Shown: piece by piece, positions 1-64,000 of the stretch
How the letters are laid out: every line of letters starts with the position of its first letter
Numbering within the stretch: position 1 is the stretch's first letter
Source of the DNA: an uncultured Tateyamaria sp.
Lineage (GTDB): Bacteria; Pseudomonadota; Alphaproteobacteria; Rhodobacterales; Rhodobacteraceae
Direction: 5' to 3'
Length of the DNA stretch: 64,000 bases
Assembly: GCF_947487805.1 (NCBI RefSeq)
Contig: NZ_CANKXW010000003.1
Location: 1-64,000, forward strand
The notes under the pieces: model-generated
Database searches by the model: none
Told to the model about the DNA's origin: nothing
What the model saw: the letters and a program-made list of their open reading frames with translations, nothing else
Position numbers and translations under genes: made by a program

Positions 1-97
1 TGCCCCAAACAGACACATTCCACTCCGTCGCTGAAGCCTCAAGCGCAAAGCTCAACGAAACGAGACCGGCAACGCCGACAGTCAAAACCCTAGACAT
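1..97 (-). CDS. Secreted protein, N-terminal fragment (possible TRAP solute-binding protein)
   Basis: Only the first 32 codons lie in the window; the gene runs off the left edge. The ATG at 97-95 has a GGAGG ribosome binding site seven bases upstream. The visible peptide is a Sec signal peptide: a charged MSR start, a hydrophobic core and an Ala-Ser-Ala cleavage site near residue 23. The mature start reads TEWNVSVWG. That start recalls periplasmic binding proteins of TRAP transporters, but this is inference from very little sequence. It is transcribed in the same direction as the aminotransferase at 221-1360, with about 120 bases between them. Confidence 0.5.
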   Translation of the reverse strand, partial: MSRVLTVGVAGLVSLSFALEASATEWNVSVWG

Positions 98-186
98 CAA
101 AATTCCTCCCTTTTTGATCTGGGACGACTTAAACACCATTCCGTCGCACAAAACGCATGAAGAAATTCGCGGGGCGACGACCGGCG

Positions 187-208
187 ACCCTGCGGATATC
201 CGCAGGGT
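187..208 (-). terminator. 22-bp perfect palindrome behind the aminotransferase gene
   Basis: The two 11-base arms (ACCCTGCGGAT and its complement) meet without a spacer, centred on GATATC. The element lies 13 bases past the aminotransferase stop and before the secreted-protein gene on the same strand. No T-run follows on the minus strand, so it is either a weak terminator or mRNA-end hairpin, or a protein-binding site for the downstream gene. Confidence 0.35.
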
Positions 209-220
209 CCAGCAAGTGCC

Positions 221-1360
221 TCAATTGGAGCTGTTTTTTGAAAGATGCGCGGACAGCGCTGCCAACCCTTCGTCCAGATTGCGCCGCCCGAAGCCAAGGC
301 GCAGGCGGTCCGCAGGGGTCGGGCCAAGTGCAGATGTATAGATGGTGCTGGGCAAAAACAGCACGCCGCTGTCTTCCACCAGCGATTGGCAGAACGCCTC
401 GACACCTTCAGGACCCTTGTAGCGTGGAAAGGCCATACAGGACCCATCGGGCCTATGCCAATCAAAGAGGTCGGGATAGCGGGCAAAGAAGGCATCCCAC
501 TTGGGCAGGTTTTCATCCACGATCTCACAGTTGCGCGCGAGAATGCGCGCACGGTTGCGCAACGCGATCAGGGTCAACCGCTCGCTTGGGCCGGAATTGC
601 AGATCGACAGATAGTGTTTCATCCGCTCCATCCGCGACAGCACATCCTTGTCCTGGGACGCGATCCAACCAACCCGAAGGCCCGGCAACCCATAGGACTT
701 GGACATCACGTTCAGCGAAAGCCCGCGTTCGTACAGGTCCGCGACAAAGGGCAGGTGCCGCGTGCCCGAGGGACCCAAACCGTTGAAAATCTCGTCATGC
801 AGGATGTAGATCCCGTGCTTGCGGCACAGATCAATCAGCGCGGTGTACCGATCCAGCGGCAAAATCGCCCCGGTGGGATTGTGCGGAAAGTTGATCGTCA
901 CCAAACGCGTGTTCGGGCGTATCGCGTCCGCAATCCGGTCGATGTCCAGCGACCAGTTGTCGTCCGGATCAAGCGGCACGCCCGTCGCCTCGCAAATCGC
1001 CACGGGCAATGTCTCGTGCGATTGGTAATTCGGCGTGACCACGATCGCGTGGCTGTCGCTGTCCAGCAGCACGTTGTTGGCCGCAAAGATCCCCTCGCTC
1101 GCACCGGCAAAGCACAGCACGTTATCCGCACTCTGGTGCGCATAGGTCTCGGCGATGGCCGCGCGCAGATCCGGAGCCCCATAGGTTTCGGTGTACCCAA
1201 GCCAGAGCCCCTCGAATGCCTCGCGGTCCTCGGGGCTGGCCATGGCGAGCAGATCGCGCATCGACATGGCTTCCGCATCGGATGCGGTCATGTGGTAACG
1301 GGCCTTGAACTCCCATTTGGAGAAGTGGGTTTCGAGGCGGAAATCCGGCAATGTTGGCAT
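221..1360 (-). CDS. PLP-dependent class I/II aminotransferase
   Basis: A 379-residue fold-type I PLP enzyme, expected to move an amino group between an amino acid and a 2-oxo acid in the cytoplasm. Seen directly: the NPTG motif at about residues 161-164, the Asp that pairs with the PLP nitrogen in ILHDE (D189), and the Schiff-base lysine K221 in SKSYGLPGLRVGW. The ATG at 1360 was chosen because the fold starts there; in-frame sequence further upstream has no homology character. It is divergent from the kinase at 1636, with 275 bases between. Substrate is not predictable; capreomycidine-synthase or kynurenine-type aminotransferases are alternatives. Confidence 0.85.
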   Translation of the reverse strand: MPTLPDFRLETHFSKWEFKARYHMTASDAEAMSMRDLLAMASPEDREAFEGLWLGYTETYGAPDLRAAIAETYAHQSADNVLCFAGASEGIFAANNVLLDSDSHAIVVTPNYQSHETLPVAICEATGVPLDPDDNWSLDIDRIADAIRPNTRLVTINFPHNPTGAILPLDRYTALIDLCRKHGIYILHDEIFNGLGPSGTRHLPFVADLYERGLSLNVMSKSYGLPGLRVGWIASQDKDVLSRMERMKHYLSICNSGPSERLTLIALRNRARILARNCEIVDENLPKWDAFFARYPDLFDWHRPDGSCMAFPRYKGPEGVEAFCQSLVEDSGVLFLPSTIYTSALGPTPADRLRLGFGRRNLDEGLAALSAHLSKNSSN

Positions 1361-1635
1361 GTGCGGCGGGCTTTCTGTTCTGTGGTCCAGTATGCCTAGA
1401 CGATCGGGGCAGGAAACCGAAGCCCCCGTTGCCGCAGCGTCTGCCCCGCGCGGGCTTGAACCCGCAACAAGCCGGGCATAGAAAACTTGTGCAACACCGG
1501 ATTGCCAAAGCAAATTCTACACTAGATTGAACTATAGGCAGGGGCGCAACCATGCTATTCTTGGTGTGCAGAGGCAGGCCGCACCGCATGACGCGAGAAG
1601 TTGAACGTGCAGATTAAAGACAGGTTTTCCGTTCG

Positions 1636-4600
1636 ATGACTGAACCCAAGACTATCGTTGCCATTGGTGCCAGCGCCGGGGGCCTTGGCCCGTGCGAGCT
1701 GTTTTTCGATCACGCACCGGTCGACAAGGGCTTTGCCTATGTGGTGATCCAGCATTTGTCGCCAGACTTTCGGTCGCTTATGGACGAGTTGCTGGCGCGG
1801 CATTCGTCGATGCCGATCCACCGGGTCGAAAACGGGATGGTGATCGAACCGAACACCATCTACCTCAACCGTCCGCGGCAGGTGTTGACGGTGGCGGATG
1901 GCAAATTTGTGGTGGCGCCCGAGGAAACCGAAGACGTCATTCGCCTGCCCATCGACGATTTCTTCAACTCCATTGCGGATGAATACGGCGACGAGGCGGT
2001 GGCCGTGATCCTGTCCGGGTCAGGCAGCGACGGCGTGCGCGGTGCGCGCCAGATCAAATCCCGCGGCGGCCGCGTCTTTGCCCAGACGCCCGAGACCGCG
2101 AAATTCGACAGCATGCCGCGCGCCATCCAGACGGCCAAGCTCGAGGACGGATCCGCCGCCCCCGAGGACCTGCCGGAACTGATCCAGCGCCATATCGCGG
2201 GCGAATTCGGGCTGGGCGGCAATTTCTATCGCGAAATGACCAGTGATCCGGTGTTCGACATCCTGGGCCTGATGCAGGACCGGTTCGGCACCAATTTCAC
2301 CTATTACAAGATCGAAACCGTGGCCCGCCGGCTGAACCGCCGCAAGGACCTGTCGGGCCACGCGGATGTGCGCGACTATTACCGCACACTGCTTCAGGAT
2401 CCGGACGAGCTTGAGACGCTCTATAACGATCTGCTGATCGAAGTGACGGCGTTTTTCCGCGACAAGCCCGCCTTTGACCTGCTGGCCCGCGACGCCATTC
2501 CGGAAATCTGCCGCGACATGTCCCCGCAACGGCAGGTACGTATGTGGGTGCCCGGCTGCGCCAGCGGAGAAGAGGCCTATACTCTCGCCATTCAGGTCGC
2601 CGAATTTGCCCGCGCCAATGACAAGGCGTTCAATCTGAAGATCCTTGCCACGGATATTCACAAGCGGTCGCTGTCAGCGGCCTCTGCCGGGATCTTTTCG
2701 AATGAAACGCTGGCGGCCGTGGACGAGAACCTGATCGAACGGTATTTTGAAAAAACCGGCGACTACCATCAGGTTCGCCAAAACCTGCGCCGCGCCGTTG
2801 TCTTCAGCCCGCATGATCTGCTGCGGGATCCGCCGTTTACCCGGATGGATCTGGTCAGCTGCCGCAACGTGATGATCTACCTCACCGAAGAGGCACAACA
2901 AAAGCTGCTTGCCCTGTTCCATTTCTCGCTGAACAAGGACGGCTACTTGTTCCTCGGGCCCAGCGAGACCACCGGCAAACTTCACCGCGAGTTCACCCAG
3001 ATCTCGCAACGCTGGCGCATCTTCCGCAAGACGCGCGACGTGCGCCTGATGGAATCCACGCGCCTGCTCAACTCGCAACGCCCGCCGATGGACGCGAGCC
3101 TCGCACTGGCCACCACCCGTAAACCAGCCACAAAAGCAGCGCCGATGCGGGTCGCGAATGACCCCAAGTCGACGGCCATATCCGCCGCACTGCACAGACT
3201 TCTGGGCATCTACGGCCCGCCCGGTTTCCTGATCGATCAAAGCGGGCAGCTGACCCACATTTTCGGCGATGCCCGCAAACACCTGCGGTTCAATACCGGC
3301 GGATTCAGCAACGTGCTGACCGAATTGCTGCGCGAAGACCTGAAGCCCTTTGTCGCGCCCATGATCGACCGGTTCAAACACGGGATCATGGTCGAACATG
3401 CGCGCAGCGCCACCCTGACCGAAGAAGACGGTGAAACGATCGAGCTGCGCCTGCTGATGCGCCCCCTGATCGAAGAGGACACCGATGGCGGCCCCTATGC
3501 CATCGTTACGCTTGAGCAAACTGGCCGCGTCGAAACCGACATCGCGCTGATCCCCAGCAGTGACGACGCCGATGACATCGACCGCGATCTGGTCACCTCC
3601 TATGCCTCGCGCGTGTCCGAGCTCGAGCAGATGCTCGGCTCTACCGAGGAAAGCCTGCAAGCCACCATCGAAGAGATGGAGACCTCGAACGAGGAATTGC
3701 AGGCCACCAACGAAGAACTGATGTCCGCCAACGAAGAGCTTCAGTCCACCAACGAGGAACTGCACTCGGTCAACGAGGAACTCTATACCGTCAGTTCCGA
3801 ACACGAGCGCAAGATCGAAGAGCTGAGCGAACTGACTTCCGACATGGACCACCTGCTCAAGAGCACGGCCATCGGCACGATCTTCCTCGATTCTGATTTG
3901 CAGGTGCGCCGTTTTACCCCTGCGGCTGCGCATACGTTCAACCTGATCGCGCAGGATGTCGGACGTCCCTTTGCCCACGTCACCGCACGGTTCTCGACCG
4001 TCGATGTTCAGGACATTGTCCGACAGGTACAGGCCGACGCCAAACCGGTCGACAGCGAGATCGTGTCCAACGACAGATCCTACCTCATGCGCGTGCTGCC
4101 CTACGTGTCCGACGTCCAGCAAAAGCCCGGCGTCGTGATCACGATGATCGACATCGACGCGCTCAGCCGCGCCCGTACCCGCATTGCCGACATGGAACAG
4201 CTGCACGACGAGGTGCTCAAGGATATCGGACAGCTGATCGTGCGCTGGAACAAGGCGGATGGCGAGGTGACCTTTTGCAACGCCACCTTTGCCGAACTGT
4301 GCGGCGGGTCCATCGCCGACCTGCTGGGCACCGATTTCAAAACCCACCTCTCCGCCGAGGTGCACGCCAAGATCAACGACGCGACCAAGGAAATTGCCCC
4401 CGGTGCCTTCCGCCGCGTGATGTTCAAATATACCGACCCGTCGGGCGCAGACCGCTATTTTGACAACATGCTGCGCGCACTGTCGGACAAGTCGGGCAAT
4501 ATCTTCGGCTTCCAGATCACCGGGCGCGACATGACGCCGGATCAGGAATATATCCGCACTCTCGAAGAAGTGCTTGAGGTCGACCGGTCGGACTATCCCG

Positions 4601-6558
4601 CCTCCAAATACGGCTCGCATGTCGCCAAGAACGAATTGGCGCGGGTCGAGAAACTCTTTGAGATCGTGCAGTCCTATCTGGGCGCAACCCAGCTGCTGGT
4701 CACCATCGGCGGCCATGACGAAACGCCCAAACCGCTGGAACTGCCCGCGGTCAGCCAACCGGGCGTGGTGCCGCAAAGCGCCTATAACAGCCTCGAAAAA
4801 ATCGTCTCCGACGACGCGGCAAGCTCTGAAACCGTGGGCATCCGCAAGGTCAACCTGGCGGGCCGCAATCAACACAAGACGCTGCTGAACGATCTGGGCG
4901 CATCCCGCGCTATCGTCGGCCCGATCATCTCGCGGAATGCGGTGATCGGACGGGTGGCTCTGGCCGTGTCCTCGCACCACCCGGACCGCGATTTCACCGA
5001 ACTGGAACTGGCGCTCGCACGGATCACGATCCGCTGGGCCGGCTATATCTGGGACCGCAGCCGCACCATCGAAGCCATCGAAAGCACCAGCGCCCAGCTG
5101 ATGCTGACCATCGATCACCTGCCTGCGCGGGTGTGGTTCAAGGACGACCAGAACAAGATCATCTGGCTGAATTCAACGGCGGCCGCCTCGATGGGCATGT
5201 CTGTCGAAAACGCCACGGGCATCAACACCTACGACCAGTTCCCCGAAATGGCCGGAAAATACCACAAGGACGACCTTGCGGTGATCAACTCGGGCCGTCC
5301 CAAGCTGGGGATCATCGAAAAGTTCACGCCCAAACACGGCCCGCACGGGTGGTCCAAGACCGACAAGATCCCTTACGTCGATCCGCGCACCGGCGCCCGC
5401 AACCTGCTGGTCATCTCGACCGACATCACGATGCTCAAGAATCAGGAGGCCGAAATCGAGCGGTTGAACAAGTCGCTCAATCAACAGCGGGGCCTTTATC
5501 GCGAGATCTACCAACACACGCCCGCGATGATGCTGACTACGGATGCCGAAAATCGTATCGAGGACGCCAACGACCTGCTGGCCAAAACGGGCGGTTATAC
5601 CCGCGAGGAACTGATTGGCCGCGCCATGCGCGACGTGTTCCTCGAACGCAAGCGCGACACCGACCTGCCGCAGGTGGACGAACGCGACAGCGGCGAGCCG
5701 ATGCGCCTGCTGTGCAGCAATGGCACCTTGTTGGACGTGGAACTGGCAGGCATCGACGACACGCTGGCCGACGGCGAATTCCGCCGCCTCTGGGTCGTGC
5801 ACGACGTGTCGGCGCGCAACCTCGCCCTCGCCGCGCTTGAGGCCAAGAATTCCGAGCTGGAGCACCTCAATGACGGGTTGGCGCAATTCGCCTATGCCGC
5901 GTCGCATGACCTTCAGGAACCGCTGCGCAAGATCCGCCAATACGGCGACCTGCTGACCGAAGATTACAGCGACAATCTGGACAAGGACGGGCAATTCTAC
6001 GTGGATGTGATGACGTCCTCGGCCGAACGGATGAGCAGCCTGGTCAAGAACCTGCTGCAATTCTCCAGCGCCTCGCAGGGGGATTTCACACCGCAGGAAA
6101 TCCCGCTGGGCAAGCTGGTGGACAAGGTCGTCGACGACTACAAACAGGTGATCGAGGAAACTGGCGCGACCATCACCTCGGACACCCTGCCATCAGTGCG
6201 CTGCGACGAGAACCTTGTGCAGATCGTGTTCTCAAACATCATCTCGAACGCCCTGAAATACCGCGCGCCACAACGCGCGCCGGAAATCAAGGTGGGGGTC
6301 GAACAATCGGATGACCGCATCATCCTCAGCTTTACCGACAACGGCATCGGGTTCGACAAAAGCGAGGCGGAACGCATCTTTGACCCCTTCGTCAGGCTGG
6401 TCTCGAAATCCGAGGCGCAAGGCACCGGCATTGGCCTCGCGATCTGCCGTACAATCTGCGAACGACACAACTGGACGTTGACCGCTTCTAGTACGAAGGG
6501 TAGTCACACACGCATTGAAATCAGAATACCGATCGAAAGCAGCGAGTGGGCAAAATAG
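1636..6558 (+). CDS. CheB-CheR-PAS-histidine kinase fusion protein
   Basis: A 1640-residue soluble signalling protein. Residues 1-190 are a CheB methylesterase domain with its triad S13 (GASAGG), H40 and D132. Residues about 205-470 are a CheR methyltransferase domain with the SAM loop PGCASGEEA at 306-314. A long coiled coil at about 650-730 is made of repeated (S/T)NEEL heptads. PAS-like and GAF-like segments fill about 740-1400. A HisKA domain has H1424 in AASHDLQEPLRK, and the HATPase ends with DNGIGF and GTGIGLAI. No membrane segment and no receiver domain are present, although canonical CheB carries a receiver. Such fusions are known, but their substrates usually are not. The next gene overlaps its end by 13 bases. 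Confidence 0.93.
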   Translation: MTEPKTIVAIGASAGGLGPCELFFDHAPVDKGFAYVVIQHLSPDFRSLMDELLARHSSMPIHRVENGMVIEPNTIYLNRPRQVLTVADGKFVVAPEETEDVIRLPIDDFFNSIADEYGDEAVAVILSGSGSDGVRGARQIKSRGGRVFAQTPETAKFDSMPRAIQTAKLEDGSAAPEDLPELIQRHIAGEFGLGGNFYREMTSDPVFDILGLMQDRFGTNFTYYKIETVARRLNRRKDLSGHADVRDYYRTLLQDPDELETLYNDLLIEVTAFFRDKPAFDLLARDAIPEICRDMSPQRQVRMWVPGCASGEEAYTLAIQVAEFARANDKAFNLKILATDIHKRSLSAASAGIFSNETLAAVDENLIERYFEKTGDYHQVRQNLRRAVVFSPHDLLRDPPFTRMDLVSCRNVMIYLTEEAQQKLLALFHFSLNKDGYLFLGPSETTGKLHREFTQISQRWRIFRKTRDVRLMESTRLLNSQRPPMDASLALATTRKPATKAAPMRVANDPKSTAISAALHRLLGIYGPPGFLIDQSGQLTHIFGDARKHLRFNTGGFSNVLTELLREDLKPFVAPMIDRFKHGIMVEHARSATLTEEDGETIELRLLMRPLIEEDTDGGPYAIVTLEQTGRVETDIALIPSSDDADDIDRDLVTSYASRVSELEQMLGSTEESLQATIEEMETSNEELQATNEELMSANEELQSTNEELHSVNEELYTVSSEHERKIEELSELTSDMDHLLKSTAIGTIFLDSDLQVRRFTPAAAHTFNLIAQDVGRPFAHVTARFSTVDVQDIVRQVQADAKPVDSEIVSNDRSYLMRVLPYVSDVQQKPGVVITMIDIDALSRARTRIADMEQLHDEVLKDIGQLIVRWNKADGEVTFCNATFAELCGGSIADLLGTDFKTHLSAEVHAKINDATKEIAPGAFRRVMFKYTDPSGADRYFDNMLRALSDKSGNIFGFQITGRDMTPDQEYIRTLEEVLEVDRSDYPASKYGSHVAKNELARVEKLFEIVQSYLGATQLLVTIGGHDETPKPLELPAVSQPGVVPQSAYNSLEKIVSDDAASSETVGIRKVNLAGRNQHKTLLNDLGASRAIVGPIISRNAVIGRVALAVSSHHPDRDFTELELALARITIRWAGYIWDRSRTIEAIESTSAQLMLTIDHLPARVWFKDDQNKIIWLNSTAAASMGMSVENATGINTYDQFPEMAGKYHKDDLAVINSGRPKLGIIEKFTPKHGPHGWSKTDKIPYVDPRTGARNLLVISTDITMLKNQEAEIERLNKSLNQQRGLYREIYQHTPAMMLTTDAENRIEDANDLLAKTGGYTREELIGRAMRDVFLERKRDTDLPQVDERDSGEPMRLLCSNGTLLDVELAGIDDTLADGEFRRLWVVHDVSARNLALAALEAKNSELEHLNDGLAQFAYAASHDLQEPLRKIRQYGDLLTEDYSDNLDKDGQFYVDVMTSSAERMSSLVKNLLQFSSASQGDFTPQEIPLGKLVDKVVDDYKQVIEETGATITSDTLPSVRCDENLVQIVFSNIISNALKYRAPQRAPEIKVGVEQSDDRIILSFTDNGIGFDKSEAERIFDPFVRLVSKSEAQGTGIGLAICRTICERHNWTLTASSTKGSHTRIEIRIPIESSEWAK

Positions 6559-6983
6559 CAACCGGACGCCATGTCATCATCGTGGATGACGACGACGAAG
6601 ACGTTTTTGCCATCCGGCGGGCGTTCTCCAAATATGATGACACGATCCAGCTCAAGCACCTGTCCGACGGGGCCAAGGCCGTTGACCATCTGCTCGCCAT
6701 TCAGGAATTTAGGGATCTACCGGACCTCGTTCTGCTCGACATCAACATGCCGCGCGTGAACGGGTTTGAAACCCTTCAGGCCCTGCGCAGCTCCAACCTG
6801 ACCCGGCATCTGCCAATCATCATTCTATCGACGTCGGATTCGGTGCGCGAAATTCGGCAAGCCTATGCCTCGGGCGCGAATGCGCACATGATAAAACCCA
6901 GTTCGATGTCGCGGTTACAGGAATTTGTGCGTGCCATTGCGCTGTTTTGGCTGGATACGGCGGCCTTGCCCAACCAGAACTAG
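6546..6983 (+). CDS. Single-domain response regulator (Rcp1-like)
   Basis: A 145-residue CheY-like receiver without output domain. It has the acidic cluster VDDDDED, the phospho-acceptor aspartate in LVLLDINMP, the Thr/Ser switch in ILSTSDS and the invariant Lys in HMIKPSS. GTG at 6546 is the likely start, because no in-frame ATG precedes the first beta strand. This gives a 13-base overlap with the kinase gene, so translational coupling is likely and this is probably its phosphorylation partner. The family includes Rcp1, the receiver partner of cyanobacterial phytochrome. It meets the opposite-strand regulator in a shared CTAG at 6980-6983. Confidence 0.9.
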   Translation: MGKIATGRHVIIVDDDDEDVFAIRRAFSKYDDTIQLKHLSDGAKAVDHLLAIQEFRDLPDLVLLDINMPRVNGFETLQALRSSNLTRHLPIIILSTSDSVREIRQAYASGANAHMIKPSSMSRLQEFVRAIALFWLDTAALPNQN

Positions 6984-7336
6984 GATCGGCGCTCAAAGAT
7001 CTCGGCCAGCATGTCGGCCGTCACGTCGTCCTTCTCGAAAAACAGCAAATCACCATCCTGTCCTTGCACCTGCGGGTTCAGGACCGAAGACACGACAACG
7101 ATCTGCACCGCCACGCCAAGGCTGCGCAAGGTCGCGACGGACTGCCGGTGATCGGTCTCGGGGGGGATGCGCGAATCCAACAGGACGACGCCGGGTCGGT
7201 CCTGTCTGATCGCCTCCTCCGCATCCTCTACAGACAGAAAACAGCGCAGCGTGAACCGCCCGTCGCGGTCCAGCAACCGTGACACGAGGTGGTGTTCCAG
7301 TGGATCGTCGTCGATAAAGATCACCGAATACGGCAT
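6980..7336 (-). CDS. Single-domain response regulator
   Basis: A 118-residue receiver domain with IDDD at its start, the acceptor Asp in VVLLDSRIP, the switch Ser in VVVSSV and a Lys in FFEKDDV. It has no output domain. The ATG at 7336 begins the first beta strand (MPYSVIFIDDD). It lies 22 bases after the histidine-kinase-like gene and is last in a minus-strand run with it, another receiver and the phytochrome. It is divergent enough from its neighbours not to be a recent duplicate. Partner unknown; the adjacent kinase-like protein is the obvious candidate. Confidence 0.85.
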   Translation of the reverse strand: MPYSVIFIDDDPLEHHLVSRLLDRDGRFTLRCFLSVEDAEEAIRQDRPGVVLLDSRIPPETDHRQSVATLRSLGVAVQIVVVSSVLNPQVQGQDGDLLFFEKDDVTADMLAEIFERRS

Positions 7337-7358
7337 CAAACCCTGCATCTGCGTTGCG

Positions 7359-8006
7359 TCAAGCAACGGACTTGGGGGCTTTTGCAGCCATTTCCAGTGT
7401 GATGCCAAATTTATTGTGCCCGGCATGCGACGCCCGGGCGCTTCCGCCCACGCGCTCCATGATATGCGCCACAAGCGCGAGGCCCAGGCCCGCATGCGAC
7501 GCCGGATCGCGCGACCGAAATGGCGTGAAATCGGCGGCCGTTGCCTGAACGTCAGCCACAGTGGTGACCCGTAAGAGCGATCCATCGATGCGGATGGTGA
7601 AATTACCCCTGTCCGCCCCATGATCCGCCGCGTTTTCCGTCAGCGCATCCAGCGCCAGATCAAGAAGATGCGCGTCCGTCCATGCCGCACCCTCCCCGTC
7701 GACAAAGCATTCGAACCGCCCAAGGCGACCACCTGCCCGTGTCACCGCCGCACGCGCCGCCGGCCGCAGGTCGATCAGTCGGCACTCGGTCCGGTGGCTC
7801 GCCAGATCCGTGACCCTGCGCGTCATCCGCACCAGCGCAAACAGCTTTCTGGACTTGTCCTTGATCTGCTGGCTCAGCTTGCGCACTCGGTCCGGATCGT
7901 CCGCGTCCTCGGATACCATGTCAGACAGAAAGGCAATGTTCCGGCACAAGGCAGTCGTGTCATGCGCAAGTCGCGCAGCGATATCGCCGATACTGGCCGC
8001 CTGCAC
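7359..8006 (-). CDS. Sensorless histidine-kinase-like protein, possible ChpT-type phosphotransferase
   Basis: A 215-residue cytosolic protein with a dimerisation helix carrying the likely phospho-His in ARLAHDTTAL (about residue 15), then a CA-like domain. The N box (ALTENAADHG) and a G2-like box (AGLGLALVAHIME) are visible. The G1 box DxGxG, needed to hold ATP, is absent; the corresponding stretch reads VADVQATAAD. There is no sensor domain. Size and defects match ChpT-like histidine phosphotransferases that evolved from kinases, so it may pass phosphate between the neighbouring kinases and receivers. An inactive or unusual kinase is the alternative. The GTG start at 8006 directly abuts the preceding receiver gene. 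Confidence 0.75.
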   Translation of the reverse strand: MQAASIGDIAARLAHDTTALCRNIAFLSDMVSEDADDPDRVRKLSQQIKDKSRKLFALVRMTRRVTDLASHRTECRLIDLRPAARAAVTRAGGRLGRFECFVDGEGAAWTDAHLLDLALDALTENAADHGADRGNFTIRIDGSLLRVTTVADVQATAADFTPFRSRDPASHAGLGLALVAHIMERVGGSARASHAGHNKFGITLEMAAKAPKSVA

Positions 8007-8420
8007 TTAGCTGTCGACCGTATGCAGCACGAGGGGCTTTTCGACCAATTGCGCCGCAACCGATTCAACATCGAACCGTTTCTCGATGAACCAGTCCGCG
8101 CCGTTCTTGAGACAAGTATGAATATGAACGACCGCATCCATCCCGCTCAGCACCCCGATCAGCGGCGGGTTCTCCGGATAGAGCGCGCGTATCGCATTGA
8201 TGGTCGATAGACCGCTCAGCTGCCAGTCGACACCTTCGACATCCGGCATAAAGAGATCAACACAGATCAGGTCGACCCCCTCGCCGTTCTTCTTGAGGTA
8301 GTCCAAAGCGTCAACCACATTGTCAAAGGCGATCACGTCCGCCTTGCCAGACAGGGCCGCACCCAATGCACTCAAGTAGTCGACATCGTCATCGACCAAG
8401 ACAATTCGTCTGTTCATCAT
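8007..8420 (-). CDS. Single-domain response regulator
   Basis: A 137-residue receiver with VDDDVDY at the start, acceptor Asp in LICVDLFMPD, switch Ser in GVLSGMD and Lys in WFIEKRF, and no output domain. Its stop codon abuts the GTG of the kinase-like gene at 8006, so the two are surely co-transcribed. It lies 95 bases beyond the phytochrome stop. The loop after the acceptor Asp is longer than usual (VEGVDWQLSGLS), which could affect partner choice. It probably exchanges phosphate with the adjacent kinase-like protein or the phytochrome. Confidence 0.88.
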   Translation of the reverse strand: MMNRRIVLVDDDVDYLSALGAALSGKADVIAFDNVVDALDYLKKNGEGVDLICVDLFMPDVEGVDWQLSGLSTINAIRALYPENPPLIGVLSGMDAVVHIHTCLKNGADWFIEKRFDVESVAAQLVEKPLVLHTVDS

Positions 8421-8515
8421 TTAATCATTCCAAGCTTACAACCTAAAGGTGCCACAGAATTCTCAAATGTCAAATTGTATAACTCTTTGATCAGAGTACC
8501 GTACGCAGACTCAAC

Positions 8516-11047
8516 CTAAGGTTTGACGCGCAACAGGTCTGTCAGCAAAACACGTAGAATCGAGGTTTCGATCGGCTTTGCGACCCATAGCGCGTCCAGC
8601 CCCTCGACCATATCCAGCGCGTCGCTGCCATAGCCGGTGGCGAATACAAAAGGCGTTCCGACGCTTTGCAACCTGGCCGCCACTGGTGTGCAGATCTCTC
8701 CGTGCAGATTGACGTCCAGAAGGCAGAAATCATAGGTTTCCGCATCGATGCACGCCAAAGCATCCGCAATGCTATTTGCTGAATCTATTTGAGAAAATCC
8801 CAATTCCTGCAATATCTTCCGCGATTGCATCGCAACAATGAAATTGTCCTCCACCAACAGCGCACGACCGCCAAATGTCGCTGCGGGTTGTTCGGAGTAT
8901 TCGGGCTTTGCACCGCGGCTGCTCTGGCGGGCTTGCGGGACATCTCCGTCAACCACCACGTCCGCCGGGATCTGCAACCTCACCTCGACGCCACCTGGCA
9001 GGAATTGCAAGTCGGACACGCCGTTGAACTCGTAGCCAATGCCGTCAGCAACGATCGTGGTGCCAAATCCGGTGTGCGTCGGCGCAACCACCGGTGGTCC
9101 TCTGCTTTCAACCCAAAGCAGTTCAAGCACGCTCTCGTTAAGCCGCCAATTTACCGTAACGCGCCCTTTCGGCACCGACAGAGCCCCGTATTTTGCCGCG
9201 TTCGAGGTCAGCTCATGCATGATCAGCGCAATAACCGACGCCGCGTCCGGACGCAGCACGACCTGTGGGCCATCGATTGTCACACGCCCCAGTTCCCCCT
9301 CGTAAGGACGCAGTTCCAGCAGGATCAAATCCGCCAGCATCGCACCCTGCATATCGGCGCGCGTCAACAGATTATGGGCCCCCGCCAACGCGACGATCCG
9401 CCGTTCCAGCGCCGCGGCATAGGCTTCAATCGATGTGCTGTCCTGTCGCGACTGCGATGCCAGCGATTGCACCAGCGCGAGGATGTTGTGCACCCGGTGG
9501 TTCAGCTCCCGCACCATCAACCCCATGCGATGGCGGTTGTCGCTCAGCCGTTTCTGCGTGGCGAGAACTTGGGACAGCGCATCACAAAAGGCCTGCGCCA
9601 GTTCGATCTCGGCTGCCGTCCACTCCGATGACTGGTCTCGGTTTTGCTCCACATAGCTGTCAAATGACGCGCGCGGGTCAAGCCTCGGGCGGCCATCATC
9701 GACCGTCACGGTCTTTTCGGGCGCTCCGGCCCAACGCACGATCTGATCAATCCTGTCCCTGAAGAAAACGACCGATGCATCCTCCATCTCCGGCACGCGC
9801 GCTGCCAGGGCCCCGCCCGTTTGCCCCCAATCGACGTCGGGCATCCGTGCGCCGAGGTCATTGACAGCTGTCAGCGGCGCGTCTCCGGCCTCTTGCAAAA
9901 GAGAACGGCACGCATCCACAGGCGGCGTCTCCCCATATGTCAGCACTTGCCCGCCCAGCACCATCGCGACCCCGTCACAGGCGATCAACGCGGCCACCTC
10001 ATCCCGTACCGCATCCCAATAGGCCCCTGCGGCCAGTTCGCTGTCATCCAGAACGACCAGCCGATTGGCAATGCCGAAACATTGGTTCCGCGCCTGTTGC
10101 CGCCGGCTCTCCAATGCGTGCTGGATCCGCAAGCTGATCAGCTTGCCCGCCAGTTCGGCCCCGACCAAAGTGTTCGGGTCAACCGTCTTGGCCGTCATAT
10201 GGTGCGCGGCAAACAAGCCCCACAACGCCCCGTCCACCACAACCGGCACGGTCATGGTGGCCCCGACCCCCATATTCTCGAGGTATTGCCGATGCACTGC
10301 ATCCTTGCCACGCAGCACCGCAAGGGACATGTCCAGCGGCTCGGCACCGGGCAAGCCGACGACGCCAGCATCCGGGCCCATGATATCCGAAAGCACCCGG
10401 ATCGGGGTCCGGGCATAAAGCGTGCGCGCAATCCGGGGGATATCGCTTTCCGGGAACCTGAGACCCAGATACGAGGCCACATCCGGGTGCCGTGCCTCGG
10501 CCACCACCATGCCCGATCCATCGGGCAGGAACTGGTAAAACTTGACCCGGTCAAACCCGCATAAGGCCCGCAGCCGTTCGGTCGCTCTGTCGAAGAACGA
10601 TGGCAAGTCGTTGAAATCCAGCGGACTTGTCAAAAAGCTCTGTGCCTGATGCAGCGCGCCGCCGCGCTCCTGGCCATGTGCGGGCTCTGGGATCATCTCG
10701 ATCACGGCCCGCGTCCCGGCCCTGTACAACGACACCGCATAGGTGACATCACCGATCGTCTTGGGCGACTGCACCTCGCGCTGTCTCTCGATCGTGTCAT
10801 GGCTCAGCGCATTGCGAAACCCGTGCAACTCTTCGGCAGAAAACACCGTGTCCGCAGCACCACCCACCAGTGCGTCCGGCACCGCGCCAAGGATCGGTGC
10901 GCAGTTGTCGCTGATGCACTCAATTGTCTCGCAGAACGCATCTAGTGCCACCAGCAGCCCAAAGCCCTGAATGCGACCCGGAATGTGGATCGGATCCTCG
11001 CTGCACCGGTCCAGTGCCTGCCGTAGCTCGTCTGCGGTAAGTGTCAT
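8516..11047 (-). CDS. bphP: Bacteriophytochrome hybrid HWE histidine kinase with C-terminal receiver
   Basis: An 843-residue red/far-red photoreceptor kinase. The PAS domain holds C15 in CSEDPIHIPG, the biliverdin-attachment cysteine of bacteriophytochromes. The GAF domain has PESDIP (canonical PASDIP) and the conserved HRQYLENMGV and LWGLFAAHH stretches. The PHY tongue has the PRASF motif. The kinase is of the HWE family: H517 in LNHRVHNI, HELTSNAAKYG and the W-x-E in LLWVES. A receiver closes the protein with VEDN, the acceptor Asp in LLDVNLHG, and a Thr and Lys in the usual places. No haem oxygenase gene for making biliverdin is nearby. Neighbouring free receivers are likely partners. Confidence 0.95.
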   Translation of the reverse strand: MTLTADELRQALDRCSEDPIHIPGRIQGFGLLVALDAFCETIECISDNCAPILGAVPDALVGGAADTVFSAEELHGFRNALSHDTIERQREVQSPKTIGDVTYAVSLYRAGTRAVIEMIPEPAHGQERGGALHQAQSFLTSPLDFNDLPSFFDRATERLRALCGFDRVKFYQFLPDGSGMVVAEARHPDVASYLGLRFPESDIPRIARTLYARTPIRVLSDIMGPDAGVVGLPGAEPLDMSLAVLRGKDAVHRQYLENMGVGATMTVPVVVDGALWGLFAAHHMTAKTVDPNTLVGAELAGKLISLRIQHALESRRQQARNQCFGIANRLVVLDDSELAAGAYWDAVRDEVAALIACDGVAMVLGGQVLTYGETPPVDACRSLLQEAGDAPLTAVNDLGARMPDVDWGQTGGALAARVPEMEDASVVFFRDRIDQIVRWAGAPEKTVTVDDGRPRLDPRASFDSYVEQNRDQSSEWTAAEIELAQAFCDALSQVLATQKRLSDNRHRMGLMVRELNHRVHNILALVQSLASQSRQDSTSIEAYAAALERRIVALAGAHNLLTRADMQGAMLADLILLELRPYEGELGRVTIDGPQVVLRPDAASVIALIMHELTSNAAKYGALSVPKGRVTVNWRLNESVLELLWVESRGPPVVAPTHTGFGTTIVADGIGYEFNGVSDLQFLPGGVEVRLQIPADVVVDGDVPQARQSSRGAKPEYSEQPAATFGGRALLVEDNFIVAMQSRKILQELGFSQIDSANSIADALACIDAETYDFCLLDVNLHGEICTPVAARLQSVGTPFVFATGYGSDALDMVEGLDALWVAKPIETSILRVLLTDLLRVKP

Positions 11048-11068
11048 AATGGCTTTCCGCTCGGGTCT

Positions 11069-11118
11069 TTTGTCATGTCAGATTGCACGGACACCGCGCC
11101 CGTGTGAACCATGACAAA
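11069..11118 (-). other. Nested inverted repeat between receiver and phytochrome genes
   Basis: Outer arms TTTGTCATG (11069-11077) and CATGACAAA (11110-11118) are perfect complements. Inner arms CACGG (11086-11090) and CCGTG (11100-11104) are also perfect. They fill the 74-base gap between the response regulator at 11122 and the bphP start at 11047. The RNA could fold into a two-tier hairpin that separates expression of the two genes, or the outer arms could be an operator. Confidence 0.4.
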
Positions 11119-11121
11119 CCC

Positions 11122-11538
11122 CTAGCCGTTTTCCACCTTGGGTCGCAACAGCTCCAACACGGCAGTGACCAGTTCATCAGCGGTAAACGGTTTGCGCATC
11201 ACGCGGTCGGCACCCATGTTTTCGACCGTCAGCAGCGGGTCGATGCCGGAATATTTGCTCGGCATGAAGCCACTGACCGCAATCGTCTTGGGTTGTTGCT
11301 CGCGCGGCAGTTGCGTACGCATCTTGCCCAACAGCAAAATCCCCCCGTCTTTCAGGGGTTGGCCGCTGTCGTCTCGGATGAAAATGTCTGCAATCACCGC
11401 ATCCACGTGATCATGCTGGATCTGCGCCAACCCTTCGGTCGCGCCATGCACGTGCACCGTGTCGATCCCGGCCTGTTCAAACTTGTCGCGCCACGACTGA
11501 ACGAGGTCAAAATCGTCTTCGAGAATAAGAACCTTCAT
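11122..11538 (-). CDS. Single-domain response regulator
   Basis: A 138-residue receiver with LEDDFD, acceptor Asp in AVIADIFIRD, switch Ser in IAVSGFM and Lys in RVMRKPF. A longer than usual insert follows the acceptor Asp. It has no output domain. It is the first gene of the minus-strand run that continues with the phytochrome 74 bases downstream, and is the likeliest free receiver for it by position. The promoter should lie in 11539-11615, where I see no convincing -35/-10 pair. Confidence 0.88.
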   Translation of the reverse strand: MKVLILEDDFDLVQSWRDKFEQAGIDTVHVHGATEGLAQIQHDHVDAVIADIFIRDDSGQPLKDGGILLLGKMRTQLPREQQPKTIAVSGFMPSKYSGIDPLLTVENMGADRVMRKPFTADELVTAVLELLRPKVENG

Positions 11539-11615
11539 GGCGGCGTCTTTGTGTAGCGGTCAACTCTGTCTTGGCAACCCTAGCGCGAAGCGTTCTGACG
11601 TCGACACATTTTCTG

Positions 11616-13094
11616 TCACCGCATGACAAACGGATTGGCCATCGGCGCGTCGGACGTGTTGATCCACGTGGTCTGCGTCCGGGTGTAATCGAGGATCGCC
11701 TCCATGCCCGCCTCGCGCCCGTATCCCGACTGGTTGAACCCACCAAACGGCGCGATGGGCGAAATCGCGCGATAGGTGTTGACCCAGCAAATGCCCGACC
11801 GGATGCGCCCCGACACCCGGTGCGCCCGCGCGAGGTTCTGGGTGAACACGCCAGACCCAAGGCCGAACTCCGTGTCATTGGCCAGCGCAATCGCCTCGTC
11901 CTCGGTGTCAAAGGGCAACAGCGTCATCACCGGGCCGAACATCTCTGTCTTCAGCGTCTGCGTCGCCGCATCCGTGCACGTCACCAGCGTCGGTGCCATG
12001 TAGTTGCCCGCGCGCGGCAGCGCTGCGCCGCCAAACCGGATCTGCGCGCCCTGTTCGGTTGCGCGCGCCAACGTCGCCGCAATCGTCTGCATCTGCCCTT
12101 CGGTACAGAGCGGCCCCACATGCGTGCCCGCCTCCAGCGGATCGCCCACGACGATGCCCTTGGATTTCTCCGCAATCAGGTCCGCCAGCGGCTCAAGGAT
12201 CGACCTATGCACCAGCCCCCGCGACCCCGCGACACAGCTTTGACCCGAAGCGCCGAAATTGCCCGCGATCAGACCATTGGCCGCCCCTTCCAGATCCGCA
12301 TCCTCGAACACGATTATCGGCGACTTCCCCCCCAGCTCCAACGTGGTCACCGCGAAATTCTCGGCCGAATTGCGCACCACATGCCGCGCCGTGCCCGGCC
12401 CGCCCGTGAATGCGATGCGGTCCACCCGCGGATGGCGCGTCAGCGGAATGGCGCAGTTTTCCGCGTCCCCCGTCACGACGGACACAACGCCCGGCGGGAA
12501 CCCCGCCTCCTCGACCAACCGCGCGAATTCCAGCATGGGCACCGGGGCCGCCTCCGACGCCTTGAGGACAACGGTACAGCCCGCGGCCAGCGCAGGCCCC
12601 AGCTTGGTCGCGGTCAGGAACATCTGCGCATTCCACGGCACGATCGCCGCCACCACGCCAATGGGCGCGCGGCGGGTGAACACATGCATATCCGGCTTGT
12701 CGATGGGCAGAACCGCGCCCTCGACCTTATCGGCCAGCCCCGCATAGTACCGATAGTAATCGCCAACATAAGCCGTCTGCGCCGACGTCTCGGCAAGCAG
12801 CTTGCCGCTGTCCGTCGTCTCCAGCTCACCCAGATGACGCGCGTTCTCCTCGATCAGCGCGGCCAAGCGGTACAAGAGCTTGCCCCGCGCCGTCTGCGAC
12901 ATGTCCCGCCACGCCGGATCCTCCAGCGCCCGCGCCGCTGCGCGCACCGCCCGGTCGATGTCGTCCGGGCCGGCACAGGCAAAACTGGCCCAGGCCGCGC
13001 CACTGGCCGGATTCACCGTCTCCATGACCTGCCCGGCGGACCCTTCGGTCCACGCGCCGTCGATATACAGCTGATAATGCGGCAAATGTCCCAT
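11616..13094 (-). CDS. NAD(P)-dependent aldehyde dehydrogenase
   Basis: A 492-residue ALDH-superfamily enzyme that oxidises an aldehyde to the acid. Catalytic C287 sits in FGASGQSCVAG and general base E253 in TLELGGKSP; PWNAQ at about 153-157 is the nucleotide-binding signature. The ATG at 13094 is preceded by GAGGGG. An in-frame GTG at 13106 overlapping the previous stop has no better site. It is the last gene of the operon formed with the flavin monooxygenase, reductase, hydrolase and DUF1185 genes, so its aldehyde is probably a product of that pathway. Betaine-aldehyde or hydroxymuconic-semialdehyde dehydrogenase-like enzymes are the nearest type. Confidence 0.9.
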   Translation of the reverse strand: MGHLPHYQLYIDGAWTEGSAGQVMETVNPASGAAWASFACAGPDDIDRAVRAAARALEDPAWRDMSQTARGKLLYRLAALIEENARHLGELETTDSGKLLAETSAQTAYVGDYYRYYAGLADKVEGAVLPIDKPDMHVFTRRAPIGVVAAIVPWNAQMFLTATKLGPALAAGCTVVLKASEAAPVPMLEFARLVEEAGFPPGVVSVVTGDAENCAIPLTRHPRVDRIAFTGGPGTARHVVRNSAENFAVTTLELGGKSPIIVFEDADLEGAANGLIAGNFGASGQSCVAGSRGLVHRSILEPLADLIAEKSKGIVVGDPLEAGTHVGPLCTEGQMQTIAATLARATEQGAQIRFGGAALPRAGNYMAPTLVTCTDAATQTLKTEMFGPVMTLLPFDTEDEAIALANDTEFGLGSGVFTQNLARAHRVSGRIRSGICWVNTYRAISPIAPFGGFNQSGYGREAGMEAILDYTRTQTTWINTSDAPMANPFVMR

Positions 13095-13102
13095 CGTTCC
13101 CC

Positions 13103-14137
13103 TCACTGAAACCTTGGCATGACGTCATCGATGAACCGCGCCAGCGACGCACGCTTGCGTTCGATGCTCATACCACTGTCCACCCAGAACGAAAATTCGT
13201 CGTAACCCAGATCTTCGTACCGCTTGATCCGGTCGATCACCTCTTGCGTCGTGCCGATGGTCAGATCGCGGCCGATCTTTTCATCCGTATACATCGGGTT
13301 GGCGTCCATCTCCGCCTGGGTGATCGGCTCGATCAAAGCCTGCCGGATCGGGCGCTTGTTCAGGAACCACGCCCCGAAATAGTTGTAGTACCGCCGCAGA
13401 TCGCGCACCCCCTGCGCCACGTCATCCGCATCCTTGCCGACATAGGTGTGATGCAGCAGCATGACCTTGGGCCGCGGCCCGTCATAGCTGGCGCAGGCCG
13501 CGTTGAACCGGTCCATCAGCGTCTCGATCTCCTCCATCCCCTGCCACAGCGGCGTGACCTGAATGTTGAACCCGTTGTGCACGCCAAACTCATGGCTGTT
13601 GGGATCCCGCGCCGCGATCCAGATCGGCGGGCCGCCGTCCTGCTTGGGCTTGGGCGCGGACGTGGTCGGCGGAAAGGCATAGAATTCGCCCTCATGCGCG
13701 CAATCCCCGGCCCAAAGCTGTGGCAACAGGGGCGTCGTCTCGCGCATGCGCTGCCCCGCCTCCCAGGCATCCATGCCCGGCATCAGGCGCTCGTATTCAA
13801 ACGCATAGGCCCCGCGCGCGATGCCCACCTCGATCCGCCCTTTCGTCATCTGGTCGGCTGCCGCCGCCTCACCGGCCAGCTTGATGGGATGCCAGAACGG
13901 GGCCACCACCGTGCCAGTGCCCAGACGCACATTCTTGGTCCGGTGCGCCAGATCGACCAGGGACAGGAACGGGTTCGGAGCAATGGTGAACTCCATCCCG
14001 TGGTGCTCCCCCGTCCACACCGCGCGCATGCCCCCCTGGTCCGCCATCTCCACCAGGCTGACGAATTCATCGTACAGAACATCATGCGGCTGATCCGGAT
14101 TCAGGCGTTCCATATGCGCAAACAGCGAAAAATCCAT
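13103..14137 (-). CDS. Luciferase-like (LLM) flavin-dependent monooxygenase
   Basis: A 344-residue bacterial-luciferase-fold enzyme expected to use reduced FMN and oxygen. The LLM pattern is clear: an N-terminal FSLFAHMERL strand, WTGEHHG, the RLGTGTVVAPFWHP strand-loop and RIEVGIARG. Two ATGs compete. GAGGAG is one base from the first (14143) and seven from the second (14137), so the second is preferred. The flavin reductase gene is immediately upstream in the operon and presumably supplies FMNH2. The aldehyde dehydrogenase follows nine bases on. The substrate cannot be read from sequence. Confidence 0.88.
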   Translation of the reverse strand: MDFSLFAHMERLNPDQPHDVLYDEFVSLVEMADQGGMRAVWTGEHHGMEFTIAPNPFLSLVDLAHRTKNVRLGTGTVVAPFWHPIKLAGEAAAADQMTKGRIEVGIARGAYAFEYERLMPGMDAWEAGQRMRETTPLLPQLWAGDCAHEGEFYAFPPTTSAPKPKQDGGPPIWIAARDPNSHEFGVHNGFNIQVTPLWQGMEEIETLMDRFNAACASYDGPRPKVMLLHHTYVGKDADDVAQGVRDLRRYYNYFGAWFLNKRPIRQALIEPITQAEMDANPMYTDEKIGRDLTIGTTQEVIDRIKRYEDLGYDEFSFWVDSGMSIERKRASLARFIDDVMPRFQ

Positions 14138-14149
14138 GGGCATGCTCCT

Positions 14150-15043
14150 CTAGGACAGGGTGTGAATGTCGCCCGCCTCGGCATCGCCGAGATACAAGGC
14201 AAAGGTGCCGGTCCGCGCCTCAAGCGCAAAGCGCGCCATCATCTGACCCACCGGCGCAGAGGCAAAGGCAAGCGTCGGCAAGGCAGTGATTGGTACCCAG
14301 ACCATGCCCTCGGGCACCGCTTGCTGTGCCGTCCGGGCAAGGTAATAGGTAAACCGCCGCCCCGTGCCCCGCTGCGTGAACGCGGAATAGACCTGGTCGA
14401 TCTCTGCAGTGATCCCCAGCGCCGCCAACCCATCGGCCAGCCGCGCGCGCTGCGCGCCGGGGGCGGCATCCTCGACCAGAACGGGCTGCATCCCTTGCGC
14501 CGTGGTCTGCATCAAGACATGGCCGTCGCGTTCGATGATCGCGCCGCAAAACCCTGCCGCGCCTGTGTCTCGCTCCAGCCCGAGGCTGAAATACCGACCC
14601 CCGACATAGCCCAGCCCTGGCGCGTCGCGCTGCGCGATGTCCATGACGTGGCCCACGAGGATGATGTGATCGCCCGCCGGGATCACCTGCTCCGTACGGC
14701 AGGAAAACTGCGCCACGGCCTCGTCGATCACCGGCACGCCGTCTGCATTGATCCCGTGCGGCACACGGGCAAACCGGTCGCCCTTGTACCCGGCAAAAGT
14801 GTTGGACACGTCCTCCTGACCCTCGGCCAGCACGTTGACCGCGAAATGGCTGCACCGCTCGAACGCGGCAAAACTGGAAAGGAACCGCCCTGGACAGACC
14901 AGCAACAAGGGCGGATCCAGCGAGACGGAGGTGAACGAATTCGCCGTGAACCCGACCGGCGCGCCCGAGCCGTCCCGCGCGGTCACAACGGTCACCCCGG
15001 TCATGAACCGGCCAAAGCCCGTGCGCAGATCCTCTGGCGTCAT
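14150..15043 (-). CDS. Flavin reductase (HpaC-like) with C-terminal extension
   Basis: A 297-residue protein. Residues 1-165 are a flavin-reductase domain: the RFMTGVTVVTA start, GFTANSFTSVSLDPPLLL, the NVLAEGQ segment and GDHIILVGHV. Residues about 170-297 are an additional domain with an IIERDGHVLMQ strand that resembles a NUDIX-like or ligand-binding fold; its role is unknown. Typical stand-alone reductases are 160-180 residues. The ATG at 15043 overlaps the hydrolase stop as ATGA. It probably recycles FMNH2 for the monooxygenase at 13103-14137. Confidence 0.85.
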   Translation of the reverse strand: MTPEDLRTGFGRFMTGVTVVTARDGSGAPVGFTANSFTSVSLDPPLLLVCPGRFLSSFAAFERCSHFAVNVLAEGQEDVSNTFAGYKGDRFARVPHGINADGVPVIDEAVAQFSCRTEQVIPAGDHIILVGHVMDIAQRDAPGLGYVGGRYFSLGLERDTGAAGFCGAIIERDGHVLMQTTAQGMQPVLVEDAAPGAQRARLADGLAALGITAEIDQVYSAFTQRGTGRRFTYYLARTAQQAVPEGMVWVPITALPTLAFASAPVGQMMARFALEARTGTFALYLGDAEAGDIHTLS

Positions 15044-15807
15044 CGCAGGCACCTCTCCGCAAACTCGACCAGCACCGCATTGACCACTGCCGCATGTGTC
15101 ATCGGCAGCATATGTGCCGCCCCCTCCACCACGACGCATCGCCCCTGCGGGGCCAGTGCCGCCATGGCCTGCGACATCTCCGGCGTCGAATTGGGCTCCT
15201 CCGCGCCGGTCAGGAACAGCGCGGGACAACGCAGGCCAGCCAGCGCGGCATCCTCCGGCCCGTCCTCGGCGGCGAACACGGTATAGGCGGCGCGGTATCC
15301 GGCGAGGTCGGCATCCCGCAGCCACTGCTCACAGGCATGGCGCGCCTCGGACGGGGCCGTGCCGAACCAGCGGGCCAGCGTCGGCTCCGGATCCGCAACC
15401 GTCTGCCCGTCCAGCGACGCGGCGCGCGCGGTCACGGCGGCCTTGGCCGCGTCCGACCTGCGATAGACCGCGTTCATCGCCACCACGCCCTGCACCTCCG
15501 ACCCCAGCGCCAGCGCCATCATCGCACCCATGGAATGCCCGACCACTACCGCAGGGCCATCGACCATCGCCCGCACCGGTGCCACGAAATCCTCCAACGA
15601 CGACGCCCCCGACGGTGCCGCCGCCCCGTGCCCAATCATGTCCGGCGCAATCGCCCGGAACCCGGCCCCGGCCAGCGCGTCGATCTGCGACCCCCAGGCC
15701 TCTGCCCGCAGGCCCACCCCGTGCAAGAGCAGCACGACCGGCCCCTGCCCCGCCACAATGGCCGGGTGGCCCGCGATCTCAGACCGCTGCCGGGTTGTCC
15801 ACGTCAT
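15040..15807 (-). CDS. Alpha/beta hydrolase
   Basis: A 255-residue alpha/beta-fold hydrolase. Visible features are the oxyanion HGVG (LLLHGVGLRAEAW), the nucleophile elbow GHSMGAM and the catalytic His in EGAAHMLPMTH near the end; the acid is likely in LFLTGAEEPN. The ATG at 15807 lies inside the preceding DUF1185 gene, a 29-base overlap, and an AAGGA is close upstream. The tight packing says it acts in the same pathway, perhaps opening a ring or cleaving an ester or amide made or used by the monooxygenase. Confidence 0.87.
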   Translation of the reverse strand: MTWTTRQRSEIAGHPAIVAGQGPVVLLLHGVGLRAEAWGSQIDALAGAGFRAIAPDMIGHGAAAPSGASSLEDFVAPVRAMVDGPAVVVGHSMGAMMALALGSEVQGVVAMNAVYRRSDAAKAAVTARAASLDGQTVADPEPTLARWFGTAPSEARHACEQWLRDADLAGYRAAYTVFAAEDGPEDAALAGLRCPALFLTGAEEPNSTPEMSQAMAALAPQGRCVVVEGAAHMLPMTHAAVVNAVLVEFAERCLR

Positions 15808-16378
15808 GGCCCAAATCCTTGAGGTCCTGATACCGGTCGCCAATGCGGTGATGCGGACGCCCCGTGGTCGCACCGCCCAGAACTACAACGATCTCGTCGG
15901 CGCGCGGCGCATCCGGGATTGCGAACTGAATGGTCAGGTAATGCGACCGCCGCCCCGCATCGTTCTTGTCCATCAACGGCACCATGATCGGCGCATTCGC
16001 CCCGCCGCGCGTATTGGTAAAGGACAGATAGGATTTCGCCCCCACAGCCTCGCGGAAATGGTTTCCAAACCGCAGCGTATGGATCAGGCCCGAGGCATGT
16101 TCGACCTCACCGTCCAAGCCCACAACCGCCGCCTTGCCATAGGCCTCGATCGCGGCTCCGCCCCCGGCAAGCGCAATCATCCGGTCTGTCAGCAACTCGC
16201 CCAGTACCGGACCATAAGCCTGAATCTCGGGCTTGAGATCCTCCACAAACCGCCCCGCCCACGGGTTGCGCACCACCGCTGCGACCGCAAACATCCGCCA
16301 CGGGCTGGCCGCGGGCTGGAACCCTTCGATCAGCACCTCTTCGTCATAGGTCACGATTTTTCGGATCTCGGGTGTCAC
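15779..16378 (-). CDS. Amino acid synthesis family protein (DUF1185)
   Basis: A 199-residue protein whose N-terminus (TPEIRKIVTYDEEVLIEG) and middle (AAVVGLDGEVEHASGLIHTLRFGN) match my recollection of the DUF1185 family. Structures are known for the family but no firm biochemical role. The GTG at 16378 is chosen because CGAGG lies eight bases upstream and the family start follows directly; a TTG at 16438 would add 20 unlikely residues. It is first in the operon and overlaps the hydrolase gene by 29 bases. It is probably an enzyme or accessory of the monooxygenase pathway rather than of amino acid biosynthesis. Confidence 0.8.
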   Translation of the reverse strand: MTPEIRKIVTYDEEVLIEGFQPAASPWRMFAVAAVVRNPWAGRFVEDLKPEIQAYGPVLGELLTDRMIALAGGGAAIEAYGKAAVVGLDGEVEHASGLIHTLRFGNHFREAVGAKSYLSFTNTRGGANAPIMVPLMDKNDAGRRSHYLTIQFAIPDAPRADEIVVVLGGATTGRPHHRIGDRYQDLKDLGHDVDNPAAV

Positions 16379-16431
16379 GGGATGCGCCTCGTTTCTTGCG
16401 TGTCTCCCTTTCTTCGGACCGGCGCGAAATT

Positions 16432-16461
16432 TTGACAAACGAAAGAATCTGCGGCTTAGGT
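16432..16461 (+). promoter_or_regulatory. Possible sigma-70 promoter of the LysR gene
   Basis: TTGACA at 16432-16437 matches the -35 consensus exactly. An 18-base spacer leads to a weak -10 (TTAGGT, 16456-16461), 28 bases before the LysR ATG. The divergent DUF1185 operon starts at 16378, so the 111-base gap must serve both directions. Confidence 0.35.
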
Positions 16462-16489
16462 AGTAGCGTTGCTAATAGGTGCGTTACAG

Positions 16490-17383
16490 ATGGCCAAATC
16501 CCTGCCCCCGCTCAACTGGTTCCGTTCGTTCGAGGCCGCCGCCCGCACGCTCAGCTCCACCGCCGCCGCCAATGAAATCGGCCTGACACAATCGGCCGTC
16601 AGCCAACAGATCCGCGCGCTGGAAAGCAGGCTGGGCGTCGTGCTCTTTGCCCGCCACGCCCGCGGGCTGACCCTGACGGACGAGGGGCGCAAATTGCTCC
16701 CGCAAGTCGAGGCCGCGCTCGAAACGCTGGCGACCGCGACGCGGCCCTACGCCCCCGCCCGCGACAGCGCCCACATCACCGTCGCGGCCTCGCTCAGCGT
16801 GATCGAATGGGTCATCGCCCCGGCCCTGCCCGCCTTTCACGCGCGTCATCCGGGCCTGTCGGTCCGCTTTGTCAGCACCATCTGGCCTGACGAATTCTCC
16901 GTCGCACGGGCCGATGTCGAAATCCGGTTCGGGTCGCAGAAACAGGTGGGGGCCAATGCCACGGCCCTCGGGCCGGACAGCCTGATCGTCGTGTCGAACA
17001 GTACCGCGCCGCTGGCGGATCAGCCGCTGATCGAAACCGTGGGCACCTCCAACGGCTGGCCCGCATGGGCGCACGCCAGCGGCATGACCCTGCCCGACCC
17101 CACATATTTCGCCGACTCTTATGGCCTTGCCCTGACCCTCGCCGCACAAGGCAACGGTGCCGCCTTGGTCAGTTCCGTGGTGGCCCGCGCGGCCCTGCGC
17201 TCAGGCCAGGTGACCCAGGCGCATCCGCGTGCGATCACCGGGGCCGAAGGGTATCACCTTGCCGTGCAACGGCATGCGCCCGAAACCGATGGCTTTGCCG
17301 CTTGGGTCGCAGATCTTGTGCAGTCCCCGCCCGCAGATACGCGGGTCAGTTCCGGATCCGACCAAAGGTCGACAACCGGTTGA
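16490..17383 (+). CDS. LysR-family transcriptional regulator (GcvA-like)
   Basis: A 297-residue regulator. The N-terminal winged helix-turn-helix reads LNWFRSFEAAARTLSSTAAANE and continues LTQSAVSQQIRALESRLG; the substrate-binding half follows from about residue 90. The order and wording are those of the GcvA subgroup. ATG at 16490 is the first start before the domain. It is divergent from the DUF1185-hydrolase-reductase-monooxygenase operon and is its likely regulator. Its last 38 bases overlap the 3' end of the M56 peptidase gene on the other strand. Confidence 0.88.
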   Translation: MAKSLPPLNWFRSFEAAARTLSSTAAANEIGLTQSAVSQQIRALESRLGVVLFARHARGLTLTDEGRKLLPQVEAALETLATATRPYAPARDSAHITVAASLSVIEWVIAPALPAFHARHPGLSVRFVSTIWPDEFSVARADVEIRFGSQKQVGANATALGPDSLIVVSNSTAPLADQPLIETVGTSNGWPAWAHASGMTLPDPTYFADSYGLALTLAAQGNGAALVSSVVARAALRSGQVTQAHPRAITGAEGYHLAVQRHAPETDGFAAWVADLVQSPPADTRVSSGSDQRSTTG

Positions 17384-18491
17384 TCTCGTCCAGACGCTCC
17401 AGATTGACGACCGTGGACAGCATCAGCCGGTCCTGGCTCCAGTCGCCGGGCCGCTGGATCGCCACCGCGGTCAGCATGATACACGCCACCAACGGCAACA
17501 ACGTCGCAAGATACAAAAGACGCGGATGCCGCAAGTGCCGCAAATCCAGCATGGACGTGATCCGCTGGTGCAGGAAGCTGGTGGTCGTGTCGTTGATACC
17601 CGACCGGTCCGCCGTAACCAGCGTGACCTTGGGCACCGCCACCACGAACATACGGTCGCGGCGCAGCGTCTGCTGACACACCGACAGCAACGTGTCGCAA
17701 TAGGCGCGCACATCGATCCGACCCCGCCGCAATACTTCCGCATCACAGCTAAGCTCGCGCAGTGTCTCCACCTGCCGCTTCCACGCGTGATAGGCCGGGT
17801 TCAGGAAAAACGCGGGCTTCAGCGCCTCGAGCAGGATCTCCCAATCGATGTCACCCTGCCGCAAATGCTGGAACTCATGGGCCAGAGACACCTTCAACTC
17901 CTGAGGCTGACCCAGCATATGCGAGGGAATCACCACATAGTAATACCACAGCCCCCGCGTCGAAAATGGCACCAGCGTCCGGTCCGACAGACGCAGCCGT
18001 ACGCGGCCAAACCTGCGCCACGCATAGCCCGAAGACACGATCCGGTAGAGGCACGCCATCGAATAGCACAGGCGCAGCACGCCCACCGCAAGGCTGATGG
18101 CAAAGGCAATAATCGCCGTCCACGCCACCCATCCGGCGGCGTTGATCACGTTGTTCAGGAATGTATCGCGCAAGTTCACCAGCCGCTCGAACTCGGTCGC
18201 CTGCATCTCGAACCCGCCGTTGAGGTAATAGGCGACGACCATGTCGGACAGGTTGATATTGACGCTCTTGGCGTACCCGCTGGTCTGCAGCGTCGTAAAG
18301 GCGAGGATCAGGAACGGCGAAAAGACAATGGCCAGAAAGATCGTGTTCAACAGCTTGAGCTGCGTGGCGTAACTATGTTTCAAACCCAGACGCATAAGGC
18401 TCCACCGAACCCCCGACCACAGGAAAAAAGCGATCACAATCAGGATATTGGCATTGATGAAAGCATCGAGAAGGGCATCACCCGGTATCAT
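17346..18491 (-). CDS. M56-family (BlaR1-like) membrane metallopeptidase
   Basis: A 381-residue integral membrane protease. Hydrophobic segments lie near residues 12-28, 48-68, 118-145 and 330-350. The zinc motif HEFQH is at 205-209, with the third ligand probably E246 in RELSCDAE. In BlaR1/MecR1 this domain cleaves the BlaI repressor on signal, but those proteins end in a penicillin-binding sensor; here only about 30 residues follow the last hydrophobic segment. The signal is therefore something else. It overlaps the blaI-like gene by 14 bases, so the two form one unit. Confidence 0.85.
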   Translation of the reverse strand: MIPGDALLDAFINANILIVIAFFLWSGVRWSLMRLGLKHSYATQLKLLNTIFLAIVFSPFLILAFTTLQTSGYAKSVNINLSDMVVAYYLNGGFEMQATEFERLVNLRDTFLNNVINAAGWVAWTAIIAFAISLAVGVLRLCYSMACLYRIVSSGYAWRRFGRVRLRLSDRTLVPFSTRGLWYYYVVIPSHMLGQPQELKVSLAHEFQHLRQGDIDWEILLEALKPAFFLNPAYHAWKRQVETLRELSCDAEVLRRGRIDVRAYCDTLLSVCQQTLRRDRMFVVAVPKVTLVTADRSGINDTTTSFLHQRITSMLDLRHLRHPRLLYLATLLPLVACIMLTAVAIQRPGDWSQDRLMLSTVVNLERLDEINRLSTFGRIRN

Positions 18492-18873
18492 TTTTCAACC
18501 TCCGATCCACTAATGCCCGGATTGTCCCCAATGCTTCGTCCGTCAGTTCGTCGTCGTTGACAAGGCGCGCCACCAGTGACACGGGCGCGTCGTCAAACAA
18601 CTTCATCGACAGATCTTTCAGTGAACGGGTCTGATAGGCGTCTTTGCCCAGCGTCGGCTTGAACACATGGCTCTTGCCATCCTTGCGGCTGGTGACGAAT
18701 TCCTTTTGTTCCAGAATGCGCAGGATGGTCGCCGCCGACGTATAGGCAAGGTCCCGGTCTTCGGGCAAACGGTCCAGTACGTCCCGCACAGTGCCCTCGC
18801 CCAGCGCCCAGAGTTCGTTCATGAACTCCAGTTCCACCTCCGTCAGCAGCTCGTTATTCTTCTTCTTTCTCAT
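18478..18873 (-). CDS. BlaI/MecI/CopY-family transcriptional repressor
   Basis: A 131-residue winged-helix repressor. The LTEVELEFMNELWALGEGTV start, the TSAATILRILEQKEFV recognition region and the RKDGKSHVFKP wing are family hallmarks; the C-terminal half should dimerise. The M56 peptidase partner overlaps its stop. No beta-lactamase or penicillin-binding gene is adjacent, so this is not a standard resistance locus. Autoregulation through the inverted repeat at 18891-18925 is likely. Confidence 0.9.
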   Translation of the reverse strand: MRKKKNNELLTEVELEFMNELWALGEGTVRDVLDRLPEDRDLAYTSAATILRILEQKEFVTSRKDGKSHVFKPTLGKDAYQTRSLKDLSMKLFDDAPVSLVARLVNDDELTDEALGTIRALVDRRLKNDTG

Positions 18874-18890
18874 ACGGTACCATCCAGCAC

Positions 18891-18925
18891 GTATAGCTCA
18901 CTATTTGTGCAGAGTGAGTAAATAC
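18891..18925 (-). promoter_or_regulatory. Probable operator of the BlaI-M56 pair
   Basis: CTCACT (18897-18902) and AGTGAG (18913-18918) form a perfect inverted repeat with a 10-base spacer. The symmetry extends outward to GTAT and ATAC with one base of slippage. The site starts 18 bases upstream of the BlaI start codon, where a self-repressor would bind. Confidence 0.55.
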
Positions 18926-18952
18926 GAAGTTTTTAGTTTTTCAAAACGTTTT

Positions 18953-19351
18953 TCACACTTTCCAGAAACAGAATATGCCCCAAACGATCGACGCCCCCAA
19001 GGGTGCCCACAACGGTTGCCCCACCAAACCCAGCCACGCGAGAAAAATATAGGCACTTCCCAAAAGAGTGATGAACAGGCGATCACCCAGTGTCGTGGTC
19101 AGACCAAACACCCCCGTCCGTTCGATGCCGTCGCGATATTTGGTGATCTCGAGCACCGCAATCACGGCAATCGCGCCAAAGATGAAACAAAAGAGCGCAA
19201 AGGTCACAGGCGTCCAAGCCATCCAGAAACTGGGCCACAGCGGGTCGGTCCAGGAAAACCCCTTTTCCTCGGTTTGCTGGGCGACATTGCCCCAGCCCTG
19301 CGCCAGCGCGGCCCCCGGTGCCAGCGCGATCAGATATGCCAGGTGTTTCAT
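18953..19351 (-). CDS. glpU: DUF2160 small membrane protein of the glycerol-type ABC importer
   Basis: A 132-residue protein with a signal peptide-like start (cleavage near ALA-QGW) and three hydrophobic segments at about 46-66, 91-108 and 115-130. This small protein accompanies the rhizobial glycerol importer genes, where it is called GlpU; its role there is not known to me. The ATG overlaps the preceding permease stop by one base (TGATG). It is the last gene of the operon. The symbol rests on gene order and size as much as on sequence. Confidence 0.7.
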   Translation of the reverse strand: MKHLAYLIALAPGAALAQGWGNVAQQTEEKGFSWTDPLWPSFWMAWTPVTFALFCFIFGAIAVIAVLEITKYRDGIERTGVFGLTTTLGDRLFITLLGSAYIFLAWLGLVGQPLWAPLGASIVWGIFCFWKV

Positions 19352-20148
19352 CAGACCCTCCCCAGGGCAAAGCCCTTGGCGATGTAGTTGCGCACGAAAT
19401 AGATGACGATGGCGCCGGGGATGATCGTCAGCGTCCCCGCCGCCGCCAATAGGCCCAATTCGTATCCGGCAGAGGATGCCGTCTTGGTCATGGTCGCGGC
19501 GATGGGTTTCGCGGCCACCGCCGTCAGCGTCTTGGCCAGCAGCAGCTCGACCCAAGAGAACATGAAGCAGAAGAACGCCGCGACCCCCACGCCCGCCTTG
19601 ATCGTCGGCAAAAAGATGGTGACGAAAAAGCGCGGAAAGGAGTAGCCGTCCACATAGGCGGTCTCGTCCAGTTCCTTGGGCACACCGCCCATGAACCCTT
19701 CGAGGATCCAGACCGCCAGCGGGATGTTGAACAGGCAATGCGCCAGCGCGACGGCAATATGCGTGTCGAACAGGCCGACCGACGAATAAAGCTGAAAGAA
19801 CGGCAAGGCGAACACCGCCGCCGGGGCCATCCGGTTGGTCAGCAGCCAGAAGAACAGCTGCTTGTCGCCCAGAAACCGATACCGCGAGAACGCATAGGCC
19901 GCAGGCAGCGCCACACAGACCGAGATCACGGTGTTCAGCGACACATAGATGATCGAGTTGATATAGCCCCAGTACCAGCTGGGATCGGTAAAGATGACCC
20001 GGTAATTCTCCAGCGTGAAGGTCTGGGGAAACAGGCTGAAGCCCGCGAGGATCTCGTTCGTCGTCTTGAACGACATCGCGACCAGCCAGTAGATCGGCAG
20101 CATCAGGAACGCGATATAGAGGATCGGGATGAGGGAGCGTTTTCTCAT
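19351..20148 (-). CDS. glpQ: ABC transporter permease (glycerol-type, GlpQ-like)
   Basis: A 265-residue inner-membrane permease of the MalG/CUT1 type with about six hydrophobic segments. The EAA-type coupling loop is visible around GGVPKELDETAYVDGYSFPRFF, which docks on the ATPases. It works with the permease at 20237-21100. It follows that gene after an 88-base gap with two hairpins, the loosest junction in the operon. The substrate assignment to glycerol or a related polyol comes from the whole six-gene set, not from this protein alone. Confidence 0.8.
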   Translation of the reverse strand: MRKRSLIPILYIAFLMLPIYWLVAMSFKTTNEILAGFSLFPQTFTLENYRVIFTDPSWYWGYINSIIYVSLNTVISVCVALPAAYAFSRYRFLGDKQLFFWLLTNRMAPAAVFALPFFQLYSSVGLFDTHIAVALAHCLFNIPLAVWILEGFMGGVPKELDETAYVDGYSFPRFFVTIFLPTIKAGVGVAAFFCFMFSWVELLLAKTLTAVAAKPIAATMTKTASSAGYELGLLAAAGTLTIIPGAIVIYFVRNYIAKGFALGRV

Positions 20149-20174
20149 GTTGTGCCCTCCTGTCCATATGTGCC

Positions 20175-20219
20175 GCCCGGCACCGCCGGGCAGCCCTCTG
20201 TTCTGACGACTGTCAGAGG
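20175..20219 (-). other. Two hairpins between the permease genes
   Basis: GCCCGGC-acc-GCCGGGC (20175-20191) is a perfect 7-bp stem. CCTCTG (20195-20200) pairs with CAGAGG (20214-20219). Both lie in the 88-base spacer between two permease genes of one operon. They may stabilise or end part of the transcript. No T-run follows. Confidence 0.4.
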
Positions 20220-20236
20220 ATCAATAATATCCCGGA

Positions 20237-21100
20237 TCATTGCGCATCGTCCTTCGTCATAAGGGTATAGAACAGCCACGAAACCAACAGCGTGATGGCA
20301 AAGTAGATCAGGCTCATCGCCGCCGCCGGGCCCAGGTCGAACTGCCCCAGGGCAATCTTGACCAGATCGATGGACAAGAGCGTCGTCGAGTTACCGGGAC
20401 CACCACCGGTCAGAACAAACGGCTCCGTATAGATGTTGAAGCTGTCCATGAACCGCAAAAGGATCGCGATGGTCAGAACCGTCTTCATCTTGGGCAACTG
20501 GATATAGCGGAACACTTTCCACGGGGATGCCCCGTCAATCTTGGCCGCCTGATAATAGGCATCCGGGATCGACACGAGGCCCGCATAGCTCAGCAGCACC
20601 ACCAGCGACGTCCAGTGCCAGACATCCATCACGATGATCGTGACCCAAGCCGCAAACGGGTTCTGCGTCATGTCATAATTGATGCCCAACACGTCGTTCA
20701 GGAAATAGCCCATGAGCCCGATCTTGGGCAGGGTAAAGATGTTCCACATCGCCCCCACCACGTTCCACGGGATCAGCATCGGCAAAGCCATCAGCACCAG
20801 ACAGACCGGCACCCACATGCCCTTCTTCGGCATCGACAGGGCAATGATGATGCCCAGCGGCACCTCGATGATCAGGATCAGAAAGGTGAACAGGAACTGC
20901 CGCCCCAAAGCGGCCTGAAACCGGTCCGACCGCAGGATTTGCTCAAACCAATCAAGCCCTTGCCAGAAGAACACGTTGTTGCCGAACGTCTCCTGCACGG
21001 AATAGTTCACCACCGTCATGATCGGCACCAGCGCGTTGAACGCCACCAGGAACAGAACCGGCAGGACAAAGAACCACGCCTTTTGATTTTCGGTTTTCAT
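20237..21100 (-). CDS. glpP: ABC transporter permease (glycerol-type, GlpP-like)
   Basis: A 287-residue MalF-type permease with about six transmembrane segments. The coupling loop is around SIPDAYYQAAKIDGASPWKVF (EAA motif), and a conserved GGGPGNSTTLLSI stretch follows, as in sugar permeases. Its ATG overlaps the stop of the ATPase gene upstream (ATGA), so it is translationally coupled to it. It pairs with the 265-residue permease to form the pore of the importer. Confidence 0.82.
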   Translation of the reverse strand: MKTENQKAWFFVLPVLFLVAFNALVPIMTVVNYSVQETFGNNVFFWQGLDWFEQILRSDRFQAALGRQFLFTFLILIIEVPLGIIIALSMPKKGMWVPVCLVLMALPMLIPWNVVGAMWNIFTLPKIGLMGYFLNDVLGINYDMTQNPFAAWVTIIVMDVWHWTSLVVLLSYAGLVSIPDAYYQAAKIDGASPWKVFRYIQLPKMKTVLTIAILLRFMDSFNIYTEPFVLTGGGPGNSTTLLSIDLVKIALGQFDLGPAAAMSLIYFAITLLVSWLFYTLMTKDDAQ

Positions 21101-22182
21101 GTCCGTGCCGACCCCTCATTTTCAGTAGAAAGCCATCCGTCGCGGTAGAGCCGCGTGTGGTCCGGCCGAAACGCCAGATGCACCTGCGCCCCCTGCTCCG
21201 GCACGTCCCCTTCGACCACGGCCTTGACGCTGGTGTCCCCCAGCATCGCCTCGACCACGGCGTGGCGGCCCACATCCGACACCTTGCGCACCCGCGCCTC
21301 CAGCCCCTGATCGGAGAGACTGACAAACTCGGGCCGCACACCCAGTTCGGTGCGTCCTCCCTGCCCGGTCACCTGACCTTCCAGCGTCACGGGGTGGCCG
21401 TGCAGGAACGCACCGCCATCGCGTTCCTCGACCGGCAGGATGTTCATGCCGGGCGAGCCGATGAAGTGACCCACAAACGTGTGCTGCGGCCGCTCGAACA
21501 ACTCGACCGGCGTGCCGATCTGGACGACCTCGCCCTCCTGCATGACCACCACCTGATCGGCAAATGTCAGCGCCTCGGTCTGGTCGTGGGTGACATAGAT
21601 CATCGTGGCGCGCACCCGCTGGTGCAACTCCTTCAGCTTGGAGCGCAGCTTCCATTTCAGATGCGGATCGATCACGGTCAACGGCTCGTCAAACATCACG
21701 ACGTTCACATCGTCGCGCACAAGGCCGCGCCCCATCGAGATCTTCTGTTTGTTGTCGGGCGACAGATGCGAGGCGCGGGTGTCGAGCATTTCCTCGACCT
21801 CCAGCATGGTCGCGATCTCGGCCACCCGCTCGGCGATCCGCGCCTCGGCCACGCCGCGATTGCGCAGCGGAAAGGCAAGGTTGTCGCGCACGGTCATCGT
21901 GTCGTAGATCACCGGAAACTGGAACACCTGCGCGATGTTGCGCTGATCGGGGGGCAGGTCAGTGACGTCGCGGTCATCAAACAGGATCCGCCCCTCGGAG
22001 GGGACGAGCAGGCCCGAGATGATATTGAGCAGCGTGGACTTGCCGCAGCCCGATGGCCCCAGCAGCGCATAGGCGCCGCCATCCCGCCAATCGAGATCGA
22101 TTTCCTTGAGCGCGTAGTCCGCCGGCCCGGAGGGGTTTGGCAGATACGAATGACGCAGGTTCGAAAGTGTGATCTTGGCCAT
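21097..22182 (-). CDS. glpT: ABC transporter ATPase with degenerate signature motif (GlpT-like)
   Basis: A 361-residue CUT1-type ATPase. Walker A GPSGCGKST is at 42-50, a Q-loop Gln near 88, Walker B VVMFDE at 161-166 and the switch histidine H199 in YVTHD. A TOBE-like regulatory tail follows. The signature, normally LSGGQ, reads LSPDN at 140-144, so it should not help hydrolysis at the site it completes. The partner ATPase at 22274-23338 has a normal signature but lacks the switch His. The symbol follows the rhizobial glycerol importer and is tentative. Confidence 0.8.
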   Translation of the reverse strand: MAKITLSNLRHSYLPNPSGPADYALKEIDLDWRDGGAYALLGPSGCGKSTLLNIISGLLVPSEGRILFDDRDVTDLPPDQRNIAQVFQFPVIYDTMTVRDNLAFPLRNRGVAEARIAERVAEIATMLEVEEMLDTRASHLSPDNKQKISMGRGLVRDDVNVVMFDEPLTVIDPHLKWKLRSKLKELHQRVRATMIYVTHDQTEALTFADQVVVMQEGEVVQIGTPVELFERPQHTFVGHFIGSPGMNILPVEERDGGAFLHGHPVTLEGQVTGQGGRTELGVRPEFVSLSDQGLEARVRKVSDVGRHAVVEAMLGDTSVKAVVEGDVPEQGAQVHLAFRPDHTRLYRDGWLSTENEGSART

Positions 22183-22211
22183 CACACACCTGCCCAATGG
22201 TGCGCATGAAT

Positions 22212-22255
22212 GCACACCCTGCACGGCGCCGTAGGGTGTGCCTTTACGGCGCACC
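22212..22255 (-). repeat. Nested inverted repeats between the two ATPase genes
   Basis: GCACACCCT (22212-22220) and AGGGTGTGC (22233-22241) are perfect complements flanking the 10-base palindrome ACGGCGCCGT (22223-22232). The right part, 22231-22255, starts GTAGGGTG and ends GCACC, resembling a decayed copy of the short palindromic element seen at 42228 and 52368. The 91-base spacer sits inside an operon, so the RNA fold may tune the ATPase ratio. Confidence 0.5.
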
Positions 22256-22273
22256 GATATTGCGAAACCGGGG

Positions 22274-23338
22274 TCATGCCACGAGCCTCCCATCTTGCGA
22301 GAAATAATAGGCACGGCTGGCATCCATGTAGAAATCATGGGCCTCGCCGACCTCGTAAGGGTGCACCCCATGCGCCAGCGACACCCAGCCATCCGTGCCC
22401 AGTTCGAAATGCGCACTCGATTCCGAGCCGGACAATTCGGTGACCAGAACCTTGCCGGACAATTTAACATAATCTGTCCCCGCGGGGACAGGTGTGACGT
22501 GGTGCGGCCGGATCGCCATCGTATACGCCCCATCGGGCAGCGCCGCGGCCGGGCCGGACAGGGTCCAGCGTGCGCCGGTATCAAGCTGCGCCTGATCGCC
22601 GGTCTTGGTGACGCGTGCCGCATTGATGGGTGGGTCGGAAAACACTCGCGCCGCGGTCAGGCTTGCGGGGTTGCGATAGATGTCGGCGGTCACGCCGAAC
22701 TGGCTGACCGATCCGTCCTCCATCAGCGCGGTGCTGCCGCCCAGCAGCAGCGCCTCCTCGGGCTCGGACGTGGCATAGACCACCACCGCCCCGCGCCCGG
22801 CAAACAGTTCGGGCAGCTGTTCGCGCAACTCTTCGCGCAGCTTGTAGTCGAGGTTCGCAAGCGGTTCGTCCAGAAACACCGCGCGGCTTTCCTTGGCAAT
22901 GGCGCGCGCCAGCGCGCAGCGCTGCTGCTGCCCGCCCGAAAGCTCGTGCGGGCGACGGTGCAGCATGGGCCGCAGTTGCAGGATGTCCGCCGCCTCTTCG
23001 ACGCGGCCCTGGATCTCGGATTTCGCCATGCCTGCGACCCGCAGGGGGGAGGCAATATTGTCGTACACCGTCATCTGCGGATAGTTCACAAAGAACTGGT
23101 GCACGAGGCTGATGTTGCGTTTCTGCGTGGACAGTTTCGAGACGTTCTGCCCATCCATCCAGATCTCTCCGCTCGCCAGCGGGTCAAGGCCCGCCATCAG
23201 CTTGATCAGGGATGTCTTGCCCGATCCGGTCTGGCCCAGCAGGACGTTGAAATGTCCGGTCTCCAGCACCAGCGATGTGGGTTTGATATGCGTGATGCCA
23301 CGCGTCACCTTGCTGGCCTGCTTCAGCTCGATTGTCAT
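22274..23338 (-). CDS. glpS: ABC transporter ATPase lacking the switch histidine (GlpS-like)
   Basis: A 354-residue ATPase with Walker A GQTGSGKTS (35-43), Q-loop near 81, normal signature LSGGQ (133-137) and Walker B AVFLDE (153-158). The H-loop, normally a histidine after the fifth strand, reads YATSEPEEA with S191 in its place. A C-terminal TOBE-like domain follows. With the partner ATPase, one composite site would be intact and the other doubly defective. The start at 23338 is the first ATG of the ATPase fold. Its neighbour upstream is the solute-binding protein, 93 bases away. Confidence 0.8.
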   Translation of the reverse strand: MTIELKQASKVTRGITHIKPTSLVLETGHFNVLLGQTGSGKTSLIKLMAGLDPLASGEIWMDGQNVSKLSTQKRNISLVHQFFVNYPQMTVYDNIASPLRVAGMAKSEIQGRVEEAADILQLRPMLHRRPHELSGGQQQRCALARAIAKESRAVFLDEPLANLDYKLREELREQLPELFAGRGAVVVYATSEPEEALLLGGSTALMEDGSVSQFGVTADIYRNPASLTAARVFSDPPINAARVTKTGDQAQLDTGARWTLSGPAAALPDGAYTMAIRPHHVTPVPAGTDYVKLSGKVLVTELSGSESSAHFELGTDGWVSLAHGVHPYEVGEAHDFYMDASRAYYFSQDGRLVA

Positions 23339-23431
23339 GGGATGTACCTGTGTCGAGAAATGGCCGGGGCTCCGTATCGACCCCGGCCTGCGCCTGCCCG
23401 CTTGCACTCACCAAGCGGGCAGGCTGGGAGT

Positions 23432-25165
23432 TTAGTTCTGCCAGCGCGCGACCAGCTCGTCATAGTTCACGGTCTCGCCTTGCGGCTTCTCGTTGTCGAG
23501 CTTGGGCTTGGCGCCGCCATTGGCGAACCAGTACTCGGCGTCACGCTCTTCGTTCAGACGTGGGCCACAGCCACCGTAAACACCCGCCGCTTCATCGGCC
23601 TGCTGCATCCGGGCCATGGTGATGTCCATCTCTTCGGCCAGACGGTCCATCGCCTGTTGCGGAGTGAAGGCACCGGAGTTCACGTCACCGATCTGCTGCC
23701 ACCAGATTTGGGCCAGCTTGGGATAGTCGGGCACGTTGATGCCGGTGGGCGACCATGCCACGCGATCAGGCGAGCGGTAGAACTCGACCAGACCACCCAG
23801 TTTGGGTGCGCGTTCGGTAAAGCTTTCGTGGTTGACCGAGCTGTCGCGGATGAAGGTCAGACCCACATGGGACTTCTTCACATCGACGGTCTTGGACGTC
23901 ACGAACTGGGCATAGAGCCACGCGGCCTGGGCACGGTCCGACGGAGTGGACTTGAGGAAGGTCCACGACCCCACGTCCTGATAGCCAACCTTCTGACCTT
24001 CTTCCCAATAGGGGCCGTGTGGGCTGGGCGCCATCCGCCACAGGGGATTGCCTGCATCATCGACGGTGTTGTTGCCTTCAGACTTCGGCTTGACCATGTC
24101 GGCGGTAAAGGCGGTGTACCAGAAGATCTGCTGGGCCACGTTGCCTTGCGCCAGTGCGGGCAGCGATTGGTAGAAGTCATAGGACGCCGCACCCGGAGGG
24201 GCGTAGTTGCGCAGCCACTCGTCCCACTTGCGGATCGCATAGACCGCCGCAGGGCCGTTCGCCGCACCACCGCGCGTCACGGACGCACCGGCAGGGTTGC
24301 ACGACCCGGCTTCCATGCGGATGCCCCATTCGTCGATCGGCACACCGTTCGGCTCACCCTTGGACCCGGTGCCTGCCATCGACAGCCACGCATCGGTCAT
24401 CCGCCAGCCCAGGTCGGGCGCGCGCTTGCCGTAGTCCATGTGGCCATAGATCGCCACGCCGTCGACTTCCGTCACATCGTTCGAGAAGAAATCAGCGATG
24501 TCCTCATAGGCCGACCAGTTGACCGGAACACCCAGCTCATAGCCGTACTTGGCCTTGAACGCGGCCTTGTTGTCCGCGTCGTCGAACCAGTCCTTGCGGA
24601 ACCAGTAGAGGTTCGCAAATTGCTGGTCGGGCAACTGATAGAGGTTGCCATCGGGACCGGTCGTGAACTGCACACCCATAAAGTCGCCAAGGTCCAGCGT
24701 GGGCGATGTTGTCGTCGCCCAGTCACCCGCCATCTGTTCGGTCAGGTTGTAGGCCAGTTGCAGACGCGAGTGCGTGCCGATCAGGTCAGAGTCGTTGACA
24801 TAGCCGTCATAGAGGTTCCGCTGGGTCTGCATCTGTGTCTGCACAGCCTGCACAACCTCGCCCTCGCCGAGGATCTGGTGGTTGACCTTGATCCCGGTGA
24901 TTTCCTCGAACGCCTTTGTCAGCACTTCGGATTCGTAGCCGTGGGTCGGAATGCCCTCGGACAGCACGTTGATTTCCATGCCCGCATAGGGCTCCGCCGC
25001 GCCGATGAACCATTCCATTTCCGACATCTGCTCGGCCTTGCTGAGCGTGGATGGCTGGAATTCCTGGTCAATCCATTTCTGAGCTGCCGCCGCATCGGCC
25101 AAAGCAGTCCCATGCCCCGCGATGACAGCGATAGCTGCAGTCGCGGAGAGCAGATACTTACGCAT
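23432..25165 (-). CDS. glpV: Periplasmic solute-binding protein of glycerol-type ABC importer (GlpV-like)
   Basis: A 577-residue extracellular solute-binding protein, long compared with the usual 400-440 of the MalE type, as in the glycerol-binding GlpV group. A Sec signal peptide (MRKYLLSATAAIAVIAG, cleavage near ALA-DAA) is followed by a type-I binding fold. The ATG at 25165 has a strong GGAGGAG site eight bases away; a start 15 bases upstream is possible. It is the first gene of the operon, behind a clear promoter, which suits the most abundant component. Another polyol is the alternative substrate. Confidence 0.8.
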   Translation of the reverse strand: MRKYLLSATAAIAVIAGHGTALADAAAAQKWIDQEFQPSTLSKAEQMSEMEWFIGAAEPYAGMEINVLSEGIPTHGYESEVLTKAFEEITGIKVNHQILGEGEVVQAVQTQMQTQRNLYDGYVNDSDLIGTHSRLQLAYNLTEQMAGDWATTTSPTLDLGDFMGVQFTTGPDGNLYQLPDQQFANLYWFRKDWFDDADNKAAFKAKYGYELGVPVNWSAYEDIADFFSNDVTEVDGVAIYGHMDYGKRAPDLGWRMTDAWLSMAGTGSKGEPNGVPIDEWGIRMEAGSCNPAGASVTRGGAANGPAAVYAIRKWDEWLRNYAPPGAASYDFYQSLPALAQGNVAQQIFWYTAFTADMVKPKSEGNNTVDDAGNPLWRMAPSPHGPYWEEGQKVGYQDVGSWTFLKSTPSDRAQAAWLYAQFVTSKTVDVKKSHVGLTFIRDSSVNHESFTERAPKLGGLVEFYRSPDRVAWSPTGINVPDYPKLAQIWWQQIGDVNSGAFTPQQAMDRLAEEMDITMARMQQADEAAGVYGGCGPRLNEERDAEYWFANGGAKPKLDNEKPQGETVNYDELVARWQN

Positions 25166-25192
25166 CTTGTCTCCTCCCAAAATGTGTTTGTG

Positions 25193-25210
25193 AGCCGGAT
25201 TTCGCCGGCT
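25193..25210 (-). promoter_or_regulatory. Inverted repeat in the leader of the importer operon
   Basis: AGCCGG and CCGGCT with a 6-base spacer lie just downstream of the predicted -10 and 28 bases before the solute-binding-protein ATG. This is the usual place for a repressor site; a leader hairpin is the alternative. Confidence 0.4.
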
Positions 25211-25215
25211 GAGCT

Positions 25216-25245
25216 ACGATATGCCTAAAGAATCTTTCCTGTCAA
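25216..25245 (-). promoter_or_regulatory. Sigma-70-like promoter of the ABC importer operon
   Basis: On the minus strand TTGACA (25245-25240) matches the -35 box exactly. An 18-base spacer leads to TATCGT (25221-25216) as -10. The flanks 25246-25290 are unusually AT-rich for this genome. The predicted transcript start falls in the inverted repeat at 25193-25210. Confidence 0.55.
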
Positions 25246-25410
25246 ACTAAATAATTAGTAGTTTTTTAACGTTTAATTACAATGGATTAACGCGGTATCT
25301 GTCGAAAATTTCGCAACAAAAGCGCTTTGGCCACCCGGCCGTTGTCCGCGCATCTGCACCCGCTGTGCACGCCGGACTTTGCCGGATCGGTACCTGTCGG
25401 GATGGCCGTT

Positions 25411-26400
25411 TCAGGCATCCTTGTACTGGGCAAAACTCTTGCGGTTGCGCGACGCGATATGCGCGCCGACCGTGACCGGGTCATGGAGACAGTCCGCACG
25501 CGCCACGCCAAGGTCCGCCGGGTCCACCACCGTGTCCGTGTGTGGGTCGAAGAACACCGGGATCGAATAGCGCGCGTCCTCCGTGCGGTTGATCACCCGG
25601 TGCAGGGTCGAATTGAACCTGTCATTGCTCCACCGTGCCAGCAAGTCACCGATGTTGCACACGAGCGTGCCGTCAATGGGCGGCGCTTCGATCCACTCAC
25701 CGGACCGTGCGCGCACCTGTAAACCGCCACTGGCGTCCTGCAACAGCAGGGTCAGGACACCGAAATCCGTGTGCGGCGCGACACCATAGCGCCGCGCGGC
25801 CTCGTCGGCTTGGGTCGAGGGCGGATAGTACACCGCCTGCCCCCGCGCCAGCGGTTTGGCATAGGCTGCATCGAACTGGTCAGCGGGCTGCCCAAGGCTG
25901 AGCGCGATGGCGGACATCAGGCGACGCCCCACATCGCAGACCGCCGCGTGATAGGGGGCCAGGCCGCGCCGGAGGTCCGGGCAGACCGCATCCGGCCACT
26001 GGTTGGGCGCAACCATCGGTTTGCCCGCACGCCAGTCGGGATCATCCTCTGCCACCTCGGCGGCCCAAAAGAACACCTCTTTGAGGTCATGGGTGTCCGC
26101 CCCATCCAGCCGCGACATGCCCTGCGCCATCCACCCGCGTTGGTATGTGTCGATGGCGACAGACGCCTTGGCCTCTGTGTTCAGCGCAAAGAACCGTGCG
26201 GCGGCGTCAAAGGCGCGGTCCATCAGGGACTGTGCGATCCCGTGACCCGAGACATAAAAAAACCCGTGATCCGTTGCGGCGGCATAAATGGCCTGCGAGA
26301 CCGCATCCACCCCCTCCCCCGCCATGAGGGTGGATATGTCGATCACCGGGATCGTCTTGGCATCTGTGGCACGTGCGGCGGCAAAGGGGGTGTCGGTCAT
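25411..26400 (-). CDS. Isopenicillin N synthase-like 2-oxoglutarate/Fe(II) oxygenase
   Basis: A 329-residue non-haem iron oxygenase. The iron ligands H210, D212 (APHTDFG) and H267 (STLHRV) are all present, as is the R-x-S co-substrate motif at R277/S279. The N-terminal DIOX_N half reads PVIDISTLMAG and GFFYVSGHGI. It should hydroxylate or desaturate a small molecule using 2-oxoglutarate. Its ATG overlaps the racemase-like stop as ATGA, placing it last in the DadA-TRAP operon, so it probably acts on the imported compound or its oxidation product. Confidence 0.88.
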   Translation of the reverse strand: MTDTPFAAARATDAKTIPVIDISTLMAGEGVDAVSQAIYAAATDHGFFYVSGHGIAQSLMDRAFDAAARFFALNTEAKASVAIDTYQRGWMAQGMSRLDGADTHDLKEVFFWAAEVAEDDPDWRAGKPMVAPNQWPDAVCPDLRRGLAPYHAAVCDVGRRLMSAIALSLGQPADQFDAAYAKPLARGQAVYYPPSTQADEAARRYGVAPHTDFGVLTLLLQDASGGLQVRARSGEWIEAPPIDGTLVCNIGDLLARWSNDRFNSTLHRVINRTEDARYSIPVFFDPHTDTVVDPADLGVARADCLHDPVTVGAHIASRNRKSFAQYKDA

Positions 26401-27086
26401 GGCTGCACCTCAGTAGGGCTGAGAAAGGCGGGTTTGACCGTGCCGGGGCGGACCCTTTCGATCTCTGTCAGGATGTCGATCACTGGCATCAGGGTCACAT
26501 CGCGGATCGCGGGTTTGTAGGGCGGCAGGTTGGTGCATTCGAGCAGGATGCAGCGATGCGCGGGCCGGATGTGTCCCGTGATCAACGCGCGCATCTCTCG
26601 GGCGGCGCGGTCCTGATCCAGATGCGGCAGGTTCTGCCCGATCACCTGACGCAGGTGCATGTCCGGGCCCAGCCCCACGATGCTGGGCGCAAACGCGCCG
26701 TGGCGGCCCAGATGTGGCGCGCCAAGGCTGCCCGCGTCGAAGGTGACGATCATCACCTCGTCCGGTGTATGGGTCCGGGCGATGCGGTCCAGCGCCACCA
26801 GCGACGAGGCAATGACCGGACGGTCGGTCAGGGCGGCCAGGTGCCCCTGCCAATAGGACAGGAACCCGCAAGAGGTCACGATGACTTCGCCCGAGGCTGC
26901 GCGCAGGGCCGCCTCGAACGGGGCAATGTCGATCTCCTGCGGCGCGCCGCTGACCACATGCGCCACCGTGGCGCTGGGGATGCGCAGCACCTCGACGGCA
27001 TCGCGGTACGTCTCGGCACTGCCCACGTCGCCCGGCACCCTTGGGAAATCGGTGTCGAGTTGCAGGACGGTGACAGAGGGTGCCAT
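26397..27086 (-). CDS. Aspartate/glutamate racemase-superfamily protein
   Basis: A 229-residue protein. Two cysteines stand where the two catalytic thiols of the Asp/Glu racemase fold are expected: C73 in VTSCGFL and C184 in LLECTNLPPY. The family also holds hydantoin racemases, maleate isomerases and arylmalonate decarboxylases, so the exact reaction is open. The ATG at 27086 starts two bases past the TRAP large-subunit stop. Between a DadA-like oxidase and an oxygenase it could interconvert stereoisomers of the imported compound before oxidation. Confidence 0.72.
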   Translation of the reverse strand: MAPSVTVLQLDTDFPRVPGDVGSAETYRDAVEVLRIPSATVAHVVSGAPQEIDIAPFEAALRAASGEVIVTSCGFLSYWQGHLAALTDRPVIASSLVALDRIARTHTPDEVMIVTFDAGSLGAPHLGRHGAFAPSIVGLGPDMHLRQVIGQNLPHLDQDRAAREMRALITGHIRPAHRCILLECTNLPPYKPAIRDVTLMPVIDILTEIERVRPGTVKPAFLSPTEVQP

Positions 27087-27088
27087 GG

Positions 27089-28390
27089 CTATTGCCGGAT
27101 GTTGTCCGGCAGCCACGTGGCCAGCCCCGGAAACGCCACGAGGATCACCACCATCAGCAGCATCAGCCCCACCATCGGGATCGCGGTTTTGGAGATATAG
27201 CCGATGTCATGCCGGGTCATGCCTTGCAGCACAAAGAGGTTGAAACCGATGGGCGGCGTCACTTGCGCCATCTCGACCACCACGACGATGAAGATGCCGA
27301 ACCAGATCACGTCGATGCCCGCCTGCCGGATCATCGGCTCGACAATCGCCATGGTCAGCACCACCGACGAAATTCCGTCGAGGAACATGCCGAGGATCAC
27401 ATAGAACACCGTCAGCGCCGCAATGAGCGTGATGGGCGACAGGTTCATCTGGTCGATCCACGCGGCCAGCGCGCGGGGCAGCCCGGTGAACCCCATGGAC
27501 AGCGACAGGAACGCGGCCCCCATCAGAATGAGCGCGATCATCGCGGATGTGCGCGTGGCCCCCATCAGGCTTTCGAAAAAGGCCGAGGCCGTGAGCGACC
27601 GCTGGAACGCGGCCAGCACAAGCGAACCGATCACACCCACCGCCGCCGCCTCGGTCGCGGTGGCCCAGCCGAAATACATCGACCCGATCACGGCAAAGAC
27701 CAGCATCAGCACAGGGATCAGGAACCGGCTTTCCGAGAACATCTCGCCCACGCTCATCCCCGGTTCGGGGGCCGGGCGCTGTGCGGGCCGGAAATAGTGC
27801 CAGGCGATGATGTAGGACATGAACAGACCCGCGAGCACGAGGCCCGGAATGATGCCCGCCATGAACAGCTTGATGATGCTTTCGTTGATCGACACGCCAT
27901 AGACGATCAACGTCAGCGACGGCGGGATCATCAGGCCCAGAGTGGCCGCCCCCGCCAGCGTGCCGACGATCATGTATTCGGGATACCCCCGCTTGCGTAG
28001 TTCGGGGATCGACATCTTGCCCACCGTGGTCAGCGTCGCCGCCGACGACCCCGACACGGCGGCAAAGATGGTGCAGCCCGCAATGTTGGTGTGCAGCAAC
28101 CCACCGGGCAAAAACCGCATCCACGGGGCAAGCCCGCGGAACATGTCCTGCGATAATCGGGTCCGGTACAGGATCTCGCCCATCCAGATAAAGAGCGGCA
28201 GCGCAGTCAGGGTCCAACTGCTGGACCCCGTCCAGATCGTGGTGATCATCGCGTCGCCCGCGGGGCGGGTGGTAAACAGCTCCATCCCCACCCATGCGAC
28301 GCCCATCAGCGCCAGACCGATCCACACGGACGACCCCAGTAGCGTGAACAGGACAAAGAGAAAGACAATCGTGGCGTAGGCTTCGGTCAT
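27089..28390 (-). CDS. TRAP transporter large permease (DctM family)
   Basis: A 433-residue polytopic membrane protein with about 12 hydrophobic segments. Family stretches include the GSSAATLTTVGKMSIPELRKRGY loop region, the LAGAATLGLMIPPSL turn and a late TPPIGFNLFVLQG segment. It carries solute across the inner membrane with a sodium gradient, as known for TRAP systems. The ATG overlaps the small-subunit stop as ATGA. It works with the DctQ and DctP proteins immediately upstream. Confidence 0.93.
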   Translation of the reverse strand: MTEAYATIVFLFVLFTLLGSSVWIGLALMGVAWVGMELFTTRPAGDAMITTIWTGSSSWTLTALPLFIWMGEILYRTRLSQDMFRGLAPWMRFLPGGLLHTNIAGCTIFAAVSGSSAATLTTVGKMSIPELRKRGYPEYMIVGTLAGAATLGLMIPPSLTLIVYGVSINESIIKLFMAGIIPGLVLAGLFMSYIIAWHYFRPAQRPAPEPGMSVGEMFSESRFLIPVLMLVFAVIGSMYFGWATATEAAAVGVIGSLVLAAFQRSLTASAFFESLMGATRTSAMIALILMGAAFLSLSMGFTGLPRALAAWIDQMNLSPITLIAALTVFYVILGMFLDGISSVVLTMAIVEPMIRQAGIDVIWFGIFIVVVVEMAQVTPPIGFNLFVLQGMTRHDIGYISKTAIPMVGLMLLMVVILVAFPGLATWLPDNIRQ

Positions 28391-29100
28391 TCCACCGTCT
28401 CCGATACGATCGGGTTCACACCGGTGATCAACATGCGGAACAGGGTGTCCCACAGGGCGATGGCCAACAGGACGGTGCCCACGGACATGGCCAGTTGCGG
28501 GATCCAGACGGGGGTATAGACCAGCTCGCTCGACCGTTCGGCCCAAACGGAGCCCCAGTCGCGCAGCGCGTAGCTGGGCAGGCTGAAGAGGGTCACGACC
28601 CATTCGGGGATCTGGTCCTGGCCCTGCGTGCGGTCGTTCAGCATCTCGGAAAATGCGTTGGTCTTGATGGCGTAGCGGGCGAAATAGGTGGCGATGACCG
28701 CCGCGGCAAAGACCGCGAACACATCGAGCCAGCGTTTCAGGAAATCATTGGCGTTCAGGATGATCGACACCCGGATATGCGCCCCCCGCGTCATGGCGTG
28801 GCACAGCGCGAAAAAGGACGTGGCCGCCATGGCGTAGCCCGCGAACTCGGTGGTGCCGGGCAGCGCGACACTGGCCCAGCGCGCGATCATGCCTGCCACG
28901 ATCAGCCCCAGAATGGTGATCATGAACATCGCGGCGACGATCCCGCTGGCCAGGTACACCCCGTCAAGCCCACGCCAAAGCGGCCGCAGCACACGCTCGA
29001 GCCGCGGCCCCGCGATCAGGCAGATCACGGCAAAGACGGACGGAAGAACAAAGAGCCAGACCCAAAGCGGCAGACCCATGACAGGCGACCAGTCGCGCAT
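28387..29100 (-). CDS. TRAP transporter small permease (DctQ family), long form
   Basis: A 237-residue protein with about five hydrophobic segments; typical DctQ proteins have 160-190 residues and four. The extra part is an N-terminal transmembrane helix (LPLWVWLFVLPSVFAVICLI). The middle (TEFAGYAMAATSFFALCHAM, then RGAHIRVSI) is typical. It binds the large permease. Its gene is separated from the upstream solute-binding gene by a strong hairpin at 29129-29157. Confidence 0.88.
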   Translation of the reverse strand: MRDWSPVMGLPLWVWLFVLPSVFAVICLIAGPRLERVLRPLWRGLDGVYLASGIVAAMFMITILGLIVAGMIARWASVALPGTTEFAGYAMAATSFFALCHAMTRGAHIRVSIILNANDFLKRWLDVFAVFAAAVIATYFARYAIKTNAFSEMLNDRTQGQDQIPEWVVTLFSLPSYALRDWGSVWAERSSELVYTPVWIPQLAMSVGTVLLAIALWDTLFRMLITGVNPIVSETVE

Positions 29101-29128
29101 GGTGGTTATCCGATGCTGATAGACAAGA

Positions 29129-29157
29129 AACCGGCGCCGTCAGGTGCGGCGCCGGTT
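29129..29157 (-). terminator. Strong hairpin between solute-binding and permease genes
   Basis: Eleven-base perfect arms AACCGGCGCCG and CGGCGCCGGTT enclose a 7-base loop. On the minus strand a T-rich TTTCTTGT follows. It lies between the stop of the binding-protein gene and the permease genes, so it probably ends part of the transcripts and lets the binding protein be made in excess. Confidence 0.65.
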
Positions 29158-29170
29158 CGGGTTTGGTGGA

Positions 29171-30157
29171 TCAGTTGGCCTTGTAGGCGTCCAGGATCGC
29201 CTGACCGTCCGCGCCTGCGGTTTCCAGCCACTCGGCTGTCATCTTGGCGCCAATGGCCTCCAGCTCGGCAAGGAAATCGGGGCCTGCATCCTCGACGGTC
29301 ATGCCGTTCTTGGCCAGCTCGTCGAAATAGAAGTTGGACAGTTCCGCAGACTTGGCCGCACAGCTGGCCGCCGTCTCGTCCGCGGCTTTTTGCAGCCCGG
29401 CGCGCACGTCGTCGTCCAGCCCGTCCCAGACCTGCGTGTTGACCATCACATAGTTGCGCGGCAGCCATGCGTTGACCTTGTAGTAGTGGCTGAGATGTTC
29501 CCACACCTTGCGGTCATAGCCGGTGGAACCGGAAGAAATGAAGGCCGAGGCCACGCCCGTCGCCAGCGCCTGGCTGAGTTCGGCCGCTTCGATCTGGACG
29601 GGGATCATGCCCAGTTCCTCGGCAAAGGTCGCGGTGGCCGAGTTGTAGGACCGGAACTTGATGCCCTGCGTGTCGGCGGAGGAGGCGACTTCCTTGTTGA
29701 AGTAGAACCCCTGACCGGGCCACGGGCAGGTATAGAGCGCCACGAGGTTCAGGTCGGCCAGCTGGGCGTTCACGGTGTCGCGCGCGGCCTCCCACAGCTT
29801 GGCATTATCCTCGTAGGTGGTGGCAAGGAACGGCAGGTTGTCCCAGGCCAGCAGCGGTGCTTCGTTTGCGTGGGCGGACATGAACCGCTCGCCGATGGGC
29901 ACCTGGCCGGTCTGGATCGCGCGCTTGATGTCGCCGCCGCCAAAGAGCGACCCGCCCGGATGCACGGTGATGTCGATGGCGCCATCGGTGTATTCGCGCA
30001 CCTTGTCGGCAAAGATCACGCCATGTTCGGAATGATAGTTCGTGGCGGCATAGGCCATGGGCATGTCCCAGGACTGTGCGTGGCCATCCGCCCAGGCGCC
30101 GCTGGCCGCCGTCAGGCCAATCGCCATGGCGGACGCTGTTTTCACATATGTTTTCAT
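29171..30157 (-). CDS. TRAP transporter solute-binding protein (DctP family)
   Basis: A 328-residue periplasmic binding protein with a Sec signal peptide (cleavage near AWA-DGH). DctP family features: an early SWDMPMAY strand, GGGDIKRAIQTGQVPIGE, and the long helix region around PRNYVMVNTQVWDGLDDDV. The conserved Arg that usually salt-bridges a carboxylate is likely in GIKFRSYNS, which points to an acid or amino acid ligand. ATG at 30157 has a GGGAG site. It follows the DadA-like gene by 25 bases. Confidence 0.9.
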   Translation of the reverse strand: MKTYVKTASAMAIGLTAASGAWADGHAQSWDMPMAYAATNYHSEHGVIFADKVREYTDGAIDITVHPGGSLFGGGDIKRAIQTGQVPIGERFMSAHANEAPLLAWDNLPFLATTYEDNAKLWEAARDTVNAQLADLNLVALYTCPWPGQGFYFNKEVASSADTQGIKFRSYNSATATFAEELGMIPVQIEAAELSQALATGVASAFISSGSTGYDRKVWEHLSHYYKVNAWLPRNYVMVNTQVWDGLDDDVRAGLQKAADETAASCAAKSAELSNFYFDELAKNGMTVEDAGPDFLAELEAIGAKMTAEWLETAGADGQAILDAYKAN

Positions 30158-30182
30158 TGATAATCTCCCGGTCGGGCCACGT

Positions 30183-31424
30183 CTAGCGCGCGGCATATTT
30201 TGCTGGATCAAAAGGCGTCAAATCTGCGTTTGGTGGTGTGCCTGCAATCAGATCCGCGATGATCCGACCCGTTTTGGGACCACCTGTCAAGCCGACATGT
30301 TGATGGCCAAAGGCCGAATAGCTGCGCCCGCCTGCATCATTGGCACCAATCAGCGGCAGGCTGTCTGCGGGGGCAGGCCGATGCCCCATCCATTCCACGA
30401 TCCCCTCGTGGTGCAGATCCGGCAACAGGGCAGCGACCTGCCTGCGCAACATCTCGAGCGGGGCGCGGCTGGGGCCCGCGTCCAGGCCGCCGAACTCGAT
30501 GACGCCAGCCGCGCGCAACCGGCCCCGCATCGGCGTCAGCACGAATTTGCCGCTGGCCACCATCATCGGGTTCTTCGGCATCACCGACGGGTTCAGCAGC
30601 TCGATGTGATAGCCGCGTTCGCTTTCGAACGGGACGGAGACGCCCAGCTTGTGCGCGATGGGTTTCGACCATGGCCCCATGGCAAGGACGATGCGGTCGG
30701 CGCGCATTTCGCCCTCGCCCGTGCGCAGTGCGCGGATCGCGCCGTCTGAGACGTCGATATCCGCGATCTCGGTCAGGACCAGCTGGCCACCTTCGGCGAC
30801 AAAGTGATCGGCCAGCGCCTGAACGTACGCGCCCGGATCCGAAATGCGCCCGTGGTTGCGGCAGCGTACCACCGTGTCAAAGGCATCGCCGAAGACCGGG
30901 TCGTCCTGCGCATAAGTCGCCCCCGACACCACGTCAAAGGCGTAGCCCAGCGCGCGGCGCTTGTCCCAGCCATAGGCGTCGGCCTGATAGGCGGCGCGCG
31001 TGGCATAGCCAAAGCAATAATCCTCGGTGCTGATGAACCCTTCGGCCCCGGTGCCCGCCGCCAGCGCGCGATGCTGGTCCACCGTGTCGTGCAGCAGCAT
31101 CGACATGGCCGCGCCATAGCGGTCGACATGCGCATCCGAGGCATGGCGCAGATAGCGCCACAGGAACGGCATCAGCCGCGGCAGATAGGACCAGCGCAGG
31201 AACAGCGGCGCGTCACGGTCCAGCAACATGCCCGGCGCGCGGCGCAAGAGGCCGGGCGTGGTCACCGGCAGGATGGCCCCCGCGGCCAGCACGCCCGCAT
31301 TGCCGTGGCTGGTGCCGCTGGCGGGTCCTGTCCGGTCCACAAGGGTCACGTCGTGCCCGGCGCGCTGGATCCAGATGGCACAGGACACCCCGACGATACC
31401 CGCGCCCGCGACGATGATCTGCAT
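30183..31424 (-). CDS. FAD-dependent D-amino acid dehydrogenase-like oxidoreductase (DadA family)
   Basis: A 413-residue DAO-family flavoprotein. The dinucleotide motif GAGIVG is at residues 7-12, LVDRTGPASGTSHGNAG is the DadA-type FAD contact and GHRPAPADSLPLIG the C-terminal FAD region. It should oxidise an amine or D-amino acid to the imino or oxo acid and pass electrons to the respiratory chain. It is the first gene of the TRAP/racemase/oxygenase operon, so it acts on the imported compound. Hydroxyproline-betaine or D-hydroxyproline pathways use comparable sets, but the match is not specific. Confidence 0.87.
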   Translation of the reverse strand: MQIIVAGAGIVGVSCAIWIQRAGHDVTLVDRTGPASGTSHGNAGVLAAGAILPVTTPGLLRRAPGMLLDRDAPLFLRWSYLPRLMPFLWRYLRHASDAHVDRYGAAMSMLLHDTVDQHRALAAGTGAEGFISTEDYCFGYATRAAYQADAYGWDKRRALGYAFDVVSGATYAQDDPVFGDAFDTVVRCRNHGRISDPGAYVQALADHFVAEGGQLVLTEIADIDVSDGAIRALRTGEGEMRADRIVLAMGPWSKPIAHKLGVSVPFESERGYHIELLNPSVMPKNPMMVASGKFVLTPMRGRLRAAGVIEFGGLDAGPSRAPLEMLRRQVAALLPDLHHEGIVEWMGHRPAPADSLPLIGANDAGGRSYSAFGHQHVGLTGGPKTGRIIADLIAGTPPNADLTPFDPAKYAAR

Positions 31425-31442
31425 CTGTTGCCCCCTTGTGAC

Positions 31443-31465
31443 CCTGCGGCACAGATCACCGCAGG
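31443..31465 (-). promoter_or_regulatory. Inverted repeat ahead of the DadA operon
   Basis: CCTGCGG and CCGCAGG are separated by nine bases, in the 82-base gap between the GlxA-type regulator stop and the DadA start. It may be a terminator stem for the regulator gene or an operator for the operon; no T-run argues slightly for the latter. Confidence 0.35.
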
Positions 31466-31506
31466 CAGCGGGTCAGCACAACAGGTTTTTTGCAAGGCTG
31501 TCGCGG

Positions 31507-32451
31507 TCAGCGCCCCTGCCGCACGCCTGTGGGCGTGACCTGAAACGCAGTGCGAAAGGCACGGGTCATGGCGCTGGCGTTGTCATAGCCGCAGCGCCCG
31601 GCGATCTCGGACACGGGCAGATCGGTGTCAGCCACCAGTTGATAGGCGTGGTTCAGCCGCAGGCGGTGATAGACGGCCTGCGGCGTGGCCTGCATCACCG
31701 CGCGCATCCGCTGTTCCAGCGTCTTTTGGGTGCAGCCGATGCGCCGGGCGAGCGCCGGGATGGTCAGCGGGTGTTCCAGCGTCTCCTGCATCACTGCGAG
31801 CGCCCGCGACACGGTGCGGCCGGGGCGCGACGGAGCCTGCCAGCGCGCGGGACCCGCCTGCGCCGACATGAAAAGCTGTGCCACGTCCAGCGCCAGAAGC
31901 GGGCCGTGCCGTTCGGAGATCAGGTGGAGGACGAGGTCAAAGGCCGCCATCGCCCCCGAACAGGTCAGGCGCGCGCCGTCGATGACATAGCGCGCGCGCT
32001 GGACGTCGATATGGGGGAACGCCTCGGCAAAGGCGGTCAGCTCGTCCCAGTGGATCGTGGCCCGCGACCCGTCCAAGAGCCCCGCGCGCGCCATCAGCCA
32101 CGGGCCGGTGTCAAACCCGCCGATCACGCCGTAGCGTCCCGCGACCCGGCGCAGCGCGCGCACCACCGCCCACTGGTCCAGCGCCCGCACCCCGTAGGAC
32201 GGCATTACATAGAGCGTGTCGCCCGTGGCCGCGTCCAGCGCGCAATGCGGCGCAACCTGAAGCCCGCTCGAGCTGTGCACATGCGCGCCGTCGAGGGTGC
32301 AGAACCGCCAGCTATAGAGGGTGCGGCCCGCGAACCCGTTGGCCGCACGCAAGGGTTCCACCGTGTTGGCAAGGCAGTGGTTGGAGAACGCATCAAAGAG
32401 CAGCACGTCAATATGCTGTGTCTGGGCGTCGATATATTCCGAACTGTGCAT
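31507..32451 (-). CDS. GlxA-family AraC-type transcriptional regulator
   Basis: A 314-residue regulator: an N-terminal DJ-1/PfpI-like amidase-fold domain (IDVLLFDAFSNHCLANTVEPLRAAN) without an obvious catalytic nucleophile, and a C-terminal AraC double helix-turn-helix (TIPALARRIGCTQKTLEQRM and PVSEIAGRCGYDNASAMTRAF). This architecture is shared by regulators of carnitine and betaine catabolism such as CdhR and GbdR in Pseudomonas. It is divergent from the acyl-CoA dehydrogenase at 32537 with 85 bases between; it may equally serve the DadA operon downstream. The ATG at 32451 is the first before the domain. Confidence 0.88.
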   Translation of the reverse strand: MHSSEYIDAQTQHIDVLLFDAFSNHCLANTVEPLRAANGFAGRTLYSWRFCTLDGAHVHSSSGLQVAPHCALDAATGDTLYVMPSYGVRALDQWAVVRALRRVAGRYGVIGGFDTGPWLMARAGLLDGSRATIHWDELTAFAEAFPHIDVQRARYVIDGARLTCSGAMAAFDLVLHLISERHGPLLALDVAQLFMSAQAGPARWQAPSRPGRTVSRALAVMQETLEHPLTIPALARRIGCTQKTLEQRMRAVMQATPQAVYHRLRLNHAYQLVADTDLPVSEIAGRCGYDNASAMTRAFRTAFQVTPTGVRQGR

Positions 32452-32454
32452 GAT

Positions 32455-32471
32455 TGCAGGGTAATCCTGCA
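32455..32471. promoter_or_regulatory. Possible regulator site between GlxA-type gene and acyl-CoA dehydrogenase
   Basis: TGCAGG-GTAAT-CCTGCA is a perfect inverted repeat directly upstream of the regulator ATG. A second, weaker pair (GCAAGC and GCTTGC) lies nearby in the same 85-base divergent region. Autoregulation is plausible. Confidence 0.4.
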
Positions 32472-32536
32472 CAGCATAGGCGCGCAAGCTGCGCTGTGCT
32501 GCGCTTGCAAGCGGCAGGCGGGAAAGGATCCGGCAC

Positions 32537-33697
32537 ATGGACTTTGGACTGAGCACGGAACAGGAGATGATCGTCTCTACCGTCCGGACATTTGTGGAAA
32601 ACGAGATCTATCCGCACGAGGCCGAGGTCGAGCGCACCGGCCATGTGCCGCCCGAGCTGGGCGCGGAGATCAAGCAGAAGGTCATCGACCTGGGATTCTA
32701 TGCCTGCAACTTTCCCGAAAGTGTCGGCGGCGCAGGGCTGAGCCATCTGGATTTCACCCTCGTCGAACGTGAACTGGGCCGCGGGTCGATGGCGCTGACG
32801 CATTTCTTTGGCCGGCCGCAGAACATCCTGATGGCCTGCAACTCCGAACAGCGCGAACGGTATCTGCTGCCGGCGGTGCGTGGCGAGCGGATGGACGCGC
32901 TGGCCATGACCGAGCCGGACGCCGGATCGGATGTGCGCGGCATGAAATGCACCGCCACGCGCGACGGCGGCGATTGGGTGATCAACGGATCGAAACATTT
33001 CATCTCGGGCGCGGAGCACGCGGATTTCTTTATCGTGTTCATTGCCACGGGCGTGGACGAGACACCCAAGGGCCCCAAGAAACGGATCACCACGTTTCTT
33101 GTGGACCGGGGCACGCCCGGCTTTGAGGTGCGGGACGGGTACAATTCGGTCAGCCACAAGGGGTACAAGAACTGCATCCTTTATTTCGACGATTGCCGCC
33201 TGCCGGATGCGCAGGTTCTGGGAGATGTCGATGGTGGGTTCGCGGTGATGAACGAATGGCTTTATGCGACACGGATCACAGTGGCGGCGTTTTCGGTGGG
33301 CCGGGCGCGGCGCTGCTTTGACTATGGGTTGCGCTATGCCGCCGAACGCAAGCAGTTCGGGCAGGCCATAGGCAAGTTTCAGGGCGTGGGGTTCCAGCTG
33401 GCCGACATGATCACCGAGATTGACGCGGCCGACTGGCTGACCCTGGCGGCGGCCTGGCGGCTGGACCAGGGGTTGCCGTCGAACCGCGAGATCGCGTCCG
33501 CCAAGCTCTATGCCTCCGAAGCGCTGGCGCGGGTGACGGATGCGACCTTGCAGATCTATGGCGGCATGGGGTTGATGGATGATTTCCCCATCGAGCGGTT
33601 CTGGCGCGATGCGCGGGTGGAGCGGATCTGGGACGGGACCAGCGAGATCCAGCGCCATATCATCAGCCGCGACCTGTTGCGTCCGCTTGGCGCGTGA
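32537..33697 (+). CDS. Acyl-CoA dehydrogenase (CaiA/BcoD-type candidate)
   Basis: A 386-residue flavoenzyme with the full acyl-CoA dehydrogenase order: an N-terminal helical domain, the FAD stretch LAMTEPDAGSDVRGM, WVINGSKHFISG, RKQFGQAIGKFQGVGFQLADM, and the C-terminal QIYGGMGLMDDFPIER with IWDGTSEIQR. With a CaiD-like hydratase and a CoA ligase downstream it could oxidise gamma-butyrobetainyl-CoA to crotonobetainyl-CoA, but the substrate is inferred from context only. ATG at 32537. Confidence 0.9.
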   Translation: MDFGLSTEQEMIVSTVRTFVENEIYPHEAEVERTGHVPPELGAEIKQKVIDLGFYACNFPESVGGAGLSHLDFTLVERELGRGSMALTHFFGRPQNILMACNSEQRERYLLPAVRGERMDALAMTEPDAGSDVRGMKCTATRDGGDWVINGSKHFISGAEHADFFIVFIATGVDETPKGPKKRITTFLVDRGTPGFEVRDGYNSVSHKGYKNCILYFDDCRLPDAQVLGDVDGGFAVMNEWLYATRITVAAFSVGRARRCFDYGLRYAAERKQFGQAIGKFQGVGFQLADMITEIDAADWLTLAAAWRLDQGLPSNREIASAKLYASEALARVTDATLQIYGGMGLMDDFPIERFWRDARVERIWDGTSEIQRHIISRDLLRPLGA

Positions 33698-33730
33698 ATT
33701 GGGATCGAATGGGCATGGCCCATCCGACAG

Positions 33731-33770
33731 GAGCGAGGGGCCAGCCCCTCGCGCTCCCCGAGGTATTTGG
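33731..33770. repeat. Hairpin plus CTCCCCGAGGTATTTGG motif
   Basis: GCGAGGGG (33733-33740) and CCCCTCGC (33745-33752) form an 8-bp stem with a 4-base loop. They are followed by CTCCCCGAGGTATTTGG (33754-33770). I recall variants of this stem plus GAGTATTT-like tail as frequent in Rhodobacteraceae intergenic regions; a second copy was not noticed in this window. It lies between the acyl-CoA dehydrogenase and ligase genes. Confidence 0.5.
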
Positions 33771-33787
33771 CGCGAAAGGAAGCAGTC

Positions 33788-35797
33788 ATGGGTGACGTGA
33801 TGCGCATGATGCGGCCCCGGTCCATTGCCGTGGTGGGCGGTGGTGCGTGGTGCGCGCAGGTGGTGCAGCAGCTGGCGCAGTTCGGTTTTGACGGGCCGGT
33901 GTGGCCGGTGCATCCGCGGGTGGCGGTGGTGGCGGGCTTGGGTGCCTATCCAACGGTGGGGGATTTGCCGGACGCGCCGGATGCGGTGTTTGTGGGCGTG
34001 AACCGTCATGCGACGGTGGAGGTGGTGCGAGCACTTGCCGCGATGGCTGCGGGCGGGGCGGTGTGCTTTGCCTCCGGGTTTTCGGAGGCCGCGGCGGAGG
34101 ATGACGGTGCCGCGGACATGCAGGCGGCCCTGGTTGCGGCGGCGGGCGACATGCCGATCCTCGGGCCCAATTGCTATGGGTTCATCAATGCGCTGGACGG
34201 GGCGTTGTTGTGGCCGGATCAGCATGGCTGTGTGCCGGTGGCACGCGGTGTTGCACTGTTGACGCAAAGTTCGAACATCGCGATCAACCTGACCATGCAG
34301 CAGCGCGCCCTGCCCGTGGCCTATGCGGTGACGTGCGGAAACATGGCGCAGACCACGCAGGCGCAGATCGCCATGGCGCTGCTGGACGATCCGCGGGTGA
34401 CGGCGATCGGGTTGCATATCGAGGGGTTTGGCGCCCTGCCCGCATGGGAGGCGCTGGCCGCACGGGCGCGGGTGCGCGGTGTGCCTCTGGTGGCCGTCAA
34501 GGTGGGTGCGTCGGATCAGGCGCGGCAGGCGACGGTGTCGCATACCGCATCGCTTGCGGGCAGTGATGCGGGCGCGCAGGCGGTGCTGGACCGGCTGGGC
34601 ATTGCGCGGGTGCGCAGCCTGCCCGACCTTTTGGAGACGCTGAAGCTTTTGCATGTGAACGGGCCGGTGGCGGGGGGGCGCATCGCCTCGATCAGCTGTT
34701 CGGGGGGCGAGGCGAGCCTGATGGCGGACATGGCGCTCGGGGCTGGGTTGACCTTTCCCCCGGTGACCACAGCGCAGGCCTGCGCATTGCGTGCAGCGCT
34801 GGGGCCGATGGTGGCCCTGGGCAATCCGCTGGACTACCACACCTATATCTGGCGCGATGCCGACGCGATGGCGCAGGCGTGGCAGGGTATGACGGGTGAC
34901 GGCATCGACATGACGCTGTCGGTTGTGGACTATCCCGTGACCGATGCATCCGACTGGACCTGTGCGACGGAGGCGGCGCTGGCCGTGCGGGCGGCGACGG
35001 GGCGGCCCTTTGGCGTGGTGTCGACCTTGCCCGAGCTGATGCCGCGTGACGTAGCGCATGAGCTGATGCAGGGCGGGGTCGTGCCGTTTCAGGGCATGGG
35101 CGAGGCGCTGGCCGCCATCCGCGCGGCACGCACCCGCGATGTGGGAACGCCCGCGCCGATCTGCCCGCCGGGCACACGCGCGCCGACGCGGACCCTGAGC
35201 GAGGCGGAGGCGAAGGACGCCCTTGCCGCCCATGGGCTGAACGTCCCCGGCCACGTGGCGACCACGCCCGCGCGTGCGGCGACGGATGCCGCGCATCTGT
35301 GCGCGCCGCTGGCGGTCAAGGGGCTGGGCCTTGCGCACAAGACCGACGCCGGAGCGGTGCGCCTGAACGTGGGTGCGGCGGATCTGGAGCAAGCGGCGCA
35401 GGACATCGGCACCGACGCCGTGCTGGTCGAAGAGATGGTGCGGGACAGCGTTGCCGAGCTGTTGATCGGGGTGGTGCGGGACGACGCCCATGGATTTGTC
35501 CTGACGCTGGGTACGGGGGGCGTACTGACGGAACTGCTGCGCGACACGACGGCCATGCTGCTGCCCGTAACGGGCGCGGACGTTGCGGCCGCGCTTGATC
35601 GGTTGACCATCGGCGCGGTGCTGCGTGGCTATCGCGGGGCGCGCCCTGCGGATGTGGACAGCATCGTGGCGGCGGTGCTGGCGGTGCAGGACTACGTCCT
35701 TGCGCAGCGCGACCGTGTCAGCGAAGTTGAGATCAACCCCCTGATCTGCACCCCCACCCGCGCCGTGGCGGTGGATGCGCTGATCCACACTGCCTGA
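33788..35797 (+). CDS. NDP-forming acyl-CoA ligase family protein (acetate-CoA ligase, ATP-grasp)
   Basis: A 669-residue protein with an N-terminal CoA-binding Rossmann domain (RPRSIAVVGGG, GPNCYGFIN), two succinyl-CoA-synthetase-like flavodoxin domains (ISCSGGEASLMADMA at about 305-319) and a C-terminal ATP-grasp domain (LAVKGLGLAHKTDAGAVRLN, then VLVEEMV and EVEINPL). The family makes acyl-CoA from acid, ATP and CoA through a phospho-His. That residue is likely the H in ATVSHTASLAG, close to residue 253. ATG 33788 has AAGGA upstream. Next to CaiD and acyl-CoA dehydrogenase it probably activates the acid substrate of this pathway. Confidence 0.87.
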   Translation: MGDVMRMMRPRSIAVVGGGAWCAQVVQQLAQFGFDGPVWPVHPRVAVVAGLGAYPTVGDLPDAPDAVFVGVNRHATVEVVRALAAMAAGGAVCFASGFSEAAAEDDGAADMQAALVAAAGDMPILGPNCYGFINALDGALLWPDQHGCVPVARGVALLTQSSNIAINLTMQQRALPVAYAVTCGNMAQTTQAQIAMALLDDPRVTAIGLHIEGFGALPAWEALAARARVRGVPLVAVKVGASDQARQATVSHTASLAGSDAGAQAVLDRLGIARVRSLPDLLETLKLLHVNGPVAGGRIASISCSGGEASLMADMALGAGLTFPPVTTAQACALRAALGPMVALGNPLDYHTYIWRDADAMAQAWQGMTGDGIDMTLSVVDYPVTDASDWTCATEAALAVRAATGRPFGVVSTLPELMPRDVAHELMQGGVVPFQGMGEALAAIRAARTRDVGTPAPICPPGTRAPTRTLSEAEAKDALAAHGLNVPGHVATTPARAATDAAHLCAPLAVKGLGLAHKTDAGAVRLNVGAADLEQAAQDIGTDAVLVEEMVRDSVAELLIGVVRDDAHGFVLTLGTGGVLTELLRDTTAMLLPVTGADVAAALDRLTIGAVLRGYRGARPADVDSIVAAVLAVQDYVLAQRDRVSEVEINPLICTPTRAVAVDALIHTA

Positions 35798-35832
35798 GGG
35801 CGCGGCAACCCATGACCACAAGCGAGACCGAT

Positions 35833-36618
35833 ATGACAGACAGCCCCATCAAGACCCGGCGCGACGGCGCGATCCTCGAAGTGACGCTGGACCGGCCCAA
35901 GGCCAATGCCATTGATCTGGCGACCTCGCGCATCATGGGCGAGACGTTTCTGGCGTTCCGCGATGATCCGGAGCTGCGGGTGGCGATCGTCACGGGTGCG
36001 GGGGAAAAGTTCTTTTGCCCCGGTTGGGACCTCAAGGCCGCAGCCGACGGGGACGCGGTGGACGGCGACTATGGCGTCGGCGGTTTTGGCGGGTTGCAGG
36101 AGATGCGCGCGATGAACAAGCCGGTCATCGCGGCGGTGAACGGGATTGCCTGTGGCGGTGGGCTGGAACTGGCGCTAAGTGCGGACATGATCCTGGCCGC
36201 GGACCATGCGCAATTTGCCCTGCCCGAGATCCGGTCCGGGACGGTGGCGGATGCGGCGAGCGTCAAGCTGCCCAAGCGGATCCCGTATCACATCGCGATG
36301 GAGCTGCTGCTGACCGGGCGTTGGTTTGACGCCGAAGAGGCGCACCGCTGGGGGTTGGTGAACGAGGTTGTCCCCGCGGGGACACTTTTGGACCGGGCCT
36401 GGGATCTGGCGCGGTTGCTGGCCTCGGGCCCGCCGCTGGTCTACGCCGCGATCAAGGAAATCGTGCGCGACGCGGAGGATGCCAAGTTCCAGGACGCGAT
36501 GAACCGCATCACCAAGAGCCAACTGCCCGCGGTCGAGCGGCTTTATCGGTCGGAGGATCAACTGGAGGGCGCGCGCGCCTTTGCAGAGAAACGCGACCCC
36601 GTCTGGAAGGGCCGCTAG
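35833..36618 (+). CDS. CaiD-like enoyl-CoA hydratase (crotonobetainyl-CoA hydratase candidate)
   Basis: A 261-residue crotonase-fold enzyme whose start (ILEVTLDRPKANAID), GAGEKFFCPGWDLKAAA segment, oxyanion-hole region NGIACGGGLELALSADMI and end (FAEKRDPVWKGR) closely recall E. coli CaiD, which hydrates crotonobetainyl-CoA to carnitinyl-CoA. The ATG at 35833 gives exactly the 261 residues I recall for CaiD; an ATG at 35812 would add seven residues and neither has a strong ribosome site. The stop shares the tetranucleotide CTAG with the convergent TctA gene. Confidence 0.85.
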   Translation: MTDSPIKTRRDGAILEVTLDRPKANAIDLATSRIMGETFLAFRDDPELRVAIVTGAGEKFFCPGWDLKAAADGDAVDGDYGVGGFGGLQEMRAMNKPVIAAVNGIACGGGLELALSADMILAADHAQFALPEIRSGTVADAASVKLPKRIPYHIAMELLLTGRWFDAEEAHRWGLVNEVVPAGTLLDRAWDLARLLASGPPLVYAAIKEIVRDAEDAKFQDAMNRITKSQLPAVERLYRSEDQLEGARAFAEKRDPVWKGR

Positions 36619-38195
36619 CCCCGCCGCCGCGCGCCCAGAACGACCACCAGAACCGACAGCGCCATGAACGCCGCAGCCACCGGGCTGGTGAACAGGAACC
36701 ACGCATCCCCGCCCGTGGCAGCGAAGGCCTGGCGCGCGCTGTCCTCAAGCTTGGCGCCGAGGATGAAGGCAATGACAAAGGGAAGCGGCGACATGTCCAG
36801 CAGGCGCATGCCGAACCCGAGGATACCGAAGGCGATGGTGAACCAGATTGCCTCGATCCGGGTTTCCTGCACGTAGATCGCCGTGAGGGTCAGCACCAGC
36901 ACCACGGGCAACAGGCGTTGTTTCGGCAGGTGGGCCAGCACACCCATCGACCGCATGACCAAGCCCCCCACGGTCCAGTTCAAAGCGTTGGCCACGAACA
37001 TGCAGGTAAAGAGGCCAAAAGCCACGACCAGTTCGGGGTTTATCGCATCAGCCGTGACGCGGAACACCGACGGGCCGGGGTTGAAGCCGCCGATGCTGTC
37101 CGCCGCAAGGATCAGGAACACGGCGGCGGTGTTTCCCGGAATGCCCAGCGACAGGACCGGGATCAGGTTGGCGCCCGAGACCGCGGAATTGGCCGCTTCG
37201 GTTGCGGCGACGCCCTGCGGCACACCGTCGCCAAAACGGGGCGCATCCGGGGCGCGAGTCCGGTCGTGACGCGCCTTGGCGGTGGTATAGCCGATGGTTG
37301 CTGCAAGGGTCGATCCGATGCCCGGCAGGGCCCCGATCACCGTGCCCGCCACCGCAGAGCGCAGCATCGTCGGCAGCAGGGGCCGGATGTCTGGCCACCG
37401 CAGACGGCCTGCGTTGCCGGCCTTTGGCGCAGGCTGGAGGCTGGTGTTCGAGCGGCTGGCAAACCCCTCGGCCATCTGGTGAAACACCGCCCCCACCACC
37501 AGCACACCCAGCACCGCCGTGCCGATCGGAAAACCGCGGTTGAGCGCCTCTGTGCCCATGGACAGCCGGGGATAGAAATCCTCGCCCGTGCCGACATAGA
37601 CCACCAGAAGGCCGAGGCCTGCGCTGATCAGCCCTTTGCCCGGTGATCGGCCCACAACCGCCGCGACAAAGGCCAGCGACAGGATCAGCAGCGCGGTCTT
37701 TTCCGGCAGGTCCAGATGGCGTTCGACCAGCAGCGCCAGAAAGGGCGCGCACAGGATCAGCACGATGTCCGAGAACGTATCCCCAGAGGCAGAGGCGAAA
37801 TGGGCCACGCGCAGCGCCTTTTTCGCCTCGCCGCGCTGCGCCATCGGATACCCGTCCAGTGTGGTCATGTAGCTGTCGGGCGTGCCCGGCGTGTTGAAGA
37901 GGATGGCAGGCACGGCCCCGCCGACCGTCGCCCCTTTCATGATGCCGATAAGGCACCCCATCACCGGCAACAGCGCATCCGGCGTGAACCCGAAGACCGA
38001 GATCAGGATGGGCAATGCAATCGCCATCGCCGTCGGCCCGCCCAGACCGGGCGTGGCCCCCACTACGATCCCCAGGAGGAACCCCGCCGCAACCATGACC
38101 AGCGTGATCGACACGCTCAGCCCGGCCACCGCAAAGGCGTCGGGCCCCTGAAACACGGCGAGGATGCCGAGCCAGACATGGGCCAACACGTCCAT
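36615..38195 (-). CDS. tctA: Tripartite tricarboxylate transporter large permease (TctA)
   Basis: A 526-residue membrane protein with about 11-12 hydrophobic segments. TctA hallmarks are GIVVGATPGLGGPTAMAI, GAVPAILFNTPGTP and the repeated-like GTVIGALPGIGST with SVSGANLIPVLSLGIPGN. It imports carboxylates using the ion gradient. The ATG overlaps the TctB stop by one base. The transported acid is unknown; beside the CoA-pathway genes it may bring in their substrate. Confidence 0.93.
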   Translation of the reverse strand: MDVLAHVWLGILAVFQGPDAFAVAGLSVSITLVMVAAGFLLGIVVGATPGLGGPTAMAIALPILISVFGFTPDALLPVMGCLIGIMKGATVGGAVPAILFNTPGTPDSYMTTLDGYPMAQRGEAKKALRVAHFASASGDTFSDIVLILCAPFLALLVERHLDLPEKTALLILSLAFVAAVVGRSPGKGLISAGLGLLVVYVGTGEDFYPRLSMGTEALNRGFPIGTAVLGVLVVGAVFHQMAEGFASRSNTSLQPAPKAGNAGRLRWPDIRPLLPTMLRSAVAGTVIGALPGIGSTLAATIGYTTAKARHDRTRAPDAPRFGDGVPQGVAATEAANSAVSGANLIPVLSLGIPGNTAAVFLILAADSIGGFNPGPSVFRVTADAINPELVVAFGLFTCMFVANALNWTVGGLVMRSMGVLAHLPKQRLLPVVLVLTLTAIYVQETRIEAIWFTIAFGILGFGMRLLDMSPLPFVIAFILGAKLEDSARQAFAATGGDAWFLFTSPVAAAFMALSVLVVVLGARRRG

Positions 38196-38755
38196 CAGTA
38201 ATCCCCGTTGGGCGGCAAAAGCAGATCATCGAAAGGCAGGTCAAAAAGCGCGACCATCCCCAGAACGCCCACCAACCCGATGATCAGCGCAGCCCAGGTC
38301 ATGCGTCGTTCCGCCAGCGCGATCAGGCCGGAAATAGCCACCGTCCCGCCCAGTACGAAGCCAATGTATTTCCACGGAAAACTGTCGCGCATCAGGCGGT
38401 ACTCGCGCGGCTCGGCGCGGCCTGCATCCGCAAGCCACAGCGCCAGCGGCCCGGCACAGAGCATCAGGACAACCCCCGCCGCCAGAACACCGATCATCGC
38501 CGCGGCACAGAACAGGAGTGGGCGTTTGGCGCCCGCGCCCCGGGCAGGTTCGCCCGGCGCAATGCACAGGATCGCGCCCCCCACCAGCACGAAGAGCGCC
38601 GCCAAGGTGGGCGCCATGGCATCGCCGATCTCGACCCGGCGGCGTACCGTTTCGATCAGGCCCGTATCGGTATCAAGTGGAATCCAGACCAAGATGCAAC
38701 CCAGCGCAAAGATCACGCAGATCACTCCTAGGGTTCTGGTTTCGGCCCGTGACAT
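38195..38755 (-). CDS. tctB: Tripartite tricarboxylate transporter small permease (TctB)
   Basis: A 186-residue protein with four hydrophobic segments (about 9-25, 48-65, 82-108, 130-175), the size and pattern of TctB. Sequence conservation in the family is low; the call leans on its place between TctC and TctA. A 57-base gap separates it from tctC. Confidence 0.85.
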   Translation of the reverse strand: MSRAETRTLGVICVIFALGCILVWIPLDTDTGLIETVRRRVEIGDAMAPTLAALFVLVGGAILCIAPGEPARGAGAKRPLLFCAAAMIGVLAAGVVLMLCAGPLALWLADAGRAEPREYRLMRDSFPWKYIGFVLGGTVAISGLIALAERRMTWAALIIGLVGVLGMVALFDLPFDDLLLPPNGDY

Positions 38756-38812
38756 GTCATGCCTTGTGGTCTGCGCAGGGCGACGGACATGCCGCCCCGC
38801 ATAAGGGTCAGA

Positions 38813-39763
38813 TCATTCGGACGCCGCCGCGAGCAGCGCCCCGGCGGCATCGTAATCCGCCGCCATCTGCGCCTGCAACGCGTCGCCCGCAAGGATGGAC
38901 GGCCCGCCAAAGGCACTTGCAATCAACGCGCCTGCACCGGTCTGCGGGTCCGAAATGATCTCTGCGATTGCCGTGGACATCGCGCTCCGTGCTGCGGTGG
39001 ACATGCCCGCGGGACCGACGAACATGAACTGGCCATCGGCATTGAAATCGACGCCGAGGGTCGCAAATGTCGGAGCCTCCGGCGTCTGGTTCAGTGGCAC
39101 CGACAGGGCCGAAGCGAGGTTGACCAGATCACCCGCCGCTACGCTGGCAGCCTGAATGCCCGCCACGAAACCGAGATCCAGATCGCCTGCGTTGATGCCA
39201 TCCATCACCGCCTTGCCGCCGCGCATTTCCACGATGTTGAACGTGACACCCTGCGCCTTGCCCAAGAGATAGGCGAGGTCCGCAAGGCGCGGGCTCATCA
39301 CGCCAAAGCGCAGCGCCGCGCCACCTTTGGCGGCCGCAATGGCATCTTCGAGGGTGGCCCATCCCGTGACGCGGCGCGCCACGACACCCATCTGGAACCC
39401 CGCCGTTGTGGTGATGCCGGTGAAGTCATCGGGATGAAGCCCCGCACCCGCAGCAGCCATGTTGTAGCCCAGCGTTTCCGTCACCACCATGCCGATCACC
39501 GTGCCGTCCACAGGCGCGTCCTTGAGGGCGGCGGCGAGGTTCAGACCGCCCTTGCCCGTCACCTGTTGGGGCTGGATCGTCCAGCCGTGGCGGGCCTCGA
39601 GTTCCTGCGCGATCAGGCGCGCCTGCGTGTCGGCACCGCCACCTGCGCGAAAGCCAATCAGCATGCTGATCGGACCGGGCGGCGTCCACTCTGCGGCGCG
39701 CGTGGCGGTGGCCGCCAGCACGATTGCCACAGCGCCCATGAGGGTCCGCGCCGCCGTGGTCAT
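38813..39763 (-). CDS. tctC: Tripartite tricarboxylate transporter solute-binding protein (TctC)
   Basis: A 316-residue periplasmic binding protein with a signal peptide (cleavage near TRA-AEW). TctC features are ISMLIGFRAGGGADTQARLIAQ, a QQVTGKGGLNLAAAL strand-helix, and the central GVMSPRLADLAYLLGKAQG. ATG 39763 has GGAGAG upstream and is the first start of the signal peptide. It heads the tctCBA operon. Confidence 0.9.
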   Translation of the reverse strand: MTTAARTLMGAVAIVLAATATRAAEWTPPGPISMLIGFRAGGGADTQARLIAQELEARHGWTIQPQQVTGKGGLNLAAALKDAPVDGTVIGMVVTETLGYNMAAAGAGLHPDDFTGITTTAGFQMGVVARRVTGWATLEDAIAAAKGGAALRFGVMSPRLADLAYLLGKAQGVTFNIVEMRGGKAVMDGINAGDLDLGFVAGIQAASVAAGDLVNLASALSVPLNQTPEAPTFATLGVDFNADGQFMFVGPAGMSTAARSAMSTAIAEIISDPQTGAGALIASAFGGPSILAGDALQAQMAADYDAAGALLAAASE

Positions 39764-39842
39764 CCCGTTGCTCTCCCTGCTTGGAACGCGCGCGACGCAG
39801 GTCGGCATGCGGGCCGGTCTGGATGTGCCTCCACCCGCCCGA

Positions 39843-41165
39843 TCACGGACGCAGCGCCGGGTCAAGGCGGGGATCCACAGGCAGCCCGCTGGGCACGGTA
39901 TCTGGCACACCCAGCTTGCCACCGCGCGCTGTCGCACCGGTAAGCGCCCCCAGAAACGCAACGATATCAGCCACTTCGCGATCATCCAAAGGCGTCACCG
40001 ACCGGGGCACGACGGCCCGGTGGCGGGCCATTTCGATACGGTCCTGCCAGACCATGAAATCAATCCCCGACAGCCACGGCACATCCGGCAGATCCGCCAT
40101 GTCCTGCGTCCAGCGGTCCAGCATCGCGAGCGGCGCAAGGTGATGACGCACGATCCCTTCGAGCGTGGGATAGGCCCCGTTGTGGCCATAGGGCGCGGTC
40201 AGCGCCACGTTGCGCAACATGGGTGTCTTGAACGCATAGGCATCCTCGAGCGCGTCGCTTTCGCCCATGCGGCCGACATCGCGCACCATCGGGTCAAACC
40301 GCCGCGTACGGCCCGGGCCAAAGGGGGGCAGGCCCAGCGCGTGGAATTTCTGATCCGACATCAGCGGACCCGCGTGGCAACTGGCGCAATCGGCCTTGCC
40401 ATAGAAGAGGTCCATGCCGCGCCGTTCCTGTTCGGTCAGTGCACCGGGATGCCCGGCCAGATGGGCGTCAAAGGGGCTGTCGAAACTGGTCCATTCCCAG
40501 ATCATGAAAGCGCTGAGCGCGTTGGCGATATCGGCGATCGTGATGTCGGTCACGGTGGTGATATGCGGATAGGCACCCGCGAACCCTTCGGCATAGGCGG
40601 GGATGTGACGGACCCGGTCGGCGAGGATCGGCCAGGCATAATCCATACGGTTGTGAACGGCGCCTGCGACCTCGTTTTCCTTGGGGTTTCCGGCCATCTC
40701 AAACTGGGCCACCAGCGGAAAAATAGCCTGTGCGGCCAATAGGTTATCCAGCCCCTCGGGCAGCCATTCCTCGGCCGGGGAGTTGAAGCCGTTCTCGAAG
40801 GTATCCGCCACGCTGAGGCGGCCATCGTGGAACATCGTGTGCAGGTCGCGCGCGCCCAGGTTCCACAGGCCCGGCGCATTGCGCGGGATGCGCTTGCGGA
40901 TGCGGTCATCGCCCACACCGGCGGTGCGCAGCGGCCCGATCCCCTGCCCGCCCTCGCCGATGCCAAGGCTCAGCCCGTCACCGGTGCCCAGATCGGGGTG
41001 GTGGCACGTGGAACAGGCGATGTTGCGGTTGCCCGACAGGATCGGATCATAGAACAGAAGCTGGCCCAGTTTGGCTTGCGCAGGGTCGACGGGAATGAAA
41101 TCATCAGCCCCGAGCGCGCGCGGCAGATCCGTCGCAAAAGCCGGGGTCGCGCACAGGAGGATCAT
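39843..41165 (-). CDS. Di-haem cytochrome c peroxidase family protein (MauG/CcpA-like)
   Basis: A 440-residue periplasmic protein with two haem c sites: CSTCH at 51-55 and CASCH at 260-264, the spacing of bacterial di-haem peroxidases. The family reduces hydrogen peroxide or modifies a protein partner. The chosen ATG at 41165 yields a very short signal peptide (MILLCATPAFA); no better start is visible and the upstream frame runs antisense through the Sel1 gene. Its start codon abuts that of the divergent gene in CATATG, so its promoter must lie within the neighbouring coding sequence. Confidence 0.85.
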   Translation of the reverse strand: MILLCATPAFATDLPRALGADDFIPVDPAQAKLGQLLFYDPILSGNRNIACSTCHHPDLGTGDGLSLGIGEGGQGIGPLRTAGVGDDRIRKRIPRNAPGLWNLGARDLHTMFHDGRLSVADTFENGFNSPAEEWLPEGLDNLLAAQAIFPLVAQFEMAGNPKENEVAGAVHNRMDYAWPILADRVRHIPAYAEGFAGAYPHITTVTDITIADIANALSAFMIWEWTSFDSPFDAHLAGHPGALTEQERRGMDLFYGKADCASCHAGPLMSDQKFHALGLPPFGPGRTRRFDPMVRDVGRMGESDALEDAYAFKTPMLRNVALTAPYGHNGAYPTLEGIVRHHLAPLAMLDRWTQDMADLPDVPWLSGIDFMVWQDRIEMARHRAVVPRSVTPLDDREVADIVAFLGALTGATARGGKLGVPDTVPSGLPVDPRLDPALRP

Positions 41166-41636
41166 ATGCGCAAACTTGCCATAACCCTTTGTTTTCTTGG
41201 GCTTCCCGTCTTTGCCGAGATCGAGGAGGCGCGTGACCTGATGGAGGCCGGCCAGTACGAGGCCGCCTATGACGCGCTGTGGCCCGCGGCGCGGTCGGGC
41301 AATGCGGATGCCGAGGAGTTGATCGGCGTTCTCTATGCCCTGGGCCTCGGCGTCGAGCGCGACGACGAGCGGGCGTTCGAGTGGTATCTGCGCAGTTCCA
41401 TGAAGGGTCATCCCGGCGCGCAATCCGGTGTCGGATGGTACTATGAGGTCGGGCGCGGCATGCCCGCCCCGGACCTCGTGCGCGCCTATATGTGGTACAC
41501 GCTGTCGGCCATCGGCGGTGACCCGGACGCGGCCATTTCGCTGGAAGAGGTGGTCAAGAAAATGACGCAGGAAGAGATCAATCGGGCGCATATTCTGGTC
41601 GCTGACTACAAGGTGTGGATGTATCCGTTTCGATGA
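41166..41636 (+). CDS. Secreted Sel1-repeat protein
   Basis: A 156-residue exported protein. A signal peptide (MRKLAITLCFLGLPVFA) is followed by about three Sel1-like helical repeats: EAAYDALWPAARSGNADAEELIG, ERAFEWYLRSSMKGHPGAQSG and RAYMWYTLSAIGGDPDAA as recognisable units. AGGAGG at 41155-41160 is an excellent ribosome site for the ATG at 41166. It is divergent from the peroxidase with no intergenic base. Sel1 proteins are adaptors; the partner is unknown. Confidence 0.85.
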   Translation: MRKLAITLCFLGLPVFAEIEEARDLMEAGQYEAAYDALWPAARSGNADAEELIGVLYALGLGVERDDERAFEWYLRSSMKGHPGAQSGVGWYYEVGRGMPAPDLVRAYMWYTLSAIGGDPDAAISLEEVVKKMTQEEINRAHILVADYKVWMYPFR

Positions 41637-41719
41637 GTTTGGCAGGGGACGGGCAACTTGGGAAGGGCGACGCACGGTCCAAGCGTTCGCGGCGATTGAA
41701 GATTTTCAAACCGCAGGCG

Positions 41720-42133
41720 TCATCGAACCGGGACCCAGTTTCCATCGCGGGTTTTCCAGACGGCCAGCCCACCATTTTTCTTGAGATAGGAAAACGGTGT
41801 CTTCTCGTCCTTGAACGAAACGGTAATTCCATAAATCTCACGGTCGAACACGTCCTCAGCCGGAAAGAAGGAGGTAGTTTTCCGGATGCCCTGCAAATCA
41901 CAATCCATCTGTGCGATGTTCAACCGACCGTTCACATCAAGGGGCAGCTTTACACGTGCAGGCGTAACGACCTCGTACCGTTGGTTACCGACGGTAACCT
42001 GACAAACAGCGCCTTTGATCTTCTTGCCGTAACGGCTTTCAAATTTCACCGTACGCGCTGTGTCTGACAAGGCAGGTGCAGCCATCCCCAAGGTCAGTAT
42101 GCAGGCGGTGAAGGTTTTCGCCAGATTTGACAT
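41720..42133 (-). CDS. Unknown secreted protein, 137 residues
   Basis: I do not recognise a family. There is a Sec signal peptide (MSNLAKTFTACILTLGMAAPALS) and a mature part of about 110 residues with two cysteines (AVCQV and MDCDL) that could form a disulphide, rich in alternating strands (YEVVTPARVKLPLDV, YGITVSFKDEKTPF), suggesting a small beta domain. Base composition is lower in GC than the neighbours. It stands alone between the Sel1 gene and the TRAP operon terminator. Confidence 0.7.
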   Translation of the reverse strand: MSNLAKTFTACILTLGMAAPALSDTARTVKFESRYGKKIKGAVCQVTVGNQRYEVVTPARVKLPLDVNGRLNIAQMDCDLQGIRKTTSFFPAEDVFDREIYGITVSFKDEKTPFSYLKKNGGLAVWKTRDGNWVPVR

Positions 42134-42190
42134 AGTGTTACCTTTTCCGAGTGTTTGACGCACATCAACATCAATATTATCCCGGTTCAA

Positions 42191-42223
42191 ACAGAAAAGG
42201 CCGCCCCCATGACAGGAGCGGCC
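42191..42223 (-). terminator. Terminator of the TRAP/monooxygenase operon
   Basis: On the minus strand GGCCGC and GCGGCC pair across a 13-base loop (42223-42199). TTTTCTGT follows (42198-42191). It lies about 30 bases past the stop of the solute-binding gene and is the last element of that operon. Confidence 0.65.
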
Positions 42224-42227
42224 GGGT

Positions 42228-42250
42228 GTAGGGTGGGCAATATGCCCACC
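42228..42250. repeat. Short palindromic repeat, copy A
   Basis: GTA followed by GGTGGGCA-ATA-TGCCCACC, with perfect 8-bp arms (one more G precedes the left arm). An identical 23-base copy is at 52368-52390 and a decayed one at 22231-22255. Here it sits between the solute-binding gene stop and its terminator. It is probably a small dispersed extragenic palindrome. Confidence 0.7.
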
Positions 42251-42255
42251 TTTCC

Positions 42256-43314
42256 TTAATTCAGGTCGGCGTCGCGCGCGGCGTTCACGTCCGCTTCGGC
42301 GGCGGCCACGGCCTCTTGCAGCGCGGTCAGGATCTCATCCCCACGGGCCACGTTGGCGGTGAACCAGTCGTTCACGGGTGCTGCCGCTTCGGCGAAGGCT
42401 GCCTTTTGTGCGGGTGTCGGCACATAGAGGTCACCGCCACCGGCCACGAAGTCTTCGTAGGCCTGGATCGACTTGCGCTTGGGCGAGGCGAAGGTCGCCT
42501 GTTGCAGCGCATAGAAGCCGTCCACCACGACGCGGCGCATGTCTTCGGGCATCGCCATGAAGTTCTGGTTCGACATCCACCACAGCGCACCCATGTAGGC
42601 GTGGCCGTCCAGTGTCACGTATTGCAGACCCGCATCGGGGAATTTCATGCCCATGATGTCGGTGATGCCGTTTTTCGAACCTTCAACCACACCAGTCTGG
42701 AACGAGGTGAAGAGTTCGGGCCACGGGATCGGGGTGGGCGACGCGCCCAGTGCCTTGACCAGTTCCTGCGGCAGGTCGGCGACCACGGTGCGGATTTTCA
42801 GACCTTCCATGTCCGACGGTTCGGCCACACGGCGTTGCGTGTTGGCAAAGTTGCGCCAGCCGCCGGTATTGCCGATGGTCATCAGGCGGATCGCGTCACC
42901 GGAATCTTCCAGCGCCATGGCGCGCATCTTGCGGGTGAAGTCGCCCGACAGCACGTGTTCGGCGATACGGTCATCGGCCATCAGGTAGGGCAGATCGAGG
43001 ACCTGCACGTAAGGGAAGATGCCCGACGCGCCACCGGAGGTGGAGATGTAGACATCGATCGAGCCGTCGGCCACGCCTTGCAAGCATTCCGCACCGTTCG
43101 AGCAGAGCTGTGTACCGATGAAGAGTTCCACGGCGATGGCGCCGTTGGAGGCCGCCTCGACGTAGTTTTTGAACACGACGAGGCCGTCATAGTCTTCGTC
43201 ATTGGTGTTGGAGTTGGCGGTGGCGCGGATTGTGTAATCCTGTGCCTGGGCCATGATCGCGGAACCCGCGACAAGCGCGGCTGCGGTCAGCGTTTTGAGG
43301 GTGTTTTTGAGCAT
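42256..43314 (-). CDS. TRAP transporter solute-binding protein (DctP family)
   Basis: A 352-residue periplasmic binding protein with a signal peptide (cleavage near AQA-QDY). The DctP body includes GTQLCSNGAECLQGVADGSIDVY, WRNFANTQRRVAEPSDMEGLKIRT cut around the usual ligand Arg (KIRTVV), and SFQTGVVEGSKNG. Two cysteines in the first lobe may form a disulphide. It closes the operon that begins with the SsuD-like monooxygenase at 48071, so the ligand may be that enzyme's substrate. Confidence 0.9.
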   Translation of the reverse strand: MLKNTLKTLTAAALVAGSAIMAQAQDYTIRATANSNTNDEDYDGLVVFKNYVEAASNGAIAVELFIGTQLCSNGAECLQGVADGSIDVYISTSGGASGIFPYVQVLDLPYLMADDRIAEHVLSGDFTRKMRAMALEDSGDAIRLMTIGNTGGWRNFANTQRRVAEPSDMEGLKIRTVVADLPQELVKALGASPTPIPWPELFTSFQTGVVEGSKNGITDIMGMKFPDAGLQYVTLDGHAYMGALWWMSNQNFMAMPEDMRRVVVDGFYALQQATFASPKRKSIQAYEDFVAGGGDLYVPTPAQKAAFAEAAAPVNDWFTANVARGDEILTALQEAVAAAEADVNAARDADLN

Positions 43315-43341
43315 AGTGGTAAGTCCTCCCGGTTATAGCTC

Positions 43342-44814
43342 TTAGTTCGCGAACCCCGTCAGGCGGGGTATCGTCATTGAAATGGCCGGCACGTAGGTGA
43401 TCAGGAAGATCACCGCGATTTCGATGGCCAGGAATGGCAGGATCGCCTTGGCGATGGTTTCGACCTTTTCCTTGCTGACCGCCGCGGCGACGAACAGCAC
43501 AAGGCCCATGGGTGGCGTGGCCAGCCCCACGGTCAGGTTCACCGACATGATGATGGCAAAGTGGATGCTGTCGACGCCCAGATCGGTGAAGATCGGCGCG
43601 AGGATGGGCCCGAGGATGATGATGGCGGGCCCTGCGTCGAGGAACATGCCGACGATGAACAACAGCAGGTTGATCAGGAACAGCAGGATCAGCGGGTTTT
43701 CCGACAGGGTCAGGATGTAGTCGGCCAGAATCTGCGGCGCGTAGGACAGCGACACGACCGTCTTGAACGCCATGGCCGCCCCCACCAGCAGCAGCACCAC
43801 GGCGGACGTCAGGCCCGCACGGCTGAGGATGTCGGGCAGGTCCCTGAGCGACATCGTGCGCAGGACAAAGAACGCCACGAACACCGCATAGGCCACGGCG
43901 ACGGCGGCGGCCTCGGTGGGGGTAAAGACACCGCCCAAGATACCGCCCAGGATCAGCACGGGCGTTTGCAGCGGCACGATGGCGCGTTTGCAGATGGTGC
44001 GGAAATCGGAACTGACCTGCGTGCGCAGCGCCAAGAGCAGCGCGTGGGCCACGGCCACGGCGGCGAGGAACGTCACCCATGTCATCAGGCCCGACGTTTC
44101 GGGCAGCGGTGCGATGACCCAGATCAGCAGGCCGATGTTCAGACGCGCCAGCGCGAAGCTGACCCATTTTTCCAGAGCGCCCAGTTCGACGCCGTCAAAC
44201 TCCACCCGCTTGGCGGCGGGCAGGTCGTATTTGTCGGCGGTGACGCGGATCATCACCATCAGGCCGACGCCCACGAGGATGCCCGGCACGATGCCTGCAA
44301 GGAACAGCGCCGCGACGCTTTCGCCCATGACATAGGCATAGATGATCATGATGCCCGAGGGCGGGATGATCGGGCCGATGACGGAGGAGGCGGCGGTGAT
44401 GGCGGCGGCGTAACGCCTTGTGTAGCCTTCCTTTTCCATCGCGGGGACCAGCATGGAGCCGAGCGCGGAGGTGTCCGCCACGGCAGAGCCCGAGAGGCCT
44501 GCAAAGAGGATCGAAGACAGCACGTTGACCTGTGCCAGCCCCCCGCGCAGGTGGCCCATGAGCGCCTGTGAGAACTGCACGAGGCGGATGGTGATGCCGC
44601 CCTTGTTCATCAATTCTCCGGCCAGCATGAAGAACGGGATCGCCATCAGCGGAAAGCTGTCCATGCCGTTGTAGACGTTGCGGTAAAGGAGGGTGATGTC
44701 CTTTTCCTGACCGTTCAGCCACAAGAGCAGACCGGGGGCTGCCAGCAGGCCGAAGAACACCGGCAGGCCGATCAGCAAAAAGAGCAGGAAGAGAGGCAGA
44801 AACCAGATCAGCAT
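43342..44814 (-). CDS. TRAP transporter large permease (DctM family)
   Basis: A 490-residue polytopic protein. DctM hallmarks are AIPFFMLAGELMNKGGIT, LSGSAVADTSALGSMLVPAM, SSVIGPIIPPSG and the late LATPPMGLVLFVAAAV. It is longer than the 425-435 usual, with an insert of about 60 residues between the halves (around residues 195-260) carrying two further hydrophobic stretches. The start at 44814 lies one base past the DctQ stop. Confidence 0.92.
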   Translation of the reverse strand: MLIWFLPLFLLFLLIGLPVFFGLLAAPGLLLWLNGQEKDITLLYRNVYNGMDSFPLMAIPFFMLAGELMNKGGITIRLVQFSQALMGHLRGGLAQVNVLSSILFAGLSGSAVADTSALGSMLVPAMEKEGYTRRYAAAITAASSVIGPIIPPSGIMIIYAYVMGESVAALFLAGIVPGILVGVGLMVMIRVTADKYDLPAAKRVEFDGVELGALEKWVSFALARLNIGLLIWVIAPLPETSGLMTWVTFLAAVAVAHALLLALRTQVSSDFRTICKRAIVPLQTPVLILGGILGGVFTPTEAAAVAVAYAVFVAFFVLRTMSLRDLPDILSRAGLTSAVVLLLVGAAMAFKTVVSLSYAPQILADYILTLSENPLILLFLINLLLFIVGMFLDAGPAIIILGPILAPIFTDLGVDSIHFAIIMSVNLTVGLATPPMGLVLFVAAAVSKEKVETIAKAILPFLAIEIAVIFLITYVPAISMTIPRLTGFAN

Positions 44815-44815
44815 A

Positions 44816-45400
44816 TCATTCGCTCCCCGCGGCCATGTCACCCAGATCGAGATCGGGCAAACGGTCGCCGCCGCCCAGGAATGTCACGATGCTGCGCAGG
44901 ATCAATTCGATGTTCACGCTCAAGAGCAGGACCACACCCACAAAGAGCGAGAGCATCATCCAGCTGCGCGGCACCCGGAACCAGCCGTCAAAGGTGGGCA
45001 GATAGAGCGATGCGGTGGCAAAGCGGCCGCCAAAGCCGGTGACCTCTTTGAACCCGATCTGGACGGCCACGATCAGGATGGCGAGCGAGATCAGGAGGAG
45101 GACGAGGCCCAGCAGCGCCGCGACCCGACTGGACAGAAAGCCCGAGATCATGTCGAGCGCCACGAAACCGCCGCGCCGGAAGGCGGTGGGCGCCATCAGG
45201 CCGGTCATCCACAACATGCAGAAACGTGCGGCCTCGTCCGGCCATGGCAGGGCATTGTTGAAGATATAGCGGGCCACGACCTGTATCAGGATCGCGGCCA
45301 CCATGAAGGCGATGGCGGCAATACCTATCGCGCGCCCGAACTTGAGCACGAGGGCGTTCACCCAGCTGAGCGGTGCAAGCACCGTCAGTAATAAGCCCAT
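44816..45400 (-). CDS. TRAP transporter small permease (DctQ family)
   Basis: A 194-residue protein with four hydrophobic segments and the family segment VVARYIFNNALPWPDEAARFCMLW cut by the membrane, followed by RRGGFVALDMI. It partners the large permease next to it. Between it and the flavin reductase upstream are 114 bases with GGGCGGGTCT direct repeats but no clear promoter, so the operon is probably continuous. Confidence 0.9.
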   Translation of the reverse strand: MGLLLTVLAPLSWVNALVLKFGRAIGIAAIAFMVAAILIQVVARYIFNNALPWPDEAARFCMLWMTGLMAPTAFRRGGFVALDMISGFLSSRVAALLGLVLLLISLAILIVAVQIGFKEVTGFGGRFATASLYLPTFDGWFRVPRSWMMLSLFVGVVLLLSVNIELILRSIVTFLGGGDRLPDLDLGDMAAGSE

Positions 45401-45514
45401 TGCGGGCCCTCCCTTTGTCGGTCGCCCGGCAGTTTGTTCTGCCGTGGCCCATTTTCCGCTTTCACCCCGCGGGCGGGTCTTTCTTTCGCCCTACGGGCGG
45501 GTCTGGGGCCTGTC

Positions 45515-46027
45515 CTAACTGGACAGGCTGCCGAACTGGCCGGCGAAGAATGTGAGCGGCTGTCCATCGCGCATTTCGGTGCGCTGGACCTGGCCCACGA
45601 TGATGACGTGGTCGCCCGCGTCATGTGCAGCCACCCTGCGACATTCGAACCGCGCAAGGCAATGATCAATCAACGGCACTCCATCAGCGTTAAGCGTGTG
45701 GGGGTGGTCGTTCAGCATGTGGGCGTTGCGCGCGGCGAGGCTGCACACGTCCTGCTGTTCTGCCGCCAGCACGTGGATCGCGTAATGGTCCGCCGCCTCG
45801 AAATAGGGAAAGCGGCGCGCGCCGCGGTCGACGGACCACAGCACCAGTGCGGGATCCAGCGACACGGACGAAAAGCTGTTGGCGACAATGGCGACGGGGC
45901 CATCCGCGCTGGGGGCGGTGATGACCGTGATGCCGGTCGCGAATTTGCCGAAGGCGTCGCGCAGCTGGCGGCTGCTGTCGGCGTCGGGGGAAAACACTGT
46001 CGGTTGGTTCGGGCTTTGCATTGTCAT
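45515..46027 (-). CDS. Flavin reductase family protein
   Basis: A 170-residue FMN-binding reductase. AFGKFATGITVITA, AIVANSFSSVSLDPALVLWSV, HYAIHVLAAEQQ and GDHVIIVGQV mark the family. It likely supplies FMNH2 to the SsuD-like monooxygenase two genes upstream. The ATG overlaps the aldo/keto reductase stop (ATGA). Unlike the reductase at 14150 it has no C-terminal extension. Confidence 0.9.
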   Translation of the reverse strand: MTMQSPNQPTVFSPDADSSRQLRDAFGKFATGITVITAPSADGPVAIVANSFSSVSLDPALVLWSVDRGARRFPYFEAADHYAIHVLAAEQQDVCSLAARNAHMLNDHPHTLNADGVPLIDHCLARFECRRVAAHDAGDHVIIVGQVQRTEMRDGQPLTFFAGQFGSLSS

Positions 46028-46917
46028 CAGGCCACCTCGTGTCCAAGCGCCGCCTCGTAGAGACGGAACCATGTGGGTCGGTCGAGCGCCACATTGGTCG
46101 CTGCGCCGATGTTCTTGATCCGGTCGATGTTGTTGGTGCCCATGACCGGGATGATATGTGCGGGATGCGCCAGCAGGAACGCGGTCGCCACGGCGGCGCG
46201 GTCCACGCCATTGGCGCTGGCAATTTCGTCCATGACGGCGTGCAGTTTGTCGCCGCCCGTCATCAGCCCGCCGCCACCCAGGGGCGACCATGCCATGAGA
46301 GGTTGGCCGTGCTGTTGGTGAAAGGCCAGATCGCCGTTGGTGAAGGGGTCGATCGCGCTGAGCGAAATTTCGATCTGGTTGGTGACCAGCGGGGTTTTCA
46401 TCGCCGATTGCAGCAGGGTCCAGTCCCAAGGGCGGAAGTTCGACACGCCGACCGCACCGACCTTTCCGCTCGCCACGGCCTCGTCCAGCGCGGCACCGGT
46501 TTCATGGTGGTCCATGAACGGGTCGGGGCGGTGGATCAGCAGCAGGTCGATGTGGTCGATGGCCATGTCACGCAGGGAGTTTTCCACCGACTGCATGATG
46601 TGGGCGCGGGAGGTGTCGTAATATTTGACCGGCGCATCGGCATAGCGGCCCACGGGCGCCACGATGTCGCATTTGGTCACGATCTCCATCTTGGACCGCA
46701 GGCCGGTGTCGGCGCGCAGGGCCTCGCCCAGCACGGCCTCGGCCACGTAACCGCCGTAGATGTCGGCCTGATCGAAGGTGGTGATGCCCTGATCGAGGCA
46801 GGCGTGGATCTTGGCCTGCACATGCGCCACGGACGTGTCCGTGTCATCGGCCAGACGCCACATGCCATAGACGATGCGGGAAAAATTCAGGGTGTCGGAT
46901 AGTTGGACGCGGTCCAT
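46027..46917 (-). CDS. Aldo/keto reductase
   Basis: A 296-residue NADPH-dependent oxidoreductase with the AKR tetrad: D in FDQADIYG, Y in the same stretch, K in VTKCDIV and H in LLLIHRPDP. NFRPWDW, MAWSPLGGGG and VMGTNNIDRIKN match the YdhF-like subgroup. It lies between the monooxygenase and the flavin reductase with one- and four-base overlaps, so it should reduce a carbonyl product or intermediate of that pathway. Confidence 0.9.
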   Translation of the reverse strand: MDRVQLSDTLNFSRIVYGMWRLADDTDTSVAHVQAKIHACLDQGITTFDQADIYGGYVAEAVLGEALRADTGLRSKMEIVTKCDIVAPVGRYADAPVKYYDTSRAHIMQSVENSLRDMAIDHIDLLLIHRPDPFMDHHETGAALDEAVASGKVGAVGVSNFRPWDWTLLQSAMKTPLVTNQIEISLSAIDPFTNGDLAFHQQHGQPLMAWSPLGGGGLMTGGDKLHAVMDEIASANGVDRAAVATAFLLAHPAHIIPVMGTNNIDRIKNIGAATNVALDRPTWFRLYEAALGHEVA

Positions 46918-48071
46918 TAGCGGCGCTCTCCTGCGGCAAGGGGTGTTGCAGGTGCCTGTGCGGGCACCCGGCCATAAGCATGGGGCAGCGAACAGGTTTT
47001 CAAGTGCGGCATGACGCGCGCGCCGAAATGTTTTGCCTCGTCGATGTGGGGGTAGCCCGAGAAGATGAAGGCGCGGATGCCCATTTTCTGGTACTCTTCG
47101 ATCTTGGACATGACCTGATCGGTGGAGCCGACAAGGGCGGCACCGCAGCCCGAGCGCGCCCGGCCCACGCCGGTCCAGAGGTTTGGCTCGACATAGCCGA
47201 ACTTGTCCGCCAGTTCACGCGCCTTGGCCTGATGCGCGACCCCGAGGGAGGTCGAGTCCAGTGCGCGGTCGCGGATCAACTGGCCGTATTCGTCATCCAG
47301 TTTCGACACGATGTAGTCGGCGTATTCGCGGGCCTCGGCCTCGGTGTCGCGGACGATCATGTGGACGCGCAGGCCGTAATCCAGCGTGCGGTTGTATTTC
47401 TCGGCCACGGCATTCACATCGCGCATCCGCCCCGCCAGATTTTCCTGTGGTTCGGGCCACATGAGGTAGACGTCGCAGTGTTGGCCGCAAAGCTCGAGCG
47501 CGGAGGGCGAGTAGCCGCCGAAGTACAGGAGCGGGCCACCGATCTGGTAGGGGCGCACGGGGTCAGTGGTGAGGCCGGAGAAGTTGTAGACCTCGCCAGC
47601 GTAGTTGATCTCGTCCTGCGTCCAGGCCTGTTTCAGGATTTCGACCACCTCGCGCGAGCGTTGGTAGCGGTAATCGCTGTCGGCCTTTTCACCGGGGAAG
47701 TCGGACGAGATGATGTTGACCGTCAGCCGCCCCTGCAACATGTGGTCGAGCGTGGCGATGGTGCGGGCGAGCATGATGGGCTGCATCTCGCCACAGCGGA
47801 CGGCGGCCAGCAGGTTGATTTTCGACGTGATGGGGGCGCACCCGGCAACAAAGGACAGCGTATCTTGACCGACCTGATAGGAGGACGGGCAGAGGATGTT
47901 GCGGAAGCCTTGGGCCTCGGCCTCTTTCACGATGTCGGAGCAATGCGCCCAGGACGAGCGCAGATCGCCATCCGGCACGCCGAGGAATTGATAGTCGTCC
48001 GAGCAGAGCGCCGAGAACCACGACACTTCGGCCGCGTCGAGGTCTGGGGAGGTGATGGGGACGACAGTCAT
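46917..48071 (-). CDS. SsuD-like FMNH2-dependent monooxygenase (LLM family)
   Basis: A 384-residue luciferase-like enzyme of the alkanesulfonate-monooxygenase type: EAEAQGFRNILCPSSY, LLAAVRCGEMQPIMLARTIATLD, GRLTVNIISSDFPGE, RYQRSREVVEIL and LLYFGGYSPSALEL. In SsuD these regions bind FMN and the sulfonate phosphate-like head. The first gene of the operon, divergent from a GntR regulator. A flavin reductase is two genes on. Sulfonate as substrate is plausible but no other sulfur gene is near. ATG 48071 is the first start of the fold. Confidence 0.87.
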   Translation of the reverse strand: MTVVPITSPDLDAAEVSWFSALCSDDYQFLGVPDGDLRSSWAHCSDIVKEAEAQGFRNILCPSSYQVGQDTLSFVAGCAPITSKINLLAAVRCGEMQPIMLARTIATLDHMLQGRLTVNIISSDFPGEKADSDYRYQRSREVVEILKQAWTQDEINYAGEVYNFSGLTTDPVRPYQIGGPLLYFGGYSPSALELCGQHCDVYLMWPEPQENLAGRMRDVNAVAEKYNRTLDYGLRVHMIVRDTEAEAREYADYIVSKLDDEYGQLIRDRALDSTSLGVAHQAKARELADKFGYVEPNLWTGVGRARSGCGAALVGSTDQVMSKIEEYQKMGIRAFIFSGYPHIDEAKHFGARVMPHLKTCSLPHAYGRVPAQAPATPLAAGERR

Positions 48072-48117
48072 CTTCGGTCTTTCATTCGCTTCAACTTGCC
48101 CCTTGCGTAACACTGTC

Positions 48118-48133
48118 ATTGATGTAGATCAAT
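48118..48133. promoter_or_regulatory. Palindromic operator candidate between monooxygenase operon and GntR gene
   Basis: ATTGAT-GTAG-ATCAAT is a perfect 6-bp inverted repeat in the 100-base divergent region, 46 bases before the monooxygenase ATG and 38 before the regulator ATG. A related half-site (TATCAAT) follows at about 48138. It is the best candidate for regulator binding to both promoters. Confidence 0.5.
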
Positions 48134-48171
48134 GGTGTATCAATTTTCAAAACGCCGCGTCGCCCCGCCCT

Positions 48172-48882
48172 ATGACCAGCCCCCGCCAATCCCCCCAGTC
48201 GCTGCCGATCTATGTGCAGATCGCCGAGCTGTTGACGCGGGACATCGTGGCCGGGCGGCTGATTGACGGCGAACGGTTGCCGCCCGAGCGGGACATGGCG
48301 GCGGAGCTTGGCGTGAGTGTCGGCACCTTGCGCAAATCCCTGCGGGATATGGGCGAAAAGGGTCTGATCGAAAGCGTGCAGGGTTCGGGCAACTATGTGC
48401 GTGCGGGCGGGGATACCGGCACTGTCTACGCGATGTTCCGGCTGGAACTGCTGGAGGGCGGCGGCCTGCCGCGGGCGCAGGTCCTGTCGGTGGATGTGAT
48501 GGACAAGCCCGCCGATCTGCCAGCGTTCGGCACGGCGACACGGGCGACTCGCATCCGGCGCTTGCGGTCGCTGAATGACACAATCATGGGCGTCGAGGAA
48601 ATCTGGCTGGATGCGGATGCGGGAATCGTGTCGGAGGCGACGATGTCCGAATCCCTTTATGCCACCTATCGCAAGGATCTGGGCCTGTGGATCCAGCGCG
48701 CCGAGGACCGCGTGTCGCTGGGTCCGGTGCCGGACTGGGCACCGGATGCCTATGGCCCGCGCCCCGGCGACACTGTGGGGTATATCGAGCGGCTGTCCTG
48801 GTCCGACGCCCCCGCCCCCATCGAATTTTCGCGCACCTGGTACGATCCGGCCCGCGCGGTTTATGTCCAACGACTGAAGTAA
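48172..48882 (+). CDS. GntR-family regulator, HutC subfamily
   Basis: A 236-residue regulator. The GntR winged helix (QSLPIYVQIAELLTRDIVAG, LPPERDMAAELGVSVGTLRKSL) is followed by a UTRA effector domain (EEIWLDADAG, YIERLSWSDAPAPIEFSRTWY), which marks the HutC group. It is divergent from the monooxygenase-TRAP operon and likely represses it until its ligand binds. The Gfo/Idh/MocA gene follows by 12 bases. ATG at 48172 was chosen as the first before the helix-turn-helix. Confidence 0.9.
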   Translation: MTSPRQSPQSLPIYVQIAELLTRDIVAGRLIDGERLPPERDMAAELGVSVGTLRKSLRDMGEKGLIESVQGSGNYVRAGGDTGTVYAMFRLELLEGGGLPRAQVLSVDVMDKPADLPAFGTATRATRIRRLRSLNDTIMGVEEIWLDADAGIVSEATMSESLYATYRKDLGLWIQRAEDRVSLGPVPDWAPDAYGPRPGDTVGYIERLSWSDAPAPIEFSRTWYDPARAVYVQRLK

Positions 48883-48894
48883 GGAACGCCACCC

Positions 48895-49998
48895 ATGGCA
48901 CAGCACATCACCTATGGCATCATCGGATGCGGCATGATGGGGCAAGAGCATATGCGCAACATTGCCCTGTTGCCTGACGCCACCGTTGGCGCATTTTTCG
49001 AGCCGGACGACGAGATGGCAGCGCGTGCCCTGGCGATTGCACCCGCCGCCACGCGGGTTGGATCGGTGGCGGAGTTGCTGGCGGTGGAAGACCTGGATTG
49101 CCTGCTGATCGTCAGCCCCAATTTCTGCCACGTCGCACAGATGGAAGAGATCGCGGCCACGCGCCCCCTGCCCCTGCTGGTGGAAAAGCCGCTGTTCACC
49201 GACCCCGAGGATGTGGCCAAGCTGGCCGCGTTCCGCGACAGCTATCCCCATCCGGTCTGGGTCGCGATGGAGTACCGGTATATGCCCGTGGTCACGGAAT
49301 TCCTGACCAAGGCCGCGGAGGCCACGGGTGGCATCAAGCAGTTCAGCATCCGCGAGCACCGCTTTCCCTTTATGGAGAAGGTCGGCGACTGGAACCGGTT
49401 CAACCGGTACACCGGCGGCACCTTTGTCGAGAAATGCTGCCACTTCTTTGATCTGATGCGGCACGGGTTGCAGGCCGACCCGGTGCGGGTCATGGCTTCG
49501 GCTGCGCAGGCGGTGAACCATCTGGACGAAAGCTATGGCGGCGAGGTGCCGGACATCATCGACAGCGGTTACGTGCTGGTTGATTTCGACAGTGGCGCGC
49601 GGGCGATGCTGGAGCTGTGCATGTTTGCCGAAGGTTCGGCCTATCAGGAAGAGCTGTCGGCGGTGGGCCCTGTGGGCAAGATCGAAGCCTTTGTGCCCGG
49701 TCCGGGGCGGTTCTGGCCCGAACATCTGGGGGCAGCACCCGTGGCCAAGCTGGTCACCTCGCCGCGCCATCCGCAGGGGCCGGTGGTGCATGACATCCCC
49801 GTGGACCCAACTTTGCTGGATGCGGGCGATCACAACGGATCGACGTTCTATCAGCACCAGAAATTCGTGGCGATGGTGCGCGGGGACGGCACGCCCGAGG
49901 TGACGCTGGCCGATGGCTGGGCCGCCGTGGCCATGGGGATCGCCGCGCAGGAGAGCGCGCGCACCGGACAGGCCGTGGACCCGCGCCGCTGGATGTAG
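48895..49998 (+). CDS. Gfo/Idh/MocA family oxidoreductase
   Basis: A 367-residue NAD(P)-dependent dehydrogenase. The Rossmann motif GCGMMG is at 11-16 and the EKP motif at 97-99; the C-terminal alpha/beta domain holds DWNRFNRYTGGTFVEKCCHFFDLMRH, the expected catalytic Asp/His region. The family oxidises sugar, inositol or amino-sugar hydroxyls. It is co-transcribed with the HutC-type regulator and so may belong to the same catabolic pathway as the divergent monooxygenase operon. Confidence 0.9.
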   Translation: MAQHITYGIIGCGMMGQEHMRNIALLPDATVGAFFEPDDEMAARALAIAPAATRVGSVAELLAVEDLDCLLIVSPNFCHVAQMEEIAATRPLPLLVEKPLFTDPEDVAKLAAFRDSYPHPVWVAMEYRYMPVVTEFLTKAAEATGGIKQFSIREHRFPFMEKVGDWNRFNRYTGGTFVEKCCHFFDLMRHGLQADPVRVMASAAQAVNHLDESYGGEVPDIIDSGYVLVDFDSGARAMLELCMFAEGSAYQEELSAVGPVGKIEAFVPGPGRFWPEHLGAAPVAKLVTSPRHPQGPVVHDIPVDPTLLDAGDHNGSTFYQHQKFVAMVRGDGTPEVTLADGWAAVAMGIAAQESARTGQAVDPRRWM

Positions 49999-50012
49999 AT
50001 TGCGCCCACGCT

Positions 50013-50039
50013 GAATTGGTCATACAAAATGACCAATTC
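50013..50039. promoter_or_regulatory. Operator of the PdhR-like regulator gene
   Basis: GAATTGGTCAT and ATGACCAATTC are perfect 11-base inverted arms with a 5-base spacer. The core TGGTCATACAA fits the FadR-subfamily consensus TNGTNNNACNA. It ends 16 bases before the preferred ATG (50056), a position for autorepression. Confidence 0.75.
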
Positions 50040-50055
50040 AACCAGTGGAGCGCCG

Positions 50056-50823
50056 ATGCCCTTTCGCCCTGTGCAACCGGAAAAGCTGTCTTCGGCGGTG
50101 ATCCGTCAGATCGAGCAGTTGATTTTGCGCGGTATTCTGCGCCCGGGTGAACGCCTGCCGCCCGAACGGGAGCTGGCCGAGCGGATGGGCGTGTCGCGCC
50201 CGTCCCTGCGCGATGCGATCGGCACCTTGCAGGACAGCGGGTTGTTGGCCACGCGGCCCGGTGCGGGCATTTTTGTCGCGGATGTGCTGGGGTCGGCCTT
50301 TGCGCCCGCGTTGACCGAGCTTTTTGCCCGCCATGACGAGGCGGTGTTCGACTACCTGAGCTTTCGCAGGGATATGGAGGGGCTGGCCGCCGAGCGCGCC
50401 GCGCGGCTGGCGTCGGATACGGATCTGGCCGTGGTACAGGCCGTCTTCGAAAAGATGGAGGCCGCCCACCCCAAGCGCAACAGCGATGAAGAGGCGCGGC
50501 TGGATGCGCAGTTTCACATGGCGATCATCGAGGCCAGCCACAACGTGATCATGCTGCACATGATGCGGTCGATGTACCAGTTGCTGCGGGACGGCGTGTT
50601 CTACAACCGGCAGGTCATGTTCAAACAACGCACGACGCGGCAGGCGCTGCTGGATCAGCACCGCGCGATCAATGCGGCGTTGCAGACCCGCGATCCGGAG
50701 GCCGCGCGCAGTGCGGTGCATGACCATCTGGATTATGTGGAACGGGCGTTGCGGGATCAGGTCAAGGCCGACCGCAACGAGGACATCGCGCGGCAGCGGC
50801 TGGATCACGAAACAGGCACCTGA
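50056..50823 (+). CDS. GntR-family regulator, FadR subfamily (PdhR-like)
   Basis: A 255-residue regulator. The winged helix (KLSSAVIRQIEQLILRGILR, LPPERELAERMGVSRPSLRDAI) resembles PdhR/LldR. The FCD effector domain follows, with metal or carboxylate ligands likely in DAQFHMAIIEASHN and DQHRAINAAL. An ATG at 50029 lies inside the operator and has no ribosome site; the ATG at 50056 has GGAG six bases away, so it is preferred. No obvious target is adjacent; the ATP synthase operon downstream is convergent and insulated by a terminator. Effector probably a 2-oxo or hydroxy acid. Confidence 0.88.
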   Translation: MPFRPVQPEKLSSAVIRQIEQLILRGILRPGERLPPERELAERMGVSRPSLRDAIGTLQDSGLLATRPGAGIFVADVLGSAFAPALTELFARHDEAVFDYLSFRRDMEGLAAERAARLASDTDLAVVQAVFEKMEAAHPKRNSDEEARLDAQFHMAIIEASHNVIMLHMMRSMYQLLRDGVFYNRQVMFKQRTTRQALLDQHRAINAALQTRDPEAARSAVHDHLDYVERALRDQVKADRNEDIARQRLDHETGT

Positions 50824-50836
50824 CGCGGCGCACGAA

Positions 50837-50865
50837 AAAACCCGGCGCAGGGGCCGGGTTTTCTA
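50837..50865. terminator. Bidirectional terminator between PdhR-like gene and ATP synthase operon
   Basis: AAAACCCGGC and GCCGGGTTTT are perfect 10-base arms with a 6-base loop. T-rich tails exist on both strands (TTTTCT on plus; a run of A on plus read as T on minus). It separates two convergent units ending at 50823 and 50890. Confidence 0.85.
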
Positions 50866-50889
50866 TGGTTCTGTTGCGGACGCGTGGCG

Positions 50890-51453
50890 TCAGTGCAGCT
50901 TGGCTTCGACCTCGGCGATGGCGGCGTCGATCAGCTGGTTGCCGTTGGCGGCGGTCATCTGGTCGGCGATCACGTCGCGGGCGGCCTGAACGGCCACGAC
51001 AGCGGCGGTGTCACGCACCTCTTTCACGGCACCGGCCTGGGCCGATGCGATCTGGTCCTCGGCTGCGGCGACACGGCGCTCGATAGAGCGGGCGAGGTCG
51101 GCACGGGCCTGATCGGCTGCGGCTTCGGCGTCGACCTTGGCCTGCGCCACGATCTTGTCCGCCTGTTCCTGCACTTCCTGTTGCTTGCGCTTGTAGGTTG
51201 CCAGCAGGCTTGTCGCCTCTTCGCGCAGGGCGCGGGCCTCGTCGATCTCGGACTGGATGCCCTTGGCCCGGTCGTCCAGCATGCGCGACAGCATGCCCGG
51301 CACCTTGAAATACATCAGGACGCCGATGAACAGGATGAACGCCACCAGCACGATGAAGTCGGTGTTGGCCAGGCTCAGGAACGGACCCTTGGCCGCCAGC
51401 GCGGGGCTGGCCAGCAGCGTCAGTGCGGTCGCGGATGCAAAGATGTTGCGCAT
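50890..51453 (-). CDS. atpF: ATP synthase F0 subunit b
   Basis: A 187-residue peripheral-stalk subunit. An N-terminal hydrophobic start (possible leader), the membrane helix FIVLVAFILFIGVLMYF and then a long charged Ala/Glu/Arg-rich coiled coil are seen, the standard b design. It pairs with b' (51458-51994) to hold F1 against rotation. Last gene of the F0 operon, four bases after b'. Confidence 0.93.
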   Translation of the reverse strand: MRNIFASATALTLLASPALAAKGPFLSLANTDFIVLVAFILFIGVLMYFKVPGMLSRMLDDRAKGIQSEIDEARALREEATSLLATYKRKQQEVQEQADKIVAQAKVDAEAAADQARADLARSIERRVAAAEDQIASAQAGAVKEVRDTAAVVAVQAARDVIADQMTAANGNQLIDAAIAEVEAKLH

Positions 51454-51457
51454 GTGC

Positions 51458-51994
51458 TTACCCTTTCATCCGTGTGTCGACCGCAGCGGCGATCTTGGCG
51501 GCGTCGGCTGTGCCGCCCATGGCGGCGACGATGTCCTGCGCGGTGTCCTTGGCCACTTCGGCCACGGCTTCCATGGCGCCGGCGCGAATTTCGGCAATGG
51601 CCTTTTCGCTTTCGGCGGCCTTGGCTGCGATTTCCGCGTCGGCCTTTTCGATGGCGACGTCCAGGTCGGCCTGGATGGCGGCCTTGGTTTCGCCTGCGAT
51701 GCGCTGTGCCTCGGCGCGGGCATCGGCCAGCGCCTTGTCATAGGCCGCTTCGGCGGCTTCGGCCTGGGATTTCAGATCCTCGGCCGCGGCAATGTCATTT
51801 GTGATTGTGCCCTGGCGTTCCGCCAGAATGGCCGCGATCCGTGGCAGGGCCACGCGCGACAGCACGAAATAGATCGCGACAAGCGTGATCAGCAACCAGA
51901 AGACCTGGTTGTCGAAAGTGCCAATGTCGAGTTGCGGCATGCCCGGAGGGGCGCCTACTGCAACTTCGCCCAGGGCGTTTGTGTTCTCTGCCAT
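51458..51994 (-). CDS. atpX: ATP synthase F0 subunit b'
   Basis: A 178-residue second stalk subunit, the b' form known from photosynthetic bacteria and alphaproteobacteria. The membrane helix [20 protein letters not shown] with [15 protein letters not shown] behind it is typical of b', followed by an alanine-rich coiled coil. It is separated from atpE by 114 bases with two hairpins. Confidence 0.92.
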
Positions 51995-52014
51995 ATCGGT
52001 CGTTCCTCTGGAGT

Positions 52015-52080
52015 GGCCCGATATGCCGGGCCGAAATGCGAAGCCGTTACATTGGGCAGCGTGAGGGTGTCACGCCGCCC
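52015..52080 (-). other. Two hairpins behind atpE
   Basis: GGCCCG-ATATGC-CGGGCC (52015-52032) is perfect. GGGCAGCGTGA (52054-52064) pairs with TCACGCCGCCC (52070-52080) with one wobble. In the mRNA they follow the c-subunit gene, whose product is needed in many copies, so they may protect or end part of the transcript there. Confidence 0.5.
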
Positions 52081-52108
52081 AACCGTAAGGAATGCGTCTC
52101 AGAGTGAC

Positions 52109-52333
52109 TTAGACAGCGAACATCAGCAGCAGAGCGACGAGGAACGAGAAGATCCCCAGGGCTTCTGCGAAGGCGATGCCGATGAACAGAGTAGCAGTCT
52201 GGCCGGCAGCAGCCGACGGGTTGCGCAGGGCGCCGGCGAGGAAGTTGCCAGCCACGTGACCAACACCGATGGCGGCTGCGCCGGAACCGATTGCTGCGAG
52301 GCCTGCGCCGATGTGTGCGAGTTCACCTTCCAT
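52109..52333 (-). CDS. atpE: ATP synthase F0 subunit c
   Basis: A 74-residue proteolipid with two transmembrane helices, the polar loop ALRNPS (R37, N38, P39) and the proton-carrying carboxylate E57 in GIAFAEALG. The first helix has the GxGxG-like packing motif ([17 protein letters not shown]). Neither helix shows the extra polar ligands of sodium-type rings, so a proton ring is expected. A short palindromic repeat lies 35 bases before its ATG. Confidence 0.97.
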
Positions 52334-52367
52334 GAGAATTCTCCTTACGATTGGAAGTTTGATGTTC

Positions 52368-52390
52368 GTAGGGTGGGCAATATGCCCACC
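52368..52390. repeat. Short palindromic repeat, copy B
   Basis: Identical over 23 bases to the element at 42228-42250, with 8-bp arms GGTGGGCA and TGCCCACC. It lies in the 63-base spacer between atpB and atpE. Its hairpin would stand just upstream of the atpE leader in the mRNA. Confidence 0.7.
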
Positions 52391-52396
52391 AAACCT

Positions 52397-53155
52397 TTAG
52401 TGATGCGGGTGCAGTGCGTCCTTGAGATACACGCATGTGAGGATCGTGAAGACGTAGGCCTGGATGGCCGACACCAGCACTTCGAGACCGTAGATCGCCA
52501 TGACGCCGATGATCGCGACGGGCGCAATGGCCGCCACCTGGGCAAAGCCCGCGAACACCTTGAGAACGGCGTGACCGGCCATCATGTTGCCCGCCAAACG
52601 AATGGAGTGGCTGACCGGACGGACGAAATACGAGATGATTTCGATGATCGCCAGAACCGGGCGCAGCGGCAGCGGCGCGCTGGACACCCAGAAGAGGCCG
52701 AGGAAAGACGCGCCGTTCTTGACGAAGCCGAGGATGGTCACGGCAAAGAACACGCCAAAGCCCAGAATGGCCGTCACGGCGATGTGCGACGTGGTGGTGA
52801 ACGACATCGGAATCAGCCCGAGGAAGTTGGCGCAGAGGATGAACATGAACAGTGTCATGATATAGGGGAAGTACTTGATCCCGTCCTTGCCGGTCACGTC
52901 CTCGACCATCTTGTAGACAAAGCCGTACATCAGTTCGGCGATCGACTGGCCACGGCCCGGCACCACGGCGCGCTTGGACGTGGTCAGGACCATCAGGCCG
53001 ATGATGGCCAGAACGGCCAGTGCAAGCCACAGGGTCGCGTTGGTGATGGTGTACCAGTGAACCGGGTCGCCAACATCGCCAAACAGCGGTTTGACGATGA
53101 ACTGATCCATCGGGTGAAATTCGAGGCCACCGCCACCTTTTGCGTCGTCTGCCAT
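52397..53155 (-). CDS. atpB: ATP synthase F0 subunit a
   Basis: A 252-residue membrane subunit with five to six helices. The essential arginine that faces the c-ring is in [12 protein letters not shown], and the C-terminal helix [22 protein letters not shown] has the conserved Gln. It forms the proton channel. It follows atpI by 19 bases. Confidence 0.96.
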
Positions 53156-53174
53156 CCGGCTGTCTCCACTTGTC

Positions 53175-53510
53175 TCACCCGTTCGGGTGGGTCTCGTCCT
53201 CGGCCATTTCGGCCGCTTGTCGGCTCTGCACTTCTTCGGCGCTGCGCATCATCGTTTTGACGCCGGCCGCGAAGCCCAGAAAAATAAACACGATCATGAA
53301 CCATGGAGAGGTGCCAAAGATGGCGTCCAGCCCGTAGCCCATGCCAAACCCGATCCCCAGACCGGCCACCAGTTCGATCACCATACGCCAGGCGAGTTGG
53401 GCCTGAGAGTGATGATCCGGCGTGCGGGGTTTGGGGGCGTGCACCTCTTTGACGGCGTCGATCCGGGCGCTGAGCGCCTCCATCTTGGCCTTGTTGTCAG
53501 GGTCGGTCAC
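53175..53510 (-). CDS. atpI: ATP synthase protein I (AtpI/AtpQ family)
   Basis: A 111-residue protein with two membrane helices ([20 protein letters not shown] and [20 protein letters not shown]) preceded by a charged N-terminus with DHHSQAQ, typical of alphaproteobacterial AtpI, an assembly or ion factor of the synthase. GTG at 53510 is the preferred start, since the family begins with a short acidic stretch before the conserved helix; ATG 53483 is the alternative. First gene of the F0 operon. Confidence 0.85.
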
Positions 53511-53541
53511 ACACCTTCGTCCCGCAATTTGGATTACAGGG

Positions 53542-53570
53542 TGGATATGTCGGGTGGGGGCGTGAGTCAA
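53542..53570 (-). promoter_or_regulatory. Probable promoter of the F0 operon
   Basis: On the minus strand TTGACT (53570-53565), a 17-base spacer and TATCCA (53547-53542) lie about 30 bases upstream of the atpI start codon. Confidence 0.45.
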
Positions 53571-53695
53571 CGCGCTGCTTGTTGCGTGGGGTATGGTGTT
53601 AGGTCTTTGTTTTCTTGCATATTTTTGGAACAATGAAGATGGGCGACACCGCGCCGCACCCTTGGTCAGGGGCGGATTGCGGGGCTTTGGCTTAT

Positions 53696-54595
53696 TCAAC
53701 CGTTTGGTTGATTTTCTGCGCGGCGCAGCGCCTGTGTGTGGTCGAGCAGCCATGTGCGGACCTGGCGCACGGCCTTGCGCCGTCCGGCCTGACCGCTGGT
53801 CAGCAGGTGAAAGGAGCCTTGACGGAAGCCCACATCCGACACCCGCACGAGGCGACCTGCGGTTTCGTCGAGGTGGGTGCCGTCGGACGCGCCAAGGTAG
53901 ATCCCCGCCCCGTGCACCGCCGCCTCGAGTGCGAGCGCCGCGCGCATCCGCCAGGGCGGGTCGGGCACGGCGACGTCGAAACCCGCGATGCGCGCCCAGT
54001 CGATCCATATGTTGGGGCCACGGTCGCGCAGGAGGGGGCGTTCGGTCAGGTCGCTTGGGCGCAGGGTGTCGTCCGGCAGGTATCCCGGCGCAGTGAACGG
54101 ATAGATCGGCGCATCGCTCAGCAGATCCGAGGGTTGGTCGAGGCTGCCGGTCTTGGCGTAGCGGATGGCGAGGTCGGCCTCGTAGCGGTCGAGGTCGGCC
54201 AGTTCGTTGGAGCCGACCAGCCGCAGGTCGATGCCCGGCAGATCCTTTTGGAACCTGGCCAGCAAGGGGATCACGATCTTGGTGGCGAAGACCGGTTCGC
54301 TGTTGACCACGACCCGCCCGGCGGGGGCGTCGGCGAGCCCTTCGGTCGCCTCGCCGATCACGTCGAAGGCGGGGGTGATGCGCTGGAGATAGTGGCTGCC
54401 CTCGGCGGTGAGGGCCACGCCGCGGGCGGCGTCCCGAAAGAGGTGCACGCCCAGCCGCGCTTCGAGCCCGCGCACGTGGCGGCTGATGGCGGAGTGGCTC
54501 ACGCCCAGTTCGTCCGCGGCGCGGCTGAAGCTTTCGTGGCGGGCGGCGGCCTCGAAGGCGCGCAGGGCGTTGAGCGGGGGCAAGGTGCGGGACAT
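53696..54595 (-). CDS. LysR-family transcriptional regulator (GcvA-like)
   Basis: A 299-residue regulator: helix-turn-helix LNALRAFEAAARHESFSRAA followed by DELGVSHSAISRHVRGLEARLG, then the GcvA-type effector domain (APGYLPDD, RDRGPNIWIDW, GIYLGASD). ATG at 54595. It is divergent from a small DUF1127-like gene. An inverted repeat in the spacer is a likely autoregulatory site. The 185 bases up to atpI hold only the atp promoter. Confidence 0.87.
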   Translation of the reverse strand: MSRTLPPLNALRAFEAAARHESFSRAADELGVSHSAISRHVRGLEARLGVHLFRDAARGVALTAEGSHYLQRITPAFDVIGEATEGLADAPAGRVVVNSEPVFATKIVIPLLARFQKDLPGIDLRLVGSNELADLDRYEADLAIRYAKTGSLDQPSDLLSDAPIYPFTAPGYLPDDTLRPSDLTERPLLRDRGPNIWIDWARIAGFDVAVPDPPWRMRAALALEAAVHGAGIYLGASDGTHLDETAGRLVRVSDVGFRQGSFHLLTSGQAGRRKAVRQVRTWLLDHTQALRRAENQPNG

Positions 54596-54607
54596 GTGAT
54601 GGTGACC

Positions 54608-54624
54608 TGTGCAGAAAACGCACA
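54608..54624. promoter_or_regulatory. Likely LysR-type binding site
   Basis: TGTGC-N7-GCACA is a perfect inverted repeat with the T-N11-A frame of LysR boxes, 13 bases upstream of the LysR ATG in the divergent region. Confidence 0.5.
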
Positions 54625-54705
54625 AGAGATGTCAGGGAACTCTGTTTGTGGCAAGGGCTGTGTTTGGGCATGTTGGGCGCATTCCTCAACCCAAAGAGGC
54701 CTTTC

Positions 54706-54915
54706 ATGCTTATCACCCAACAAAACGCGCTTTTACGCGCCCTGTCGACCTGTGCTAAAATCTTGCGCCGCTTGCGGCCTGCGGCAACAGTCAAAGGCAC
54801 CGCCTTGCCGCCGATGACCGACCATATCGCCCGCGACATCGGGCTGACGCCGCATGAGCGGGCGTTGATGTCGCATCACTGGCCGTCGCGCGACAGCAGG
54901 CACCCGTTTCTGTGA
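54706..54915 (+). CDS. Small DUF1127-like protein
   Basis: A 69-residue basic protein. The C-terminal half (LPPMTDHIARDIGLTPHERALM) resembles the DUF1127 signature, in which a helix ends in RDIGL. Some such proteins bind RNA and affect phosphate, carbon or motility traits in alphaproteobacteria. AAGAGG sits seven bases before the ATG. Divergent from the LysR gene, which may control it. The length and N-terminal half are looser than the family norm of 45-70 residues. Confidence 0.6.
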   Translation: MLITQQNALLRALSTCAKILRRLRPAATVKGTALPPMTDHIARDIGLTPHERALMSHHWPSRDSRHPFL

Positions 54916-54953
54916 TCGCTTTCCCTTGGCGCGCGCGCCCGGTATGACGGGGC

Positions 54954-55295
54954 ATGGCCGATCCGCTCGACACTGTGTTTTCTGCGCTTGCCGACCCGAC
55001 GCGGCGGGCGATCCTGACCATGCTGCTGGAGGATGACATGGCCGTCACGGATGTGGCGGAGCCGTTCGAGATGTCGCTGGCCGCGATTTCGAAGCACCTG
55101 ACGATCCTGACGCGCGCGGGCCTGATCACGCAGGAAAAGCGCGGGCGGGTGAAATGGTGCAAGCTGGACCCCGACGCGATGCGGGCGGCGTCCGTGTGGA
55201 TGCAGGGGTTTGGCCAGTTCGAGCCGGTGAACCTGGATGCGTTCGAGCGGTTTCTGGCCGCAGAGCTGCCGCATGATCCCGCCGCTGACGGATGA
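54954..55295 (+). CDS. ArsR-family transcriptional regulator
   Basis: A 113-residue winged-helix regulator: ALADPTRRAILTMLLEDDMAV, VAEPFEMSLAAISKHLTILTRAGL and the wing ITQEKRGRVKWCKLD. No metal-binding CxC motif, so not an arsenic sensor; this subgroup is often next to an SRPBCC gene, which is absent here. Its last 23 bases overlap the GT61 gene. Confidence 0.9.
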   Translation: MADPLDTVFSALADPTRRAILTMLLEDDMAVTDVAEPFEMSLAAISKHLTILTRAGLITQEKRGRVKWCKLDPDAMRAASVWMQGFGQFEPVNLDAFERFLAAELPHDPAADG

Positions 55296-56235
55296 CCTGC
55301 CCGACCCGCGCATCCGTGTGGTGCGCGGCGCGGTGGTGGTGCCGGATCAGGGGGCCGATCTGGTGCCGCACGGTGTGTTCGACAGTCGTGGCGCGTTCCT
55401 GCCCCTGTCGCGGGCGCGGTTGTCGCGCGGGCGGGTCAGTGCCGTGCCCGAGGCGCGCGCGGTCGAGGACCATCTGCCCGGCACGCATCTGTATATGGGG
55501 TGCAGCCACACGCATTTCGGTCATTTCCTGCTGGAGGGGATTGCGCGCCTGTGGGCGCTGGATCATGCGGAGATGCGCATTGACGGACTGGTCCTGCCCG
55601 CGCGAGGCGACATGGATATGGAGCACAACCTATCGCACAATCTGGGGCCGGTGGTGGCGCGGCTGTGCGATGGGCTGCCTGTCCGCATCCTGCATGTGCC
55701 GACGCGGGTGGACCGTCTGGTCCTGCCCAGTGCGGGGTTTGGGCATGGGCCGTGGCTGGCCGGGACGCCCGCGTTCCGCGCCTTTGTCGCCAAGCGGTTT
55801 GCGCAGATCGAGGTGGACGGGCCGGAGCGGCTGTACCTGACGCGGGGCCGGTTAAACCGACCCGATCAGTTGGTGGACCGCGAGGACGAGATCGAGGCGA
55901 TGATGGAGGCGGCGGGGTATTTCGTCTTTGCGCCCGAAAAGTTCCATTTCGAGGTGCAGTTGGGCGTGTTTCGCGCGGCGCGGCAGATCGTCGGGCCGGA
56001 CGGATCGGCCTTTCACCACCTGCCTTTTGCCATGCGCGGGGATGCGCGGGCGGCGGTGTTCATGCGGCGCAACCGGCCCGAGGTGTTGGGGTACCTTGCG
56101 CGGCAGATGGAGGGGTTTGCCGATGTCACCCCCACCACGATTGACCCGCGTGTGCGCCCCTTGCCGCGCACGACGCCTGCGCCGCTTGATCTGGATGTGC
56201 TGCGGGACAAGCTGGCCGATGCCGGGTTTCTCTAG
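55273..56235 (+). CDS. Glycosyltransferase family 61 (DUF563) protein
   Basis: A 320-residue protein. Features of GT61: FGHFLLEGIARLWAL early, RLYLTRGRLNRPDQLVDREDEIEAMMEAAGYFVFAPEKFHF split around the usual (L/I)Y(L/I)(S/T)R motif, and the acceptor region VGPDGSAFHHLPFAM. It would add a sugar to a cell-surface glycan, though bacterial members are poorly studied. No other polysaccharide gene is close. Overlap with arsR suggests co-transcription. The stop shares CTAG with the convergent EamA gene. Confidence 0.8.
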   Translation: MIPPLTDDLPDPRIRVVRGAVVVPDQGADLVPHGVFDSRGAFLPLSRARLSRGRVSAVPEARAVEDHLPGTHLYMGCSHTHFGHFLLEGIARLWALDHAEMRIDGLVLPARGDMDMEHNLSHNLGPVVARLCDGLPVRILHVPTRVDRLVLPSAGFGHGPWLAGTPAFRAFVAKRFAQIEVDGPERLYLTRGRLNRPDQLVDREDEIEAMMEAAGYFVFAPEKFHFEVQLGVFRAARQIVGPDGSAFHHLPFAMRGDARAAVFMRRNRPEVLGYLARQMEGFADVTPTTIDPRVRPLPRTTPAPLDLDVLRDKLADAGFL

Positions 56236-57122
56236 CGGGCGCTGTCCTCGTCCCGCAGGAGCATCAGCAGCGCCACGATGGTCAGGGCCACACCGGCAAG
56301 CACCAGCGGCCCCGGCACGCCGTTGCCCAGCGCGATTTCCCAGCCGATCACCCATGTGGGGGTGAGGTAGGTGTAGGCCATGACCTTGGCCGAAGGCAGG
56401 CGCAGGGAGGCAAATTGCAGCAGGACGAAAGTGGCCGCGCTGGCAAAGATCGCGATGTAGATCAGCGTGATCCAGACGATGCCCGGCAGGGCCGCCCATT
56501 GTGTCGCGCGCAGGTCACCCCAGCCATAGACCGTGAGAATCAGTGCGCCCGCGAGCAGGGTGCCGAGGGTGAAGACCACCGCGCTTTCGCCGCGGTTGAG
56601 CCGGCGCACCAGCGGGGTGTAGACGGCGTGGGCGACGCAGCCGAAGAAATAGATGACCTCGCCCCGACCCACGGCAAAGGCCATCAGCGCCGAAATGTCC
56701 GCGCGAAAGATCACCCAGAGCGCGCCCGTGGCCCCGATGGCCAGCGCCAGCGCCATGCGCGGGGTTGTGACCTGTCGCAGGAGGAGCCAGCCAAAGCCGC
56801 CCGCGAGCACCGGCGTCAGGGTAAAGACGGCGGCGGCGCTGACCGGGGGTGCGGTTTTCAGCCCCTCGAACATCAGGACAAAATACGTGGCAAAGAATCC
56901 GCCCAGCAGCAGGTAGCGCCATGGGGCGGCCAGCGCCGACCGGGGCACGCCGCCGCGCGCCCAGGCCACCGCGCCGATCACGCAGGCCGCGATGCCGAAC
57001 CGTGCGGCATTGAGTGCCGCGGGTGCGATTTCATTGGCCGCCAGAGACCCGAGCGAGAACGACCCCGCCACGAGGGCGGAGAAGCACAGCATCGCCAGGT
57101 GGCCCTGAAGCGCGGGGGTCAC
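56232..57122 (-). CDS. EamA/DMT-family transporter
   Basis: A 296-residue inner-membrane protein with about ten hydrophobic segments in two EamA halves (SFSLGSLAANEIAPAALNAARF; the second starting near FFGCVAHAVYTPLVRRLN). It probably exports an amino acid or other metabolite. The GTG at 57122 overlaps the LysR stop and gives a complete first helix; ATG 57092 would cut it. It follows the LysR gene, its likely regulator. Confidence 0.85.
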   Translation of the reverse strand: MTPALQGHLAMLCFSALVAGSFSLGSLAANEIAPAALNAARFGIAACVIGAVAWARGGVPRSALAAPWRYLLLGGFFATYFVLMFEGLKTAPPVSAAAVFTLTPVLAGGFGWLLLRQVTTPRMALALAIGATGALWVIFRADISALMAFAVGRGEVIYFFGCVAHAVYTPLVRRLNRGESAVVFTLGTLLAGALILTVYGWGDLRATQWAALPGIVWITLIYIAIFASAATFVLLQFASLRLPSAKVMAYTYLTPTWVIGWEIALGNGVPGPLVLAGVALTIVALLMLLRDEDSAR

Positions 57123-58000
57123 AGCACCTGCCAGTTCTTGGACTGATCCTTGAGATAGGTCAGGAAGGCCTGCACCTTGTTGGTGCGGTGCAGATCCACG
57201 TGGGTCACCAGCCAGAGCGGCGCGGACCAGTCTTCGCGCGGGGGCATGATTTCGACCAGATCCGGGTTGGCGCGTGCCTCGAGCACCGACAGGAACCCGA
57301 TCCCCGCCCCCGCCAGCACCGCCTGTTCCAGCGCACGCACGTCCGTGGAGCGGAAGGTGATGTCGTCCTCGCTCACCTGGCTGCGGAGCCATTTGTGGAA
57401 GGGCGCGCGGTTGTCGGCGGCGTCGTGGCTGACAAAGCGGTGGCCGGTGCAGGTGGCGATATCGCCGGGGTGTCCGTATTCGGCGACATAGCCCTTGGTG
57501 GCGTAGATCCCCATCGACTGGCGCACGAAAGGCTGCACGACATTGTCGGGCTGATCCGGCGCGTTGCCTGCGCGGATGGCCACATGCGCCTCGCCGTATT
57601 CCAGCCGGAACAGCCGGTCGCCGGTCAGGTAGCGGACGACCACATCCGGGTGCATCCGCTGAAATTCGGTCAGGACCGGGGCCATGCGCGGGGCCATGTT
57701 GACCAGCGATGTGACCACCAGTTCGCCCGACACTTCGGTGCCGCGGCCCTTGATCCGGCCCACCAGCTGGCTGAACTGATCATCCGTCGCCTGCGCCACG
57801 CGAAACAGGTCATCGCCCGCCTCGGTCGCGGTATAACCGCGCGCGTGCCGTTGAAAGAGTTTGACGCCCAACCGCCCCTCGAGCGCATCGATATGGCGGA
57901 TGACCGTGGCGTGGTGCACGCCCAAGACATCTGCCGCCCCGCTGACCGTGCCCATTCGGGCCACCTGATACGCGGTCTTGATCTCGTCCCAATTGTCCAT
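57119..58000 (-). CDS. LysR-family transcriptional regulator
   Basis: A 293-residue regulator: helix-turn-helix IKTAYQVARMGTVSGAADVLG and VHHATVIRHIDALEGRLGVKLF, followed by the effector domain. It is divergent from azoR with 117 bases between, a layout that usually means it regulates that reductase. It is also translationally coupled to the EamA gene downstream. The divergent spacer holds GCAATTGC and TTGC/GCAA half-sites. ATG 58000. Confidence 0.88.
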   Translation of the reverse strand: MDNWDEIKTAYQVARMGTVSGAADVLGVHHATVIRHIDALEGRLGVKLFQRHARGYTATEAGDDLFRVAQATDDQFSQLVGRIKGRGTEVSGELVVTSLVNMAPRMAPVLTEFQRMHPDVVVRYLTGDRLFRLEYGEAHVAIRAGNAPDQPDNVVQPFVRQSMGIYATKGYVAEYGHPGDIATCTGHRFVSHDAADNRAPFHKWLRSQVSEDDITFRSTDVRALEQAVLAGAGIGFLSVLEARANPDLVEIMPPREDWSAPLWLVTHVDLHRTNKVQAFLTYLKDQSKNWQVL

Positions 58001-58117
58001 GTGTGACCTGTACTGTGCAATTCCAAACAGATGCTGTTGAGTTTCAGCAATTGCGTTCGAATTTGCAAGGGCCAATTGTCACCGCAGACAGACACAAATC
58101 CCAAAGAGGACCCGACC

Positions 58118-58690
58118 ATGACCATTCTGCATATCGACAGCTCTGCCCGTACCGAAGGCTCCGTTTCCCGCGACCTGTCGGCCGACATCGTTGCACAGCT
58201 GGGCGGCGACGTGATCCGCCGCGACCTGACCGAAGCCCTGCCGCAAATCACCGAGACCTGGGTGAACGCGAACTTTACCCCCGCCGATGCGCGCGACGCG
58301 GCACAGCGCGACACGCTGGCCCTGTCGGACGCGCTGGTGGTCGAACTGGAGGCCGCCGATACGGTGGTGATCGGCCTGCCCGTCTATAACTTTGGGGTGC
58401 CTGCGGCGCTGAAAGCGTGGATCGACCTGATCGCGCGGGCGGGCCTGACGTTCAAATACACCGAGAACGGCCCCGTGGGCCTGCTGGAGGGCAAGCGGGC
58501 CATCATCGCTGTCGCCACGGGCGGCACACCGGTGGGCAGCGACATCGACTTTGCCACCGGTTACCTGCGCCACGTGCTGGGGTTTGTGGGCATCACGGAG
58601 GTGGACGTCATTGCCGCCGACCGTGTGATGGCCCAGGGCGCCGAGGCCATCGCAAACGCCAAGGCCGAGATTGCCAAACTGGCCGCCTGA
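58118..58690 (+). CDS. azoR: FMN-dependent NADH-azoreductase/quinone reductase
   Basis: A 190-residue flavodoxin-fold reductase: ILHIDSSARTEGSVSRDLS, PVYNFGVPAALKAWIDLIARAGLTF cut around the FMN contacts, and AVATGGTPVGSDIDFATGYLRHVLGF. It reduces quinones and azo compounds by two electrons and protects against thiol or electrophile stress. AGAGG lies 9 bases before the ATG. A strong terminator follows. Probably under the divergent LysR regulator. Confidence 0.92.
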   Translation: MTILHIDSSARTEGSVSRDLSADIVAQLGGDVIRRDLTEALPQITETWVNANFTPADARDAAQRDTLALSDALVVELEAADTVVIGLPVYNFGVPAALKAWIDLIARAGLTFKYTENGPVGLLEGKRAIIAVATGGTPVGSDIDFATGYLRHVLGFVGITEVDVIAADRVMAQGAEAIANAKAEIAKLAA

Positions 58691-58721
58691 CACGCCTTTG
58701 GGTACTGCCACCACTCACCTG

Positions 58722-58749
58722 CCCCCGCCCGATTGTGGCGGGGGTTTTT
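58722..58749 (+). terminator. Rho-independent terminator of azoR
   Basis: CCCCCGCC and GGCGGGGG form an 8-bp stem with a 7-base loop, followed directly by TTTTTC. It begins 31 bases past the azoR stop. Confidence 0.9.
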
Positions 58750-58798
58750 CGTTGCGCCCGCTTGTTGTGGCCCTGTGCGGGGCATTAGGCTGGGGGCC

Positions 58799-59263
58799 AT
58801 GACCGTGTTGCGCAACATGCCCCAGCAATTGATCCTCGCCCATGCGCCCTGGCTGCTGGGGGGTGGGTTGATCGTTTGCATGGTCGCCTGTGCGGCGGCG
58901 GGGCTGGCGTTGATTGCCGGGGGCGAGACGGCGGGGCTGTTGACGGTGATCTTTGGCGCGGGCGTGCCGTTGGGGATCTTTGCGATGGCGGTCAAGCGGG
59001 ATCAGGTGATTTTCGATGCCACAGCCGGGACGGTCACGGTCCAGCGCCGCACCCTGCTGGGCTATCGCAGCGCCACCCACCCCTTGGCGGTCGTGCGGCG
59101 GGCCGAGGTCGAGGCGTTTTCCGATACGGGCCGCGCGACGCTGACCTTTCACGACACCACCCCGCCCTATCCGCTGGTCGAGGCGTACCACTCCGGCAAC
59201 GGCCCGCGCCAGACGGCAGCGGCGATCAACGACTGGCTGCGCGCCTGGCGGCGGGGTGGCTGA
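58799..59263 (+). CDS. Unknown membrane protein, 154 residues
   Basis: I do not recognise a family. Two hydrophobic segments (about 18-40 and 45-62) are followed by a soluble strand-rich C-terminal half (VIFDATAGTVTVQRRTLLGY, ATLTFHDTTPPYPLVEAY) that resembles PH-like domains of small bacterial membrane proteins. GGGGG lies just ahead of the ATG. Stop codon abuts that of the convergent DinB gene in TGATCA. Confidence 0.7.
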   Translation: MTVLRNMPQQLILAHAPWLLGGGLIVCMVACAAAGLALIAGGETAGLLTVIFGAGVPLGIFAMAVKRDQVIFDATAGTVTVQRRTLLGYRSATHPLAVVRRAEVEAFSDTGRATLTFHDTTPPYPLVEAYHSGNGPRQTAAAINDWLRAWRRGG

Positions 59264-59824
59264 TCAGCGTCCGGCCCAGATGTCGGCCTCGGTCACGCCC
59301 ATCTCGGTGAAATCGGGCGCGCGCAGGGACGCGTCGGCGTCCCAGCTCATATAGAATTCGTCCAGTTGCGGCGGCGGCACGTCTGTCATGCTGAGCAGCC
59401 CATGCACCTGGCCCCGGTGGTGGATCTGGTGCTGGACCAGATGCAGGAAGGTGCGGTCAAAGCGGTCTTCCTGCGCGCCGCTGTCGCGCAGCATGCGCAC
59501 GGTGCGGGCCGGGTCGGACAGGGTCGCGTCCTCGGTCACGGCAATGAGGCGGCGATCCACGTCGCGCTGTGCCGCGCGCAGGGCCGAGATATCCGGACAA
59601 GGCACCGGATCGGCAAAGGCCTGCGGCCCGACACAGGCCCCTTCGAGCGCGGAGACATAGAACCAGTCGACAATCAGGATGTGGTTGAGCGCTGCGATGA
59701 TGGAGCCAAAGAACGACGGCCGCGGCGCCGACAGCTCCGCCGTGGGCAGGGCCGCGCAGCTGCGCAACAGGCGGTGATTGGACCACGCATTGTTGTAGGC
59801 CTGCGGCGCAAATAGGTCCGACAT
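59264..59824 (-). CDS. DinB-family metal-binding protein
   Basis: A 186-residue four-helix-bundle protein. The likely metal histidines are in ALNHILIVDWF (first) and QHQIHHRGQVHG (second and third), the DinB/YfiT pattern. Members act as thiol-dependent transferases or are DNA-damage induced without known activity. It starts at 59824 with AGGAGG just upstream. Function here is unknown. Confidence 0.85.
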   Translation of the reverse strand: MSDLFAPQAYNNAWSNHRLLRSCAALPTAELSAPRPSFFGSIIAALNHILIVDWFYVSALEGACVGPQAFADPVPCPDISALRAAQRDVDRRLIAVTEDATLSDPARTVRMLRDSGAQEDRFDRTFLHLVQHQIHHRGQVHGLLSMTDVPPPQLDEFYMSWDADASLRAPDFTEMGVTEADIWAGR

Positions 59825-59888
59825 CGATTGCCTCCTGTTTTCGCGCCACCCTAGCCCGCCGATCCGGGCCACGTAAACGGGCGCACCC

Positions 59889-59917
59889 TTGACTCTGCGC
59901 GCGCACCCGCCTAATCC
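59889..59917 (+). promoter_or_regulatory. Possible promoter of ffh
   Basis: TTGACT (59889-59894), a 17-base spacer and TAATCC (59912-59917). It would give a leader of about 165 bases before the ffh ATG. Confidence 0.4.
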
Positions 59918-59928
59918 GCGCACAATAC

Positions 59929-59950
59929 CCGGAAGCGTCATACCTTCCGG
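59929..59950 (+). other. Hairpin in the ffh leader
   Basis: CCGGAAG and CTTCCGG are perfect 7-base arms with an 8-base loop, 12 bases beyond the predicted -10. It may stabilise the 5' end of the ffh mRNA or bind a regulator. Confidence 0.4.
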
Positions 59951-60087
59951 TCCCTTGGATCTGTTCCGGGATCGCCCTCCGTCAGCGCGTTGCGCCCACG
60001 GGGGCCATCGTGGTTTGGGCCATTGGGTTTCACGCCGCCCGCACTTAGGTGAAGGCATAATGTCAACGGTCGAAAGGATGCAGGCCC

Positions 60088-61590
60088 ATGTTTGAAAATC
60101 TCTCCGAACGCCTCTCCGGTGTGTTCGACCGGCTGACCAAGCAGGGCGCGCTGAGCGAAGAGGACGTCAAGACTGCCCTGCGCGAGGTGCGTGTGGCCCT
60201 GCTGGAGGCGGACGTGTCCCTGCCCGTGGCGCGGGATTTCGTCAAGGCGGTGCAGGATCAGGCGACCGGTCAGGCGGTGACCAAATCCGTCACTCCCGGC
60301 CAGCAGGTTGTCAAGATCGTGCACGATGCACTTGTTGACACGCTCAAGGGCGAGGGCGAGCCCGGTGCGCTGAAGATCGACAGCCCCCCTGCCCCGATCC
60401 TGATGGTGGGTTTGCAGGGCGGTGGTAAGACCACGACAACCGCCAAGCTCGCCAAGCGCCTGACTGAGCGCGACGGCAAACGCGTGCTGATGGCCTCGCT
60501 TGACGTGAACCGTCCGGCAGCGATGGAACAGCTCGCGATCCTCGGCAACCAGATCGGTGTCGACACCCTGCCCATCGTCAAGGGCGAAGACCCCGTCGCA
60601 ATCGCCAAGCGCGCCAAGACCCAAGCCAGCATGGGCGGCTATGACGTCTATATGCTCGACACCGCCGGGCGCCTGTCCATCGACGAAGAGCTGATGACGC
60701 AGGTCGAACAGGTCCGCGACGTCGCCACGCCCCGCGAAACGATCCTCGTGGTCGATGGCCTGACCGGTCAGGACGCGGTGAACACGGCGCAGAACTTTGA
60801 CGACCGTATCGGCATTTCGGGCGTGGTGCTGACCCGGATGGACGGCGACGGGCGCGGTGGTGCCGCCCTGTCCATGCGTGCCGTCACCGGCAAGCCGATC
60901 AAGTTCGTGGGCCTGGGCGAGAAAATGGACGCGCTCGAAACCTTCGAACCCGAGCGGATCGCGGGCCGCATCCTCGGCATGGGCGATATCGTCAGCCTTG
61001 TCGAAAAGGCGCAGGAGACCATCGAGGCGGAACAGGCCGAGCGCATGATGAAGCGCATGGCCAAGGGTCAGTTCAACATGAACGACCTGCGCATGCAGCT
61101 GGAACAGATGATCAAGATGGGCGGCATGGAGGGCATGATGGGCATGATGCCCGGCATGGGTAAACTGTCGAAACAGGTGGCGGATGCGGGCTTTGACGAC
61201 AAGGTCCTGAAACAGCAGATCGCCATGATCCAGTCCATGACCAAGAAAGAGCGCGCCGCCCCCCAGATCCTGCAAGCCAGCCGCAAGAAACGCATCGCGC
61301 GCGGCTCGGGCATGCAGGTCAGCGACCTCAACAAACTGCTCAAGATGCACCGCCAGATGTCGGACATGATGAAAAAGCTCGGCAAGGGCAAAGGCGGCAT
61401 GATGAAACAGGCGATGAAAGCCATGATGGGCAAAGGCGGCGGCATGCCCGACATGGGCGGCATGGATCAGGCGCAACTGGAAGCGGCGGCCAAGCAGCTG
61501 GGCGGCAAGATGCCCGGCGGTTTGCCGGGTCTGGGTGGCGGCATGCCCCTGCCCCCCGGCCTTTCGGGGTTCGGCAAGAAAAAGAAATGA
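60088..61590 (+). CDS. ffh: Signal recognition particle protein Ffh (SRP54)
   Basis: A 500-residue GTPase that binds signal peptides at the ribosome and brings them to FtsY. N domain at 1-95, the G1 loop GLQGGGKTTT at 108-117, DTAGR near 190, TRMDGDGRGGAALS and GLGEKMDALE in the G domain, then a methionine-rich M domain from about 330 with the RNA-binding GSGMQVSDLNKLL. The tail is long and Gly/Met-rich, as in other alphaproteobacteria. No 4.5S RNA gene was noticed nearby. The NIPSNAP gene overlaps its stop. Confidence 0.98.
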   Translation: MFENLSERLSGVFDRLTKQGALSEEDVKTALREVRVALLEADVSLPVARDFVKAVQDQATGQAVTKSVTPGQQVVKIVHDALVDTLKGEGEPGALKIDSPPAPILMVGLQGGGKTTTTAKLAKRLTERDGKRVLMASLDVNRPAAMEQLAILGNQIGVDTLPIVKGEDPVAIAKRAKTQASMGGYDVYMLDTAGRLSIDEELMTQVEQVRDVATPRETILVVDGLTGQDAVNTAQNFDDRIGISGVVLTRMDGDGRGGAALSMRAVTGKPIKFVGLGEKMDALETFEPERIAGRILGMGDIVSLVEKAQETIEAEQAERMMKRMAKGQFNMNDLRMQLEQMIKMGGMEGMMGMMPGMGKLSKQVADAGFDDKVLKQQIAMIQSMTKKERAAPQILQASRKKRIARGSGMQVSDLNKLLKMHRQMSDMMKKLGKGKGGMMKQAMKAMMGKGGGMPDMGGMDQAQLEAAAKQLGGKMPGGLPGLGGGMPLPPGLSGFGKKKK

Positions 61591-61919
61591 TCACCGCGCT
61601 CATCACATATGTGATCGACCCCGCAAAGGTCGATGCGTTCGAGGTCTACGCCCGCGCGTGGATACACCTCGTGAATCGCATGGGCGGCACGCACCACGGC
61701 TATTTCCTGCCCTCTGAGGGGGCCAACAACAAGGCGTGGGCGATGTTCTCGTTCCCGTCGCTGGCGGCCTACGAAGTCTACCGCAGCGAGATGGCACAGG
61801 ACGGCGCGTGCCAGCGCGCCTATGCACACGCGCAGGCGACCGGCTGCATCCTCAGCTTTGACCGCACGTTCACCCGCCCCGTTCTGGACGGCGCCACGGT
61901 CGAGGAGCTGGGCCTGTGA
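61587..61919 (+). CDS. NIPSNAP family protein
   Basis: A 110-residue dimeric alpha-beta barrel protein: ITYVIDPAKVDAFEVYARAW, MGGTHHGYFLP and WAMFSFPSLAAYEVYRS match the family. Function is unknown. The ATG overlaps the ffh stop (ATGA) and its own stop overlaps the first GNAT gene (GTGA), so it is part of the ffh transcript. Confidence 0.88.
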   Translation: MITALITYVIDPAKVDAFEVYARAWIHLVNRMGGTHHGYFLPSEGANNKAWAMFSFPSLAAYEVYRSEMAQDGACQRAYAHAQATGCILSFDRTFTRPVLDGATVEELGL

Positions 61920-62437
61920 CCGCCATCGCCCCCACCCTGACCACGGATCGGCTGACACTGCGCGCCCATGTCATGGACGACTTTGCGCCGCTCTATGATC
62001 TGTTCGCATCCGACCGCGCAAAGTACATGGGCGGCCCGGTGGACGCTAAACAGATGTGGTACTGGATCGCCGCCGAAGTGGGCAGCTGGCAGCTCAAGGG
62101 CTTTGGCAGCTGGGGGCTGATCCGCAACAGCGACGGCGCGTTCATGGGCCAGGTCGGCATCAACCAGCCGCACCACTTCCCCGAGCCTGAGCTTGGCTGG
62201 GTCCTGCTTGAAGACTACGAGGGGCACGGCTACGCCGCCGAAGCCGCGACGCTGGCGCGCGATTGGTATTGGGCCAGCTTCGATGCCGACACACTCGTCA
62301 GCTATATCACCCCCGGCAACACACGGTCCGAAGCGCTTGCCACCAAACTCGGGGCGACTGCGGATGAAAACGGGCCCTGGCCCGAAGGCGAAGATGCAGC
62401 CGAAACCACGGTTTACCGGCACCGGAGGACGGCATGA
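61916..62437 (+). CDS. GNAT N-acetyltransferase (RimJ/RimL type), copy 1 of 4
   Basis: A 173-residue acetyltransferase: LTTDRLTLRAHVMDDFAPLYDLF, YMGGPVDAKQMWYWIAAEVG, ELGWVLLEDYEGHGYAAEAA with the acetyl-CoA pyrophosphate loop (EGHGYA), and SYITPGNTRSEALATKLGA. The start is GTG, coupled to the NIPSNAP stop. Substrate unknown; ribosomal-protein N-termini are possible given the type. Confidence 0.9.
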   Translation: MTAIAPTLTTDRLTLRAHVMDDFAPLYDLFASDRAKYMGGPVDAKQMWYWIAAEVGSWQLKGFGSWGLIRNSDGAFMGQVGINQPHHFPEPELGWVLLEDYEGHGYAAEAATLARDWYWASFDADTLVSYITPGNTRSEALATKLGATADENGPWPEGEDAAETTVYRHRRTA

Positions 62438-62961
62438 CCACCCTCACCGGCACCCCCATCCTGCGCACCGAACGGCTGACCCTGCGCGCGCCCATCGAGG
62501 CCGACGCGGACGCCTTTGTCGCCTATTTCGCAACCCAGCGGTCCGAATTCACCGGCGGGCCCAAGACACGGCGCGACGCATGGAACTTCTTTGGCACGGA
62601 ACTCGGCCACTGGGTCATGCGCGGCTTTGGCATGTTCACGGTCACGCGCCACGGCGACGACACCCCGCTGGGCATTGTCGGCCACTGGTACCCGCTGGGC
62701 TGGGCCGAACGCGAAATCGGCTGGGTCCTCTTTGACCCAAAGGACGAGGGGCAAGGCATCGCCGCAGAGGCCGCCAAGGCCTGCATCGCCCACGCCTTTG
62801 GCCCGCTGGGCTGGGACACCGCCGTCAGCTATATCGCGCCCGGCAACGTGGCCTCGATCCGCCTCGCGGAACGGCTGGGCGCACAGCGCGACGATGACGC
62901 GCCGAAACCGGAAACCACCAACCCTTGCCTCATCTACCGCCACCCGAGGCCCGCAGCATGA
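62434..62961 (+). CDS. GNAT N-acetyltransferase, copy 2 of 4
   Basis: A 175-residue paralogue of the previous gene: ILRTERLTLRAPIEADADAF, FTGGPKTRRDAWNFFGTELGHW, EIGWVLFDPKDEGQGIAAEAA with CoA loop DEGQGIA, and SYIAPGNVASIRLAERLGA. The ATG overlaps the copy 1 stop as ATGA. A 139-base spacer with a 26-base tandem repeat separates it from copy 3. Confidence 0.9.
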   Translation: MTTLTGTPILRTERLTLRAPIEADADAFVAYFATQRSEFTGGPKTRRDAWNFFGTELGHWVMRGFGMFTVTRHGDDTPLGIVGHWYPLGWAEREIGWVLFDPKDEGQGIAAEAAKACIAHAFGPLGWDTAVSYIAPGNVASIRLAERLGAQRDDDAPKPETTNPCLIYRHPRPAA

Positions 62962-63026
62962 CCGCATCGCAACCCCTCCGCCCCCAACGGGCTCACGGTG
63001 CAGCCGCCGCCAGGATCGTGTCGCGC

Positions 63027-63073
63027 GTCAGCGCGCCAATTGGATCAAACCGTGTCAGCGCGCCATTTGGATC
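63027..63073 (+). repeat. 26-bp-period tandem repeat between GNAT copies 2 and 3
   Basis: GTCAGCGCGCCAATTGGATCA at 63027-63047 recurs with one change (ATTTGGATCA) at 63053-63073. Two units only. It lies in the one loose junction of the GNAT array. Confidence 0.6.
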
Positions 63074-63100
63074 ACGTCCCGCCAACGGGGGATCGCACGC

Positions 63101-63664
63101 ATGACCTACGCCTGCGAGACACCCCGGCCCGGCGCTGCTGCGCTCTTTGCAATCGCCCTTCAGGGCCACCTGCCCACGCTCGCCACAGACAGGCTGATCC
63201 TGCGGGCGCCGCGCGTGACCGACTTCGACACCTACGCGCAGATCGCCTGCACCGATCGTGGCAAACACCTCGGCGGCCCGATGACGCGCGAAGACGCCTG
63301 GCTCGACTTTTCCCAGATGACCTCCACCTGGCTGCTGCACGGGCACGGGCTCTGGACCATTGGCCACGCGGGCGACATCGCGGGCTTTGTCGTGCTGGGA
63401 TACGAGCCCGGTGATCAGGAGCCGGAACTGGGTTTCATGCTCACCAAAACTGCCGAAGGGATGGGGCTGGCGCAAGAGGCCGCGCAAGCCGCGCTCACCC
63501 ACGCGTTCGGGACACTTGGCTGGTCCACGCTCGTCTCCTATATCGACCCCGCCAACACACGCTCCCTCAAACTGGCGCAGCGCCTCGGCGGCCTGCCCGA
63601 TGGCGAGATCACGCAAGACGGCGACACCACCCTCATCTACCGCTATGTCCGGGAGGTGATGTGA
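63101..63664 (+). CDS. GNAT N-acetyltransferase, copy 3 of 4
   Basis: A 187-residue acetyltransferase: LATDRLILRAPRVTDFDTY, HLGGPMTREDAWLDFSQM, ELGFMLTKTAEGMGLAQEAAQAA (CoA loop AEGMGLA) and SYIDPANTRSLKLAQRLGG. It carries about 25 extra N-terminal residues compared with copies 1 and 2. ATG 63101 has GGGGGA upstream. The next copy overlaps its stop by one base. Confidence 0.88.
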   Translation: MTYACETPRPGAAALFAIALQGHLPTLATDRLILRAPRVTDFDTYAQIACTDRGKHLGGPMTREDAWLDFSQMTSTWLLHGHGLWTIGHAGDIAGFVVLGYEPGDQEPELGFMLTKTAEGMGLAQEAAQAALTHAFGTLGWSTLVSYIDPANTRSLKLAQRLGGLPDGEITQDGDTTLIYRYVREVM

Positions 63665-64000
63665 TGGGCCATCCCGTGATCCCCGTAATCGAAACCCACC
63701 GTCTGATCCTGCGCGGCCCACAGCCCGAGGACTACCCGGACTTCAAGGCCACCTTCGCCTCCTACCGCTCGCGGTTCATGGGCGGGCCACTGAACACCTA
63801 TGAGGCATGGATGCTCTATGCCGCCGAGATCGGGCACTGGGAAATCCGTGGCTTTGGCATGTGGATGATCCACGACAAGGACAGCGACGACACCTATGGC
63901 ATGGCAGGCGGCTGGCAGCCCGCAGGCTGGCCCGAGCGCGAAATCGCCTGGATCATCTGGCCCGACAAGGCCGGCAAGGGCTATGCGCTCGAGGCAACCC
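63664..64000 (+). CDS. GNAT N-acetyltransferase, copy 4 of 4, cut by window edge
   Basis: The first 112 codons of a fourth paralogue: IETHRLILRGPQPEDYPDF, FMGGPLNTYEAWMLYAAEIGHWEIRGFGM cut by the motif, EIAWIIWPDKAGKGYALEA with CoA loop KAGKGYA. The start overlaps the copy 3 stop by one base (TGATG). The gene continues beyond the window. Confidence 0.88.
   Translation, partial: MGHPVIPVIETHRLILRGPQPEDYPDFKATFASYRSRFMGGPLNTYEAWMLYAAEIGHWEIRGFGMWMIHDKDSDDTYGMAGGWQPAGWPEREIAWIIWPDKAGKGYALEAT

Follow-up and report, generated by a model that had tools for sequence, protein, structure and literature searches.

A phytochrome signaling island of two convergent units in Tateyamaria encodes a kinase-like candidate phosphotransferase

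Introduction

To our knowledge, the targets of bacterial phytochromes are known for few bacteria. What appears to be the nearest known layout to the locus studied here is the Lhf locus of Rhodopseudomonas palustris (rpa3014-3018), which encodes LhfA, BphP2, BphP3, LhfD, and LhfE, and has been described as a putative phosphorelay with LhfD as phosphate acceptor of the phytochromes (PMC6879726, in excerpt, as are all papers cited here). Phosphotransferases of kinase fold that are fed by receivers have been described as well, and include PhyK and LovK with MrrA in Caulobacter (PMC5964349), PhyT with SdrG in Sphingomonas melonis (PMC5898713), and ChpT in Caulobacter (PMC3433190). The FATGUY motif of receivers has been named PFxFATG(G/Y) (PMC5964349), and in Agp2-type phytochromes the kinase region is followed by a fused, C-terminal response regulator (PMC10813442).

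This paper describes an island of signaling genes in an uncultured Tateyamaria sp., located in the window, i.e., the whole 64,000-nucleotide stretch of contig NZ_CANKXW010000003.1 that was analyzed. The island combines known parts in a new way, and one of its products, designated HKL, is, as judged from its sequence, a candidate for a kinase-derived phosphotransferase like ChpT, PhyT, or PhyK rather than one more kinase.

Results

Open reading frame and Pfam reading placed seven signaling genes at 1636-11538, positions at which the ORFs of the CheBR-kinase and of REC1, respectively, begin; an earlier note on this DNA had spoken of eight genes, a miscount, as its own list also sums to seven. 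The genes form two convergent units. Unit A, on the plus strand, consists of the CheBR-kinase (1636..6558, 1640 aa) and the free receiver REC4 (6546..6983, 145 aa, GTG start, Response_reg 2.2e-20), the start of which overlaps CheBR by 13 bp. Unit B, on the minus strand, reads REC1-BphP-REC2-HKL-REC3 and comprises, from its first gene, the free receiver REC1 (11122..11538, 138 aa, Response_reg 3.4e-09), the phytochrome BphP (8516..11047, 843 aa), the free receiver REC2 (8007..8420, 137 aa, Response_reg 2.8e-12), the kinase-like protein HKL (7359..8006, 215 aa, HATPase_c 9.2e-6), and the free receiver REC3 (6980..7348, 122 aa, alternative start at 7336, Response_reg 3.1e-06), the tail of which overlaps that of REC4 by 4 bp. 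A single operon of all seven genes is ruled out by their location on two strands.

Pfam agreed with the domain content that had earlier been read by eye. The CheBR-kinase matched CheB (1.6e-46), CheR (5e-52), several PAS models, HisKA, and HATPase_c, and its sequence contains CheB, CheR, and kinase motifs that we take to be active-site-like. BphP exceeded the Pfam cut-offs for PAS_2, GAF, PHY, and HWE_HK, and also matched Response_reg, with the receiver at its C-terminus. It carries Cys15, His517, and Asn616, all three conserved in the second Tateyamaria genome (G255) and presumably the N-terminal biliverdin cysteine, the kinase histidine, and the N box, respectively, as well as Asp778, Thr804, and Lys824, which we assume to be receiver positions. 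The fused receiver contains the FATGUY motif, in the form PFVFATGYG in both species, and inspection by eye found this motif in none of the four free receivers. By eye, acidic pocket, phospho-Asp, and conserved Lys are present in all five receivers, which share pairwise identities of 16-25% and thus differ from one another, as the earlier note had stated; in REC3, where the Response_reg score of 27.8 bits lies just below the Pfam cut-off of 30.2, the pocket, phospho-Asp, and Lys are accompanied by a Ser. The claim that no obvious output domain is encoded was borne out as well, in that neither a DNA-binding family nor helix-turn-helix, GGDEF, EAL, or other output families occurred among the Pfam families shown for the seven proteins (25 of 32 families for the 1640-aa protein).

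Genome comparison, which the earlier note had itself proposed as the test of its claim, found the genes kept together: the whole block is syntenic in the second Tateyamaria species, with all seven genes in identical order and an identical 4-bp overlap of the REC3 and REC4 tails, an agreement that takes the arrangement beyond chance. Identities between the two species were 83% for CheBR (95% in its CheB part and 91% in its CheR part), 86% for REC4, 70% for REC2, 61% for BphP, 59% for REC1, 46% for HKL, and 41% for REC3, so that unit A is much better conserved than unit B (41-70%), and REC3 and HKL are the fastest diverging pair of the island; these conservation arguments come from one comparison, between two species. 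A search of 20 congeners with BphP and CheBR detected the CheBR-kinase at E<=1e-200 in two of them, the two genomes with the block, and a close BphP (62% identity) in the same two, and a further six contained phytochromes of 32-34% identity only.

That the island consists of two unrelated signaling units, neighbors by chance and without a joint relay, is a serious possibility, if somewhat short of an even chance. It is favored by the markedly higher conservation of unit A and by a genome of another genus (G054), in which a CheBR-kinase is followed by a receiver 41% identical to REC4 with no phytochrome gene in the 6.7 kb covered. The shared presence of CheBR and a close BphP in the same congeners, and the retention of the overlapping convergent ends in both species, argue against it. 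The pair in the other genus leads us to read the island as two units; of the single eight-gene relay proposed earlier, the co-retention of the genes thus stands, and two units are the better description of their organization.

BphP relatives were found in 33 of 248 genomes, the own one counted, with a best other identity of 38%, and the best HKL match outside the own genome reached 30% identity over the full length (2.1e-9); these values rule out the island as a general feature of the family. Of 37 other phytochrome loci, 2 had a free receiver within flanks of up to 1.5 kb. REC2 retrieved only itself from 149 family genomes at E<=1e-8, and plasmid records contained two distant receiver matches for REC2 and no match for HKL. 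Queried against genome contigs, the single HKL sequence found no relative and a two-row HKL alignment found one, in the second Tateyamaria genome; both scans are seeded by short peptide patterns that must match exactly, and more distant relatives would therefore escape them. The comparison of the neighboring site covered 10 genomes and one side of an aldehyde dehydrogenase gene, with 5 kb only for L122.

HKL scored 26.5 bits with HATPase_c, against a cut-off of 26.4, and was the weakest of the 34 matches to this family in the own genome; its G255 copy was absent from the HATPase_c matches listed at E<=1e-3. HisKA gave no match at E<=1, and the lack of a match to HPTransfase (PF10090) at E<=1 rules out HKL as a member of the ChpT family. 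As the earlier note had recognized, the G1 box is absent: DxGxG is found in neither species. The helix around His15 (RLAHDTTALCRNIA, identical in both species) is kept, as are the N-box Asn, the conserved Asp152, and the GLGL G2 box, so that HKL may still bind nucleotide. In both species 48 residues separate the N-box Asn from G2, as compared to 55-71 in 27 measured kinases. This control covered 30 kinase loci of the two genomes, of which 28 gave a value and one (L163) was dropped as a false hit in a membrane stretch; for L144, L159, and L160 an upstream Asn had been taken, and the printed stretches give 65, 57, and 57. DxGxG occurred in 26 of the 27 correctly measured kinases, the remaining one (L164) having DNGTP, and among eight of 48 non-self loci read by eye, six had DxGxG, L015 had DGPP, and L071 was degenerate.

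These data bear on the alternative that HKL is an active kinase with an odd G1 box, probably controlled by REC2, as a split receiver-kinase of the LvrB or LhfE kind. The retained N box, G2 box, and Asp152 are in line with it, as are the odd G1 boxes of the ordinary kinases L071 and L164, and REC2 ends directly before the GTG of HKL, the two genes being in frame and separated by one stop codon in both species. Moreover, LhfE combines a receiver with a histidine kinase beside phytochromes (PMC6879726). The alternative is nevertheless distinctly unlikely, given the absence of DxGxG, a lid region shorter than in 27 of 27 measured kinases, and the marginal HATPase_c score; in addition, REC2 read through into HKL found no fused REC-HKL relative among 385 class genomes at E<=1e-8, its hits being itself and one match to the HKL part.

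In HKL, the two species share 73% identity over the first DHp helix and 36% over the CA part; this difference of 0.37 compares with 0-0.25 in 10 control ortholog pairs. The control used 10 of 13 reciprocal pairs, L156, L160, and L163 being dropped where the patterns found no H box or G1; it includes the CheBR-kinase of the island itself, and one pair (L139/L138, 45%) perhaps does not consist of orthologs. Kinases normally conserve helix 1, and some control pairs, L147/L143 among them, have a higher ratio of CA to helix-1 change than HKL (approximately 2.4). The dN/dS of HKL was approximately 0.34, higher than in the other seven genes that gave a value; these ratios are rough, since dS approaches saturation and has no defined value for REC2. 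AlphaFold2 predicted a DHp hairpin containing His15 and a CA-like domain without a sensor domain (pLDDT 82, pTM 0.80), and Foldseek matched this model to class I kinases, with active kinases ranking first and no entry titled ChpT among the best 50 matches. REC2 and HKL modeled together gave low confidence (pLDDT 63.9, pTM 0.56) and no visible docking.

HKL could also be a pseudokinase, i.e., an allosteric DivL-like partner that modulates another kinase without carrying phosphate, or a decaying gene. DivL (4q20) is among both the structural and the sequence matches of HKL, and the missing G1 box and fast divergence speak for this reading. This explanation is unlikely, since the His15 helix has stayed almost constant while the rest of the protein diverged, no internal stop was flagged in either species, and dN/dS is below 1, albeit with dS near saturation.

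Candidate outputs were found elsewhere in the genome, which encodes PhyR (345.6 bits against a curated cut-off of 240), an EcfG-type sigma factor with sigma domains, a HisKA_2 kinase, and a NepR-like ORF of 57 aa recognized by eye. PhyR-NepR-EcfG is therefore a plausible output of the island as far as gene content goes. The EcfG promoter pattern was not enriched in the window (2 matches against 1.89 expected, one of them inside the CheBR gene), and between 1400 and 11800 neither sigma-70-like sites (2 observed, 3.0 expected) nor terminator-like sites (7 observed, 9.8 expected) exceeded expectation; Rfam had no match within the island. It seems rather improbable that the phytochrome feeds the general stress response directly, from its HWE kinase to PhyR, with the free receivers and HKL tuning or draining phosphate. 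BphP is an HWE kinase with a FATGUY-type receiver, the PhyR pathway components listed above are present, and a LOV-HWE kinase of Rubellimicrobium thermophilum phosphorylates PhyR (PMC12148442), all of which favor a direct route; against it, no sequence link joins the island to PhyR, the EcfG promoter pattern is at chance level, and a second HWE phytochrome with a receiver (L090) in the genome could fill that role. A direct route to PhyR and a phosphorelay are compatible with each other.

Furthermore, MCPsignal gave eight matches in the own genome, seven of them over the cut-off and three above 140 bits, and methyl-accepting receptors encoded outside the island might, from these matches, be substrates of its CheB and CheR domains.

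Discussion

We tentatively read the island as a red/far-red phosphorelay of two linked units with HKL as phosphotransferase, a reading that is quite possible without reaching the probable; the individual phosphotransfer reactions, their partners, the output, and possible cross-talk of unit A with unit B are all inferred. In unit B, a biliverdin-type phytochrome would control the HWE kinase, which would phosphorylate its own FATGUY-type receiver, free receivers, or both. HKL would descend from a kinase and have given up the use of ATP, and its His15 would take the phosphoryl group from a receiver, either REC2 or that of BphP, and pass it to another, with REC3 as the favored acceptor, in the manner of ChpT, Spo0B, PhyT, or PhyK. 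In unit A, a kinase that also carries methylesterase and methyltransferase domains would be paired with a receiver and might act on chemoreceptors encoded elsewhere. Free receivers binding to other proteins, or PhyR-NepR-EcfG, could carry the signal out of the island.

The proposed role of HKL is suggested by the lost G1 box, the short N-to-G2 stretch, and the near-constant His15 helix set against a diverged CA part, and also by the weak HATPase_c score, the sensor-less fold, the joint divergence of REC3 and HKL, and the FATGUY motif of the BphP receiver; the receiver-fed phosphotransferases introduced above provide a precedent. The retained N and G2 boxes, the odd G1 boxes of ordinary kinases, the small number of HKL sequences (two), the helix-1 ratios of control pairs, the Foldseek ranking, the missing HPTransfase match, and the undocked low-confidence model of REC2 with HKL count against it. 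It is somewhat doubtful that HKL became a phosphotransferase independently of ChpT, Spo0B, and PhyT/PhyK, in a relay that ends on free receivers and receptor methylation without a DNA-binding protein. If it did, HKL would have linked the phytochrome kinase with free receivers to give a light-driven phosphorelay that is self-contained; as a phosphotransferase, HKL would be a kinase caught midway in losing ATP use, with G1 gone and the N and G2 boxes still present, and becoming a relay element. The island is compact, rare, and so far seen in two genomes of marine bacteria, and its small protein set (one light-switchable kinase, five receivers, one candidate phosphotransferase, and one CheB-CheR kinase) is suited to mapping light-driven phosphate flow in vitro.

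Among the known systems, ChpT resembles HKL in its two-domain DHp and CA-like fold without a sensor, its altered ATP site, and its His shuttle (PMC3433190), and differs in that HKL lacks an HPTransfase match, keeps the N and G2 boxes, and has a short lid, whereas the lid of ChpT is replaced by extra helix turns (PMC3433190). PhyT is likewise a histidine phosphotransferase, which passes phosphate from the single-domain receiver SdrG to the receiver protein PhyR, but it is a membrane-bound product of the phyR locus with PhyR as its end point (PMC5898713), while HKL, with 215 residues, contains no further domain and its gene is part of a phytochrome locus. MrrA with PhyK and LovK shares with the island HWE kinases, a FATGUY receiver, and phosphotransferases of kinase fold (PMC5964349). 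PhyK and LovK are, however, HisKA2 proteins in which the G1 and G2 boxes were mutated by the authors, and MrrA is a free receiver (PMC5964349); HKL resembles HisKA-type kinases and lost G1 naturally, and the FATGUY motif of the island sits in the receiver fused to BphP. Agp2-type phytochromes share that fusion, but no clustering of free receivers and a kinase lacking G1 is described for them in the excerpt (PMC10813442). The Lhf system has as its end point the receiver-bearing putative transcription regulator LhfA and is located next to the genes under its control (PMC6879726), whereas a receiver protein with a DNA-binding output was not found among the Pfam families shown for the island locus, nor any other output domain; the phytochrome kinase of the island is of the HWE type with a fused receiver, and its receiver and G1-less kinase-like protein are separate genes. 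Like the island, the Lhf locus sets phytochromes beside a free receiver (LhfD) and a protein combining receiver and histidine kinase (LhfE, to be compared with REC2 and HKL; PMC6879726).

Gene content and distribution

The signalling island (1636-11538) comprises seven genes; an earlier note, whose observation is otherwise sound, had counted eight. On the plus strand, Pfam identifies a CheB-CheR-PAS-HisKA-HATPase protein of 1640 residues (CheBR-kinase), in which CheB, CheR and kinase motifs were found, followed by the free receiver REC4 (Pfam), which has a GTG start and a 13-bp overlap with the CheBR-kinase end; these two genes are designated unit A. The minus strand reads, in order, REC1, BphP, REC2, HKL and REC3 (unit B), including three further free receivers, the 843-residue bacteriophytochrome BphP with HWE kinase and fused receiver (Pfam), and the 215-residue kinase-like protein HKL. 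REC3 and REC4 are convergent, their ends overlapping by 4 bp, and REC2 directly adjoins HKL in the same frame, separated from it by a single stop. REC3 scores slightly below the Pfam cut-off, and in Pfam HKL matches HATPase_c only marginally and HisKA not at all. The claim that the island lacks an output domain held among the Pfam families listed for the seven proteins, and the sole NCBIfam model over its curated cut-off among the matches listed was TIGR00229, the general PAS domain.

BphP has kept Cys15, the SDIP stretch, His252, the HH pair and the PRASF stretch in its photosensory part, His517 and the N box in its kinase, and Asp778, Thr804 and Lys824 in its fused receiver; the roles of these numbered residues are presumed. 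The five receivers share 16-25% identity and differ from one another, as had been proposed, and by eye all five contain the acidic pocket, phospho-Asp and Lys.

Comparison of gene content across genomes, a check that the note had suggested, found the seven genes together and in unchanged order in G255, a second Tateyamaria-like genome, which also shares the neighbouring LLM-type oxidoreductase and aldehyde dehydrogenase genes. CheBR-kinase (E<=1e-200) was found in 2 of 20 genus genomes, G255 and the own genome. The aldehyde dehydrogenase occurs in 12 of these 20, and in the stretch examined beside it in the ten other genomes no island receiver, HKL, BphP or CheBR match was above reporting limits. 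BphP relatives (E<=1e-60) were encountered in 33 of 248 family genomes, own included (best other identity 38%), and in 8 of the 20 genus genomes, where only that of G255 is close (62%), the others being 32-34% identical. HKL matches (E<=1e-3) occur in 36 of the 248 family genomes, own included, the best outside the own genome having 30% identity (2.1e-9); the eight loci inspected, from 48 non-self loci, all resemble ordinary kinases or kinase fragments, with DxGxG in six, DGPP in L015 and a degenerate G1 in L071. With the HKL alignment, a pattern-based scan of a collection of 84,980 species yielded a single relative, from a Tateyamaria-like genome. Because of these distributions of HKL, BphP, CheBR and the flanks, the block appears to be an accessory island, shared by two Tateyamaria-like genomes.

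The own genome encodes a second HWE phytochrome with fused receiver (L090, G000:C8:195000-207000, 4611-7196). The 196-aa ORF before it (4024-4614), which overlaps it, might from inspection by eye encode a heme oxygenase, but Pfam gives no match for it at E<=0.01. In G255 the island is flanked by a quinone-oxidoreductase-like/MscS-like gene pair (L089, 17565-19876), and homologs, recognized by eye from translations, adjoin this second phytochrome of the own genome (L090, 1238-3549). Elsewhere in the window, a match to the ffh sRNA family (RF01793, 65.5 bits, 59961-60012) lies just upstream of a 500-aa ORF (60088-61590).

Two units of unequal conservation

Unit A is a module of its own, since in G054, a genome of another genus, a CheBR-kinase with 42% identity over residues 7-1284 overlaps the receiver gene that comes after it, whose product has 41% identity to REC4, and the 6.7 kb examined there contain no phytochrome gene. 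Between the own genome and G255, the two genomes from which the conservation arguments are drawn, CheBR-kinase (83%) and REC4 (86%) show roughly the same conservation as the flanking genes (86% and 89%), and the enzyme domains CheB (95%) and CheR (91%) are the most conserved parts of CheBR-kinase; in unit B identities are 70% for REC2, 61% for BphP, 59% for REC1, 46% for HKL and 41% for REC3. Another CheB-CheR-PAS protein of the own genome (L127, G000:C11:17000-30500, 5613-12118; 1105 aa, no kinase domain matched) is placed between two histidine kinases and a free receiver.

A phytochrome with an adjoining free receiver (up to 1.5 kb) is unusual within the sample, occurring at 2 of 37 non-island loci, L036 (receiver at 4751-5188) and L041 (3849-4340). 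Both of these phytochromes are from the family, and the L041 receiver is 31% identical to REC1.

HKL, a kinase-like protein without G1 box

HKL and its G255 ortholog both keep His15, the N-box Asn and the GLGL G2 box and both lack DxGxG, in agreement with the earlier description. Of the 34 HATPase_c matches in the own genome, that of HKL scores lowest, and the ortholog is not among the HATPase_c matches listed at E<=1e-3. The N-box Asn lies 48 residues from GLGL in both species, outside the range of 55-71 in 27 measurable ordinary kinases of the two genomes (three values read directly from the sequence). DxGxG is present in 26 of these 27, the exception being L164 (G255:C11:13390-13710), a kinase with DNGTP in its place. 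A natural comparison for HKL is L071 (G540), an ordinary kinase frame of 482 aa with VVSGGAVL at G1.

The AlphaFold2 model of HKL, based on a two-row alignment (pLDDT 82.0, pTM 0.80), combines a helical hairpin at residues 6-33 and 38-70 with a CA-like domain. Foldseek groups it with class I kinases (HK853, 1.2e-9; YycG-type; DivL, 1.2e-8), with no entry titled ChpT among the 50 matches listed, and a sequence search of solved structures ranked a histidine kinase (1.4e-6) and DivL (8.4e-4) highest. HKL is not assigned to the ChpT family because it has no match to that family in Pfam.

Between the two species, helix 1 of the phosphoacceptor hairpin (DHp) is 73% identical and the CA part 36%; this gap of 0.37 is outside the 0-0.25 seen in 10 control ortholog pairs, HKL being more divergent overall than the controls and its ratio of changes not exceptional. 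We read this sequence pattern as a phosphoacceptor helix probably under selection and an ATP site that may be decaying, making HKL a candidate phosphotransferase in function. The relay idea is plausible, sharpened to this claim about HKL.

Possible outputs

The relay was proposed to end on proteins encoded elsewhere or on CheB/CheR-like methylation, and both exits have candidates because the own genome encodes PhyR (over the curated cut-off), adjoined by an EcfG-type sigma factor, a HisKA_2 kinase and, by eye, a NepR-like ORF of 57 residues, and contains eight MCPsignal matches, of which seven exceed the cut-off and three score over 140 bits. The EcfG promoter pattern was not above chance in the window.

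Comparison with known systems

Spo0B is among the precedents, and LvrB is a receiver-controlled kinase. ChpT is kinase-like in fold and shows no autophosphorylation with ATP (PMC3433190, which also mentions Spo0B), PhyT is a phosphate carrier from SdrG to PhyR (PMC5898713), and Caulobacter PhyK and LovK still receive phosphate from MrrA, a FATGUY receiver, when G1 or G2 is mutated (PMC5964349). Judged by titles and abstract starts in one library, no system like the island appeared among the papers listed on bacteriophytochromes with the general stress response or PhyR, on Tateyamaria with phytochromes, or on bacteriophytochromes with single-domain response regulators and phosphotransferases. 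Among phytochrome two-component loci, the island represents a new variant. The closest arrangement known to us is that of Rhodopseudomonas (R.) palustris, where two phytochromes adjoin a free receiver, a protein combining receiver and kinase, and a receiver-containing putative transcription regulator (PMC6879726).
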